Assembly: GCA_020881915.1 (NCBI GenBank)
Contig: JAJFPB010000008.1
Coordinates: 3,451,472-3,515,471, forward strand
Reading direction: 5' to 3'
Length of the DNA stretch: 64,000 nt
From: Paramyrothecium sp. XJ0827
Taxonomy: Eukaryota; Ascomycota; Sordariomycetes; Hypocreales; Stachybotryaceae
The position numbers were made by a program, and so were the translations under genes. Shown here one piece after another: positions 1 through 64,000 of the stretch. The notes below the pieces were generated by a model, which was not told the DNA's origin, made no database searches, and worked only from the letters and a program-made list of their open reading frames with translations. Numbering within the stretch: position 1 is the first letter of the stretch; every line of letters begins with the position of its first letter.

Positions 1-1111
1 CCGAACCAGGGAGGCACGGGGCCTGTCCGACTGGTCCATCATCCTGCATATTCAACTACATACAATTTGTTTTAATTTTCCCTTAACTACTTATCAGGCA
101 TCGAGCACTATGGTGGAAGTGGCGCAGTTCGACGTGCCCTTCTCGGTGGTTCAGGCATGTTCGTGGTCGTGGAGGAAGGTTCTGTTTGAATATTTGATAA
201 TGTGTGTGACTGATCAAGGAGAAGAAATCAGGGGCAGCGTGCTTAAATGCCCTGGGGAGAAGCGTCTGACTCGAGTGCTGCCTCCCTCCTGGGGCCAGCA
301 TGCTCTCCTGAACGCGCGTCACACGGACCGAGATCCATGATCTCCGCCACGCCACATGAGACGGCATCCCCGAAGCTATCTACTAACAAGGTATACAAGA
401 TAGTGGGATCAGCATACAAGCCACGGGCAACGTACGCGCTTTAGACCCTTCTTGGAAGGTGAGCCATCAATGCGACTCGAGAAAGGAACCTAGTCCTCGG
501 TTTTCTGGAGCCTATCACGTCGTCGAGGCTGATTATCTACTATTATTAGGTCACCAACCACTTCGTTAGTCGCTCCTTCAAACCACCTCCTTGCAAGATT
601 AACTTTTAAAGATTACCCACTCAAGGTTGGCTGGCTACACTACGAGACCAGACTTGAAGCTGCTGACTCGGTGCCCTCAAATCCGTTGCGCTATTTTACC
701 TCCCCATGCCTATAACAGGAGGACGAGAGTATACTGTTTGTGTTGTTCCAGCTGATGACAACCTCCGAGGTGGTTGATTACCTTGGCGGCCTGTGAGCCA
801 TGACACATCACAGGAAACAGTCAGGGAGTTGACTCGGCTGCTGAATTTGATCCACTTAAAGATCATTCCCAATCAAGGCGCCGGTGGCGAAGCAAACTTA
901 CATTACGCAGGCAATTTACACGCCGCCTTGTGGAGCTTCACTTGGCAGGGAGGCGGAGCAGGGACGTAAGACTCAGGGGCTATGGCTTGTCTACCCCTGA
1001 AGACTCTACCCATCCGTCTTCCCATATATAACTATTTAAGGTGTTAGCTCCCGCCCAGAATTTTGTCGTCCTCTTCAAACCTTCTCCTTCAACCTCTGCC
1101 TGTCGAAAAAC
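1..1111. other. Region without a recognised gene
   Basis: Only short open frames with no family resemblance or splice logic are visible here. The stretch contains one copy of a dispersed repeat (about 417-555, listed separately). The last 100 bases are the presumed promoter and 5' leader of the GATA gene. Confidence 0.5.
417..555. repeat. Dispersed repeat R1, copy 1 (diverged)
   Basis: Two blocks recur at 12207-12363 and partly at 13581-13685. One is a segment around 'GTACGCGCT' followed by 'TTGGAAGGTGAG' (about 417-465). The other is 'TACTATTATTAGGTCAC' (about 539-555). This copy has drifted more than the other two. I see no coding potential; it may be a MITE-like or decayed element. Confidence 0.5.
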
Positions 1112-1813
1112 ATGGAAGCATCTCACCACGAGCGAGATGAAGTCTACGACGGTATGAACCCTCATTGTTCGTTGAACTTTGCTAATATTAGGTCGATAAA
1201 GAGCCCAAGGAGACAGGCATTATACGTGGCTATCATTATCAAATTGCATATAATAAGGTTCGTTCTTTCCCCGATGAAGATGTGGGTTTTAAAGCTCACT
1301 TGAGGTTAGAACCTTGTAATAATAGCTCATCTCTGCCTTACAATCACGTTCATCAATGTACGTAGATTCTACCCCTCTGATTGTATCTCGTTAATGTCGA
1401 ATTTCAAGGACGATATTGAAATAACCCAAGAGGGACGTCTCCCTTGCGAAGAATTTGCCGTTATAGAGCGAAACAAGAATGGCGAAGGGATCGCCGAGAT
1501 GATTTTGGCAATTGCCACCACAATAAAAAAGAAAAGAAATGAGAGGGAGATCGGATGCAACTTCCGACTAAGTGTGGGTGGACTACCCAAGTCTTCTGGT
1601 AGAAGAGAGGGCAAAGCGCGCAAGAGAAAGGTGAGTGCATAGCGACCTGGGTAAAAACAGCCTACTAATCTTCCGTAGCGCTGCGTTCCTCCTGGAACAT
1701 GTTACAGCTGCCACACAATAGACACACCTGAATGGCGAAGGGTTCCAGATGGTAATAAGACTCTATGCAATGCTTGCGGCTTGAGATATGCGAAAATGCA
1801 AAGAAAGCGTTAA
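1112..1813 (+). CDS. Short GATA-type zinc-finger protein (NsdD/SUB-1-like finger)
   Basis: Probable sequence-specific DNA-binding nuclear protein. The last exon (1680-1813) encodes a complete fungal GATA finger of the form CX2CX18CX2C: CYSC, then TPEWRR, then [10 protein letters not shown], with the stop five codons later. A basic stretch (KARKRK) precedes it. This C-terminal placement and finger sequence resemble the NsdD/SUB-1 group (family knowledge), but the protein is far shorter. The intron at 1631-1679 is clear (GTGAGT, CTAAT, GTAG). A first intron at 1152-1201 joins an MEASHHE start to an open exon. The junction between about 1258/1358 and 1408 could not be fixed without guessing. Function is not known. 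Reduced size next to transposons suggests a diverged paralogue rather than the core regulator. Confidence 0.6.
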
Positions 1814-2321
1814 ACGCAAGCGCATATGCAGTCTCTCTATACCAACCATCACTAGTATCATACAAAACTTCGTCATTCGATCTATCGTTGGCATATCTCG
1901 TTTCATCCAAGGCTTTGCTACATCTTCAACCTTATTAGTTCAATTTTGAATGTAATCGATGACGATGACCAGTTCTATATCATCAACTCTCTCAATCCTC
2001 GTCTTCAAATGATCAATCTCCCCATTCAAACCTCATCATCCGAAGCCTCTTTGTAATGCTCAAGCTCGATCAACACTCTGTCGACGATCTTTCGCTTGTT
2101 CCACATCCCACCTGTGGCCAGGGAAAGGAGGAAATGGATGGGGGCTTACAGGCTCGACGTTCTTTTTGGGCAAATTCTTACTTGCCGGTCCGAGAGACGG
2201 TCATGGCCTGCTGGGCCACGTCACACGTGCATGCAGGTGACATGTGTAAGGGACGTCTTCAGCCAACTGGGAAATTTGGTGTGCTTACGCGCAGTCTGCG
2301 TGGTGTTGTTTACGGTGGGCG

Positions 2322-2346
2322 ATAGGGGGCACTGTTGCAAAACCCC
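2322..2346 (+). repeat. Left terminal inverted repeat
   Basis: This is a 25-bp end matching the reverse complement of 7489-7513 at 24 of 25 positions. It starts with ATAGGGG and runs into the CACTGTTGCAAAACCCC core. Confidence 0.75.
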
Positions 2347-2871
2347 ATTTGGGTTTAGGGGCTCGACTCCTTAGTCATCCGAGTACCTTTGGCTGGCCTG
2401 GGAAATGTACTGCGGACTAGCAGCGGACTCGCGCGGTAGCCTTTAGCCAGTCGAAATTCCCAGTCACTATACTTTTTGGCGTCGCCATCACATAGATGCT
2501 CACAACACCATGTCCGGGACATGGTTCTGACTATTTGAGTCGATCTTTCTAAACAACCTCACTACTCAATCCTTACTTTCTATTCGCCATTGAAACTCCC
2601 TATTTTAGAAATGGCGAAAACTTAGCTGCTCATTCCTCTTCCATTCGCATGAGCAGCAGCTTGGTGAGCCCATTCGGGGTCACCGCAGTAATCCCGCTAC
2701 TGGTCAGCAGCGGACTAGCGCAGCAACCTCCTGCTTAAATGAGCCTAGCGACTTCATCCACCATAGGGAAGGGCGATATTGTTGTTCTTGTTATATTAAA
2801 CACTCAATGGATACAGGACTTCCCCTTTTTCTCCCTTCCCGACTTTCACCTCCTCTCTTCTAGGTACCGAA

Positions 2872-4233
2872 ATGGGCCCTCCTAAGATCCCCAGAGCATG
2901 CCTACTGCATCCAAGCCGGAAAAAGCACTACGAACTCTTCACCACCGCGTATGTTGGCGCGAACTATTGCGGCCGTTGCGGCTTGGCCAACCCCTTTCGG
3001 CCCCAGCATCAAGCCAGGTCCAAAACTCCGGCACTTCCGGGTCCGTACGATGAGGTGGTGGAAGTTGAGGACTCTCCTCCACGGGCAGTCAGTCCGGCAA
3101 GCCAGCTACTGCGTGACAGGCAGAAGCCGGTATCCTCTGTTGGCATTGGACGTACGGCTCAACTACTCCCTAACGAAGAGTCTACTCCCGGCGCAGTGAA
3201 TACACGGGCACGCATACCCCCTCCTGCGTTGTCAAGCAATCCCCAGTTCATGACCGTCGCATCGGCGGCCAGCCGGGCCATTCAGAATTCAAAGGCTAAT
3301 ACCAGGAAGCCAACAAGACATCGAACGGGATACCAGTGGGTACATATTAGCCTCCTGCTTGTGAGCCTGGAGACCAGATATTTCAACGGGCTGGCAGTGG
3401 AGGTTCCTGAGACAGTGCTGCCTCTGAAAGATACTGTGATTAAGTTTTCCTCGGCGGATTTACTGACTTGGCCCTCATTCACTGAGATTTTGTTCGACCA
3501 TCTCCGTCCGCTTCCGCCTACAATCGATCTTACAAATAGAGATTTTTGGAGTCTTTCATACGCTTCGAGTTTCTCCGGCAAGAAGATAGTCACTGTTCCC
3601 AACACCGATAAGTACATGACACCGTCGAGTATGCTCGCCTCGGGGCACTTCGGAAACAACCAGGCAGGACAGTTGAAGGTTCTGGTCGTCCTTACATCCA
3701 CAGATGTAGTTGACAAGCAGGAGCCAGTCACACCGCTCCGGCCGGATGAATACTCAACGCCAGTCAAGGAAGAAAAGAAACGGAAGGTCAAGAAAGAAGA
3801 TACAAGCCCTGCGCCCCATGGGAAGAAGCGTATCAAACAGGAGGAACATGTCAAGAAAGAGACTAGCACTGGGAACACAGACCAGATCAAGCCGGAGGCA
3901 CCGGTACACGTCACGATGAAGTCGGAAGAGCCTGTCCCGACCGCCTCTTGCCAGGACCCGACAGACGACGAGCTTGAAAGTATCGCCGACGAGATCGTTG
4001 TACATCAAGATGTGGTAGATCTCTGTGAAGTAGAGGATCCGCTTCATGATCTAATTTTTGACAGCATCCCTGCTGATAACGGGAGTGGAGACAGGGCAGA
4101 TGACGGAGACGAAGAATATGGTGAGCAAGTTATGGTCCCGGAGTTCGTAAGAGACCAGATAATCTCCTTCCCGAGTCAAGCGCTGACACTAACAGGCAAC
4201 TCTGGGGCCCCTTCCTCAAAGCTTTGGGGGTAA
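2872..4233 (+). CDS. Transposon-carried protein with CxxC and SUMO-like motif array
   Basis: Unrecognised protein of 453 aa (428 aa if a possible in-frame 75-nt intron at 4121-4195, GTGAGC...ACAG, is removed). The N-terminus has a CGRC pair near residues 34-37, perhaps half of a zinc site. Residues about 50-160 are Pro/Ser-rich. Residues about 165-275 look folded, with hydrophobic strands. Residues about 285-370 are highly charged and contain six psi-K-x-E motifs (VKEE, VKKE, IKQE, VKKE, IKPE, MKSE) mixed with KKRKVKK and KKRIK basic clusters suited to nuclear import. The C-terminus is acidic. It lies inside the inverted repeats, convergent with the transposase, so it is probably part of the transposon's own machinery (inference). 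The first ATG follows a TATA-poor leader and opens the longest frame. Confidence 0.65.
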   Translation: MGPPKIPRACLLHPSRKKHYELFTTAYVGANYCGRCGLANPFRPQHQARSKTPALPGPYDEVVEVEDSPPRAVSPASQLLRDRQKPVSSVGIGRTAQLLPNEESTPGAVNTRARIPPPALSSNPQFMTVASAASRAIQNSKANTRKPTRHRTGYQWVHISLLLVSLETRYFNGLAVEVPETVLPLKDTVIKFSSADLLTWPSFTEILFDHLRPLPPTIDLTNRDFWSLSYASSFSGKKIVTVPNTDKYMTPSSMLASGHFGNNQAGQLKVLVVLTSTDVVDKQEPVTPLRPDEYSTPVKEEKKRKVKKEDTSPAPHGKKRIKQEEHVKKETSTGNTDQIKPEAPVHVTMKSEEPVPTASCQDPTDDELESIADEIVVHQDVVDLCEVEDPLHDLIFDSIPADNGSGDRADDGDEEYGEQVMVPEFVRDQIISFPSQALTLTGNSGAPSSKLWG

Positions 4234-4578
4234 CCAGGCTCGACTGTCCGACACCGATATTTCTGAGGCGCTTCCGCCAGCACACTCCACACGGTTTAAA
4301 GGAACAAAGATTCCCGCAACATTTGTTGTCCGACATAAGAATAGGAAGGATTGACTACTCGGGCTCCTCATTCGAACTCTCGCTTTCCTCCCCGTCATCA
4401 CTTATCCCTTCCACGTCGCTCCCTTCCTCGTCCTCATATCCTAGTTCAGCAAGAGGTTGCTCTGCTGGTTCCCCATCTCCAAGTTCATTGTGGGAGGCTC
4501 GATTTGTTCGCTCATGTAGCGCTTGCTATTTGTGTTTAGCTAGGTTAAAATTGCAAAGAAATGACGACGCTTACATAT

Positions 4579-6079
4579 TCAGACGCCCCCGGTAGGCGCT
4601 CTGCGATACGCCAACACAGGCTGCTGGCCACTTTCAATGTGTTGAATGATCCTATCTCGAAGTTCAAGGTAGAAGCGCTTAAAAGGCCGCAACGTGTCCG
4701 GCTCTTGTCGAGTCCCAAGGGCTACGTTGCCATAGCCCATTTCACTGAGAGCTCGGTGACACCAATCCTTTGTCTCCGGCTCCAAACACGTAGTAATATC
4801 AATATCGGCTAATGGCCGCTTCATCTGCCCCAGAACTGCGCGGTCAATGGGGATACCCCAGTTGCATGCCTTATCTGGATCGGGGTAGTGGTAATTCATC
4901 CAGGGCTGACCGTGGACTACATGGGGACGGTTCTTCTGAAGGCGAATTCGATGGAGGTTCCACGCCTCCACAAAGTCGAAGAGCTCTTGGCGTAATATAT
5001 CTTCGAAGACGGCGTAGATCGCAATCTGATCCTCCAACATGTCGCCGTCGAAGTCCCCGTCCCGGGCGAGTTCCCCAAAGTAGTCTACCCACTGCCGGGA
5101 GGAGACGTGAAGCATGCTCTCCCACCATTTCTCAATCTTGACATTCTTTGTGCTCGGTGCCGCCTTGTAGGAATCCTTTAGGCGCTTCCCTTGCTGGAAG
5201 ACCTGCCCATTCCACTCCACACGCCCATCTGCCGCCAAGGCAAAGTTCCAATGGGCTGCTGCGATTAGTGGTGTTTCGCTGCCTCTATCTGCCTGCAAAT
5301 ACCATGGCCGGAAGCCATAGGCATCACACGCTGTCAAGTACTGCTTCAGGACGCTCAAAGCAGTTGTAGCAGAGTGGCCGATATAGAACCAGATGATGTT
5401 GCGTGAGTAAGCGTCGATTGCAGCGTATATCTCGAATCCGTACGCCTTGAGCTTGTCATGACCGTCAATGCACCACTGGTAGTTTGGTCCCGGTACAAGG
5501 AACTGTCCCTTCTTCCGCCGAAACATCCTTTTCCGGATATCGACCTCATTCGGGAACATGATTTTGTACATCGCAAAAAGGGTCTCTTGGTACCCAGAGC
5601 TGCTTTTGCTGGCGAAGGTAAGGCTGGAGAAGGCTTTTGCCATATCCGGAAATGGCGTTGGATCGTCGTGTCATTTCGATGATAACTTTCTCTGTCTTTT
5701 CCAGCAATGCGAGACGTTCTTCATCGCTATTGATCCTGCGTACCCAGCGGCGGTCTGGGTGAAGCCTGATGCGCTTCAGGCCTCGTTTGGTGATCGGCCA
5801 GCCCTGTCTCTGTAGAACACTCAACGTCTGCTTCTCGCTAAGCCCAACGCGGAATATCAGATCGCGGGTGGCCTCTATCAGCTCAGGACTCTCTTTGGTG
5901 CGAGCTTGCTGGCGCGGCAGATCCCAGTTCGCGATTCGGCGGGAGAGAGTGCTGAGATTGACGGCGACATCATGATGCTTGCGAAGCTTATATTGAATCC
6001 TGCGTCGCGAGACACCACTGAGGTAGAGATGAGTGATATAGTCTCGGTGTTGATCGATTGAGTGGAGAGGACGTGCCAT
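4579..6079 (-). pseudogene. Integrase-fold (rve/DDE) transposase, one frameshift
   Basis: Probable transposase of the surrounding element. The N-terminal 165 residues from the ATG at 6079 have a helix-turn-helix look (HRDYITHLYLSG, RRIQYKLR). The second part has integrase-core features: a CIDGHDKLKAYGFEI segment with AIDAYSR carrying the first Asp, LQADRGSE for the second, and KIEKWWE for the catalytic Glu. Two frames overlap near 5575-5640. Both keep family-like sequence on their own side of an A5 run (T5 on the coding strand, 5575-5579), so a single extra base explains the break. No credible intron spans it. The total of about 500 aa is a normal length. It may be a pseudogene or a base-calling error. 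Confidence 0.7.
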
Positions 6080-6414
6080 CTCTTATTTATTTATTTTGTT
6101 TTGTTTTAAAGCAGGTGAAGTTGCAAAATGGGGTGGGCGAATCTCTTGGTCCTGATAGCATGAAAAGGGGCGATGCAGTCTGGGATACCGCACTGGTCCG
6201 CAGCGGTATTGCAACTGGCCCGCGGCGGTGATTAGCCAGGAGGAGCTTAGTGTCGGGTTGCTCATTGGTTGGGGCGCGACCAAACCAGGGGTAGGACCGA
6301 TATTTACAGAACCTAGATCCCTTCTAACCACGGTTTCACCTTCCTTTTTATACCATCGCGCCCGTGGAAAAGCTCACGGTCAACAACGGCGTCACGCCCA
6401 CGGTCGATCCCGAA

Positions 6415-7271
6415 ATGATTAGCGAGACTCTTGGCGCGGATGGGGGCTCTCGCAGCAGGAACGCTGCGGTGAAGAGGAGCAGAAGATTGTTTCAACCCAG
6501 CGTCCCCAAGCCCACGGCAAAGATTACCGTACAACCAGCAAGTCCTCATGCGAAGTGATGGATGCTAACTTAACCATCCGAGCAGAAGAAGAAGCAGACG
6601 AAGAAGACCCCTCCCCGCGGCTCAGTACGTCACTTCCCATGCCGGCAGTGCGTCACCCGCGCCACCAAGGCTCCCGGCCATGAATGTGCCTCTCAAGACA
6701 GTATGTTTAGTTGACTGAGGCCATACATCTCGTACGCTAATATCCACGTCGTAGATACGGGTGCTGCATGCTGGGACTGCGCAAAGAATGGCCACACATG
6801 TAGGCCGGTGAGGCATCTCTGCGCTGTGTCAAGTAGCGAGCCACTAACCAAGTTGCGTCTCTAGGTCCCCGCTGCAGCTCTTGCTGCTGTGCGTACCTTT
6901 GGGACCTGAACCGGCAGGTCAATGTCGCAGATGGCGATCCGGATGATGCCTGGCATGCCGCTGCACAGCGCGCGGCACAACAATTACGAGCTTGCGGTAG
7001 TGCTGCGGCCCCTCCGGAACCCCAGTACCAGCTCCCGCTTTGGCTTCCTTTGGCGAGGTATCTGAGAAGAGTCTCGAGGAGAGAAAGGTTGTGGCTTTAG
7101 AGGCTATCGCCGGAGCTGCGCGGCTCTGGGTTGTGAGTGTGATCAAATCATTGGATGCAAGTCAACAGCTGACTCAATGTTCAGCAATGCTATCATGCGA
7201 AGAAGAAGGCGGTCGAAGAGGAGGAAGAAGAAGAAGATAATGACGAAGATGAAGAAAATGAATATAATTGA
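6415..7271 (+). CDS. Small multi-exon zinc-binding protein of the transposon
   Basis: Spliced gene lying between the transposase and the right inverted end. Readable exons give a basic N-terminus, then a CRQC...HEC cluster (about 6630-6690). Next comes CWDC...HTC after an intron at about 6701-6755 (GTATGT...CGTAG). After further short introns comes an Ala/Gln-rich segment and a last exon (about 7187-7271) ending in a run of Glu/Asp before TGA. Six or more Cys/His with CX2C spacing suggest a zinc-binding or DNA/RNA-binding role. Intron borders at about 6529-6585, 6811-6864 and 7130-7186 are sensible; those around 6890-7010 are uncertain. The start codon is a choice: the first ATG in the open frame. 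Family not recognised. Confidence 0.45.
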
Positions 7272-7488
7272 GCAGTGGCTCCTAATCCTATGGCAGCATG
7301 ACGCCTGGTGTCGCTTTGAATAGAATTGAAAGGGGCTCAGCTGGTCCGCTGCGGTCCCGTTGCTGCGATTGCACCGTCCGTGATGCCCACAAAATCAGGA
7401 AATTTATGCTGATAGTACATAGATCAATGTACTGCGGGGCAGGGCGAATATGTCATTAACCCAATTTGGCAATTTTGTAGTTATTTTG

Positions 7489-7513
7489 GGGGTTTTGCAA
7501 CAGTGACCCCTAT
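7489..7513 (-). repeat. Right terminal inverted repeat
   Basis: This is the inverted partner of 2322-2346. It ends in ACCCCTAT and is followed by further A/T at the probable target site. Confidence 0.75.
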
Positions 7514-7983
7514 AGCCTGCCATAGTTGTTGCAAAGTTAGTCATCAGAAAATCTTAGCGTTATGACCAGGGGACCAGGGTCGTAGAAGCTTACGCGCATG
7601 CTATCTAATCAGGTAGTAAACTGTAATTGAACTGCATCTCTTTCCTTTCAAGTCGAGTGAATCGAAAAAAGATAAGAAAAAGAGTTTTCGGGTAGGCCAC
7701 TGACTTATAAATAAGGTTACCTTTTTGTGCCCTCGTCCTCGATCTGTCACTCTTGGAGGCCTCTAAGAGGTCCCAGAAATTGGCCCAACATTGTAGTCAT
7801 CACGCACAGCCATCTATTGGACCAGATCTGGGTCTGAGACGCTATTATCCCTTAAAATGATAATGAGGTGACGCGCGTGGACGCGATCACTATGCATAGA
7901 ACCTGCCAATGCAAAATACAACCATTTTCTTTAGTCTTGGTACTGTATCAAATTTTGATTTGCACTGGTACAGAGCCGTAGAT

Positions 7984-8924
7984 ATGCTACTCTGGTACCT
8001 CCTCGTAGCCCTGATTACAACTGCAGCTCTTGCTTGGGAGGCGCCGCAGTACTGTGGGTTTAATCGGATCTGGTATGAGGACTTCCTGGGCGATGAAGGG
8101 GTTCTCCCAAATACCTCCAACTGGAATGTAATTGATGCCGACATTGGTGTGAATAATGAGCTGCAAATTTATAAGAAAGACTCGCGGAACGTTCAGTTAA
8201 GCGGCGGGGAGACTCTGCAGCTAGTGCCGTGGAAAGACCGTAGCGCGCCTAGAGGTTGGACCTCCGGTCGCGTCGAAAGTACTTAGTACGATAGTATTAA
8301 CTGCTTGGATAGTATGGAAAGAGCTAACAATAATTACTATTTAGCACTCTAACTCCCCAGCCCGGAAAACTAACACGGGTTCAGTCGAGAATCCGCTTCG
8401 GTGATAATGCGCGAGCAAACAAGCAAGGCCTTTGGCCCGCATTTTGGATGCTAGGCGCGTCTATTAGAAAAGGCACACCCTGGCCATTCTGTGGCGAGAT
8501 CGACATCATGGAGAACATCAATGGTCAAGCAATTGGCCATGGAACGCTGCACTTTGAGAGAAAACCAGGTATCACGGCCAAGACGGAACTGCCCGATCAG
8601 GGTTGGCACACGTGGCGAGTTGAGATCGATCGCAGACCTCGCAGCATCGCTCAAGAGAGTATTGCTTGGTTTCTTGATGGTGTCGAATTTCATCAAATAC
8701 AAGGAAGCTCGGTTGGCGATGAAGATATTTGGACCCGCGTTGCACATTCACCACTGTTCCTCATCCTCAACATGGCGGTAGGTGGAAAATGGGTAAGGAA
8801 ACGAATCATGTAAATGTTAAAATTCGCTGACATAGTGTGATAGCCAGGCAACCCAAATCATGAGACGAAAGACGGTTATGGATCTATGGTTGAATATGGA
8901 TATGTTGCTCACTATTCGACATAA
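7984..8924 (+). CDS. Secreted GH16 beta-glucanase-like protein
   Basis: Predicted extracellular glycoside hydrolase family 16 enzyme, expected to cut beta-1,3 or mixed-linked glucans. The ATG at 7984 gives a signal peptide (LLWYLLVALITTAALA). A longer in-frame start at 7909 would bury it. The catalytic signature GEIDIMENI (ExDxxE, two catalytic Glu) is intact in exon 2, as are WPAFWMLG and ILNMAVGGKWPGNP. The second intron is clean (8793-8843, GTAAGG...ATAG). The first is not: the only sensible donor (8279) and acceptor (8344) put TAA two codons into exon 2, a one-base phase error. The gene may therefore carry a frameshift or use an unusual site. The length, about 290 aa, suits a compact GH16. 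Confidence 0.75.
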
Positions 8925-8943
8925 TTAGCTTCAGGGTAGTTCT

Positions 8944-9734
8944 GCCACTCCAACCTGTTTGATTGATTGATTGATGTATTTTCCGTCCAGCGGCCTTCAG
9001 GCCGCTCAGGTCCCCTATAGGGGCACAGGACGTGTTGAGCTAAAGTATCTAGAGACCCGGCCTCGGAAGGCATCGCCCAGCGCTTCTTGCAAGACCTCGC
9101 TTTCTGGATGGGCTGTCGAGCCCAACTCTAGGGAGGCGGCCGCCAGGCACGCAGTACAAGTGTCTATAGCCACCCTTCCAACTGCCTTGCCTTCTACTCC
9201 TTCATCCAACATTTCGTAGGCTCTAAGGCGCTCCTTGTCGAAACCTCCATTCCGTCAGCGGAATATGAGGCAGATCTGGTCAACCCTTGGTTTTATCCAG
9301 TCAGAATTCTCTCGCTCGCCCGCCAAAGCTGCTGCCGCAGTCCATGCTCCAGTAACCAAGCGATGGAAATGGCGGGAGAGCGGCGGTAGGGAAAAACCCT
9401 CGGAAGGAATCAGAGGCTGTCTGGCAGCTTACCTTCAGGGAGAAAAACCTCCGCGACCAGCCACCGTTATTTAGAAAGGCAGGCTTTCTAATACCCGTAG
9501 CTCCTTGGTTCCGAAGGAAGCTGCGAGGTCCGCGTGGACAAATTGTCGGAGCCAGCTTTTTGCAGAGGAAGATGAACTCTCCTAAGGTCTTCCTCTGTGC
9601 TGTTAGGGCCCCAATAGAGGATAGCAGCAAAAAGCGTGGCAGAGTGGCCTGAAAAATGGCCCCCCTACTAACAAGCCACTAACAGCTGTGAGGGGTGCAA
9701 ATTTTTACAGGGGAGAGTTGGCCACTCCAACCTG
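8944..9734 (-). mobile_element. 5'-truncated LINE-like insertion with 14-bp target duplication
   Basis: GCCACTCCAACCTG occurs at 8944-8957 and again at 9721-9734. Between them the insertion starts, on the + strand, with TTTGATTGATTGATTGATG. Read on the minus strand this is a 3' tail of ATCA repeats. Tail plus a 14-bp direct repeat is the structure left by target-primed reverse transcription. Minus-strand open pieces (9015-9230 and 9301-9630) could be the decayed end of a retrotransposon reading frame, but I do not recognise a domain in them. Confidence 0.5.
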
Positions 9735-10945
9735 CTCCACGAATGGAGGGGTCTAGGGTAGCGTGAGGTTTGCATAACGGCCGCATGCAAAGACGCGAGC
9801 TGTTGTGCAAATATAAAAGTGAGGGAATCAAATGGATGAATGAGCTATCAGCCCCATGACCAGTCAAGTCGTAAGCAAATCCTCGAGAGGCCTCCAACTG
9901 GCTACTTTTGCAGAAGTTTGCGAGGTTCCAAAAATGGGAACACGGCAGAAAATTCGCTATTAACGAGTGTGAGATATGGTGGAATGGGGGACCAGAACTG
10001 GAATACTAACAGAGGAGAATAATTCGTTTTTTATCCGGCAGGAAAAACTACGTTGAGTAAGCGCCAAGTTCCGAAACTTTAAGCTACTTCTGTTCTATCT
10101 ACATACGGAGAAAGTCAAGGAAGAAATAGATAGTTAGCCCGTACTTTATTGTCGAGGTAATCTGTAGTAATGACCAGAAGGCAGTACCTCTTACCAACTT
10201 TAATCCCGTACAGTAACCGTCCCAAAACGGTTAAAATGCGCAACCGGTGGTTCGGATGCCAAGGTGTTGCTGCCTTGAAAGGTATAGTTTGACGAGCCTA
10301 ATGACGTAAGTTGTCAACAAGACTAGTGACTGGATTGAGACTCTTAACCTTTTATCTACTACGAAGGTCAGCAACTGTCTAACCAGAAGCAGGGACATTT
10401 GCGCCGAGTCGTCAACCCCATTTCATGTGGGCGCAGCAACTGCGCGCTCACCTTAGCAGGAGTGGCCAAAGTTGGAATAGACGCCCGCTCCATTTCGAGC
10501 TATGCCAGATCTAGCTAACTGCAAGGGTTACCGAGATGTTCGCGCTTCACAATGTGAAGAGAGTCCGCGACCAACAAGCTACTAGAAGTTGAGTGCGACT
10601 TATTGACGCTAACAAGCATTCTCGCCTGCTTCAAGGCGGACCCCAGCATCCAAGCATTGATGACAATGCAACAGGACGAGGCAGCTCCACCTGCGGTTAG
10701 GGTACCGAAGCTCCGATCACAAAGATGCGAGCGATGCCGCTGGCGAAAGGTCAAGGAACGCCGGTGGGCAAGGGAAGAATGGCGGCGTGGGTAACTCCGT
10801 GTTCCCGATTTTGGGGTCCTTCAAGTTGACCAGTCCTAGAAATTGGACCATCGCCATGGACGTTTGCTAGGGACCACGATTACTAAAGCTTCTTCTTAAC
10901 CCTTTACCATGAATGTGACTACTTTTAGGTCTTCTATAGGAGTGC
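9735..10945. other. Region without a recognised gene
   Basis: No convincing gene is visible. An open piece at 10603-10794 ends in a Cys-Arg-rich motif (RCERCRWRKVK). This resembles the first half of a Zn2Cys6 cluster but lacks the second half in any frame I could join, so it is at most a remnant or an upstream exon of the next gene. Confidence 0.4.
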
Positions 10946-11351
10946 ATGCCCATGTCGAATGCCCTGCCATACTTCGACCATTCACCCCTTCTACGAGGCT
11001 TTATGATGGCGCCTACTGAGAGAAACATTGAAAATAATAGCGCGGTAAGACAAATGCCAGCAGTCTTCTTGATTGGTTCTGTAATTAATCGATCTATAGA
11101 CTTACTCCGAACCCGAACTTATCACCGCAAGAAGCGCTGATCTTGTGGAAGACAATAAGAGACTCCGAAGGGAGCTGGCAAAGTGGCAGAATCAAGCTAG
11201 ACAGGAGTCAGTTCGTCGGAGTCTTGCCGATAAGGAGATTCTCAACATGATTGCTCATCAGCAAGAATGTGAGGTCGAGTTGTGTCGTCTTACGGCTATT
11301 GCTGGTTACCTGACTGGCTCTACAAGGCAGACCAAAGACTCAGGGGCATAA
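10946..11351 (+). CDS. Small coiled-coil protein, unknown
   Basis: Two-exon gene of 116 aa: exon 10946-11044, intron 11045-11099 (GTAAGA...CTATAG, phase 0), exon 11100-11351. The second exon is a charged amphipathic helix (LVEDNKRLRRELAKWQNQ and on) likely to form a coiled coil. This spacing is seen at the C-terminal side of fungal transcription factors, and a Zn-cluster-like scrap lies about 150 bp upstream, so it could be the tail of a larger gene. The stop codon lies in the loop of a perfect 22-bp inverted repeat. Confidence 0.45.
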
Positions 11352-11378
11352 CCTGTCCCTGAGTCTTTGGTCTGCCTT
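11324..11378. repeat. Perfect 22-bp inverted repeat around a stop codon
   Basis: The arms 11324-11345 and 11357-11378 are exact reverse complements (AAGGCAGACCAAAGACTCAG...) separated by 11 nt. The transcript would form a very stable hairpin enclosing the stop codon of the small coiled-coil gene. A related, imperfect arrangement built on AAGACTCAGGGG lies at about 968-1006. Confidence 0.7.
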
Positions 11379-11379
11379 A

Positions 11380-12679
11380 TCACTTTTGGACAGATGCTAC
11401 CACGGAGAGGAGGTCTATGGAAGGGAGAAGTCGATAAACCCGAAGTTCGTATTATTTCTTAGAGCTCTTGTTTACTTCTATGAAACCGAGGATAGCTGGG
11501 AATCCTCTGACGAAGGTCGAGAAATACCCATGGAAAAAGAACAAGGAGAGCCGGATATCATTTGAAGGTGTACTTGGGAGATACGATTATCTTTAACGCT
11601 ATTTCTAAAACGAAACTGCTGAGTATGGTCTGACTCTCTAGATTGAGGTGAAACGCAGGATTCTGGATGAACTCATCAGAATTTTTGGCAGCCTGTCTTA
11701 ATGGATGGAGAACAGCACAGAACTCTCCGATACACTTATTTGCAAGATAAAGAGACCAGAAACGACCGAAAAAGATGTCAGATTGCTCTCAGAAGAGATG
11801 AAAGGACTGTGGCAGATTCGCGGTTTTGTTGTCGTAGGAGATAGTTTAGGATTTTGAAAGTTGCAGAAAAGTGGTTCATATAAGTCAGGAGGGGACAGGC
11901 GCAGCATTTGTGGAAAAGGGGTGAACGGTGTAGACTGACAGTTTAGGTACACGCCCTCAGCTCTTGAACCAGAGCGGCGAAGTCCTTGCTTTAGCAACAT
12001 CCCTGTTTTTCCGAAGTGATCACGGATGCCGCCACTCGGTCCCTCCATGAGACAAGGGTGGGAGGGTTGGAACATGATTAAGCGAAAACCCACGTCCAAG
12101 CCATCCCTGATCTCGAGTCTAAATGACAACGAGGCGCTGACGCTCCATCCCGCCGTCAGCTTGGAGGTGGCCGCATTTTGCTAGCTGATTATCACATGTT
12201 ACAGCATAATCCTGCCTCGGCGTCTCGCTGAACTGACATGATTCAGGATAGTGAGCCGTCGTGACTTTCATCCAAGCCACACGCCACATACGCGCTCTAA
12301 CCCCTTCCTGGAAGGTGAGGCTATCTCAGGATCAGGTTTCTGCTATACTATTATTAGGTCACTCGACCGTCTATTAGGTCATGGGCGAGAGTGATTTAGC
12401 GAAACGCCGAACCAGAGTAGTAAATAGATTAGAGTAAGGGCCACGTACTCAGAGGGGATAGATAAAAAGACTAAGGTGCTGAAACGTTGGTTTTGGCGGC
12501 ACTGCCCCGAACAATGCGCTATAGAATTATCGTGCCTTTTTGGAGGTTGTACGGAAGCTTAAAGTCGATAGCCAGGCAGGTAATCATAAAAATAGATTAT
12601 ATAAATGTTACTCGACACAGTTGTTAATACTAACAGAGTTTTCTGCCTCGCAGACGGCAGTCCATTGATATCCCCCTTG
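11380..12679. other. Region without a recognised gene
   Basis: The longest frame (11698-12129, minus) has no family resemblance and unusual composition; I do not accept it. The stretch contains repeat R1 copy 2. Confidence 0.4.
12207..12363. repeat. Dispersed repeat R1, copy 2
   Basis: Shares 'CTCGGCGTCTCGCTGAA', 'AAGCCACACGCCAC', 'TACGCGCTCTAACCCCTTC' and 'ACTATTATTAGGTCAC' with copies at 13581-13685 and 417-555, in the same order and orientation. Confidence 0.65.
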
Positions 12680-13376
12680 TCACATCCCTAACTGTTTTAG
12701 AATATCTTCAATATCTTCGTGCTGTTCAAGTTCACATCTGACCATCACATATTCCTGCACATGCCCATCTACAACCGGTGGCATGGGGACTTTCGGCATA
12801 ACGATGATGTCGGCGCTAAAGTCGTGGTGTTTTGCCTGTAGATGAATAAATGTAGGATCTTTTTCAGTGGCGGAACGGGTCCCTTGGGTTACGACCACAC
12901 GCTGGCCACCGATGTCCACAGTCAGCACTAAGTCGCCTTGAACTAAGTGTGACTTCACAATTTTCACCAGTCCAGACAGACAGAAGGTTGGTTCGAGTTT
13001 GCTAGCAAATGATATTGGCGATTCTAGGGGTCGGATGTTACCAACAGTAGCAGATGGTAGATCTTCTTGCAGCGTCGGGACTCCGGCTACTGGATATCTG
13101 TTACTGGCGCTTGAATGGCGGCGCATCGTCGGCCGTGGTACTGACGGGGTATCTGAACCATCTCGAGGCGGGGTCGACCCTACTAAAAAGTATTAGAAAG
13201 GAAAGCATCAACACGCCTATACTTACCTGTACCAAGTCTAGTAAGTCGTTGACATCGTCTGGCTCGTCGCCTTGTTCTTCGCTTTTTGCGGCATGCAGTT
13301 GAGCGTGAGTTTTGCTGACCACACTGAGATGTAATCTGCTGACTTTAGTTTCGACCGGCGACGTAGGGAACAACAT
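12680..13376 (-). CDS. Hypothetical two-exon protein
   Basis: Unrecognised. Exon 1, from the ATG at 13376, encodes a Lys/Glu/Asp-rich segment ending DDVNDLLDLVQ. Exon 2 encodes a Ser/Pro-rich linker and then a region of alternating hydrophobic residues (LVLTVDIGGQRVVVTQG, then VQEYVMVRCEL), finishing EDIEDILKQLGM. An intron at about 13182-13225 (donor GTATAG in phase 1, acceptor TTTTAG) joins the frames; another donor four bases away (GTAAGT) would not keep the frame. The total is about 230 aa. There is no signal peptide or membrane span. The beta-rich C-terminal half looks like a folded domain, so I think this is a real gene, but the function is unknown. Confidence 0.45.
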
Positions 13377-15046
13377 ACCGCTCTTGTTGGAATGGACTTT
13401 CGATTAGTGTTCATTATTCTGGAAGAGCGGGCGAACAATGGAAATAGACAAGAAAGTATGAGGCAGAGGCAGTGAGAATGGATGTAGTCGGCCTATAAGA
13501 CGAGGAGTCGGATGGACAGGGCGTGAGTAAGTGGCTGCCCCGTTACCCCTGAGTCTGTGCATGATGATGAATCCGACGGCATGTCATCCTGCTTCGGCGT
13601 CTCGCTGAAATGACGTGAGCCAGGATGATGAGCCGTCTTCTTTCTCCCAAGCCACACGCCACGTACGCGCTCTAACCCCTTCTTGTGCACCATGGATCAT
13701 GAGCACCATGCCGGATAGGAGGTAGTCTTAGTGGTTCAGGCATTAAGGTCAGACGATCCGCTTGTTGGTTGATCCTCCATGTGCAATTCTGCCTGATGAA
13801 GTCCTACGCACCGGAATTACCGAAGCGGAAATGTTAGATTGATACCTTTCTGTGGATCACATGCCCTGGACTAACGATCGTCGTCGCGCATCGAAACTAA
13901 TCGACTCGTATTCGTCATCATGGACAGACCTGAAGTGTCCAAAAGAAATAGGAGACGCCCCCGAGGCTGTGCCATTACATCCAGGCATGTCATCCTGCTT
14001 CCGCCACGCTGCACCTTGGCCCCTGGATAACACCGTTACATCAAGATATGCCACACTAACCCGAACCCCGTACTGAGTCGGCCTCATCTTATGAGTCAGA
14101 CAACAGCTCACTCCACTTGGACAATACGAACTCCCACGCCAGCAACACAACCGGAGTAGCCGTCGGGCCTCCGATAGAGCCTGATGCTTACACAAGGGAA
14201 GCTGGAGTTAACTGGCGCCATCAACTAATGGAGTTTCAGAACCAGCCACAGGCGGGAAAGCAACTGGCAAAAATACAGTCGAAGAGCCCAAGGACGCTGA
14301 ACTACCCACAATGGGGCCGACATAAACCAAGAGCAAAGCGTCGATAGGGGGGTGGGGGTCGGAAGCACCAGCAGAGAACGACTCGAATATGCTCCTCCGC
14401 AGGAGAGAAACTTTCGATTAAGAGGATGGCACGACTGGATAGGAACGGACTTGACTGTCACGGAAGCAGGTTTGGCTTAGGGAGGAGTTCAAACCTGGAA
14501 CGACTCAGGAAGACGAAGTCAGTTTGATGCTGCCGCCCTCTGATTTCTGGCTCCGCTTCGTAGGCATATAGATTGTGCTTTCGTCTAGTGACGTGTAACG
14601 AAGTCAGCGGTATGTCGCCTTACTGTAGTCTTCGTTGCATCGGGACTGATTACACTCGGACATGTCACCCTAGTTTGGACTAGGTCGGCCTGTTTCCATG
14701 ACCAGGTCGATATGGCCGTCGGACAGGCCGCCTAAGATCCAATAGATGATGATCCTGTGATTGTGTTGGACCTATAGGGGATGGCTTTACATGGGTTCTC
14801 AGGCGAGTTGGCATGAATGATAACAAGGGGTGGGGGGTGGGATTGGGGATTGGGGGTTGCATAGCGGGTGGAGCAGACGATCCTTTTCATTCAGGATTTT
14901 TGCGGGTTCAGGGCTTTGGCTAATGGGCAGGCTGCAACGTTTCTATTCAGGTTTGGGTCAGTCTTGATGTCGGTTCCTACAAAAGACCATGGCTAGCCCT
15001 CCTGTACCAGATGCTCAACTTCTCCTGATTCACCTTTCTCGATGTA
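13377..15046. other. Region without a recognised gene
   Basis: It contains R1 copy 3 and several short frames (13857-14195 minus, 14117-14347 plus) without family resemblance or convincing splice sites. The last 150 bases are the presumed promoter of the H3-tail-like gene. Confidence 0.4.
13581..13685. repeat. Dispersed repeat R1, copy 3 (shorter)
   Basis: It matches copy 2 over its first two blocks ('TTCGGCGTCTCGCTGAAATGAC' region and the 'CACACGCCACGTACGCGCT' region), then diverges at 13686. The segment at 13986-14000 repeats its 'CATGTCATCCTGCTTC' start alone. Confidence 0.6.
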
Positions 15047-15713
15047 ATGGCGCGAACCAAACAGACACCTTGGGCATCAAGAGGCGGCGTGAAAAGTCCT
15101 AAGCGAAACAACATGCTATCAACTGGAGGTAAAGCCGCCCCGCGAGACCTCAAAGTAAGTCGAACCCGTTGATCAGTTTCCTCCTCTAATGTGTAAATAC
15201 CGCATATAGGTTATGGTTGCCGAATCCTCATTCAGGGATTTACTCGAAAGCCTTGAACTAAAAAAACTGCGAGCTCTCAGTGATATCCTCAAAGATCCAG
15301 GCAAACCATCAAAGTCTGTCCAGGAAGAACTCGCTGTTGCACTGAAGGGAATCGACGAGGAACGATATGATGTGAATATCTCCTTCATCTCCGTGCCTGA
15401 GATTCGCAACATATATAGACAAGTCACCACTGAGAAGGAAACGCAAATCGATCCAGGAACGCGCTCTGCACCAGCCAAGGTATCGGAACAGCAAATCACA
15501 GACGAAAGTCGTATTCCAAGAACGAATAGTGTCTGTCGGTATAATACCCGAGGCCGGAAGCGAAAATACGAAATGGCAAAGCCGGGTCAGAAGGGCGAAG
15601 ATGGAGGTAACACAGAGGATGATGACAGTGACGAAGACTTGAAGTTCAAGTTTGGCAAGAGGAGACAAAATGGTTATCTAGACCCACTAGCTCATCATAT
15701 CACCACTGAGTAG
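15047..15713 (+). CDS. Protein with histone H3-tail-like N-terminus
   Basis: Two exons (15047-15154 and 15210-15713; intron GTAAGT...CTAAT...ATAG, phase 0) give 203 aa. After Met the protein begins ARTKQT, identical to H3 residues 1-6 including Arg2, Thr3 and Lys4. Residues 25-30 are STGGKA, identical to H3 10-15, followed by APR (H3 15-17). The H3 Lys9 position is not kept. Residues 37 on are unrelated to the histone fold: a helical region (SSFRDLLESLELKKLRALSD), a linker, a basic RGRKRK stretch suited to nuclear import, and an acidic EDDDSDED run. It is therefore not a histone gene. The likely role is to present an H3-like tail to chromatin readers or modifiers (inference). The adjacent gene has a chromodomain-like end. 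Confidence 0.7.
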
Positions 15714-15759
15714 GAGAGGAGCCAGTAATTGATCCGTACTTATGAGGCCATCGTTATCA

Positions 15760-16000
15760 ATGCACCCCCGGGTTGTACGAAGACACGAAGTTGATGCGTG
15801 CGAGACGCGTGCCCGCCTTACGCCGTCTGTGGAACTCATATTTGGTAACAGGGACCTGATGTAGGCCACCCTTCTCAGAGGTGAGGAGCTCAGGTATAAT
15901 CCTTGTTAGCTCAGTCTCTTCAGGGTGAGGCTCTGGAAGCTTCAGCCACAGCTCGTAAAAGCTCAGCCTGCCCCGCTTAAACTTCAGGTCTGAAAGCGGA
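15760..16000 (-). other. Open minus-strand stretch, possible gene fragment
   Basis: Read on the minus strand this is free of stops for about 80 codons and looks protein-like (SFYELWLKLPEPHPEE, then VTKYEFHRRRKAGTR) before a TGA near 15762. It has no ATG and no family I recognise. It lies between two plus-strand genes and may be a remnant or chance. Confidence 0.25.
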
Positions 16001-16016
16001 AGTGGACTTTGGTGAG

Positions 16017-17272
16017 ATGGTTTTTTACCGCGTACTCTATGGCAAGATCACAGCTTCAAGGGCGCCAATCACACATGGGCGGCGCCAACTCAATTTCGTT
16101 ACTACTGATGGAGTGGTTGACCTCACTGAGGATGGTATGGTTCCACTTCCAACACAGTGCAGCAGCCAGCAATATAATAATAGCGCAGCCGGTAATTGTC
16201 GAGGTATGAGCGTATACCATCTCATCCTATGTGCATACTAAATTTGCATAGGGAATCAATTGGCTACATTTGGATTTGAGATGGGATCTAATGCCTCAAT
16301 TTCCTCTCATGATGAGAACCTCTCATCGCGACAGAGTGAGGGACTAAGCACAAACACTGGTACAACTGAACCCTCAGGCTTGAGTAATGATCAGGGACCA
16401 ACTGAGAATTCCAAGCCCGTCAATCCACCATCTCCTCTCGAAGAAAACCACACAAGCCCTTCAAAAAATGCTTCATCCAGCCATTCAACACAACATGTAT
16501 TTCCATCTCGACGGGATACTGCCATGCAGGAAAGTGGGAGACAGAAAACCCTTGATCAATTATTCGGCGAGTCTCACAAATCGGAAGCGGGTCCGAATGC
16601 CTTTCAAATTCAGAGAGATGAACCGACCGACGAGGTTTCAACAGCTCTTACAACGACAACTAGCCAAGAAACTGGCAATGATGCTTCTCCTGAACTTCTA
16701 CCTTCAGCTTCAAAAGGAATGATGAAGCGAGTCCGCCGAGGACGGGCAACTGTAGATAAGGACCCAAATGATATCAGTAAGCAAAGCGTTCCCCTACGAC
16801 TCTACTCTGCTGATTCTTTACAGACCAATCCAGCAAGACAGAGAATGTTGATGGGGCTCTGGCTCATAGACCGAGAAGGCCAGCAAGGGATACCGCTGAC
16901 GGTGAAGTGATGGCAAGCGCAGATCATGACTCTGGCAGATCTATCAGCTTGTCAACTACTGCAACCTTTGCCTCGTCTGAGCAAACGCAAGCAACCGCTG
17001 TTGTCACTGATATGGAGATGGAGTGGGAAATCGACGGCGATCTAATGGGCAGAGAAGTCATTGATGGCGTGGTGCACTACGTGGTTCCTTGGAAACCCTC
17101 TCTTGTGCCGGAGCACCTGATAAATGCCCCTAAACTGATTCGCAAGTTTGAGCGTAAGTTCGGGGCACGAACGAATAAGTCAGTGGGGGCAGCTAGGATT
17201 GCAAAGACAGCGGCTAAGCGCCCGAAGTCAAGGACAGTTAGTAGCAACATAGGGGTGCGGTGTCAGGGTTAG
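16017..17272 (+). CDS. Chromodomain-like protein
   Basis: Three exons fit in phase: 16017-16203, 16252-16776 and 16824-17272 (introns GTATGA...CATAG and GTAAGC...TACAG). The N-terminal two thirds are Ser/Thr/Gln-rich and probably disordered, with a short basic KRVRRGRA run. The last exon holds a chromodomain-like module: EWEIDGDLMGREVIDG, then HYVVPWKPSLVPEHL, then APKLIRKFERKF, in which the aromatic W, Y and W fall where cage residues sit in chromodomains. A basic tail follows. Chromodomains bind methylated lysines on histone tails or RNA (family knowledge). It starts about 300 bp downstream of the H3-tail-like gene on the same strand, hence a possible functional pair. The start codon is uncertain; an in-frame TAA lies 15 codons upstream of this ATG. 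Confidence 0.6.
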
Positions 17273-18451
17273 CCTCGCCAGCAAGAGTTTGAGCCATTAG
17301 GCAACTAGCTATGTAAATATGCGAATTAGGAAGGGCCGTCATTATTCAATTCTCAACACAGAGCTGCCAGAGTCGCAGCGACTATAAGAGGACGTCCGTC
17401 TTGAAGTATGAGCAGTTCGGCAGGGCTAGCATTCCATTCCCGTGCTGTGGTATGGATGCTTAGTGATGAATCGCGTCTTCGGCCCTATGACACACGTTCT
17501 GTCCATCGACTGGACGGTTTCCGCCTTGGGCGAGAATGGAGATTCCTCAACCCACTACTGGACATCCCGCAAGTGCATGATTCTGACTCTTGCCGTTCCC
17601 TCGGCCACTGCACCCCTTCGTCATGAGGTAACCGAGCACCTTCCACCGCCTCTGATGCCGGCGAGGATGGTAAGCATGCGATACATGGAGTCAGCCTAGG
17701 CATACTGATGGATCCAATTATAGCTATAGCGGGGAGTATTAGCTACCGGGGAACTGCTGCTAGGCACAGCTTCGCCGCAAATCCTGACCCTCACTGCCTC
17801 ATCTGTTTCCATAGGAAGCCAGCGAGTTGTATATCCTGATAGGTTCCATCTGCAGGATGGACAATGTGACCATCATGGAGGTCATGCTGGGGTGACAGTA
17901 GTCGCCCTGCTAGACCCAGCCATCATCCTTTATGACACTGTCATCCTCCGCGGCCGAACTACGCCCTGTTGGTACCGTTGCCGTCCGTCAAGGAACCGAC
18001 ACGCAATCCTACTCGGTTTGCGAGGAACTGCTGACACCCTGAACAGCTGACCCGCGCACCCCACGCCCCTTTCCCCAATTACACAACTGGGCAAGGTACC
18101 GCCAAACCAGGGGTCGCCGCGGAGCACGAGCAAGCCCATTTAATCGGTCGCTCGGGTTTTGCCTTGAAGAACGGATCCCTGGCATCCAAGGTGCCTTTTG
18201 AATCCACCCAGGTTCGACTTCCAGGCAGCGAGCGTCCCTGCTAACTCATTTCTCTAGGGCTGTGCCTTTGTCTTGAATTTCCATACCGATACTGTCAGTC
18301 ATCCCTCCCTGCCCCTGATTCCCCCCCCTACGTTCTCCCTCGTCTGATAGCGTCATATTTCCCCGTAACCCTTATTTAGAGGAGCGAAGGTCGTGACTCG
18401 AATCCATTCATCCTCTGCACCAACCTCCTGACTGCAAATCTTTCTGTCAAC
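17273..18451. other. Region without a recognised gene
   Basis: Only short frames without family resemblance. The last 200 bases include C-rich and pyrimidine-rich stretches typical of fungal promoters and lead into the DNA ligase gene. Confidence 0.4.
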
Positions 18452-20728
18452 ATGCCTTTTCCATTCAGCCTGCTTTGCAACCTCCTCGAGGGACTTGAAA
18501 GCAATGCTCTGAGTTCTTCGAGCATCGACCGGATCCAGGAACGCGACGCGCATGCTATTATTGCCTGGTTCAACAAACACAATGCGATTATTCCACGGCG
18601 AGGTCCAGAAGCTGTTGCATTCTTGTCATGTCTCTTTCCCGAACGCAGACCAGACCGGGCCTTTGGTCTGCAAGAAAGACGGCTTAAGGGAATTATACAA
18701 CGCGCACAGGGTATTGGATCATCTAGAATGAAGGACCTGCAGATATGGAAAACCAGTGGCGGTTTAGACTTTGCGTCCTGTGTTGAGCGCGTGATGGTCA
18801 CAACGGACGGCGAACCTAGGGCTGGTCCGGAGCTGACTCTGGAAGAGCTCGATGACGTCCTCGATCAGATTGCAGCCTCATCATCGTTCTCGTCAGCTAG
18901 TGTACGACAAAGTGTCAAAGAGAAGTATGGCCGATCAGCTCATGCGAATTACTTGCTTTCACGAGTATTCCAAGTCCTGCATAGCTCCGAGGCCAAGTGG
19001 ATGATTCGAATGATATTAAAGAGTTACAGTCCAGCTTGCATCCCAGAAAGGCCGACAATGAGTAAATTCCATTTCCTCTTGCCCGACCTCCTTCGTTTCC
19101 AAAATACTATCCCAGCTGCTGTGAGGCTCCTGGACAGACCTACCATCCGGCATATGCCCATCCAGCCAGCGGCGGATGTTCGCTATGAACTGAGGAAAAC
19201 CGCCAACAGAGAGCTTGAACCAAAAGTTGGCATAATGACTGCACGACCGAGCTATGCTAAGGCAAGAAGCATCAGACATTGCTGCCAATTGGCTGGTTCA
19301 AGACGGATGAGTGTGGAGCAGAAGTATGATGGAGAATACTGCCAAGTCCATATCGATGTCAGCAAATCTGGAGCCCGCATCAAGATATTCTCCAAGAGTG
19401 GAAGGGACTCGACCAGCGACCGCAGAGGGATTCATTGCACACTGCGGGACAGCCTCGAACTCGACACTGTAGGCTGCAAGATCAAGAAGCAGTGCATATT
19501 GGAGGGCGAGCTGCTGGTATGGAACGATGACGATGGGAGAATCGAGCCTTTCCACAAAATTCGCAAATATGTGAATCGATCTGGGCGATTTCTTGGAACT
19601 GCTCGAGATTCACCCGTCGACTTGAATGAGCATCTCATGATCATGTTCTACGATATCCTGTTATTGGATGACACTGCCTGCGTCAGAGAGAGCCACGATG
19701 AGCGGCGGCGAGTACTTCAATCTCTGGTTCACTGCATTCCGGGACGGGCCGGCATCGGATCCCGTGAAGTACTTGAATTCTCCTCTTTTGATGCAGCCAA
19801 ACAGCTCAGTGAAGCTTTCGCTCGAGCTATTACGGAACGGTGGGAAGGATTGGTGCTGAAGGGCTGTGACAATCCTTACCTCTCATCCGAGGAGGACAGG
19901 TCCTTTATCAAACTTAAGAAAGATTACATTCCAGGCCTTGGTGACACTGCCGACTTCGTCATTGTTGGGGGACACCGGGACGCAGGAGATGCGCAAGAGC
20001 TTCGAATTGGTAAGCTATGGTGGACATCATTTTACATTGGATGCATGGAAAATAAGGATGAGGTCTGCCGCTATAATGGAAAGCCGAGATTTCGCATTAT
20101 CGATGTCATCGACAAGCACGGCATCTCGAAAGAGGACCTCATATACCTCAACCGCCATGGATACTTCAGACGAGTGCCTTTTGCCGAGGTTGTACCCGAG
20201 TTTGACGTCGCATTCGACCCGGGACGGAGACTGCAGCCAGTTGATCTCTTCAGAGAGCCGTTTACGGTAGAAGTGGTCGGTGCTGGCTTCGCAAAGCCTG
20301 CGAACGCTCGGTATTATACTCCGCGGTTTCCACGAGTGTTGAAGGTCCATAGCGATCGATCGTTCAGGGATACCATCAGCTTTAAAGAGTTGCAGGAGAT
20401 GGCTAAAAGATGCCTCGATATACCGGATGATCAGGAACAAGAAGAGCGAAGCTGGTTTAGAAGATTGCAAGGCTATGAGCAGGAGGTTGAAAGGTCGAGG
20501 ACAAGCTCTCCCAGCGACGGCTCGGTTTCTGTCCCAGATGTTTATGGGGGCAGGCAAAGCACCCGACAACAGGAAAATGTGGAAACGGCGATTGGGACCC
20601 TGTGCGCAGAAAATATTTCCCCGCCTTCATCAAAGCGGAAGATGGCTTTGGAGTTCTTGCATGACGACTCAACTTTTAAGCGAGCCAAACGAGACGGGAA
20701 TACGACGATTCGAAATAGCAGTCTCTAG
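18452..20728 (+). CDS. ATP-dependent DNA ligase (fungal accessory type)
   Basis: Uninterrupted 758-aa gene. It is expected to seal DNA nicks using ATP, through a ligase-adenylate on Lys291. Residues 1-230 correspond to the helical DNA-binding N-terminal domain of eukaryotic ligases. The nucleotidyltransferase core follows: motif I EQKYDGEY (K291), motif III LEGELLVW (about 350-357), IIIa MFYDILLLDD (398-407), motif IV EGLVLKG (465-471), motif V FIKLKKDY (485-492). An OB-fold-like region follows to about 660, then a disordered tail. There is no BRCT domain, which separates it from true ligase IV although the core is closest to that class (my judgement). It lies among repeats but is free of frameshifts, which argues for selection. 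Likely nuclear; the KR-rich tail supports that. Confidence 0.85.
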   Translation: MPFPFSLLCNLLEGLESNALSSSSIDRIQERDAHAIIAWFNKHNAIIPRRGPEAVAFLSCLFPERRPDRAFGLQERRLKGIIQRAQGIGSSRMKDLQIWKTSGGLDFASCVERVMVTTDGEPRAGPELTLEELDDVLDQIAASSSFSSASVRQSVKEKYGRSAHANYLLSRVFQVLHSSEAKWMIRMILKSYSPACIPERPTMSKFHFLLPDLLRFQNTIPAAVRLLDRPTIRHMPIQPAADVRYELRKTANRELEPKVGIMTARPSYAKARSIRHCCQLAGSRRMSVEQKYDGEYCQVHIDVSKSGARIKIFSKSGRDSTSDRRGIHCTLRDSLELDTVGCKIKKQCILEGELLVWNDDDGRIEPFHKIRKYVNRSGRFLGTARDSPVDLNEHLMIMFYDILLLDDTACVRESHDERRRVLQSLVHCIPGRAGIGSREVLEFSSFDAAKQLSEAFARAITERWEGLVLKGCDNPYLSSEEDRSFIKLKKDYIPGLGDTADFVIVGGHRDAGDAQELRIGKLWWTSFYIGCMENKDEVCRYNGKPRFRIIDVIDKHGISKEDLIYLNRHGYFRRVPFAEVVPEFDVAFDPGRRLQPVDLFREPFTVEVVGAGFAKPANARYYTPRFPRVLKVHSDRSFRDTISFKELQEMAKRCLDIPDDQEQEERSWFRRLQGYEQEVERSRTSSPSDGSVSVPDVYGGRQSTRQQENVETAIGTLCAENISPPSSKRKMALEFLHDDSTFKRAKRDGNTTIRNSSL

Positions 20729-20971
20729 CGACATTAGTCTTAATCAGAGTTGTTGGGCCAAATAAACTTGACTGTACCCAACTATCTCACGACTCACTGG
20801 TCCATTGGCCGTCCTCGTGGCTCAACTGAACAAACTTAGCAATAACGCCGCTTGGAAGAAACAGGAAAGTTCCCATGAAGCAACTAAACATGAAATGGTA
20901 AAGGGGTGTCCCGACTGCTCAGTTCTGGCCCTCGTTCTGCAATAAGCGAAAGGGCGTGTCTCTAATCGACC

Positions 20972-21397
20972 ATGACGCCGCAAACCAAGCACTGGGCTGG
21001 CTCCGTCCAATCACGGTTATCGCAGGAGACGCTAGCTGAGAAGCTCAGCGCCGAGATCAGGTTGGCCCTTGCCCCTCTCTCTAGTCCCGAAAAACGTCAC
21101 GTGAGGTCCTTTGCCTACAGCCTCTGCCGCAACTGCGATCTGCTCGATGCAGGCTTGGACGAGGCGATTGAGAAGACTGGCATCAACTGCGAGCAGAGTG
21201 ATAAGGGGCTGGACGAACAAACGGAGTGGCGCAGTGCGATATCGGCTCTAGATGCGGTGCTGAGGACTGCGATATGGAGCTCAAGAACAGCGACAGAATA
21301 TCTAGCGCACGACCTTCGCAGAACGACAATCTCCTTGAGTGTGCGAAGGGCACAAGGATGTACCGGACAGGGATCTGATCCAATTAAAACCAGGTAA
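20972..21397 (+). CDS. Hypothetical protein, 141 aa
   Basis: An intronless frame rich in Ala, Arg and Glu with predicted helices and no membrane span (LSQETLAEKLSAEIRLALAP, then EWRSAISALDAVLRTAI). Not recognised. It lies between the ligase and the piggyBac remnants. It has an ATG in plausible context but could be a chance frame. Confidence 0.35.
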   Translation: MTPQTKHWAGSVQSRLSQETLAEKLSAEIRLALAPLSSPEKRHVRSFAYSLCRNCDLLDAGLDEAIEKTGINCEQSDKGLDEQTEWRSAISALDAVLRTAIWSSRTATEYLAHDLRRTTISLSVRRAQGCTGQGSDPIKTR

Positions 21398-21409
21398 AAT
21401 CGAGTGACA

Positions 21410-23000
21410 TTAGGTAACTAGGGAAATTGGCTTATGATAGAAGTCCCAGCATTTGGCGCCTTTACAAAGAGCTACATTACAAGTCAGACAGCCCCACCGA
21501 GGCCTTGTATCTTTCTTCCGTTGCTGCCGTCGCTGCCCTTGTGGCCCGGCCCTGCTATTGATGCTATTCGCATCCAATGTCCCTAGGGGCCCCTTTTTCC
21601 TAGGGCGTTGAGAGCTCTGAGATCGTGGGCCAATTTGGATGCCTTGACAAGCAAGACATCTTCCTTGACCTCGGCTACCGGGTTTATGACTATCTAGGGG
21701 CGTGGAAACGTCTCCAGGATTGTAACGCTGCCTGGATGAGCCTGTTTTTCTATAAGCTTTGAAGATATCGTCAACTAGGGCCTGCTGCCAACGACTTTGA
21801 GACTTATACGGCTTCCAAGCCGGCTTGCCGTCTCTCTGTAAAATGAAGCTATTTGTAAGAGCTGTTGCAAGGAGGAAGGACCAAGTAAGAGCCCGACCAG
21901 GGCCCCGGTGCTCACGATGTTGTGTCTGCTGGAAAATAGCCCTTAGTTGGTTAGCTATATCTATAGCATTCATTTGATCGTTGTAGTCAGCAGCTATAGA
22001 CGGCATGGATAACTGTAAGACAGACTCAGAGCCGAATTTCTGCTTGATTGAACGACTGTACGGCTGCGTTGAATTGGGCCGCCGGCGGAGACGTACGGTG
22101 GTCTCATGGCCCTCGTAAACTGTAGATAAAAACAACACTAGGGCGTTGTCTTTCCATGCGATTTGGTTGACCTTGAAGACGGTCAGTAGGGTATTTCCTA
22201 TAGCCGGGTTTCCTAGGGCTTCCTACCTTATTGTCCGGCGTGGCCCAGGCCTCATATCTACCCCAAGGCCACAGATCTTTTCCCTTTCTATCATTTTCCT
22301 TTTCCTTGACAAGACGGCGATACAGACCACAATTCGTACGGCATGTGCCGGTGGCCCCGGTCCCTATGATCCTAAGAGCCCTGAAGAGGTCAGGCGACGA
22401 GAAAAGGTTGTCAACAATGACATGATATGTATCCGGCGGCAGCTTGGATACTAGGGCAACAACGACAGCTTGGGTCGGATTCAACGGCGGTAGCTTGACT
22501 GGAAGGCTATCTAAAAGCTCCCTAGCTAGCTCATCTGACGGCTCGTCTAAGGGGTTGATTTCTGACCCGTCAGATGCATCGTCAGACATATCGTCAGCCG
22601 AGGCCTCGTCTGACGATATGTCTGAGGGCTCGGGCCAAGGGGCTCTTTGAGATAGGTCTTCAAGGTCGGCTTCAACGCCGACGGGACCGTATTTTGGTCC
22701 GGGTTGATGCCAATACCAGCAAAGCAGATACCCATGAGCACCTAGGATCCAGACCTTGAGCCCTGTGGGCGTTGGCTTTGTCTTGATAGTTATCTTATGA
22801 CGGGAGCGTCCTTTGAAGCCGACGATGCCTTCATCGACCCCAATAATGCTGCCAATTTCAACGAGCCGGACAGAGGCTTCCATCATATGGTTGGACCATT
22901 CATTGACCTTGTTGAACGGGTCAGGGACCCCAATCTCAATTGCATCCGGATCGTACGTACGCAGCCGTCTTTTTAGTAGGAAAAAACGATCCACGAAAAC
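21410..23000 (-). pseudogene. piggyBac-type transposase, copy A (N-terminus missing)
   Basis: DDE_Tnp_1_7 (piggyBac) family. Catalytic segments are visible: VDEGIVGFKGRSRHK, IVDNLFSSPDL and NDQMNAIDIAN. Two exons are split by an intron near 22139-22200 (GTAGGA...CAAG before VNQIAWKD), at the same place as in copy B. An acidic Asp/Ser insert lies after the first Asp. The C-terminus is a Cys-rich module (CLACQ, CLTCNVALC, KCWDFYHK) like the C-terminal RING/PHD-like zinc domain of piggyBac transposases. The N-terminal third is lost: the frame begins at DRFFLLKRRL, fused at about 22995-23005 to the end of copy B. It would not be functional as it stands. Confidence 0.8.
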
Positions 23001-24689
23001 GCTGTCTTGAAGTCCCTGTCTTGCCATATGTCTCAAAAATTTCATTAACCAGGGCCTCAAGGAAGCGGCTTTGGGCCACATATGGCTGCCAACTTGGCTG
23101 TCCTAGCCGCTGCAATAGGAAGCTGTTCGATAGGGCTATATTAAGGAGGAAATTCCACAATGCCTGGCCCGGCCCACGGCGTTGACGGTGGTTGCTGGCG
23201 ATATTGGCCCTTAAATGGTCACCAATGTCTACGCCATTCATATTGTCGTTGTAGTTGGCCGCGATGGATGGTATTGTAAGCTCTAGTTGGCCGTTTGGAC
23301 CAAATTTTCGCTTAAGAGGGCCACTATACGGCTGTTGTGTTGTCGGGCGGCGTCGGATACGTTCGACAGTCTCGGTGCCTTCGTAAACGGTTGATAATAG
23401 CAAGACGAGGGCGTTATCTTTCCAGGCTATTTGATTGACCTTTAGGAGTCGTTAGCAGCTAGAAAATGTGTCCTTGATGTCTTTGAGTGCTATACTGACC
23501 TTGCCATCGTCTGTGGGCCATGACTCGAGCCGGCCCCAGTCCCATAGCTGTTGTCCGGCTCGATCCTTTGCTTTGAGGTCCACGAGACGCTTGTACAGCC
23601 CACAGTTGGTACGCGCCGTCCCTGTGGCCCCGTGGCCAAGGGCCCTTAGGGCCCGGAAGAGGTGGGGAGACGAGAAAAGGTTGTCTAGGAAGACATGGTG
23701 GCCCGGGGCCTCAAGACGGCGACAGAGGGCATAGACAACGCCTTGGGTTGGGTTCAGGGCCACCTCTTCGTTGTCTACATCCGGGTTCCTCCAGAATTGC
23801 TGCTCAATGCCAATAGGCCCGAATTTGGCACCTGGAGAGTGCCATATCCACTGTAATATATATCCTAGGGCGCCTAGCAGCCAGACCTTGAGCCCTGTGT
23901 CCGTCGGTTTCGTCTTTATCGTCAATTTATGCCTTGACCGTCCTTCAAACATAACCATACCTTCATCAACGGCGACAAAGGTGCCCACGTTGACGGCAGT
24001 TATAGCTGCTTCCATAATGACGTTGGCCCAGTCATTGACCTTGCAATAGGGGGCCGGCACGCCCGAGTGTATTGACGAGCGGTCAAAGAGACACAGAGAC
24101 GCCTTTTAATAAGGAAAAACCGGTCAAAAGTCATGAATTTAATGATTGGATGGCTAGGGATATATCTGTCGGGCCCTGGGGCCCTCCAGAAGTCCTCCAA
24201 CCTGTATTCCATGTGGGAAATCATATATATCCAAGCTCCTATCCATATCCATAGCTCGGCCGCTGATGTTGCTATCCAATGACTTTGACGAGCCCCCTCA
24301 TTGGCTGGGGCGTTGGCCGGGTTATTCGTATAGTCAGCCCACTGTTGGACAAGGGATTCGGGTAGGAATAGCTGGAATAGCTTCAATGGCGTTGGCGGCA
24401 GCGTTTTGACGACGAAATCGCGCTCGGGGACATCCATTGCTTCAAAATGCGTCCCTGGACGCGTTGTGGGCTCGAAATTCGGTCTGTATGTGGCATCAGC
24501 AGCTTGTTCTCGCGTTGCATGGTCTGTCTGAACAGGAAGGCGTTCTCCGGCGGCTACAGTAGCAGCGGCAGCTTCTTCTGGGGCCTCCATTGCCCAGCCA
24601 GCTGCGACGGCGTTGTCGACGATGTGGGCAGCAGAAAAAACGGATACATAGCAAATTAGCTGTATGGCGATTTTTGTTAAAATGAGCAT
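22995..24689 (-). pseudogene. piggyBac-type transposase, copy B (C-terminus missing, one frameshift)
   Basis: Same family and orientation as copy A, immediately upstream of it. The N-terminal exon starts at 24689 or at one of two later Met codons. It holds the FQLFLPESLVQQWADYTN region and SAAELWIWIGAWIYMISH. A one-base shift at about 24090-24110 moves the frame between IKRRL and the DRSSIHSG region. The catalytic parts follow: VDEGMVMFEGRSRHK, FLDNLFSSPHL and NDNMNGVDIGD. The intron at about 23439-23498 is GTCAGT...AAAG. The copy ends at SRQRF, without the Cys-rich C-terminus, where copy A sequence begins out of frame. Confidence 0.8.
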
Positions 24690-24809
24690 ATTATATTGAT
24701 TAAAGAAGAAGAAAGGCTAGCGCTAACCAGCGGAAGCTATAGACAAGACATCCACATCCCAGCCACCAATGGATCGGAATAGCCATTGATCCGTCAAAAA
24801 CAACGGATC

Positions 24810-25226
24810 TCAACAATTTTCTTGTTGCTCAATGTACTGACGCGTTGACAGGGGTGGTGTGGGGGGCGGGACCTTGGCTGCACCTTCGCACAGCCAAGGG
24901 GATATGTAGTTTGATCGGAACTTTCCGCACAGAAAGCCTGTTCCCGCTATGCCTGAGACGCATAGAACACCGGCAAGCGGAAGAAGAGGAATATTCTGGA
25001 CCTTCTTCTGAACTATCTCGCCAGCTTCTATTGCGGCGAGACCTTCCGAACCTTGTAGAGACGTGAATGTGTTTGGCAATGTGATGAAACCGGCAAGTGT
25101 GATCCAAGCAAAAAAACCAGCAAGAATGTTGAAATGAGCCTTTATCTCATTAGCTTCCACTGACATCTTCATATAATCTGTCACGGGGTCATTTTCTGAC
25201 GCATGAGAGCTTGCCTCGTCCGCCAT
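24810..25226 (-). CDS. Small membrane protein, fungal conserved hypothetical
   Basis: Intronless 138-aa frame. Residues about 1-28 are polar and soluble. Two hydrophobic spans follow: HFNILAGFFAWITLAGFITL (about 30-50) and IPLLPLAGVLCVSGIAGTGFL (about 79-99). A Pro-rich tail ends the protein. The segment between the spans (PNTFTSLQ) is typical of a fungal family of unknown function that I recall but cannot name. Likely inserted in an internal or plasma membrane. No disruption is visible. Confidence 0.55.
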   Translation of the reverse strand: MADEASSHASENDPVTDYMKMSVEANEIKAHFNILAGFFAWITLAGFITLPNTFTSLQGSEGLAAIEAGEIVQKKVQNIPLLPLAGVLCVSGIAGTGFLCGKFRSNYISPWLCEGAAKVPPPTPPLSTRQYIEQQENC

Positions 25227-25640
25227 CTTACTGAACGCACGGTTGGTGGCAATCCCCCCGTCCTGAGAGAAAGCATGATTTAGTCCTTTTAAAAATTTTA
25301 TGCAGTCTCTGGTCCAGAACTAGTATCACTTTTGGTACATAAACTAGACCCATGGCTGGCTGTGCGTATCGTGGTCCTGATGCGGACCTATTGCGTCGTG
25401 ATCTTGGTGGTGCGCATCGTTATGCGCGACATAATCCCCATGCAGAAAGAGGGCGCATCGCAGTCCTAATGTAGAAATAGTGCGCGTTGTGAACTTGGTA
25501 GTGCGCATCGCATAATCTCAATGCAGAAAGAATGCGCACATGGCTGCCATGAGCCTACTTCTGGACCGGCAGGCCCGATTTTTGGACCAGATCACACCTC
25601 CGAAGAAAATTTACCCAATCATCCCTCAGCCGGGGGCCAG
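25227..25640. repeat. Degenerate GTGCGCATCG repeat tract
   Basis: Within 25350-25540 the words GTGCGCATCG, TGCGCGAC and AATCCCCATGCAGAAAGA recur four to five times in diverged form, for example at about 25411, 25441 and 25492. The rest has no recognised gene. Confidence 0.5.
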
Positions 25641-25995
25641 CACACAATATCCTAGTACAGTCTCTGGGCCAGCCCATAATGTCCTGGTACACACTTGAGG
25701 CCAGTATTTTATGAACCAGCCCAGAGCTTAGGCTGGTATAAACATGGCCAGCCCAAACTGGAGGCTAGTATAACCATGTTACCAGCCCAAACTGGAGGCT
25801 AGTATAACCATGTTACCAGCCCAAACTGGAGGCTAGTATAACCATGTTACCAGCCCAAACTGGAACCATGTGCCAGCCCAAACTGGAGGCTAGTATACAT
25901 GTACCAGCCCAGACATGAGGCTGGTACATCAATACTGGCCCAAAACCAAGGCCAGCACATCAATACCAGCCATAGTTAAGGCTAGTATTTCTCTT
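25640..25995. repeat. 34-bp minisatellite (ACCAGCCCAAACTGGAGGC type)
   Basis: Units of 34 bp built on ACCAGCCCAAACTGGAGGC followed by TAGTATAACCATGTT are exact for three to four copies at about 25747-25860, then decay on both sides into shorter variants such as GGCCAGCACATCAATACC. It is non-coding. Confidence 0.85.
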
Positions 25996-26886
25996 TCATT
26001 ACTGCTTAAAAACAAAATGCTCGGTAGGTGAGGCACAGCTACAGGAATAAAAATCTTCTCTTGATTAGCTACATATTATTGCATTATTGAGGCTCAAGCT
26101 ATTTTATATCGTTACAGGGATCGGGACAGATTCAAGACCTCTAATCTCAAACTCTTCCTTCAATCGGTCGACCTCTCCCTTTTCAGCCTTTGCAATCTCT
26201 TCACAATAGGTGTCGTTTTCCCCTCCATGCTGGATGATATATAAGCGCATAAACCTACCCACGTGTTGGAAGATAATGCTTACCGTCCACTATGGACAAT
26301 CATGGCGCTGCAAATGGACGTGACATACGTGGCGCTGACAAATCACGCAATCGCCTTGTGCGCGGACACCCTGCTGGTCGCAGGCTTCAAAATCGCAGGG
26401 CCACAATGGCATTTTCAAACACCCGTGATGATCAACAAGAAGAGCAGGTAAATTCTGATGGCTAGGAACTTGATGAGGACGCACCGATCGTGCAGTGTCT
26501 AAGAAGCGCGGGGTAGGTTCCGGAATCGGAATTATTCATGCCTGGTGGACGCTGAGACATCAAATTTCGAACCATTGCGGCACTCCGATGGGTTAGACCA
26601 TGCGGCTGAGCCGACACCGGCATTGTGTCTTGCGATAGGTCAGTAGGGATCCAACCGTTGTTGGCCGTATTTCCTTCAAAAAGAAATGTCTGTCTGGGAG
26701 AATTCTTGTGGTTGTACTAGAACTGCAATCTGTTTTGACAACCGTCACAAAACAGGAACCATGTGCCCGCCTAAGAGTTCAGCCAAATGCCTCGGGGAAC
26801 GTGCCTGTGAAACAAAAAGCCTGTAGTCATGAATGGTTATCCATATCACCTGTTAGAGCATTAAAAATCAAAATTTGTAGATGATT

Positions 26887-26935
<49 letters not shown>

Positions 26936-26936
26936 A
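25996..26936. other. Intergenic, ends in an ATTT microsatellite
   Basis: No gene is recognised. An uninterrupted ATTT tract occupies about 26885-26933, directly after the stop codon of the DUF3723 gene and so in its likely 3' region. Confidence 0.6.
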
Positions 26937-29601
26937 TTAATCACCTGTTGGAGTAGGTGTTTCCCTATTGACATTTTGGCCACCAGAATTGACCTGTGAA
27001 CTTTCAGCTGGGGGTTCTCTCAACCGTTTAGTTCCTGCATCGAGATAGCTGACATCCACTTGGCCTTTTTCGTTATTAGCGAAGTATTGGAATCCCCTTT
27101 TATGCCCGACCCTCCATCCTGGATACAGCAATACAATGCGACTTCCGTTGGACATCACCGTTTCGTAGCAGGTTTTGGGTGTTACTTGTCGATTGTTAAA
27201 GTCGAAGACACCTATGCCTTGCTTCAGGTAATCTTCGCATTTTCTTTGGACCCTTGAAGGTTCTCTTGGGTCAATGTAGATTTCATGTGCCAAAGCCCAG
27301 TGGTTTTGATTCCAATGAAGGAAACCGATGCGAACGTTTTGAGTTGCTGCCATTTGCAGTTCAAGTGCTTGGCTTTTTGATTGCTCCGCAGACTGCGACT
27401 TCAGCGAGTCCACCTCTTCGCGCAATGTTTCTGCCTGTTTTTGGGCCTCAGCAATCTCTCCTGCTTTTTTTTCTAACTCCTCTTCTAGACGCTTCAACTT
27501 GACCTCATTTTCTCGTTGTTCCATCGAATTTGCGTCGATGCTTGTTCTGTGTTCTTGAGTCTTACTACTAGTCAGCGGTTCACGATGGGCGGCTTGAGCA
27601 GCTTGAAGTTCGGGCTCTATGTGCTGTTGACTATTTCCTATCGGAGTTGGCAAAGTTCCAGGATATGAATCGGATCCAGTCGTCTGTTCTCCTAACGAAT
27701 GAAGGGATTCATCTCCCGCCTCAACATTCATGTCAAAATCAAATGTTGGACCTTTGCCAAAAAAGAAAAAAAAAAGGGATCTCTGTATGAAAAAAGATGA
27801 TAGTGATGTCTGTTTGGCGATTGGCTGTTGAAGTTTCGTCAAATACATCGATGACTTGTCTCGAAGTTGATCAGCATCGTTGAGGCCACCACATCTATTT
27901 GGCGGTTTCTCTGGCAGGAGTGCGTCCGCGTCGGCCATGTTTTCATCGCCTCTTTTCTCCCCTTCCAACAACTCTGCCTCCCGTATTATCTCCACAACTC
28001 GGTTTACGCAACCGTCAATGTCCTTATACCTGTACTCCCCGGGATCTCTGGCTGTTCGGAGGAGCCGGTTGGCTATTTCTCTGTCTGGATCCTTTCCGAG
28101 AATATCACGAATCTCATCGGTCGCAAATCCTAGCCTATCTGCCAACAGCGCGAAATCATACAACACTCTCTCATTTGCATCACCACCATTGTACATCGCC
28201 AGCTTTGGAATTATTTTCTTTGGCATTTCGCGGTAGTCTCGTATCGCGTTCAGCCACAATTGTTTGTATGAAATTTCAAAACGCTCGTCGGCATGGATGA
28301 AGAAGAGTGTGTTCCTGGAATCTTGGACCAAGCAACTCCTTGTATCTAAGCCTGGATCCGAAAACTTATTCTCAAAAGCCTGGTATATAGACAAGCCCCT
28401 TCTCCGCGGTACTAAGCGTTTCATGCAGTCTGCTGGACGCTCCAAATATTTCAAGTTTTCAAAGAAAGCATATAGTGAAGGAACCAAGCAATCAGTAGTG
28501 GAAGAGCATATTTTCTCCCATATCTTTTCTCTTTCGTGTGGACTAAAGGCACCTAGGACTTTCCCCGATTTTATTTGACCGTCCAGAATGTAAAAGTCCT
28601 GCTCGCAGGCTCCTGGCGCAGTGAGTTGCAGCGTCTCAATATCTGATCTTGTAAACCGCTGCAACTTGCTTATATCTTCGTCGCAAATATTTTCGTAAAA
28701 TTTCTTAATGAACTCCAATGCATGCAGAATTTCCTAGCACAATTAGAAAAAAAAAATCAAAGCTTGTTTATGTAACGTGACTTTTACCTCTTCACACCTC
28801 ATGGACATCATTTTATTTAAAGTGCTAATCCGCATGCCCCCATAAAGAGCTGGAATATGCTTAAATTCATCGAACGCGGCAGCAAACGTCTCGTGGCCGA
28901 AGAGTTGTTGAAGCCGTCGTTTCCTATTGCTCGAATCGGAGATGGCGGCCAGTCTCCCCCACCATCGTTTCAAAAAGTATGGATTCCTTTGTCCAAAGTG
29001 ACCCTGATACTCTCGTATTCTGTAGTAGAATTCACCGTCATCCGGTTCCTTTTCGTTCGCATATTCCTCGATGAGCGTAGACTTCAGCTGAGGAGTAATG
29101 CCTTTCCATTATGTAAGTGTATGCGTCGGTTCACTAGCGCCAAAACCTACCTGCAGGATACAAATCCACTGTCCACCAATGGTCACAGTCAGGAAGAGTT
29201 TGTCTTGCTGCTTCTACTCGATGGCGCCCTCGAAGGCATTCCAGGCGAAAGCCTGAAGGAAACTCAATTTGAGGAAAGTCCGCGGCAGAACTGTCTAATA
29301 ACCGGTTTGCAGATATCCCTGACTCATTTAGGTACTGCTGCAATCGGCTCTCGTCGACCACAGCAGGTATGCGATTCGCAACGTCGTCAGGTCTACACCC
29401 GCCTTCTTCACGGAACAGACGCTTGAGGCGATCAATATTGGTTTTCTTCAACTCCTTGATTTGTTTCGAATGTGGAAAATACAAGGAACCAAATCTAATT
29501 CTCACAGTCCCAAGGTGCTTGAGGGACCTCTCTTTCTCAATGCGTTGGGCTAAAGTCGCAGACTTGGTTCGAGACATCCTCACGTTGGTAGCCTCCTGCA
29601 A
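26937..29601 (-). CDS. DUF3723-family protein
   Basis: DUF3723 is a fungal accessory family of unknown biochemical role, often found as cargo of Starship transposons (family knowledge). Three exons: 29601-29134; about 29095-28789, with EEYANEKEPDDGEFYYRIR, FLKRWWGRL and IPALYGGMRISTLNKMM; and 28737-26937. Introns have GTAGGT and GTAAAA donors. The first exon contains RLECLRGRHRVEAAR, typical of the family's N-terminal part. After about residue 560 come a Gln/Ser-rich linker and a coiled coil (KLKRLEEELEKKAGEIAEA). No frameshift is seen. The start could equally be the Met eight codons later (MSRTKSAT). A Phe-rich run near 27760 may be an unspliced intron. Same strand as the captain at 43.7-46.3 kb. 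Confidence 0.8.
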
Positions 29602-29906
29602 CTAAGCATGCACAGATTGCTTGCGAGAACATCATGAGACTTCGCATTGAAGAAGAGCAGCTAGCTCTATGCCTGATGTAGTCCCAGATTTGGGGCCTTT
29701 CGAAGGCAATGGGGGACCATTTCTGAGCCTTTGTGGCCTAGTGGCCCGAGAAATGGTCCTTCTTTTCGCTTAGAGTTTTTTTCATATATAAGAGGGCAGT
29801 CGGAGCAGCGGCGTGCTTGCTTGCCATATACTCTCGACGCCATAAAGTTACCTGTTCTCCAGTTCACCTTCCATATAAAATCATCAAGTACCAGAACCAT
29901 ATCAAG

Positions 29907-31093
29907 ATGACATCTTTTGACGAGCACCGACATACTATCTTCCCTGGAAGCGTTGGATGGACAGATTCAGGGGACAGGGTAGCATCACCGCCAACCATTC
30001 GACAAGGGAAGAGGATGCCTATTGTAGGGTTGAAAACACCTGAAACCAAGCCATATCGTAGCTTTATAACCCGTGAGTTCCATGCCGATGACAAGATGGG
30101 CGATATACATGAAGAACCCGAGCCGGAAGAGAAGGTACAAGTTCCTCGCATATATCAGAGAAAAGTAGCAGATCCTAACCCCAAAACCCCCAATCCACGA
30201 TTAGAAGGTTCTGAAGCATCCCGGGGGAACTATAAAATGCTTTTTCAACTACAATTTGGCGATTTGAAGTATATCACTGTAGCCGAGCGAAAATCAAAGT
30301 TGTCGAAACGAGACATGGAACTTTTGATTCTGAAGCCTCTTGTAGAGCCCGATATTGACAGTCAAATCTTTTCTATTCAGAGAATTCAGCATCCTCGCTT
30401 CCTTCCATCTCAGGAAATGATCTCATTTGAAGGTACCCCGTTTGTGGCCTTCGAATATATGCCACTATCGCTTTCCGAGGTCGCAGCAAACCCGCTTCTA
30501 GAAGAGCTACACCTCGCCTCGATCCTGGGACAAGTAGGTTCTAAATTTTACCAAAACCTATGGATTTTCCACTAACCCAGCGCATGTATTGGATGGCCTC
30601 CAATATTTGGAGAAGAACGGGCTTGAGCATGGACAACTCACTTGCTCCAGCATCTTAATTGACCATACTGGAACTATCAAGCTTTGTAGGTGATGCTTGC
30701 CACAAAACCATTTACCCAACTGATGATGATTCTGCAGGGGGGCATGAATATTCGCGATTCCAATCAAATTGTGGTCGGGATATTAGAGCCTTAAGCCCCA
30801 TCATGATGGAGCTTATGCAAGGGTACGCAAAAGAAGACGGTTTAGTTGGCATAGACAACCTAGATCGATGGCCGTCGGACAGCCTTCCTGTCGATTTCCT
30901 TTCAGCGACAACACACGCGACCAAGATAGACCAGCTCCTGAAGGTTCGTAGGTTATGGTTGATAAAATAAGCTGTGTGTACTAATTTAATGCAGCACCCT
31001 TTACTGCAACTTCCGTGGTCTCCGAGTCACCTCCAAGGTGTCTTCAGTCTTGCTAATATTTGGGCGAGCAGGAACACCAAGTACCCAGTCTAA
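29907..31093 (+). CDS. Protein-kinase-like (probable pseudokinase) gene
   Basis: Four exons with introns at about 30534-30580, 30689-30738 and 30949-30994. The N-terminal part is Pro/Glu-rich. A kinase-like region follows: FVAFEYMPLSLSEV resembles the hinge, and ILGQ...VLDGLQYLEKNGLEHGQLTCSSILI takes the place of the catalytic loop. There the usual HRD...N is HGQ, and no DFG is visible after TIKLC, so catalysis is unlikely. It is transcribed away from the DUF3723 gene; similar genes beside DUF3723 genes occur in other fungi as far as I recall. An in-frame ATG at 29817 would add 30 residues; 29907 (MTSFDEH) has the more typical start. Function unknown. Confidence 0.55.
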
Positions 31094-31190
31094 CTCAAGC
31101 ACGTTTTGAGCCTTTAACAGAGGAGAGTTTTACTAGAGAACCTATTGCCATTGAACATCGATGCCAATCTGGAATAATAAAAACCCCCTT

Positions 31191-31944
31191 TTAGTCACTT
31201 TTCCTGCCTCTCAATGCTGATTGCAAATTCGAGTTAGGCACAAGCTCTTTTGATGCTTGACATGTCCGTTTGTGCAGCGTAAGTGCGGATTGGCGTGTGA
31301 ACTTCCTTTTGCAAGTATGGCATTGAATGTCAGAACCCGCCTTTTCGATCCGGTGTCTATGGAGTTCAGCTCTGGTAACGAATTCGCTCCCGTCGCATCC
31401 ATGGTCCCAGCATCGCCATTTACTCCAAAACTTTGCTTCCGTGCGAGTTTGTCCTGTCTTCTTCGTGCTAGTTTCTTTGCTTGTGTCCGACATGCTGTCA
31501 TATCCAGAGAGATAGGAGTCAATCACATCCTCAAATAGAAGCTCAACAGGACTCGCCGGTGAGTTCCAAACGGGAAGTTCACATTCATGTGTGACGGACA
31601 CCGCGTGGTTGGAGACATTTGGATCAAGGTTCAGATCGCTCCAAGTTGTGTTTGAATAGGTAAAAGAAGATCCAGGGGAAGAGCTATATAGATAGATTAG
31701 TATCAAATTAGAAAATAGTACGAGCGCCTTACCTTTCTATACTGCACATCATTTCCATCGACTCTGGGCTCGAAGGTCGGCTAGTTGAGAAGATTTTCGC
31801 CTCATCCCATTTGGATGATGGTGAAATGAGATCTGCGGTTGGATTCATGGTATCTTGTTGATGATAAGGTGCAAGGTAGAGATCACTAGCACTGCACCAG
31901 CAAGATACTTCCTCATCGGAAGACAAAGGGCATGATAGAGTCAT
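31191..31944 (-). CDS. C2H2 zinc-finger protein
   Basis: Two exons joined at about 31683-31732 (GTAAGG...CTAAT...ATAG). The N-terminal two thirds are Ser/Pro/Asp-rich. Near the C-terminus one finger-like unit, CWDHGCDG...ELHRHRIEKAG, is followed by a standard finger CHTCKRKFTRQSALTLHKRTC. A probable DNA-binding regulator of about 235 aa. It converges on the kinase-like gene with about 100 bp between their stops. Confidence 0.7.
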
Positions 31945-33207
31945 ATTTGCGTATTGTAATGCTTTGGTTCTGGGTATGCTGGAGGTATGGAGGTGTTAGA
32001 GGTCAAACTGTTGGAGATTTGGGGCCGAAAGCATGCCTTTTCTAGTCGCTCTGGGCTTTGTCGTTCCTTCACTTAGATCAACACGAGCTGAACAAGCTCC
32101 TGGGCACTTACGGCGAGGCATATTCTCCTCCTTGCATGGCATCTAAAAATGGAAATGAGTTGCTCTCAGGAAAGGCTGTATCTTGCCCACCTCGCCACTA
32201 TGGCAGTACACCCTTGTCATGCTTGGTCCATAAGGTGGGCTTAGTCGCTTGGTTTCTGCGTCAAGAGACATCCATTATGCATTAGATACATAGTGGAACG
32301 GAGCAATGAGTTAAAAGAAGTTAGCAGGAGGAGGCTTGCTCACTCCACCACACCGCCCCCCCCCCCCTTTTTTTTGGCTCATCTTGTCATTGCCACCCAT
32401 CTGCACCGCTGTACACTGACCTATGATGGAGGCGCAGGGCTCCGGAAACCATGACACTGTCCGGGTTCATCAGCATTTACAAATCTAGGGTCGTCAAAGC
32501 TAGCCGCACCATGCCGCATCCCGTGTGCTAAGCCAGCACAGATACCATGTAGTTGTGATTCGCGAACAACTGTCCTCCAATTAGATGCTGCGGACTAGAA
32601 TACATAACAAAGACCCTCGCTCTGTACGCATGACGTAGGAGGACTGGGACAAGTTCTGGACCCTACAAGTCAGCTAGGTGGTCAGAATGAGGACAAGTTC
32701 TGGGACTCTACAGTTTAGGCAGGCGGTCAAGACGTGGACAATTTGTAGGACTCTACAAGTTAGGTAGGCGGTCAGACTGAGGACAACTTTTGGGTCTTTA
32801 CAAGTTGGGTAGGCGGTCAGGATGGGAACAACTTCTGGGTACGTTCAATTTAGACGGCTTGCGAACACAACTTGTGAGGTCATTCGGAGCGCGTGATGCA
32901 TCGGGTAGTTAGAGTCAACGTGAGTCTGTAAACGTCATCCTTTGTTCCGGTGTTCTCCCGGACCACACTAGGCCTGATTTTTGCAAAATGCGCTCAATGG
33001 TATGCCACACCATCAAGACTAGCCTCAAAACACTCATCGAATGACCATCTACAGGAATTTCGACTCAGTCTTCAACGGGCTCGCAGTCGGTTGAATATTC
33101 AAATATATTGACAAATTTGACAAAAAGGAATGGTAAGACAATCGGAAACACCTGTTATTTCTCTCTTCCAAGCTAATTTTTCCAACTCAGGTGGACTATG
33201 TGCACCC
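31945..33207. other. Intergenic with minisatellite
   Basis: No recognised gene. It contains a C9/T8 homopolymer pair at about 32358-32375 and the GGTAGGCGGTCA minisatellite (separate entry). Confidence 0.5.
32640..32870. repeat. GGTAGGCGGTCA/GGACAAGTT minisatellite, copy 1
   Basis: Four to five units of about 46-60 bp, each with GGACAA(G/C)TT(C/T)TGGG, a CTCTACAAGTTA-like middle and GGTAGGCGGTCA. The same core recurs in a second array at 46855-47230. Confidence 0.75.
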
Positions 33208-34500
33208 TCAGGTAGCTGTGCTGAATTGGCTGTCAAATCGGGGTTGATCTTTATTCAGAGAAATGCGGCGGCGTCTGTGTCGATCTTGGCGAACATAGGA
33301 GCATCGCTGTCCATCGTCCGTACAATTTGTGCAACCAGTCCCGTCACCGCTGCATTTGACCTATATCAACAAGATTAGCTCATTGTTTCATTAAATATTG
33401 GAGATCAGGCCATGAAATAACTTACCTTTCTGCTACAACAGCGGTCACACGCTTTATGCCGTGAAGTACCAGCTGCCATAGTATTAATCGACTCACTCAC
33501 AAACTCTATGGGCCGAGCTGCAATCGAGGATGTTGCGATATCCCCTATCAATGAAGATTCGTGTTTACTGGAAGGTTCTGCGTATCTAGTACTGTTTGTT
33601 TGCCTTCCCTCAACTAAGATACTACCTTCAACAGCATCGCTGGATTTTGTGTTGGGAAACCAGATGATCGGATCTATCGCTGAACTGACTGGGACCCGAT
33701 ATTGATTTTGCCAAAGAGTACCAAGGTCCTCAGCCCCTGGGAGCGTTCCGAAGCTTCCAGGAGCATTTAGAAGGCTCGAGGTCTGTTCATATGTTATTAG
33801 CCACTGGTTAGAATTCGAGTCAAACCAACAAATTGGTCAACTAGCGTACCTCAATGCCGAGCCATTCGGCTGGTATAAACTCATGGGTTAAGTTCGATGT
33901 CATGGTCGTGTATTCGGTATTGCCACAGCTAGAATTATCGTAATTTGTCTGGGGCAACATGGCTACAGGCCACTCAATATTGCCTGCAACTGGGTAGAGC
34001 TGCTCGTCACGACTCCGTCCGTCGGAGGTGAGCGTCACAGCATCGCCGCGGACGGCTGGAAGGCATGACAAGTCCTGATTGTTAAACTCGCCATGTTGCT
34101 CTCTACCCATGCTGCATTGATTTTGTCGGACCGGAGAAGGAGACGTAGGTGGTTGAGATGCCTGTTTTCCTTGGCCATGTTGTCTATGAGTGGAAAGCGA
34201 GGAAGATGTATTGGCAAGGTACGCTTCAACGTTATCAACAGGGCGATTTTGTTCCTCGCCTCTATTTCCCACGTCTTCCAACGCTTCAAGCTGCTTAGTA
34301 CGCTTCTTGAGCCTTTCTCCTACATTGAGGTCTCAAAATTAGTCCCAAAATCGTTCAAGCCCTTACTGGCGAGGAGTTATGGCAATCTACTCACGGAATT
34401 TGCGCTGTGCTACTCGATTCTGGATTCTCCGACGCTCAGTCAGGTCGCTCACTTGACTCCAATCTTCATCGACCTTGATGAGACTTCTAGGGCCTTTCAT
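33208..34500 (-). CDS. Transcription factor with bZIP and Zn2Cys6 domains
   Basis: Four exons join in phase and give one protein. Exon 1 ends in a bZIP basic region (ERRRIQNRVAQRKFR). After an intron (GTGAGT...TGTAG, about 34325-34394) exon 2 continues it as ERLKKRTKQLEALE, a short zipper, then a long Gln/Ser-rich linker. After another intron (about 33782-33847) comes more linker, and exon 3 ends CDRCCSRK. After GTAAGT...ATAG, exon 4 completes a zinc cluster: VKCSGDGTGCTNC and QRC, in the spacing CX2CX6CX6CX2CX6C, followed by a short Arg-rich tail and stop. Two DNA-binding domains in one fungal factor, with the zinc cluster C-terminal, is unusual. The ATG at 34500 precedes the bZIP closely; 34611 is also in frame. 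Confidence 0.75.
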
Positions 34501-34611
34501 TCTGGTATAGTGGCGAATCTGTCTTTGAGCCGAAAGATGTATTGTGTATCGATCGGCTTGGAGGAAATCAAAACAAGAATTGGTTGTTGAGCTGTATACT
34601 GGAACTCTCAA

Positions 34612-36300
34612 GGCGGCATCACAGAATTGTCCGCATCACTTGGAGAGAATAGCTTGAACTTATAGACAAGCCAATGGCTATATTTAGCAGCGCAGACGGA
34701 AACTTCAGAACTCAGCCACGTATATCGATGCAAGTGAAGGGTTCTTCAACCACAAGTCTCGGCAACTACAGCTGCGTTGTAACTAGCTCTACGGGGAGTG
34801 TGGCATAAGGAGAGGTTGGGGGTACCTTTGAGGTGGGGATGGAGCTTTCGTGACTCCTCCAAGCCACCACTTCATTCGACCTGCTACGAATGGTATAGCG
34901 GCCACGGAAGTACGGCAGGTGAACGAAGGCTCCTGTCAGCCTGATTGCTGATCTTCCACATCACTTATAGCTATGTATGCAGCCAACATCTTCAGATGGA
35001 TGGAAATGATGTGGCAAAACCCGAGACTCGGGTCGGCAACTCCGTTGCGAGCACTCGTTGCTCTTGCTGAGGATCAATCTCTGTGTTGTGAGTTCTGACA
35101 GGATCACGGACTCCACCATGAGGCACAGGTCAGGCTGCGTAGCAATTCAGGCGGCCAAGCCGAGTCTCTATCCAACATTGGTTACTTAGCAGCTGATCAG
35201 TGTGCGCGAGGCGGCCTCTCCTCCCTTGTTTGTGGCGTACAGCGTCGTCTGCGAGTAGGTGCCCGTCACTCGTCGGATGACAAACATGGGTGTGTGGCTC
35301 GGCAAGATCACCAAACCCTCCAGTTCAGGGGCGTCCCTTCCTTGGAGAAACATCACGCCCACCATATGCCAGGCGGAGCATTCGTCTCCTCGAGGCGATG
35401 CCCATGTTGGCCGCCCATTTTGGCCTTGTTTGTTATACGTAATTGTTTGCCAACTGTATTCAGCCTCACAATATGTTCTGTGGTACGTCGATATGAGGAA
35501 GTCGTTGCCCCTGAGATGCCTTTGCCGGGTCATGGCTTTCTATTGTGCAGGAGACGAACCGGCGACCTCCCTCGGGCGCCCTTTGAAGCGTGGTACCTGA
35601 AGGATTTTATTTTTGGAACTTCTATACAATACATATCGACAAGTTATGCGAAGAGGGTGTGAGTGGAAAGCTCATTCATGCCGCACATTGATGGTCAGCC
35701 CACACATGTTCTAGCCACTCATGTGGACGTTCGTGCGATACGTGACAATCCCTCAAAACAACATTCTCACCTTGGCGCCGCTGCCACAAGTGAACCACAG
35801 GCGAATTCAATCTACAAACATTCAGCCTAGCTGTTATTCCTTGTGTCACATTGTCCCCAGGTATGACCTACTAATATCTCGCCATGAAACTCCACCATGA
35901 GGCACTGCTTAGGCTACCTAACAAGCCAAGACCACTTACCCCTGAACGGCCAAGCCGAGCCGCTGTTCAACATCCCATATTTAGTCGCTGATCGACTGAG
36001 GCGAGGCGGACTAAAACCCTTGCTGTTGGTGGGTGGCTCGACGAGATCACCGGATCCTGCAGTTCAGGGGTGTCTCTTGTTGAGAGAAACATCACGCCCA
36101 TCGTATGCCAAGCGCCCCCTTCGAGGCGATGCCCTTGTTCCTCATTTTCCATTCGCAATCGCGTGTCAGCTTCATTCAGCCTAACATCTGGGCCTATGGC
36201 ATGGCTATACCTGCCGTTTATTTAATATGAGGATGGCGCGTCCAAAAATGCAGAGATCAAATCTTCCCACAGCAGCCTTTCCTTTCTCTCATCAGCCAAG
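34612..36300. other. Intergenic with diverged long repeat
   Basis: No recognised gene. Two related segments lie here, about 35120-35580 and 35890-36190 (separate entry). Confidence 0.5.
35120..36190. repeat. Pair of diverged direct repeats
   Basis: Segments starting CCATGAGGCAC (about 35118 and 35894) both continue with GGCCAAGCCGAG, GCTGATC, CAGTTCAGGGG(C/T)GTC, GAGAAACATCACGCCCA, TCGAGGCGATGCCC and a final TTCAGCCT. The second copy lacks parts of the first. Neither carries a believable gene. Confidence 0.7.
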
Positions 36301-37116
36301 ATGGCTTCATTATCGAATTTCTATCCTATCCTCGTTGTTGTCTATGCAATGGCTACGGCAGTATCCCTCCAACGCATTGGCCGTGTTTGGCTTGTCCTTC
36401 AACAACGACGAGAGTCTCCCGAACGTCGTCTGGGCGAACTGCTTATGTTGAAGTATAAAACACTCTTCTTACTCATCACGGTTGGGCATATCCTTCTCTC
36501 TATAGGCACAGCCGCCCCGTTTCTAGCCCTTGCGGTATTGAAAGGGGGTACTTGGACCGTTATTTTTCCATTGTCTACAGTGATTATCAGTATGGCTGGA
36601 CAGGTAAAGTATCCTCAAGTCGTTATCCAGAATGCAGCTAATGCGTGGCAGTGTGCTTGGATGGCCGGTCAATGGGATCTCCAACGAGATGGCACCCACC
36701 TGCTCTTAACACTCTTTGGTCTGAATAGCTTATCCGCACTTTTTACTTATGGAGTTATCACCGCAGACAAAGACCAATTGCTCGGAAACGTTTGGCTATG
36801 TTCATCTATTGCATTATTCCGCATTTGGATGGCGATCGAGTGGATCAAGTTTGCCAGGGATTTCCAAAAATCCCTGCCCTTCGAACCTTCTCCACAAACA
36901 CGAAAACAACTCTTAATAGTGAAGGGTAGTTGCTGGATCGAAGCGGGCTTCGCCTTCGTAATGCCGATTGCCTACATCCTCACGGCTTACTACATCAATT
37001 TGTGGAATCTCGGCCTTGTTCATCCAGGCATGCTAGTGGTATGTCTTTCCACTATTATCGAGTTTTTCAGATCGGCTAATGGTTTAGATGACGGCTCTCG
37101 TAACCAGTTTCCATGA
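36301..37116 (+). CDS. Multi-pass membrane protein, unknown
   Basis: Intronless 271-aa frame with six to seven hydrophobic spans (about residues 7-23, 54-80, 84-100, 131-152, 160-179, 213-235 and 238-256). The loops are short and the C-terminus is polar. The composition and a clear ATG after a pyrimidine-rich leader support a real gene. I do not recognise the family; no channel or transporter signature is visible. Confidence 0.6.
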   Translation: MASLSNFYPILVVVYAMATAVSLQRIGRVWLVLQQRRESPERRLGELLMLKYKTLFLLITVGHILLSIGTAAPFLALAVLKGGTWTVIFPLSTVIISMAGQVKYPQVVIQNAANAWQCAWMAGQWDLQRDGTHLLLTLFGLNSLSALFTYGVITADKDQLLGNVWLCSSIALFRIWMAIEWIKFARDFQKSLPFEPSPQTRKQLLIVKGSCWIEAGFAFVMPIAYILTAYYINLWNLGLVHPGMLVVCLSTIIEFFRSANGLDDGSRNQFP

Positions 37117-38399
37117 CCTTTGTGCGGATGGATGGTTACTAGTTGTACAAATAGGACCTCATCTGAAAAGAGCGATATTTGAGTTCGGATCGCGCATGTT
37201 GGTGGTACTGGGGCCACGAGAGTCGCAAACCGACGAGGACAACATTGAACTCACATAGCCGCAAGGATAATATCGATTCAAAGGGGCTAGTAGAGCATTG
37301 GCGGCAGCAGGACCTTGGGCTTCCCACGGACAATCATGCCACGTAACTCCGGGTTCATGCTCTACTACTGCTAGCACCAGGATAGCTACATTCTGCCCAT
37401 GCAATTCTAAACCAACACAAGGCTATGCCATAGGTTGCCTCCGATTATTCGGAACTCTTTCCTGTTCCATCAGCCAGTCAGGCTGAGGATGGTGGTGCAG
37501 AGCATGAAGTCGATCAGCAAATGAGTGTCCACAGCATCCTTCACGGGGCGTACGTCCCTGAACTTTCGCGGTATGCCTCCTTTGACCTTGCACGGTGTTG
37601 GCTGTTGCGTCTCCCCCGTATGAGAACGTTCTGAGTATTTAAACCAGTTCCCCTCCCCAATCTTGGATCTTTTGTTCTTCTTTTCTCTGCTCTTAAATAC
37701 GTTCATCCGGCCTAAGACCTCGATACTCGGTGCAGAACCTCTAGAGGCCGTTGAGGGGAGAGTCACAATGATACGAATGCCAGCATGTTTGATCAACACA
37801 TCTAACAGCGACAGCTTGACCAACGTGATCTCTATGACGGATGGACTCAAGTTGTCATTGAGCATAATCAACTTCATCCCGACATCACCACCAAAACTCA
37901 ATCTGAGGTGGCACGATTACCGCCCCAGCGCTTCCCTTGCCTGCCGCAATCATAAAGCATCATAGAAAAGCTGCCCAGGAAGCAATAAGCTGTCATCGCT
38001 CTGCTCACGTACTCAAGAGGACAGCTTGCCGTCGCACCATGCACCGATTGCTACAACAACATTGACGCTTGCGGAAGTGCTGCTCCATTCCCGAACTGCG
38101 TCTTTCTTCCGGGGTGTTTGGGGCTTCTCCTGCGCATCTTGTCTTGTGCGCGGCCGTGCTGCCGATTTTACATTCGAATCACCAAAAGCGGTGGGAGTTT
38201 GCTTACGTGGAGACTGACAGCATCGATTAATGGGACTCCAAATGGCTGGAACAAGGCCACCCGCTTGCAAAGTTTGACCATGATGGGCTCAATCCTATAT
38301 GAAAGCGCATCACATAGCAAGGAGATAACGTCCCTCATGACTTGGCACAGCCCTTGCAGAAGCCGCCATTGATACATCAAGAATCAATTGCGATATCTT
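37117..38399. other. Region without a recognised gene
   Basis: Several overlapping short frames (37470-37901 minus, 37663-37965 plus, 38013-38270 minus) have no family resemblance. Confidence 0.4.
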
Positions 38400-38771
38400 C
38401 GGAATTGCCTCGCAAGGGCTTGCACGCTTCTCAGATCAACTCGAGCAGAGAATGACAAACTCGAGCAACAGAACCAACTCCAGCAACCGACTAGCTTCCC
38501 GCGATACCTTGAATACTGCCATCGTTTTCTGTATCGATCCCTTACTGTGCGACCCGACATATCCGGCACGAGTGTTACAAAGGTCGACGGCAAGTTTTAT
38601 CCCTTTCGTCTTTGTCACTGGGAAGAATTTCCACGTCTGCAACAACATGAATTCGTTCTAACACAAGCACAAGATTATAATATAGGATTGGAAACTGAGT
38701 GCAGCTACGTAAATGTCAACTCAGGGTTTCTCTTTTTGCACGTTGACCCGGAGGACCCTACAACCTTATGA
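38400..38771 (+). pseudogene. Fragment of a fungal accessory family (coiled coil plus CH motif)
   Basis: This frame has no ATG. It reads as the end of a coiled coil (ENDKLEQQNQLQQ) followed by a conserved-looking stretch, PTSFPRYLEYCHRFL...DGKFYPFRLCHWEEFPRLQQ. It resembles the N-terminal region of a widespread Pezizomycotina accessory family whose full members are much longer; the likeness is from memory. The frame stops soon after, so I read it as a truncated relic. Confidence 0.4.
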
Positions 38772-38860
38772 TTACCACTTGGCTCTTCCTGACGAGGACG
38801 CAGAAGACGAGGACGGCAAAATAGAGGAATCTAGCAGTTACCCCGTCTATTGGCGTTAAG

Positions 38861-41800
38861 CTATTCTTTACAAGCATCAACGTTAGCTGGTCCATCCTCA
38901 GATGCAACACTTCTCAACTCCTGAAGTAAAGGAACGACTTTATCCAACCCAAGCAAATATTTCGCCATGCTCGCCTTAAGACGCTCGACCAAATTTAAGT
39001 GGTCTTTAATTTGACTCTCCAATATTTCATGCCCTATTTCCAGCCTACAGTTTTCTTCCTCCAGCTGTTTTCTCTGTTTCACCTCAATATCTTTTCTTTT
39101 TTGCAGATCACGTATGATATGCGAAAGCCTGGCGTTCTCTTTCCTAAGTTCAACGACCATATCGTTCAAACTCGGGCCTGGAGGATTCAACTAAGAGACA
39201 ATGTATCAGCATCTTGGATATGTAATGAGCCAACTATACAGGGTAGGGAATCAATCCATCCACGTCAATATCCGGCTTCGTGGATTGAATTGACGGCTTA
39301 CTCAGCAGAGTGCTCATGGATTGATGTCCACGAGGCTATCTGTGGATTGATGTCCATAATATTGAACTCGTGGAACACCCTTGTCACATTCACTCGGATT
39401 TCCTAATCGGGTAATTCATGAACCAATCGCCGAAACTTCTATTGCCTTATTCCTGGTGCTTCTCCAAACAAGCCCGTCCAACAGCCTCCTCTAACGCTGT
39501 ATCGTCAAGCAGTATGCTATCAGCATCTTCGATTATCCCTGCGCGTAACCAAGATCGCAGCGTTTGGATTAGTCCAATGGTCCCAGCGTCTAAGCGGTTT
39601 CGGAGGGCGTGACCATCAACCCAGTGGCGGAGAACAGTCTCTCGCACTCTGAGCTCATCGCCGGCACTGTCATGACGTCGAGAGCCATTCGAGATAGCCT
39701 CGGGTACTCAAACCTCTTGAGTATCCAATATTCAACAGGGTCGACGACGTCCCTGTCGCTTCTAGACACATTGGCTTGCCACCGGACGTATTCATCCGCT
39801 TGACCAGCGAAGGGCTGACTTTGACGGTATCTGTTACGATACCGATCAAAGGATGACAACGTCGTCTTTCGCCTCTTTACAACCGGGCCTTCGGGAGACG
39901 TGACAGTGATTTGTAGGTCTCTGTATTCTGTCTCCCAAAGATGTTGCACGATATCCTTCGCTTCATCGATCCAGCCCGGGTGCTGTTGACCCCAAACCTC
40001 GTCGAAGTAGTCCCATCGTAGGCTAGGGTGTAAGGCAGCCGCGGCGTAGTATACTGGTGAATCCCTCAAAGTATTGTAGTATTTATCGAGCTTCTTCCAG
40101 CCAAGGTTGATATTGAAAACAAATTGCTCCGGCTCGGGATGCCTCTCGACATGCGATTTTGCGTCCTCAAGCTTCCCAAGTAGGAATTCGAAGGCCTCCA
40201 GGACATCGGTCATAGAGCCAAAGGTTTCCCTAACTCCAGACGATCGATATCGCGACTGTCCGTCTCCCTGAAGCACTTGTACAACCACGTGAAAGTCGGA
40301 GAGGATCTCATCAAACGTCCTCAGCACCGCCCAATCGTTCTCGTTGAGGAAGCTGGACTCCTCGAGGCAGGGGAAACTTCCGTCCTGTCTCACCTTTTCG
40401 AGCATCTCGGAGTAGTCTCTTGGCTTTGGCGATGAATTCTTCGTAGAAGGGCTGCAGGCGAAGCATTCGTTTTATCATATAGTACTGGGATAACCATCTA
40501 GTATCGTTATCAAGGACAACGTCAACTGGCTGTTGCTTTCCAACTTGAGGATCATCAGACGCTGCAAATGAGTCTTGCTGCAGTTGACGAAGTAACTGAG
40601 TCAGCAAATCGGAGCGATGGACCCAAACGACAAAGTTATGTGCTTTTCCGACAGGGCCTTTCCGCATCCACTCGTCATGGGTTGCTCTCGCCAAAGGCTC
40701 CCCCTTGACGAGAGATGTCTCAAACGCATCAACATCCTTTCCAAAGAGAAGGGATTTAACAACAAGATTAAGGATGTGTCCTATGCATCGAACACGTCGT
40801 CGCACCGGATCGAATTTCAGCTCTTCTGCTATCTCTGCCATGGCAGTTTCATTGTTTGCTGCATTATCGAGAGTGAAGTAACCGACCTTGTCCTCGATGC
40901 CAAACGACCTGATGATCTCAAGGATCTCGGCCGCAATGTTCTCTCCGGTATGCCGTTCTACTAGCTCTGGAATACCGAGCACGACTTTTGGAGCTGATTC
41001 TCGTTGTCCCTGAAGACGGCCGTCACGCCATATAGCGCGTGACGATTCCTGGTCCTTGCGCCGTCAAAGGCAATGTGGATCTGACCCGGCGACCTGTTCA
41101 AGACCTCTTGCACCGTGCTATGATACTGGTCGAATTGTTGAACCGCCAGTCTGTGCACGGTCTTCGCCGTAATGTGCGCGCTCGTAACCTTGATCGCTGG
41201 ATTGAGGTATTCGAAAATCTGTTGCAATCGAGGGTGTTCAGCCTGCTTAAACGATTGCTGGCTTTCGACTATCCAGTTGACAATGAGCTTCTGAAACTCT
41301 CCTCGATCGAAGCGTTTGATCAAGCTATTGGCCAGTGCTTGATCCTTTGGATCGGAACGTTTGAGGCCCATGAAGTCCGAAATAGAAGCAAGCACCCTCT
41401 TGCCTCCTTTCTTCTGTGACGGTGTTGATCGTCGTCCTGATGGATCCCAGTAGCCGTGAGCTTTCCAGAGGTGGAGTTCAGCGTTTTGGGTACCTTTGGA
41501 TTCGTATGACTGCGGTGTGGGGGTATTCTGGCGCACACATGGCATACAGATCCATCGTCGGGATGTTTTGGATTGAATCTCAACCCCGTAATTCCATACC
41601 CATGACAGAGTATCTTTGTTGCGCTCGGCCAGCGTGAATTCCTTCCAGACGCGGAAGATCCTCCGCTCCTCATCACTTGTCGGTGCCCAAGTAGAAGGTT
41701 GGAGGACTTCGGGGTCCGGATCCAGAGCAGGCTGAGGGACCTCGGCATGCCGCTCGTTGTTGGTCGGTAGTTTAGGGTCAAGAGGTAAGTCCGCCATCTC

Positions 41801-42509
41801 GAAATTCAAGGTTCACCAACCGTACGAATCGAGTAAATGGAGGAACCTTCGCGTTCGGGCATTATAGCGCGTCACGACGTGTCGAAACGCGCCGGAGGTA
41901 TTGCCTGATTAGATGTGTTAGTGTTTGGGTTGAAATACGTAGTAAATATTAACGAAATATATCAAGACATTCCACCCCTGACTAGCGTCCACGTCAATCC
42001 ACATCTCAATCCACGAGCCCCCATCAGTGGATGGATGGATTACATAACAACAGGTCTCGTGGATTGACGTGGACGTGGATTGAAGTCAACATATTGATCA
42101 ATACCGTGGAAGTCGTGGATTGATTCCCTACCCTGCAACTATACTAACGGATGTAACAGCATATACGGCTGGTGGTTTTTTGCAGCAAGGCACAGCCGCG
42201 AATGTCTTTCCGACTTCTTGGTAAAGTAGACGGAAGGTCCCTGTTGAATGATCACTTAGATTTTTGGCAAAGACCTTAGCATAGAAGTTTTCTTGGCCAG
42301 GCATAACCTGCCATGCATAGGGGTCTTTTTCTCGAGTAATGAGGCGGACTTCAGACGGCTGTATTTCAATGCCCAGTTTTTGACCTATTGAAGTTAGTCG
42401 TTGCCTTCGGTTACAAATGAAATAGCATACGAATATGTTCTGAAAGTACCTTGCGGCATTGATCCCTCTCCCGTCGTCGTACCACACTCTTCTCTCGTGT
42501 TGGCGCCAT
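38861..42509 (-). CDS. Hypothetical gene whose intron holds a hAT element
   Basis: Exon candidates are 42509-42450 (basic, MAPTREKSVVRRRERDQCRK) or a shorter start. Next is 42385-42166, ending CCKKPPA at a GTATAT donor. The last is 39190-38861, starting at a CTTAG acceptor and encoding a coiled coil (MVVELRKENARLSHIIRDLQKRK and on). Removing the hAT element and one copy of its target duplication leaves an intron of ordinary size. The phase of the first junction is unresolved; in one reading exon 1 looks like the start of a MADS-type domain. Whether the gene is still spliced correctly across 2.9 kb of extra intron is unknown. Confidence 0.4.
39231..42143 (-). mobile_element. hAT transposon, 2.9 kb, with 8-bp target duplication
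   Basis: The element spans 39239-42135. Its ends are inverted copies of CAGGGTAGGGAATCAATCCA. It is flanked by CAACTATA at 39231-39238 and 42136-42143, the 8-bp duplication typical of hAT. The perfect ends and duplication point to recent insertion. The subterminal regions are rich in GTGGATTGA and GTCAATCCA words in both orientations. Confidence 0.95.
39447..41809 (-). pseudogene. hAT transposase with three one-base frameshifts
   Basis: The BED-like N-terminal zinc finger (WICMPCVRQNT...LHLWKAHGYW), catalytic region (AFDGARTR for one Asp, GYFTLDNAANNE for the second, NDTRWLSQY nearby) and C-terminal dimerisation domain (VEYWILKRFEYPRLSRMALD, then SECERLFSATG) are all present in order. The frame breaks three times: at an A4 run near 40980, near 40400, and at a C3 run near 39600. 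At each break the next frame picks up the family sequence directly. The length before breakage, about 780 aa, is normal. The transposase is inactive unless these are base-calling errors. Confidence 0.85.
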
Positions 42510-42893
42510 TCTGAGGGCGATGAAGCTTTTGCTGATTAACCTAAGAAAACTAAACGAGGTACGCATCTCTGATCAAGTAATGATGCCTTTGTATTACTCC
42601 GTTTTATATCCAAATTTTGGGTCCCAAATGCGCAGCGGGGGGTCCCAGAAACGCAGTGGGGAGTCCCAGATTCGGGACCCCTCTATGTCTGACCACCTAG
42701 CTCCAGTTGATGTCACGACGCATTAGACCCAGTCTAGGTCCAAAACTGGGAACAAAAAGCGCTGCCGCGCAAGTAAGGCATCAATGTTGAGCTGAAATAA
42801 ATTGGCACACCTGGGGACGGTTCCATCACAGCAATGCAGAGAACCATCATCACTCTACAGCTTTGAACTTTCATGCATACTCTTTGCATGACT
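42510..42893. promoter_or_regulatory. Shared promoter region with GGTCCCA repeats
   Basis: This is a divergent intergenic space of about 385 bp between the minus-strand gene (start about 42509) and the MADS-like gene. At 42619-42690 three units with GGGTCCCA/GAGTCCCAG, each followed by an (A/C)GCAG(C/T)GGGG-like half, recur at about 22-bp spacing and end in GGGACCC. They could be factor-binding sites; that is a guess from position and spacing. Confidence 0.35.
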
Positions 42894-43256
42894 ATGGCTG
42901 CCGTACCTCAAAAACGCGATCGCAAAAGTGACAGCTCTTCAAGAGCTGTAAAGCGCTTGATCAAAAGATGTCATGATATCAGCAAACGCTATGATAACGA
43001 CATTTATATCTTGATTCGTCGACGACGGAAATATTATGAGTATAAGTCGATTGATGACTGCTCTTTTCCGCCGCCTACTGGAGACCTAGTAAGTGAATTC
43101 GACGTCTATTCTACCTGAGCTAACCAAACAAAGGATAAGGCATATCCATTACCGGTCAGGAAAACTGCATCTGACTTTAAAGAAAAGAAAAGGGAGGAGG
43201 AATCGGAAAATAGAGATGGTGACCCGGAAATTCTTCACACATCTAAGGACATTTGA
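42894..43256 (+). CDS. Small MADS-like (SRF-type) protein
   Basis: Two exons: 42894-43089 and about 43135-43256, joined by GTAAGT...ACAAAG. The sequence AVKRLIKRCHDISKRYDNDIYILI, then RRRRKYYEYKSIDD and PPPTGDL, resembles the degenerate MADS box of a fungal accessory family: a basic helix, then a beta strand with DIYILI and KYYEY. The tail is Lys/Glu-rich. At about 105 aa it is little more than the domain. Upstream in-frame ATGs at 42873 and 42888 would add a few residues. Possible DNA-binding role. Confidence 0.5.
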
Positions 43257-43708
43257 AATATAGTTTCATTGTTCTGAAGGCGATACTGTACTATAATAAA
43301 GGATACTAATTGTGAAACCAATGAGGCTAGGGCGGAGAGCCAACGTAGAGTCACGGCGACCATTTTGCAACATTCCCATCCTGAAGCCATTGCCTTATCA
43401 TTTCATGCAGAGATTAAAGTTGGACGTGCTGATTGGCAATTCTAGCCCTGTAGTCACTGCAGGCATGAGTAAGATCTGTAGACGCTAATGGGCTCCATGT
43501 TCCTGTAACTCGCACTGGACATATACCCAACCATATCTTGTAAAGATGAAAGAGAGATCGACTGTTGACCGAATGGCCGGGCAGATTACTGAGCGACTCA
43601 ACATTCGGTTACTAATTTATTAGTGAAGTCTGAGATGGAACGCCATCCCCAGTCGCTTGAAGGCTCTCATTAAGCGTGGTTATGATTAGTTATCCTAAGT
43701 CTCATACA
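43257..43708. other. Intergenic region without a recognised gene
   Basis: Nothing supported is seen between the MADS-like gene and the 3' end of the recombinase gene; the two genes converge here. Confidence 0.5.
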
Positions 43709-46346
43709 CTAGTTTGTTACCATCGAGGCTGGATAATGGTCTCCATGCTCCCGAGCTGCATGGTTCGCAAAGTGCTCGTCTGTTCCAATAATTGCCTCAC
43801 ACCTATCATATGGACAGCGAAACGGCATCTCAATCGTCGCAAGATGCCGAGAACGAATATGTCTTGCCAGGCTATCAATACGCCACTGCTTCTGGCGCTG
43901 TTCATTTCCAACTTCCATGTCTCGCCATTTGCAGAAAGGACACGTTCGCGAAACAACTGAAGATTTCGATTGAGACGGTGCTGCTTGTGCGCCGACATCG
44001 ACTTCTGTCTTCTCTTCCAATCTTGTATGAGGGATAGTGTTGGCCTTATGTTGTATCGCTCGCGTTGAGGCAGTTATGACAGCTTTTGTAGACTTGGGTG
44101 CTTTAAGTCGACGCGGACTCTCTCGCCTCTGACATAGCTGTGATAGAGCGTGGACAAGTTTCATCCGTAGTTTGAAAAGTTCCTCTCTGTTGCTGATATG
44201 TGCTGCATCGGAGAACAGGTGAGCTACTTGGGCTCTTTCTTCGAGCTCATATTTGATTGTTGGGGGTGCTAAGGTTTCTCTGGATGGAGTTATCCCCTTT
44301 AATTGCTGGGCGATTTCCTCTCCGTGTATCTTTTGGTGGAAGTCTGCGATGGCACGTGTTAGACGTTTTGCTTTTAATGTTTTTCTGAGGCTGTCCACTC
44401 TCTTTCGGTACTTTTCATACCGCTTGCCAACACCAGCTTTTTTAGCATCTGTATAAGACTTGTAACCCTTCTTTTTGAACTTTTCGAGTTCCTTGGACCT
44501 TAACCTGAGAAATCTGACTAGGATTGGGTCTTTGTAAATCTCCCTCTCCTGTTCTTCGGTCAGTTGTTTTGGAGCATTCCCATGACGTATGAGTCGGCCC
44601 ATCAAATTGACAAGATCTGTCTGCAGGTTGCTTCCGAATACAATAGCCTGAGTGTCTGTACCGACGAAATCTGTCATGTAATACCGCACATAAGTAGATG
44701 AATCGCCAAGTCTATGATTCATAGCTTGGTTCCTTTCCTCAGGGGTCAGTGCCTCTACAAACAATTAGCGATGTCCGCCTGCAAATTCTCTCGTCGTACC
44801 GTTCAGCATCTTGCCAGATCCACGACGAATATCGTAAAACTCTAGTCTTTTCTCATACCCAAGGGCTAGCCCAAGTCGAATTAAATCATTTCGGGTCTTG
44901 CTGTATGTGAGAGCTTTCTCAAGTGATATTTTTAGCCCTTCTAAATTGCGAAAAATGGGTCGCGACTCCCATTCCTTTTTCCACGGTAGTCTCACTCGGT
45001 CCATGTGAGCCGGAACCTTAAGTTCATAAATCTGTTCTGGACTTGTGAAGTCGTTTAGAAATGCGCCGTCGGCAAATGCTAGAGACAGCATATGGAGTAT
45101 CGGATCATGCAGGAGAGTGTCTTCCTCGTGAAAGCCGAATTTGAGGATTTTAGATGTACCCGCTGACTTCTTCACATTCACAAGGTTGAATAAAAGTCCA
45201 AGGCGTGGACGCTTTTCTCCAGGACTCGGTCGGAAAAGCTGAAATTCGATGTCCCTATAAAGCACTTTTCCAATAAGTGCATCGGGTCTAGTTGCAGTCG
45301 CGCCAGCCACTATTAGGATTAGGGCAAGCTGTACACGAAGTCTTTCGTGAGCGAACACGAAATCGTCTTGAACATAGTGATGATGAAGAATCAAGTCTAG
45401 ATCTTCGATAAATAATCCAGACTTGTCCTTCTTTGATGTGTCCAGGTCGAACAAAGGTGTAAGTTTAGCATGGATCCACTTGAGAAAGCTATTTAGAATC
45501 CGTCCAAATACCAAACACACCAAGGGATGAGGACTAACATTACCTATATCATAGAGGACGCCCCCTTCCATCCATCGAGCTGTTTTGACAGCATAAACCA
45601 TACTAAGAACATTCCAATAGGTCATAATGGATGATTCTTTTTTAATTCGAGAGTTTTTCACTCTCCAGTATAGGTATGCTTTGAATATAGATGCTTTGCA
45701 TGCCCTGAGGGCCTCAATAGGATCTCGTCGAGTTGTTTTACAGAAGCTGTTAGGGAAGTGGTTAGGTCGAATTGACATCTTAGCTGAAAGATAAAACAGA
45801 CCTATTCCACCTTGCTTCTTCAGGAACCGTCATTCGTCTTGTGTTCTCGTCATGATTGGCCATCGTCGGCCCTTCTTCTTCGAATTGATCGATCAATCCA
45901 TTATAAAACTCTGCTGCCTCTTTTGGGTCCTCCTCGGCGCTGGCATACCCAGAGTCTAAGTCAGAAATTGAAGAGGAGTCCGGGTCGTGATCTGAATCCG
46001 AATCAGAATCACTATCAGATTCCGGAGCTTCATCGCTATTAACTTTATCGTTCGAGATAAGCGAGTTCTTTCGAGTCATTGTAGCGCAGGAACGAACAGG
46101 GTTTGAGGAATTTCGGAAAGAGACCCCATGTTGCTTTCCGTCCTCAAAGTCCAGAGTGCTGCTATTCGAAGGCTCAGATGCCACGGCGAAGTCTTGTTCA
46201 TATGCTATAACTGTGTTACTCGAGGGAATTTGAGTATGATTGCAGCTGCCTTGTGCAGGCGCCGAGATGTCCTGTGTGGATGCTCCGAGCCGAGGTATGT
46301 TTCGTCTCTGCCTCGCTCTTCTAGGAATGTTGCGGGTTCGAGCCAT
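43709..46346 (-). CDS. DUF3435 tyrosine recombinase ('captain' of a Starship element)
   Basis: Site-specific recombinase of the family that mobilises Starship giant transposons (family knowledge). Exon 1 (46346 to about 45800) is acidic with Asp/Ser repeats. Exon 2 (45778-44800) has FKAYLYWRVKNSRIKKESSI, TYWNVLSMVYA and the ATRPDAL box, ending at YDIRRGSGKMLN. Exon 3 (44754-43709) resumes EALTPEERNQAMNHRLGD and STYVRYYM, with the expected Arg, His/Arg and Tyr positions, then a Lys/Arg-rich helix and two C2H2-like fingers (CPFC...H...H and CPYDRC...H...H). The 45-nt intron 44799-44755 (GTACGA, GCTAAT, TTGTAG) removes an in-frame TAA and restores the family sequence. The exon 1-2 junction is unresolved. 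Length about 850 aa. No coding damage seen. Confidence 0.85.
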
Positions 46347-46850
46347 GATGACGGCTTACAAGTAAACCAAGTGTAACGGGCATGAAGATGTTGGAGGGCG
46401 ATTCGAGGGAGAGTAGACCAGAACGATAGATGGGTATTAGGAGGAGTATTAATACGTTGGATGGAAAGGTTAGTCTGGGAGCAGGGTCCAGGGAGCTGTC
46501 GGGGGCGATGAAGCATGCGATGGCTTGCCTTACCCACTCACACTACCTCTCTCCCTGACACCACAACAGGGAAGTAGGCGCTCTCAGGCAACCCTGGTCT
46601 GAGATAATTTGTGTCGGGGAGGCTGAATAAATGATGACTTATGGACCTGGCCTGCAACTTACAGGAGACCAGGAAGCACCGAATTAACTTGACTTGTTAA
46701 GTTGAATTTACAACCTCATTATTATCACATTTAATCAATAGCAATTTTAATAATCTGACAGGAGGAATAATCCTATCCACTTAAATTAATTCTTTACTTA
46801 AGCTAGCAGAGATATAGGATATAATTGCCTCTGCCCGTAGGAAGGCAGGC
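46347..46850. other. Upstream region of the captain; possible Starship 5' end
   Basis: No gene is recognised. Starship ends normally lie a few hundred bases upstream of the captain, so an end may be here. I could not find a paired direct repeat inside the window. Confidence 0.35.
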
Positions 46851-46854
46851 TGGT

Positions 46855-47230
46855 AGACAGGACCAACTTCTGGAACACCACGTATTAGGCAGGCGGTCAG
46901 AAGAGGGACAACTTCTTGCCTACTGAACCAGTGAGATTATGAATCGGGTAGGCGGTCAGAGCTTACAGAGGTTACCAATTCAGCAGGCGGTCAAGCTGGG
47001 ACAAGTTCTAGGACGTGTGGTTCGTGCAATTGAACAGATTTGGTAGGCGGTCAGAATGGGGACAACTTTTGGGGCAGCGCAATGACGTAGTTAGATAAGC
47101 TAGGCAGGCGGTCAGATTGGGGACAAGTTTTGGGACTGCGAGTGTCATAGTGTTATGAATCAGGTAGGCGGTCAATAGAAGGACAAGTTTAAGGTCACTA
47201 AGGGCTTTGAATTGAGTAAGCGGTGAGATA
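46855..47230. repeat. GGTAGGCGGTCA/GGACAACTT minisatellite, copy 2
   Basis: Seven or so cores of (T/G)AGGCAGGCGGTCAGA or GGTAGGCGGTCA, each usually followed by ATGGGGACAACTTTTGGG, with spacers of irregular length. It has the same core as 32640-32870. It lies exactly between the captain side and the RIP-degraded block. Confidence 0.8.
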
Positions 47231-47349
47231 AACAATTGTGTTAGGAAGGCGGTGAATAGAAGACTTAGTAAGAGGTGTAGGGAATAAAATGTGGTTAGGC
47301 AGCCCAAATTGGCGGGGTGAACCTGCCATATTGAGCGACACTTCCACAT

Positions 47350-50300
47350 GGAAGAAGATATTATTAGTAATTCTACTTACTATTATAAATTAAGCCTTAA
47401 GTCTAGTCTTAGTAGTAATTACCTTAGATTTAATTATTTTAAAGATAATTTTACTAACTTTCTTATTAGAAATACCTTATAGGGCCCTAGTAGCTATTAT
47501 ATTTACCTACTTTATTATTTCTATTACCTTATTTATATTAGCTTTAGCTTTAAGAAATTAATTTATAATCTATTTTCTTATTTTAGTAATTCTAATATTA
47601 GTCTTACTAAGGGCCTTATATAGGGTTACTAATTCTATAATTATATATTCTAAGTTACTTAGAGCTTTTTCTACTATAATAATAGTACTAACTCCGGTTT
47701 CTATAGTAAAGGATCTAATTTATTAATTAATAATACCTTTACTATACTCTAGAATATATACTAGATCTAGCTACTTAATATAACTAAGATAACTAGCTAT
47801 AATTATATTTAGTACTTTATATAGATCTATTATATAGGCTATAATTAAATTAATAGCTAATAGGAGTTTACTTATCTAGTAAATAGATATATTTTAGTTA
47901 GTAATATATCTATTTTTTTACTAAGTTACTACTATATTCTTATATATATTTTTAAGGTTTTAAATAAGTTTAATTTTAAAGATAGTTCTATTTTCTTCTA
48001 TACTATTTTTAATATTAAGAATATATATTTAAATCTTATAATAAAATTACCCCTTAGTAGTATTTTAGTAGCTAAATTCTATAATTAAGTAGCTATTTTT
48101 AATAAATTTAAGGGCTAAAGTAATAAAAGTATTATTAATAGTCTATTCTTTCTTAGGATCTTCTTTTCTATTTATTTATATATATATTTAATTTTATTAT
48201 TTCTTCTTATTTTTTAATAACTTATTAATTATATTATTACTAAGTATTTACTTAAATACTTCTACTTAATACTATACTAATTTTACTATTAGTTATATTC
48301 TTTTTACTTACTTTCTTCTATAACTAAGACTACTATAGAGAACTACTAAGGTAATTCTAAATAAGCCTTCCTTATTATTAGTTTTAATAGGTTTCTTATC
48401 TTTCTTAATATCCTATTAGGCTTATACCTTAAGTATAGCTATTTAATTAAGTTACTTTTATATAAGAAGCTCTTTCTTTATAATATCTCTATAGTAGAAG
48501 AATATATTACTTAGCTTAATACTATTAATTATATCCTCCTTATAATTATTTATAAGTACTTTAGTAACTTTAAATTTAGTAGCTTAGATATAAAGAATAT
48601 CCTATTTAATACTAGGTTTATAAATTACTAATTCTATATAGTAGGCTTATTTAGTAATTAGTACCTTTTTATTAAATTAGACTTTATTAATATTCTTATT
48701 AAGTCTCTTTAGTTTAAAGTTAAGATTAATAAGGGCTAGCTAGCTTAGGTAGGGTAATTATTTAGTATAGTTAAATTAATTAATATTATTATAAAAAGTA
48801 GTAAGTATCTTTTTACTATTAGCTTTAAAGAAATTATTATTTTCTACTTATATAGTAGCTTTCTCTATTTCTAAGTATTTAGTAGAGGGTTTATATTATT
48901 TAATTACTAAGTAGATATAATTATTAGAGGGGAATAATTTATTCTTATAGCTATTATTATTACTACTAGATATAGCCTTAGAACCTTTATTAAGAAATTT
49001 ATTAAGATGACTAAATTTAAGAATCTTAAATAGGGACCTAGATATAATAAAAATAATTTAATAGGGAGATCTAATACCTAGAACCTTAGATATAGTAATA
49101 ATAAAGTCAATAATAAAGATATCTATAATAAATATAATATACTATAGGCACTTATAAGGCTTAAGCCATCTATTCTACTATATATATATATATATAGGAA
49201 CTTAATAGAGCTATTAAGATATTACTTTACTACTAAGGTCTTATAGCTGTAGTTATAGCAATACTAGTAGCAAAGCCAAAGTTAATATAAGTTCTGCAGT
49301 AATATATATTACCTAGCCTTAATAAAGTCAAATCGAATCGAAGAATGCTAGTATAAAAATCTACTTGTGCTCTTATTGCAGTCGAAATCTCTGTTTATTA
49401 CTAATATTAACAATAGTAGAAGAGACCTACTACAATAACCGATCCTCAAGACATCTCTCAAGAAGCCGGAATCTGCTTTAAAGCACATAGGTAAGGACCC
49501 TTAAAGATCACAAGACTATTTCCATATACTAATAAAGTTAGAAGACTAAAGTCATAGCCAAGGGAGATATTAAAGATAGCTTAATTATTAATAAGGTCTA
49601 GTAGCTAAAGAAAAGTACTACTAATCTAGCTAAGTAGTAGGAACTAGGCTATATCTAAGATATAGCTAATTAATATAAGGGAAGGAAGCCTAATAAGGCT
49701 AAGAGAAAGATATTTAATAAGTTAGATAAGAGATTTAAAAAGATATAAGATAGAATATATCCCTAAAGCTCTTGCTATTATAGGAGATAGTTAGGCAAAT
49801 CTAACTTATTCTAATTAATAATATCTATTCTAAACTAAGTTCTTATTATATAATAATATGTATTATAAGTATATACAAGCCGGCGTGGGCAGTTAAGCTA
49901 ATTATATAATAAGTCATGTAACCTCAGTAATAGTAGTAATAATAGGTCTTTTATCCTTAGTACCTAGGAGGATTAGAACCTTTATAATTATACTTTTTAT
50001 TATTATCTTTACTCTTCTTATTATTAGTAGTATTTAATTAAAAGTTATATTAATTAATATAATCTATTAGAGGGTCTATTTTCTTTATTCCCTATAGTAC
50101 TAGATCTAATATTAGTAGCTTATTTCTAGGCTATAATATATATTTATTTATAATTTTTATAATATCCTTATTTACTAATATATTAGATTTATTTTTATTA
50201 GTACTTAGGAAGATCTTATAAAGGGAATTAAGGAACTTAAATAGAAATAACTCTATATTTACTTTAGGGGACTTTAGGTTTATAGAATTATCTATAGCTA

Positions 50301-53300
50301 TATTATTATTATCCTAGGAATTACTATAATTAGATTTATTCTCTATTATATAAAATAGATTTTAGCTTCTACTTAGGGCTAGTTCTATTATAGTAAGTAT
50401 AGATCTTATACTAGTAATACTAAGTCTATAAGGTAGGGTAAGTACTTATATACTACTAGATTTATATATATATTATTAGATTTATATATAGAAGTAGATT
50501 TATTTATAGGATAATAAATATATTTATAGATTACTAGATTTAATTATAGTAATTATATAAAAGTTTTAATAATAATATAAAAGGAAGGTTTAATTTTTTA
50601 TTTTAGTTATTAGTTATAAAATAATAAATTATAAAGAAATATTAAATTTAATAAATTTTAGCTATATTTACTATAAAAAAGATAAATTTAATATATAAAA
50701 TATATATTATTTTTCTTTATATTACTTATTTATTAGAAATAAGTACTAGATCTATATATTCTTTAGCTATATATAGCTAGTAGTATATTTAAATTAAGCC
50801 TTTATTCTAAAAAATATCTATTAGTTTAGACTAATATTTTCTCTATATACCTAAATAAAATTAGATATAGTTTTATTTATCTTTATTTTAGTAATCTAAT
50901 TATTATTCTTAGCTATAAATCCTTTTTAGTAAACTAGGTATTTTATATTTAATTTCTAGCTATACTTAGTTTTATAATATTATATAATATATTTAATTTT
51001 CTATTAATTACTTTTATTTTATTTATTTACTTCTACTAATCTAGGTAGTAGCTACTATTTATTAAAAGAATTAGATCCTTATACTAGTTTTTATAGCTAT
51101 ATTACTAAAACTACTAAATAAATCTTCTATATATATAGAAAGTCTAGCTTAAATACTTATAGATATATCTTCTAAAGAACTATATATAATTTAGCTTTTA
51201 TTAAAGACTACTTATACTTAGGTTTTCTAAGTAAGTAATAACCTTTATAAAACTAAAGATATATAATATTACCCTCTTATATATTAGAAGGCTTATACTT
51301 TATATTATATTTAATTTTAGCTAATAAGACTATAATATTAAGTAGATATTATACTTTCTAATAACTTACTTACCTAATTATCTTAATTATTTCTTCTATA
51401 AATTTAATATTATCTTAGGTTAATTTAGTAAAAATATTTATAGCTAAGAGTAATTAGAACCCTAGGTATTATTTATAGTTAATTCATGTATAACTGCCCA
51501 TATAAAGAGTACCAGGTGGTCCAAGCTTTTACGTAAGACAGCTTTACGCAAGACTATTAGTTAGATATTTTTAAGTAAAGTAATCTATATATTTACCTAA
51601 AAATATTTATATAATATTATTAGTAGAGATTCTTAGCATTATATAAGCAGTTAAAAATATTCCCAAAGCTATAATCTAATAGAGCACTAATATTATATAT
51701 ATAACTATAAAGGATGCGGTTATAAGGCATATCTATTTATCTAATACTTATTTCAGATTTATAAGTTAACTTCTACAAGGCAACTTATATTCGGATTAAG
51801 AGTAGCAGGGATTTAAAGATTAAGATTTAGATTAAGGTTTATAAATAATAAACTACTAGCTAGTATCTTAGGGTCAGATTAAACGCATTTCTTTTGTAAT
51901 GTAGTATCTAATGCATTACCTAATATTAAAAGGGCTTAATTATTATCTTTATCTAACTCTTCTTAGTATATCTATACCATACTTTTCACATTAGGGCTCA
52001 ATATTATAGAAAGCTATATTTCAGTCAACCACAAGCATAAGGTTATGCTTTATATTCTATATTAAGCTACGCTACAACCCAGTTGCAATATTAAAATATA
52101 TTTCTATAATCAACACCAACTCAAGGGCTAGATACTATAAGATATTAAGGATTACTATAAGGTACAATAGTTCTAAAACCCAGCTATAGTTAAACTGCTA
52201 GCGGATAGTAGCTTACCTATTTTAGGACTTAAGATACTAGATAGTATAAGCTACGGGGATTACTACATATTAACTATATACTAGAGTAATTTAGAATAGC
52301 ACTGGCGGCATATATATAGTAGCTATATACCGCGGTATAGCTAAGTAAAGCTATAATTATAGATGTACTTATATCTAAGATATTAGATTATTAAAATAAT
52401 AGATAGAGAAGAGTCTATAGCACTAATGCCTAGCTAACTTAATATAATTATTACTAAAGGTATAGTAGAGCTAGAGAGAGAGTATATATAGAGGCTAGAG
52501 CATGGTAATATATATAAGGGCTATAACTATAACTTAACTTAGGTTAAAGAGATAAAGTGGGTTAGGTATATTAGCATCTAGAATCTTATCGAAGTTTATA
52601 ACGCTACTCTATTACTACAAGCTAATATTAAGAAAAGGTAAGAAGAAATTAGTAAAGGTACTAAAGAGGAAGAAGCTTGGGGTCTAAAGGTCTTATTTAA
52701 AAGCTTTAATTAAGAAGTTAATTGCTGTAGCTAGTAATTAGATAGTATCCCAAAGGAGACTCTATAGTATCTATATAGTATTAAGGTTAGTAAGCTAAAT
52801 AGTAGACTATTTAGGAATATAGCGCAAGAGAGGTTATAGAAGAAATATAAGATAATAGGTTATTACTACTTAGTATTCTACTAGTAAGTATTCTAACTAG
52901 GATAATAAAGGGCAGAGGAGAAGCTTGCTATATTCTTTATAGATAAATAGTAGAACTAAATAGAGGAGATTAATTATTATATACTATCTATAAGTATAGC
53001 TGCAGCTACTCCAAAAATATAACACCAAGATAACCTATCTAGTAGCAATAGTAATAATAACTATGGTAAATTAGAGAGTATATCTGGAGGTAAAGATACA
53101 GGGGTTACAAATTTAGTCTTATAAAATCTTAATATAAGTATATTTCGGTTTATAGTGGCTTCTATTAATGTAAAGGTAGGAGGCAATATATATAATAATG
53201 CGTTACTATACTTTTACATTGCATTAGGTATTTACTAATATCTATTAGGGTTCACGGAGGTATTTCTCTATATAAATATATTAGCGGCTTTGTTATAGTT

Positions 53301-56050
53301 ATACTAACTCTTCTATTTGGAGTATAGTTTTAAAGATATACCACTTGAGCTAGAATAGATCAGCTTAGATAAGGTAGAAAAGTTCCGGAGGTACTACGAG
53401 GAGTATATATATATTAGCAAGTATAGTATCATTAGTAAGATCATTAACTAGATAGTATATAGCAAGGGTTATTACAATAGAACAGGTAGTGCCCTATTAG
53501 TGCGGTAGTTAGAAAATAAGAGGTTACTATACTACAACGGGGAGTAGCTATTTATAGAGGACTTCTAGTAAGTAGCATATAAACTTATTCAGAAGGCCAA
53601 ATAATTAATAGATAATCTATTTAGTAGATTATAAGCTTAGGTTAGATTAACTATTAACTTAAAGTAAATTATTAATGAGATTATATAGATGGGGGTGGGC
53701 TAGTTATTTACTACTAACAAGAAGAATATATAATTAAAGGCCAAACTGGGCAAGGCTATTTAAGCCAATTGAGCTTTGCTTTTTAATGTAATTAAAGGCA
53801 AGTAATAGTATACTAGTATATAGAAGTAGCTCTAATAATTTCGCAAATCCACAGAGTATATTATATCTCTAGTTTATATATAGGGCAGCTAGCCGGGTTA
53901 TGGGCCAGAGGTTATAATAATACAGTACTATAATATAGTACAGTTAATATATAATATTATTATATATAAGGGCTAGATTATAATTATAATAGACTGCAAT
54001 AAGATAAAGGTAATTCGCAATAGCGGCCATAAAGTGGCACGGTTTTTGCTAGAGTATATAGAATATATAGTAGTAGTATATATTTTATAGCTCCAGGATA
54101 TGGAGCTACTGCTTTAATGTAGTTGCAAGCTGCTGCTGCTATATAAAAATAACTTGGAGTTTATGTGGAGAAGTGGGAATTCCGGCTACTAAGATACAAC
54201 TAAGCTAAGTAAGATTATAGCCTAGTAGCTGCAGGAGGAAATAAAGATATAGCTTAGTGTAGGTAGGTATTATACAGTTGCAATAATAATAGGTCAGAAA
54301 ATCCGCGGCTTAGTAATAAAGCAGATTAAGGGTTTAGCCAGCAAAGATAATAATAGTAAAGAAGTTAAGTTTAATCCATTAATAGGCGAGCTAATAGATA
54401 TAAGTAGAAGCTAGAATATAGTCTGGGATCTATAGGCCACATATAGGATAAAAATGGCGCAACTCAGGTATGCCATTTATATTAACTTACCTAGGTAATT
54501 GCAACTAGATATAATTGCAATATTCCAAGCAATTAGTAGGCTATAGCATTAGTTTCTAATAGAAGGTGATTTATTCCGCGCCGGATAGAAGCGCGGGTAG
54601 CCGAACAATAGTAATATTTAAGTTAGGCCAAGGAAGAAAGCGAGGTATATAAGAAAGATAATAATGCCGGCTAAGGTGGAGAGGCAGATAGTTAATGGAC
54701 TTCGGAAATTAATGGGCCTAGGGTTGATATAGCGCTTAGATAAGTAGAGGGAGTATATGTAGGCGATCTTGGCGCTAGAGGGGGACTAGGGGCTTATATA
54801 TATTTTGCCAACGGGGGCTAGCAAGAGTCTGCTCTTTATAGTACTAGCTATTATACTAAACTGAGGGACAAGTGTTATTGTAGTTCCATTCGTAGCATTA
54901 AAGCTTAACTTACTAGACCGGGCGAAGTAACTAGATGTAGATATTATTAAGTTTTCTACATTAAATATCTCTTTGAGGGAGAGACTTCTAAGGATAGTAA
55001 GAATAGTGGTTATAAGCGCAGATACAGTTCCGGTTAGGAGCTTTTTAGTATATATGGAGGGGCTCCGGGCTAGGGGATAGCTAGGTATAATCTTTATTAA
55101 CGAGGCTTATACTACAATTACTAATATATTATACCAACGGAGGTTAGGAGAACTTAAGGGTCTATATTAATTCAAGTAGCCAGTGGTTTTATTAATGGCC
55201 ATACTACTGATCTAATTCGAGGGCTGGTTCCAGAAGGAGCTGCTGGTGGGGTCAGCAGATATTATTTGAGATCAAATAATAAAGCTCAATTACTAGTATA
55301 AAGTTAATAAAATTAAGGCAGAGCTAGGTGCAGTAGAAGCTTAAGTTATTAAGCTAGTTAAGTAGGTTAGTAAAATAATAACTATAGGGCAGAGGGGAGT
55401 AGTATATTATAGGTCAATCGGCTAGTGCAAGGCGCTTGTAGAAGTATTAGGCTGCAATATATATTACAGTAAGATAGAAAGGTCATAATAAAATAAGGTA
55501 CAGGTAGCATAGGTAGAGAGCTGCTCTTATCAATGGATTGTAGCAATAATAGGGCTAGGGATAGGAATAGACATTGGGGGCATAGTGGCGGTTGTATACA
55601 TAGAGCTGCTGTATAGGCTTATTAACTTTATCTAGCAAATAGGATAAGGCGCAAGATAGGAGAGTAAAGCAGTGAGGTTAATTATTATATACAACAGGCG
55701 GCCATTATATAAGCCAGTAGGAATAGGCGAGATTAATAGCATTAACTGGATATAAGTAATGTGGTTTATTAAAAGCCCAGAGTACTAGCAGGAAGTAATT
55801 TCAATATTTATAGATAGAGTTATAGAAGAGATATATACTAGTATTGCCGGAGTTATCCCATGTAATTATTGTAGGTAAGTAGGGTTAGAAATATTAGAGA
55901 GCAAGGCAGTTAAGTTAGTTAATAAAGGTAAAGAAGTAGGCTAGAGGGGGTTAGCTATAGAGGATATTATAAGCCCAGTTAAGTTACGGTAGAGGTAGTA
56001 TATATAAGATAAAGCAAGAGATAAGGGAATACTTATGCAGTAGTTAGATA
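47350..56050. other. RIP-degraded AT-rich block
   Basis: From about 47350 to 49140 and 49950 to 51480, CA and TG dinucleotides are almost absent while TA, AG and CT abound. This is the expected result of heavy CpA-to-TpA mutation on both strands. From 51480 to 56050 the mutation is milder and protein remnants can be read. A less mutated island lies at about 49190-49620. No intact gene exists in the block. Confidence 0.85.
52000..56040 (+). pseudogene. RIP-mutated RecQ-like telomere-linked helicase remnant
   Basis: Conceptual + strand translation, ignoring many TAG/TAA codons, recovers helicase parts in order. The ATP-binding LPTGASKSLLF lies at about 54805-54837 and VIVVPFVALK at about 54875. 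A helicase C-terminal half follows, with YYRSIGQCKALVEVLGCNIYYS (about 55420) and GLGIGIDIGG (about 55555). The order and orientation match the better preserved helicase at 56464-61284. TAG codons stand where CAG or CGG would be expected. It is an older tandem copy of the telomere-linked helicase. Confidence 0.75.
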
Positions 56051-56463
56051 AGGTAGAAGAGTTATGCCTATCACTTATGACTTGTGCCATGGACTCAAAG
56101 GTTTTTGAAATTACATACATTTTATTTTCGCGCTAATGAAACTGGCGTCCATGGTTTTTGCAAAGTGGCGTCTATGGTTTTTGGGTTAGACAGCAGTAAA
56201 ATACATAATATATATATCAATAGAGAGCCACGATCTTGGAGACTAAGCACGTATGTTTTTATTTAAAATGAAGCAGAATTGCATTTCTGGTGGCCATCCG
56301 AAATTCGGCCCAAGTAAATGAAGTGAGGTTGAGAGTGGGTCCCGACGACCAGGAGGCCATGTTAAGGGATAGAGCCAGCCATAATAAAGGTAGAGATAAC
56401 CCATTTCCATTTAAGTAATCCAACTTCAACCATTCATTGCCACCGATTAAGGGTTAAGTAAAA

Positions 56464-59400
56464 ATGGAGGCATTCGGTCCATTCACAAAGTTACCCGAAT
56501 ATCCATTCATGCTTTGTAACCAATGTGAGCATGCATGTATTGCCGATGAGGTTCAGACGCATTTACGGAGACATCATCGAGATATTGATAGCAAGGAAAG
56601 GGCGAAGATCATCCAAGCGGTAAAGTTAATCCCGGGAATTATTTATGACCAGACGCAGTTAAGACAATACCCGTTGCCGGTGGAAGCCATCGAGCCGGTG
56701 CCAATCATCGCCAGGCCACAGCCAGATGGTATAAGATGTAATCAGTGCCCATATATTGTCCGACGAGAGAAGCATATGCGGGATCACGCCACGGATAAGC
56801 ACCAGTGGAAAAATGAACGGAGACAAGGCGATAGTTCCCGAAGAAGAACCCATCAAGCGGAGCGGCTTGTGCCATGGACGACCGGCGTTTATTGCCAACG
56901 GTTTTTCCCGTCCCGAGCCGGCAGTGCATGGTTCGAAGTTCGAGAGCCAGGTGTTAAACCAGAGCCAGAAGCCGAGGAACGAGACATCATGCGAAAGATT
57001 GAGGAGTTCCACAGTACGCAAGAGCAGCGGTTCAAGGAAGCCGAGAAAGAAGATCGGATCGAAGAAGTGAACCAGAAATTCGAGGCCAACGCATGGTTGG
57101 GCAGGGTGGGTTGGTCAGTCCATTTGAAGGGTTTAGACCGCAATGCATTGCGGGCCATGACCGGACCCATCGGGGACGAAGAGGGTGTGTTGCGGCAGGT
57201 GTGCGAGAGTTTAGACCGTACCATGGAATGGTCGAGGGGTTTATGCCGCCCGAGCAAAGTTGGGACAGCCGCGTTATTCGAAATCAACCGGCGAGAAGTT
57301 GGGAAGAAACCCGCACAACCGTTTGAAGGGCGGATGGAAGATGATTCATGGATACGATATAAGGAGGTATGGCGCAAGATCACAAGCATATGGTACCGAA
57401 CGCAGCAACAGGAAGACGAGGACGAACGACCGCCGTATCAGTTCACGAGCGCACAGCAGGCAGCGTGGGATGCATTCATACAGCATGCACGAACCCGCGA
57501 CGAAGCGTTCCAGGGCAAGAGTAAACCAACAAACAATCCGCCATCGGATGGAGCAATTGATCGGCAGTGTTTGGAGATGGTTATGTTGTTTTTGGATCAT
57601 CAGGTGGGCGATAATGAACATCAGAAATGCCATTGTTAGCGCGTTGGCCGTATTAGGCATTCGCGAAGATGGTGGTTGGTACGACCCGTCGGATTATACA
57701 CCCGTTTTGTCAGCCGTGATCAAGGTGGCCCGCATGTTTGCCATCGGTTGGGCATATCGGCAACGCGAGGAAGAGGTGCAGTTAACCAGGAGGGTGCACA
57801 ATATGGAGGAGAGATTAGCACGCGAGCGTACGCCGGGCATGTTCACCCGCGTACGGAAAATGGTTCGTAAGTTTATGACCCGTGTCGGCGACGGACGATC
57901 AGAACAACCCGGCCCGATGGATTGGATATTGGAGACACGGACATACGGCATGCACATTCGGTTCAATACAACGGCGGGCGGCAGCATCGATTGGAAGGAG
58001 AGCAAGTCCAATACAAGCGAACCAAGTTCACAATGGGTCAATTAACGGAAATGATACACGCCGTCGTCGTCGAGGCGAGGGAGTTATTATGCAAGTTGGC
58101 CATGGTTGACGGCAGCGAAGAAGGGTTCAGCAAGTTACCGCATATCCCGTGGGATCGTGTGGAGGACGACAATAGCGAGGACAAGGTGGGTTATTCGTTT
58201 TTAGAGGACAGCCGCAACACATGGTTGGAGCAAGGCAAGGGTTGGGTATTCACACGGTTGGTTCAGCGCAAGGAACTGCAAAAGAATGGATTTCGACCGA
58301 TGAAAAGCAAAAGCATCCGTACAAAAAGAAGGCATTGCAGGAGTACAGCAAAATATTGGAGCGGTTCCGGGAGTTGATGTGGTTTTTGAAGCATTTATTG
58401 TCAATGCCCGCGCGATTATGGGAAATTTTAGGAATACGGTATAAGAACACCAGCAACGGCGGCACACGCAACATTTTTATCCACAACGGCGACGTATGTT
58501 TCGTTACAGCATACCATAAAAATTTCCAGCAAACGGGCCAGGCGAAAATCATTCACCGTTTTATACCCAGAGAGGTTGGGGAATTATTGGTTTGGTATTT
58601 GTGGTTGGTGTTGCCGTTTTGGCAGCAGGTGCAGGGTATGGTCAAGGGTGCAGACCAAGTAAGCCCATTTTTATGGAGCGAAGAGATCGCATACCGCAAG
58701 CGGCACCACAACAGCGACGAAGACGAGGGATATAGCAGCGAGGAGGAAGGAGAAAGGGAGTTTGGAGAAGAAAAGGGTAGTACGGACGGAATTGGCAACA
58801 AGGAGAGTTTGGCACAAGCAAGGTCAAGTCGGGCAAGTCGGTCAAGTCAGGTAGGTCGGTCAAGTCGGTCAAGCCAGTCGGAAGACGAAGGCATCGATAT
58901 GACCATACCCGTTGAATGGAAGAATTGGGTGGGGAAAGAAAATGGACACCGGATCGGGCGCGGCGAATTTTACAGCAGATCAGCCAGCGATTAATGGGTT
59001 GTCGGTTGAATATCAGCGTATGGCGGCACATCGCCATCGCGATATCCAACCGGTATTTAGGAGGCAAGTTTGCAAAGAGGGTGGGAGAAGACGGGGTGGA
59101 ATACGAAGACGAGGACGGGATCGACAATGACGCGGCGGATTTACAGGCCGGCCACCAATCGCATATCGCGGGTATAATTTATGCGCGAGAGTTACAACAA
59201 GGGTTAGGAGGCACAGCGCGGATGCGGGAGGAATTCCGGAACATCAGCCACGAGTTACATCGATTTTCGGGTTCGGTACAGGGGCGAGTGCGCAGGGCGG
59301 GCGGAAGCGCAAGCGAGATCAGTTCGAAAGCGAGCGGGAGGAAGGGCGATTCCGACGATTACATCGGTTACGGCAAGTCGATATTTCCGGACAGTTACAG

Positions 59401-61284
59401 CAGATGATGGGACGAGGGACAGAGTTTCGTGGTCAACAGTCGAAGGTGATCCGGGCCATCATCGCGGGGAAACGCCGATTATCCAGATCACAAGCACGGG
59501 TGGAGGCAAGAGTTTGTCGTTCATGTTGCCGGCATATTGTTCACCAGAGGGGACAACGATCGTTGTAGTGCCATTGGTTGCATTGCAGGAAGATTTACAT
59601 AAACGTTGCACGGAGTTCCAAATTACGTCCCATATATGGAACAGCCAGCAGGGAACGCCGACAGCAAGCATAGTTTTCGTGACGCCCGAGTCAGCGGTGA
59701 CGGGCGGGTTCCGAGATTACGTCAACCGATTGCAAAACCAGGGTGTTTTGGACCGAGTGATTTTAGAAGAGTGCCACACATTAATGGATGGCAGCGCAAC
59801 GTTCCGGCCAAAGTTAAGCGAAGTCGGAAAGGTGGTTCGGGAGTGGGGTGTGCAGCGGGTATTTTTAACAGCCACGATGGGCCCGGACGAGATGGTCGAG
59901 TTTTACAAGGTGGCGGCGATCCAGCCCGGGCGGGAGGTAGTGTTTCGAAGCAAAACAACACGACGCAACATACGGTACAGCGTCATCAAGGTGGAGCATA
60001 GGAGTAATAAAGCAAGGGGCAAAGGGAAGGCACATTGGAGGCAAGAGGAAGAGGAGGCACAGATGGCAGAAGATAAGAGGATCAAAGAGGTTGTAGAAGC
60101 ATGGATCCGTGGAGGACACGACGGCAAGGTGATCATTTATGGCGGGTCAGTGGAACGGGTGAAGAGGGTTAGGGAGATGTTTGGTTGTGGCACATATTAC
60201 AACAAGGTCGACACAAAGGAGGGCAAGAAGGAACGGTTACAGATGTGGATGATGGGAGAGAGAATTATAGTGGCAACGAACGCATTAGGGATGGGAATCG
60301 ATATACCCGACATAAGGTTGGTAGTGCATGGATGGATGCCGAGGCGAATTCGAGATTACGTACAGGAGAGCGGGCGAGCGGGACGAGACGGGCAAGTCAG
60401 CGATGCGGTTGTTATTTGCCGGGGTTGAAACAAGATAAGCAAGAGGCCGAGAGGCGGCAAAAGGCAAAGGCCGAGCAGAGCGGGTGGTGTAAGGAAGAAA
60501 GAGAGAGAGAAGTGTGGATTACGTGGAGAGGGAGGAATGCCGGCGAAAGATATTGGATATGTCGATGGATGGTCGAACGGATCGAGAGGGGTGTGAAGAA
60601 GGTGAAGAGCAATGCGATGTTTGCGGACGAATAGAAGAAAAGTTGGACAACCAAAGCCAAGACCAAGGCCAAGACCAAGACGAAGTCGAATACGCAGAGG
60701 CACAAATAGCGTTCGACCGGCAGAGACGAGATATTGCATTCCAAGAGTGGCAAAGCAGGAAGCAAATGATGGAGGAAACGGCGATGGCGAGCGAGTTGGA
60801 GGGTTATTTGGAAAGTTGGGCAGAGTGTTGTGCGATTTGCCGGATGGGGATGAGGCAGATGAGCACAGAATGGAAGAGTGCCCGTTAAAGGGTACGGCAG
60901 GGTACAGAGAGGTGAGCGGGGTTATGGCAAGGATAGAAGAGGAGATGTTTCGAAAGCGAGGGTTTGAACCGTACAGCGGTTGTTTTGGGTGTGGGTTGCC
61001 ATACAAGGTTTGTAATGGATGGAAGGTAATGGATGATGACGGGGAGATACGAGAAGATACAGGGAGGGAAATGTCAGTATGAAGGAGTATTGGCGCGGTT
61101 TTACAGGGCAGCCGTTTGTATTTTCCAGGATAAGGTCAAGGGGTTAAGTGGGCAAGAGAGAGAGTCGAGGGGGTTTTATACATGGGCAGGAAGGAGGATT
61201 AAGTTATGGGGTGGGATGGAGACAAATGAGATGTGCCGGGGATTTGCAGAGTTATGTAAGTGGATAATGGAAGAGGAGGAGTGA
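56464..61284 (+). pseudogene. DUF3505/RecQ telomere-linked helicase, several frameshifts
   Basis: Start at 56464. The first frame (to 57639) is the DUF3505 region, with LCNQCEHACIADEVQTHLRRHH and a second Cys/His unit RCNQCPYIVRREKHMRDH. Then come a long middle region, a Ser/Arg repeat (RSSRASRSSQVGRSSRSSQ, about 58825-58880) and the helicase: TGGGKSLSF Walker A (about 59496-59517), EECH box (about 59767), ATNALGMGIDIP and QESGRAGRDG (about 60275-60394). The Cys-rich end has CDVC, CFGCGLPYKVC and KCQYEGVLARFYRA. At least eight one-base shifts move the frame, at about 57627, 57990, 58278, 58935, 59467, 60420, 60880 and 61060; most lie in short homopolymers. RecQ-like subtelomeric helicases are common at fungal chromosome ends. 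As written no full protein is made. Confidence 0.85.
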
Positions 61285-61689
61285 ATAGAGCATTTAGTAT
61301 AAAGAGAATAGATATTAGGGTTAGGGCGAGAATACAATTATTAGGGGTTGGTGTAGTAGTTATAGGTAGAGAGAGTTAGGGTATATTTGTAGTTTAGGGT
61401 AGTAGTAGGGTTGGAATAAAGACATTTAAAAAAAAAAAAAAAAAAAAAAGAGCAAGGAAAACAGCGAAGGAATAAAGTGCCGTCCAAGAAAGAGGCAATG
61501 CCAGTAAGGCAGAAGAAGAAAGAGAGAATGAGAGAGTAGATTAACAAGCCATCCGGGCAGAAAAAGAGCGGCATCAGTTAGGCGTAAAAAGGGTGGAGAG
61601 AGGGAGAGAAGGAAAGAGAGAGAAGAGTAACAAACCATCCGGGCAGGAAAAGAGCCGCGCCGGTCAGGCGTAAATAAACGGGGAGAGGT
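61285..61689. other. Spacer with poly-A and a duplicated segment
   Basis: A run of 22 A lies at about 61428-61449. Two related segments, CATCCGGGCAG(A/G)AAAAGAGC...TAGGCGTAAA/CAGGCGTAAA, lie at about 61548-61600 and 61636-61680. No gene. Confidence 0.6.
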
Positions 61690-62075
61690 ATGCCCGTAGA
61701 GAGGAGTATTAGATTGGATTGCAGCGCAGGTGTGGGCCGAAGAGGTGAAGAAGATAGTATTTAAGGCCAGGCGGTTTACGAGTTTCAGCGGGTGTTTTAA
61801 TTGCGGGATGCCACAGGGGATTTACCAGCAATGGGTGGCGGCAAAGGAGGACGAGGGGCATTTGCCCAGATATAAGGAAGCAGTGCCAGTATAGAGGTGT
61901 ATTAGAAAAGGTTTGGGGCGCGGGGTTAGGGTTTTACCACGACGAGACGATGGAAATAATAAAGGAGATGGGTATAATTGGGGAAGAAGAGGTGGACAAG
62001 TTTATATGGATAGGTAAGAAGGTAAGATGGGGCGGGCATGAGACAAATAATATATGTGTGGGGTTTATATAAATT
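61690..62075 (+). pseudogene. Second telomere-linked helicase 3' fragment
   Basis: It repeats the end of the preceding gene in diverged form: FTSFSGCFNCGMPQGIYQQW, then a frame change, QCQYRGVLEKVWGAGLGFYH, and WIGKKVRWGGHETNNICVGF. Compare the CFGCGLP, KCQYEGVL and KLWGGMETNEMCRGF segments at 60970-61260. The fragment lacks the helicase core, so repeated loss or recombination between helicase copies is likely. Confidence 0.7.
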
Positions 62076-62163
62076 TGTAGATTATTATATAATAGAGGTT
62101 AGAAGAGATATATAATTTTAGAGGGTTATAGGTATTATTATTTATACGGCGGAGTAGAGACAG

Positions 62164-62273
62164 TTAGGGTTAGGTTTAATTAATATGGTTAGGGTGAGGT
62201 TTAATTAATATGGTTAGGGTGAGGTTTAATTAATATGGTTAGGGTGAGGTTGCATTTATATGGTTAGGGTGAG
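62164..62273. repeat. 25-bp subtelomeric tandem repeat
   Basis: Four units of GGTTAGGGTGAGGTTTAATTAATAT type; the last has TGCATTTATAT instead. Each contains a TTAGGG word on the + strand. Confidence 0.85.
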
Positions 62274-63215
62274 AAAGGTTGCCCATGTTTGCAGGCCATA
62301 GAGTAAGTGTGGATAGTATGGTATAGTATGTAGAGACCAAGGAGTGTTAATAGATTAGGCGGGATTTGACGATAAAATCGAAACGTAGGCCCAGACCAAT
62401 TAGTTTAAGATGGGAACAAGTCAATGAGAAGGGTTAGGGTAAGCAGATAATGAAGGGAGGAGGGCGGATAGTAGATTAGGTAAAGACAACGGGTTATTAG
62501 CAAAGGCAGCGGTAACAGAGAAGCCAGTGTTGTAGTGAAGATATAGAGATAGATAAATGGCGGCGTAGGTGAATACAACAGTTAGGTAGGAGGAGGCAGG
62601 CATGGCGTAGACGGCGAGAGTTATAGCAGCAGCAAGCAAGAAGGCAAGCAGTAGCCAAGATGGCGGTGACAGAGACAGTAGGCATTAGGTAAGATAAAAG
62701 AAGGGCCGTCAATAGAGTTAGCAGGCAAGAATTAAAACAAAAGAAGTCAGTAGAGAAGCAACGGACAATATAAGCAGGCAGGCAGGAAAGCAAGGGTTTA
62801 GCCAGGTAGGTAGAGACAAGGATTAGAATAAATAGCCAAGACGAATAGCGGAGAGGTAAAGAGCAGCAAGAAAGGGTAAAAGAAGGAGGAGGGGTAGATA
62901 GAGGGGTTAAGGTTTATATAGGAAGAATAGAGAAGAAAAGTCGGATTACAGAATATACAAAGGCAGAAGTACAAAAGGGAAGGAAACAGCAGGGATTGCA
63001 ATGTAATATAAGGCGGGCAGTTAGAAAAGAAGCAAGCAGCAGGCAGTTAGACCCACAATAAGTGATGTGCGGCCATGTGGAGGCGGGAGGATTTAGGGGA
63101 TTAGTAGTAGAGGGCGGAACCGGACCGGGCGAATAGGGTTAAGGTTAAGGGGTAGAGATCGGAGGTCGGAGGTCAGAGGAGAAGGGAGGAGGAGGGTTTA
63201 AATGGGTTAGGGTTA

Positions 63216-63358
63216 ATAATTAAGGGCGACAGCAAGAAAAGAGCCAGGCCGGCGAGGCCATAGTTAGGTTAGTTATAGAAGGGTTTTAGGGGAGAGTTAA
63301 AAAGAGTTATAAATAATTAAGGGCGACAGCGGGAAAAGAGCCAGGCCGGCGAGGCCAC
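63216..63358. repeat. Direct repeat with AAGAGCCAGGCCGGCGAGGCCA core
   Basis: Two near-identical copies (63216-63262 and 63313-63358) start TAATTAAGGGCGACAGC and share the core. Two more at about 63753-63790 and 63855-63890 are weakened by C/G-to-T/A changes, as RIP would do. Confidence 0.75.
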
Positions 63359-63407
63359 AGTTAAGATTAGGGGAGTAATTAGTAATAAGGTAAGATAGCA
63401 AGGGAAA

Positions 63408-63578
63408 GGGTTAGGGGAGGGGTTTATGGTGAGGGTTAGGGGAGGGGTTTATGGTGAGGGTTAGGGGAGGAGTTTATAGTGAGGGTTAGGGGAGGGGTTT
63501 ATGGTGAGGGTTAGGGGAGGAGTTTATAGTGAGGGTTAGGGGAGGGGTTTATGGTGAGGGTTAGGGGAGGAGTTTAGG
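63408..63578. repeat. 25-bp telomere-derived minisatellite
   Basis: About seven units of GGGTTAGGGGAGGGGTTTATGGTGA with small changes (GAGTTTATAGTGA in alternate units). The G-rich strand runs toward the right end, consistent with a right-hand telomere. Confidence 0.9.
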
Positions 63579-64000
63579 GTAATAGTTAGGAAAAGTAATT
63601 AGTAATAAGGTAAGAGCGCGAGGGAAAGATTAAAAGATATAAAAAGAGATAATATAAGGGTTATAGAATTTAATAGTATATTTAATAAAATAAATAAAAG
63701 TAAAGAGTTATAAGTTAATAGTAGTTAGCATTAAAAAGAGCATATAAATAATTAAAGATAATAATTAGAAAAGAGTCAGGCCAGTGAGGCAAAAATAAAG
63801 TTATAAAAGGGTTTTAGAGAAGATTTAAAAAGAGTAATTTAGAATGAAGAGTAATAGCAGGAAACAAGCCAGGCAAGCAAGGCCACAATTAAAGTTATAG
63901 GGTTTTAAGATATAGAAGTCCATTATTAAAAGGCAGGAAATGAAGTGAAGTAATCAATTAAAATATAATAAATAAAGAGGCACCATAACCCGTTTAGCGC

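Follow-up and report, generated by a model that had tools for sequence, protein, structure and literature searches.

A possible histone H3-tail mimic at the start of an apparently lineage-specific fungal protein, and an H3-like N-terminus in an unrelated ABM-domain family

The locus studied here raises the question of whether a fungal protein that is not a histone carries an imitation of the histone H3 tail at its N-terminus. The window, i.e., the whole stretch of 64,000 nucleotides that was analyzed, corresponds to positions 3451472-3515471 of contig C14 of Paramyrothecium sp. XJ0827 (genome size 51.8 Mb, 15 contigs), and its right edge coincides with the contig end. On the plus strand, an ATG at 15047 opens a first exon of 36 codons (15047-15154) encoding the H3-tail-like peptide MARTKQTPWASRGGVKSPKRNNMLSTGGKAAPRDLK, which is spliced across a 55-base GT-AG intron (15155-15209; GTAAGT ... 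ATATAG) to a second exon of 167 codons plus stop (15210-15713), giving a predicted in-frame protein of 203 aa. The ATG, the splice donor GTAAGT at 15155 and the acceptor AG ending at 15209 are all conserved in two further copies of the gene (C4 and C14a, located below), and a 1-base indel between copies lies inside the intron. The sequence-only reading had proposed this spliced protein, with its ARTKQT start and without a histone fold; the exact ATG, donor, acceptor and stop were re-found in the sequence, and Pfam gave nothing for the 203-aa protein at E<=1.

No relative of the predicted protein was found among 5.8 billion proteins, including those of many fungi (0 of 257 candidates at E<=10), and there was no match at E<=10 among 177,635 distinct PDB sequences; Pfam also gave nothing at E<=10 for exon 2 or for the exon-1 peptide of the C4 copy. 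Modelled on its own from single-sequence input, exon 2 yields a predicted four-helix domain of 82 aa (15213-15458, plus strand), for which the best of five models reaches a pLDDT of 84.5 and a pTM of 0.71, the other four lying at pLDDT 44.5-50.7. No histone fold is seen, in that there is no Pfam match and the model consists of four helices of 11-19 residues each. The two top Foldseek matches of the helical domain are the PIAS-1 N-terminal domain (E 1.6), itself a SAP domain, and that of a rice SUMO E3 ligase (E 3.5); these matches are not significant, and a SAP-like fold for the modelled domain is thus only a lead. The remainder of the exon 2 product is modelled with low confidence and without regular structure, including an acidic-then-basic tail (EDDDSDED...KFGKRR, 15615-15665, plus strand) that was recognized by eye, as was a basic stretch ahead of it that may be a nuclear localisation signal (RGRKRKYE, 15549-15572, plus strand).

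The H3 likeness resides in exon 1. Immediately past the initiator Met, ARTKQT (15050-15067; residues 2-7 with Met = 1) is identical to H3 1-6, and it is the only exact block with respect to the H3 tail ARTKQTARKSTGGKAPRK, followed by R8 (W in the window), S10, G12 and G13. The latter correspond to WASRGG in the window (15071-15088) and RASRGG in two other copies, aligned to H3 R8-K9-S10-T11-G12-G13; R8, S10, G12 and G13 are in register with H3 in copies C4 and C14a, and the C4 N-terminus, with Arg at the R8 place where the window copy has Trp, is nearer to H3 than that of the window (MARTKQTPRASRGG versus H3 MARTKQTARKSTGG). Farther on, STGGKAAPR (15119-15145; residues 25-33 with Met = 1) equals H3 10-17 (STGGKAPR, the Lys14 context) plus one additional Ala. 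It also resembles H3 31-36 (STGGVK), on which the best alignment of C14a sets this second block, so that STGGKAAPR may correspond to either segment. Of the two exact H3 matches originally claimed, then, ARTKQT stands as exact, whereas STGGKAAPR has an extra Ala and a possible counterpart in H3 31-36; the loss of the Lys9 context was borne out, an Ala occupying the Lys9 place in all three exon-1 copies.

That such a resemblance should arise by chance is unlikely, as the earlier reading held, because MARTKQT, searched as a degenerate DNA pattern over the whole genome, is readable at five sites, as against 0.048 expected with equal base frequencies, and a reversed-pattern control gave 0. One of the five is histone H3 (on C12), another is an unrelated gene on C8, and the remaining three are copies of the window gene; a relaxed pattern (MARTKQ, a free codon, and a codon with middle C) returns the identical five. 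TGGKAxPR occurs genome-wide in the three copies only and TGGKAPR in H3 only, with about 0.4 sites expected for each, and the chance of both motifs falling in frame within 40 codons is about 1e-8 under equal base frequencies. Shuffle tests against H3 1-45 plus Met agree: the score of the exon-1 peptide was reached by 2 of 20,000 shuffles for the window and by 0 of 20,000 each for C4 and C14a, while the signal is weaker for the peptide past MARTKQT by itself, whose score was reached by 385, 689 and 464 of 20,000 shuffles in the three copies. In a phmmer search of the C4 exon-1 peptide against the 177,635 PDB sequences, H3 is the top match, aligned M1 on M1. Pure coincidence can draw on the fact that the resemblance was picked by eye, and on this same search, where the E-value of H3 is only 0.22 and the unrelated ribosomal protein eL29 comes third with a close score (E=0.61); set against the 0.048 expected sites and the figure of about 1e-8, it is highly improbable. 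An H3-like peptide thus stands, above chance, at the very N-terminus of a predicted non-histone protein. As a further control on a small set, neither ARTKQT nor TGGKAPR was found in the 120 ligase homologues listed.

Four copies of the gene were identified: that of the window, C4 (C4:691561-692233, minus strand), C14a (C14:3296459-3297132, minus strand) and C14b (C14:3329693-3330230, plus strand). The copies other than the window's are found in duplicated DNA, one on the 1.0-Mb contig C4 and two in the terminal 220 kb or so at one end of C14. These duplications are mosaic, C14a and C4 sharing about 4.5 kb downstream at 98% identity and C14a sharing also, piecewise, the upstream region of the window gene. 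The C4 copy encodes MARTKQTPRASRGGVESPKRDNMQSTGGKAAPRDLK and is open for 187 aa, ending 15 codons ahead of the window's stop; the three other copies all have their stop at the codon matching 15666-15668. In C14a, exon 1 has lost 9 bases in frame and exon 2 is broken by a 4-base insertion; C14b is devoid of exon 1. At positions 14258-14640, the window has about 384 bases that neither C4 nor C14a shows at the equivalent place; a few bases are repeated at the junction, and the stretch resembles a small insertion.

Comparison of the copies gave no sign of purifying selection, either in dN/dS or in exon versus upstream divergence, and no sign of positive selection passing a test. Counting only codons ahead of the other copies' stop, window and C4 differ by 22 nonsynonymous and 5 synonymous changes (8, 12 and 7 differences at codon positions 1, 2 and 3), a dN/dS of 1.32 that rests on few sites (P=0.81); the ratio is 1.98 for window versus C14a and 1.23 for window versus C14b exon 2. 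Divergence between window and C4 amounts to 5.1% in exon 2 (to the shared stop), 4.6% in exon 1, 11% in the intron and 2.8% in upstream DNA, and nonsynonymous compared with upstream change gives P=0.11. The five substitutions and the 9-base deletion of exon 1 all fall outside both H3-like blocks, with P of about 0.03 if events are even and with the blocks chosen after H3 was known; given the little divergence, this sparing is suggestive at best of selection on the motif.

The gene lies in DNA that also carries integrase-type, DUF3435 and DUF3723 genes, close to the contig end. With regard to a possible role as Starship cargo, the DUF3435 gene (43709-45829, minus strand), which is Starship captain-like, has an in-frame stop between its halves near 44764; the DUF3723 gene lies at 26937-28733 (minus strand). 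These surroundings, the duplicated copies and an H3 likeness beyond chance fit the proposal of the sequence-only reading that a mimic is carried by mobile or accessory DNA, whereas two broken copies out of four and exons that evolve no slower than upstream DNA count against a function.

Other features of the region were also recorded. Directly downstream, at 16017-17273 (plus strand), lies an apparent three-exon gene of 386 aa whose C-terminal part is chromodomain-like by eye, with no match in Pfam. A DNA ligase IV-like gene is located at 18380-20728 (plus strand), the product of which has its nearest named relative in Stachybotrys elegans (86% identity); among the matches listed, Dactylonectria macrodidyma and Stachybotrys chartarum each have several distinct relatives, which suggests that this ligase may have been amplified. 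GC content falls sharply to about 20-37% between 47 and 56 kb of the window, a strong G-over-C skew (up to 0.6) extends from there to the contig end (64000), and a helicase-like frame is visible by eye near 59-60 kb. On the 1.0-Mb contig, a divergent gene of the H3 fold is present in two almost identical copies (C4:24170-24519 and C4:489751-490097, both minus strand); it is 75-76% identical to H3 across residues 34-132 and has a different long N-terminal frame in place of the H3 tail.

The MARTKQT site on C8 belongs to a gene (L047, C8:685917-686858) whose product begins MARTKQTAKRYGKP and has a body unrelated to the window protein. It shows a weak Pfam match to the ABM domain (E 0.0026; 18.3 bits versus a cut-off of 23.1), a domain that was not found behind the MARTKQT start of the window gene (Pfam at E<=10 for C4 exon 2 and at E<=1 for the window protein). 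A threshold of E<=0.001 gives 63 relatives (P0121-P0183), the named ones belonging presumably to Pezizomycotina genera. Among these 64 sequences (the 63 and the C8 protein), 44 were judged N-terminally intact, two of which (P0143 and P0177) appear truncated and were nevertheless counted; MARTKQTA is found in 16, MARTKQTAR in 10 and MARTKQTARK in 2, one of these being MARTKQTARKS. The position-by-position consensus start, MARTKQTARRS, equals H3 1-8 but not H3 at residue 9: the most frequent residue there is Arg (20/44), and Lys occurs in 5/44. The same genome encodes a second, divergent member, on the minus strand near C8:4204826, whose start is MARTRKTAR. In the literature searched, no description was found of a near-H3 N-terminus as the consensus of a fungal ABM family.

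A tree of this family was built without the N-terminal part from 45 sequences, P0124 being added after trimming to its internal MARTKQT Met and 19 of the 64 being omitted as incomplete. MARTKQ opens 21 of the 45 sequences, in several genera, and the other 24 start differently, among them the Stachybotrys elegans sequence (MARAKTIR) and that of Clonostachys (MARLKERS), which is sister to C8 in this tree, both without the motif. The motif label requires 12 changes versus 15 when shuffled, 38 of 500 shuffles being as low, so that the motif is weakly clustered; the most distant clade on the midpoint-rooted tree includes the motif carriers P0158 and P0165. We read the H3-like N-terminus as a probable ancestral trait of the family that would then have drifted repeatedly, repeated gain being a conceivable alternative. 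The sequence-only reading did not foresee an unrelated ABM family with a similar N-terminus. The existence of this family raises the overall credibility of H3-tail mimicry in fungi, and its consensus N-terminus is a stronger lead than the window gene.

How, then, is the start of the window protein best explained? We tentatively favor, with a probability of about 0.4, the reading that this gene is a lineage-specific, possibly decaying N-terminal mimic of the H3 tail. Its main non-functional rival, which we consider rather unlikely, is that an H3-like first exon, original or acquired by exon capture, is drifting functionless. The breakage of two of the four copies (one frameshifted, one lacking exon 1), the exon conservation not above that of upstream DNA, a dN/dS not below 1, the premature stop of the other three copies relative to the window and the lack of relatives in the protein search all point that way, but ARTKQT and STGGKAAPR are unaltered in all three copies having exon 1, and the four indels that separate these copies within exons before the shared stop measure 9, 3 and 3 bases versus only one of 4, i.e., three are divisible by three.

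The main functional rival is that exon 1 would be a cargo signal for Kap123/importin-4, an H3-type nuclear import signal instead of a decoy for chromatin readers. H3 1-28 is described as a Kap123 signal, with Lys14 critical and K9Q tolerated (PMC5677370), and the retention of the Lys14 context in STGGKA together with the loss of Lys9 fits that description. An import signal nevertheless does not account for an exact ARTKQT right at the start of the window protein and of the ABM proteins alike; the ABM N-termini are without the Lys14 block, and the separate basic stretch seen by eye could serve for import instead. We consider this explanation unlikely. Still more doubtful is a wrong gene model, in which the real transcript would be devoid of exon 1 and the H3-like frame incidental. 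Exon 1 and its splice are predicted from the sequence, and the window's exon 2 has an ATG of its own at the second codon; however, this ATG is replaced by Ile in the other three copies, which leaves C4 exon 2 without a nearby start unless exon 1 is used. About 45 codons of C4 exon 2 precede its first Met, so that translation must begin in exon 1 and pass through the GT-AG intron, with donor and acceptor conserved in C4 and C14a, or else the domain is cut.

Under the favored reading, i.e., a mimic of the H3 tail, the predicted protein looks nuclear; its residues 1-36 would imitate the H3 tail, with a small helical domain and an acidic/basic tail making up the rest. The N-terminal end of H3 is a docking site of PHD fingers, the LSD1/KDM1 cleft and Set1, and a free N-terminal alanine is needed by H3 readers; since Met-Ala starts are normally trimmed, such an alanine is expected here, and Met removal would expose a free Ala1-Arg2-Thr3-Lys4-Gln5-Thr6. 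The protein may then bind, and so occupy or recruit in trans, an H3-N-terminus-binding factor in a SNAG-like manner, with the helical domain setting where it would act. The gene family is duplicated in what looks like accessory genome and may by now be in decay. This chromatin-mimic reading of the window gene is plausible but unproven.

It is also possible, and we advance it tentatively, that filamentous fungi use a recurrent device in which unrelated proteins starting NH2-ARTKQTAR... compete with or recruit the readers, erasers and writers of the H3 N-terminus, the window gene being a young, accessory instance and the ABM family an old, widespread one. If true, an ABM consensus equal to H3 1-8 together with a separate multi-copy gene would mean that fungi regulate or contest chromatin by decoy tails, and antibodies to the H3 N-terminus or to H3K4 methylation might pick up non-histone proteins in such fungi.

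H3-tail mimicry is already known from animal repressors and viruses, and systems such as SNAG and NS1 support the idea that a peptide of this kind can act. The likeness of SNAG to H3 is loose. The SNAG domain of GFI1 is described as an N-terminal H3 mimic that occupies LSD1, and GFI1/SNAI1-type repressors share with the window protein a short N-terminal peptide imitating H3 (PMC5896174); they differ in being animal transcription repressors, whereas here the first six residues are exactly those of H3, on a predicted fungal protein without a Pfam domain. Influenza NS1 is reported to use an H3-like tail and likewise bears an H3-tail-like stretch on a non-histone protein (PMC12937675), but at the C-terminus of a viral protein rather than at the N-terminus of one encoded in a fungal genome. 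EZHIP, too, is described as a protein that acts on a chromatin enzyme by imitating a portion of H3 (PMC6513997); its action is like that of the K27M region, whereas the window protein resembles H3 1-17. With histone H3 itself the window protein shares residues 1-6 and parts of 8-17, while in place of a histone-fold match it has one small predicted helical domain. The fungal ABM family (C8:685917, P0121, P0126, P0149 and others) also has an H3-like start right behind the Met and no histone fold, with one member in the same genome as the window gene, but it has an unrelated body, spans many fungal genera, and resembles H3 over about residues 1-10 only, without an STGGKA block.
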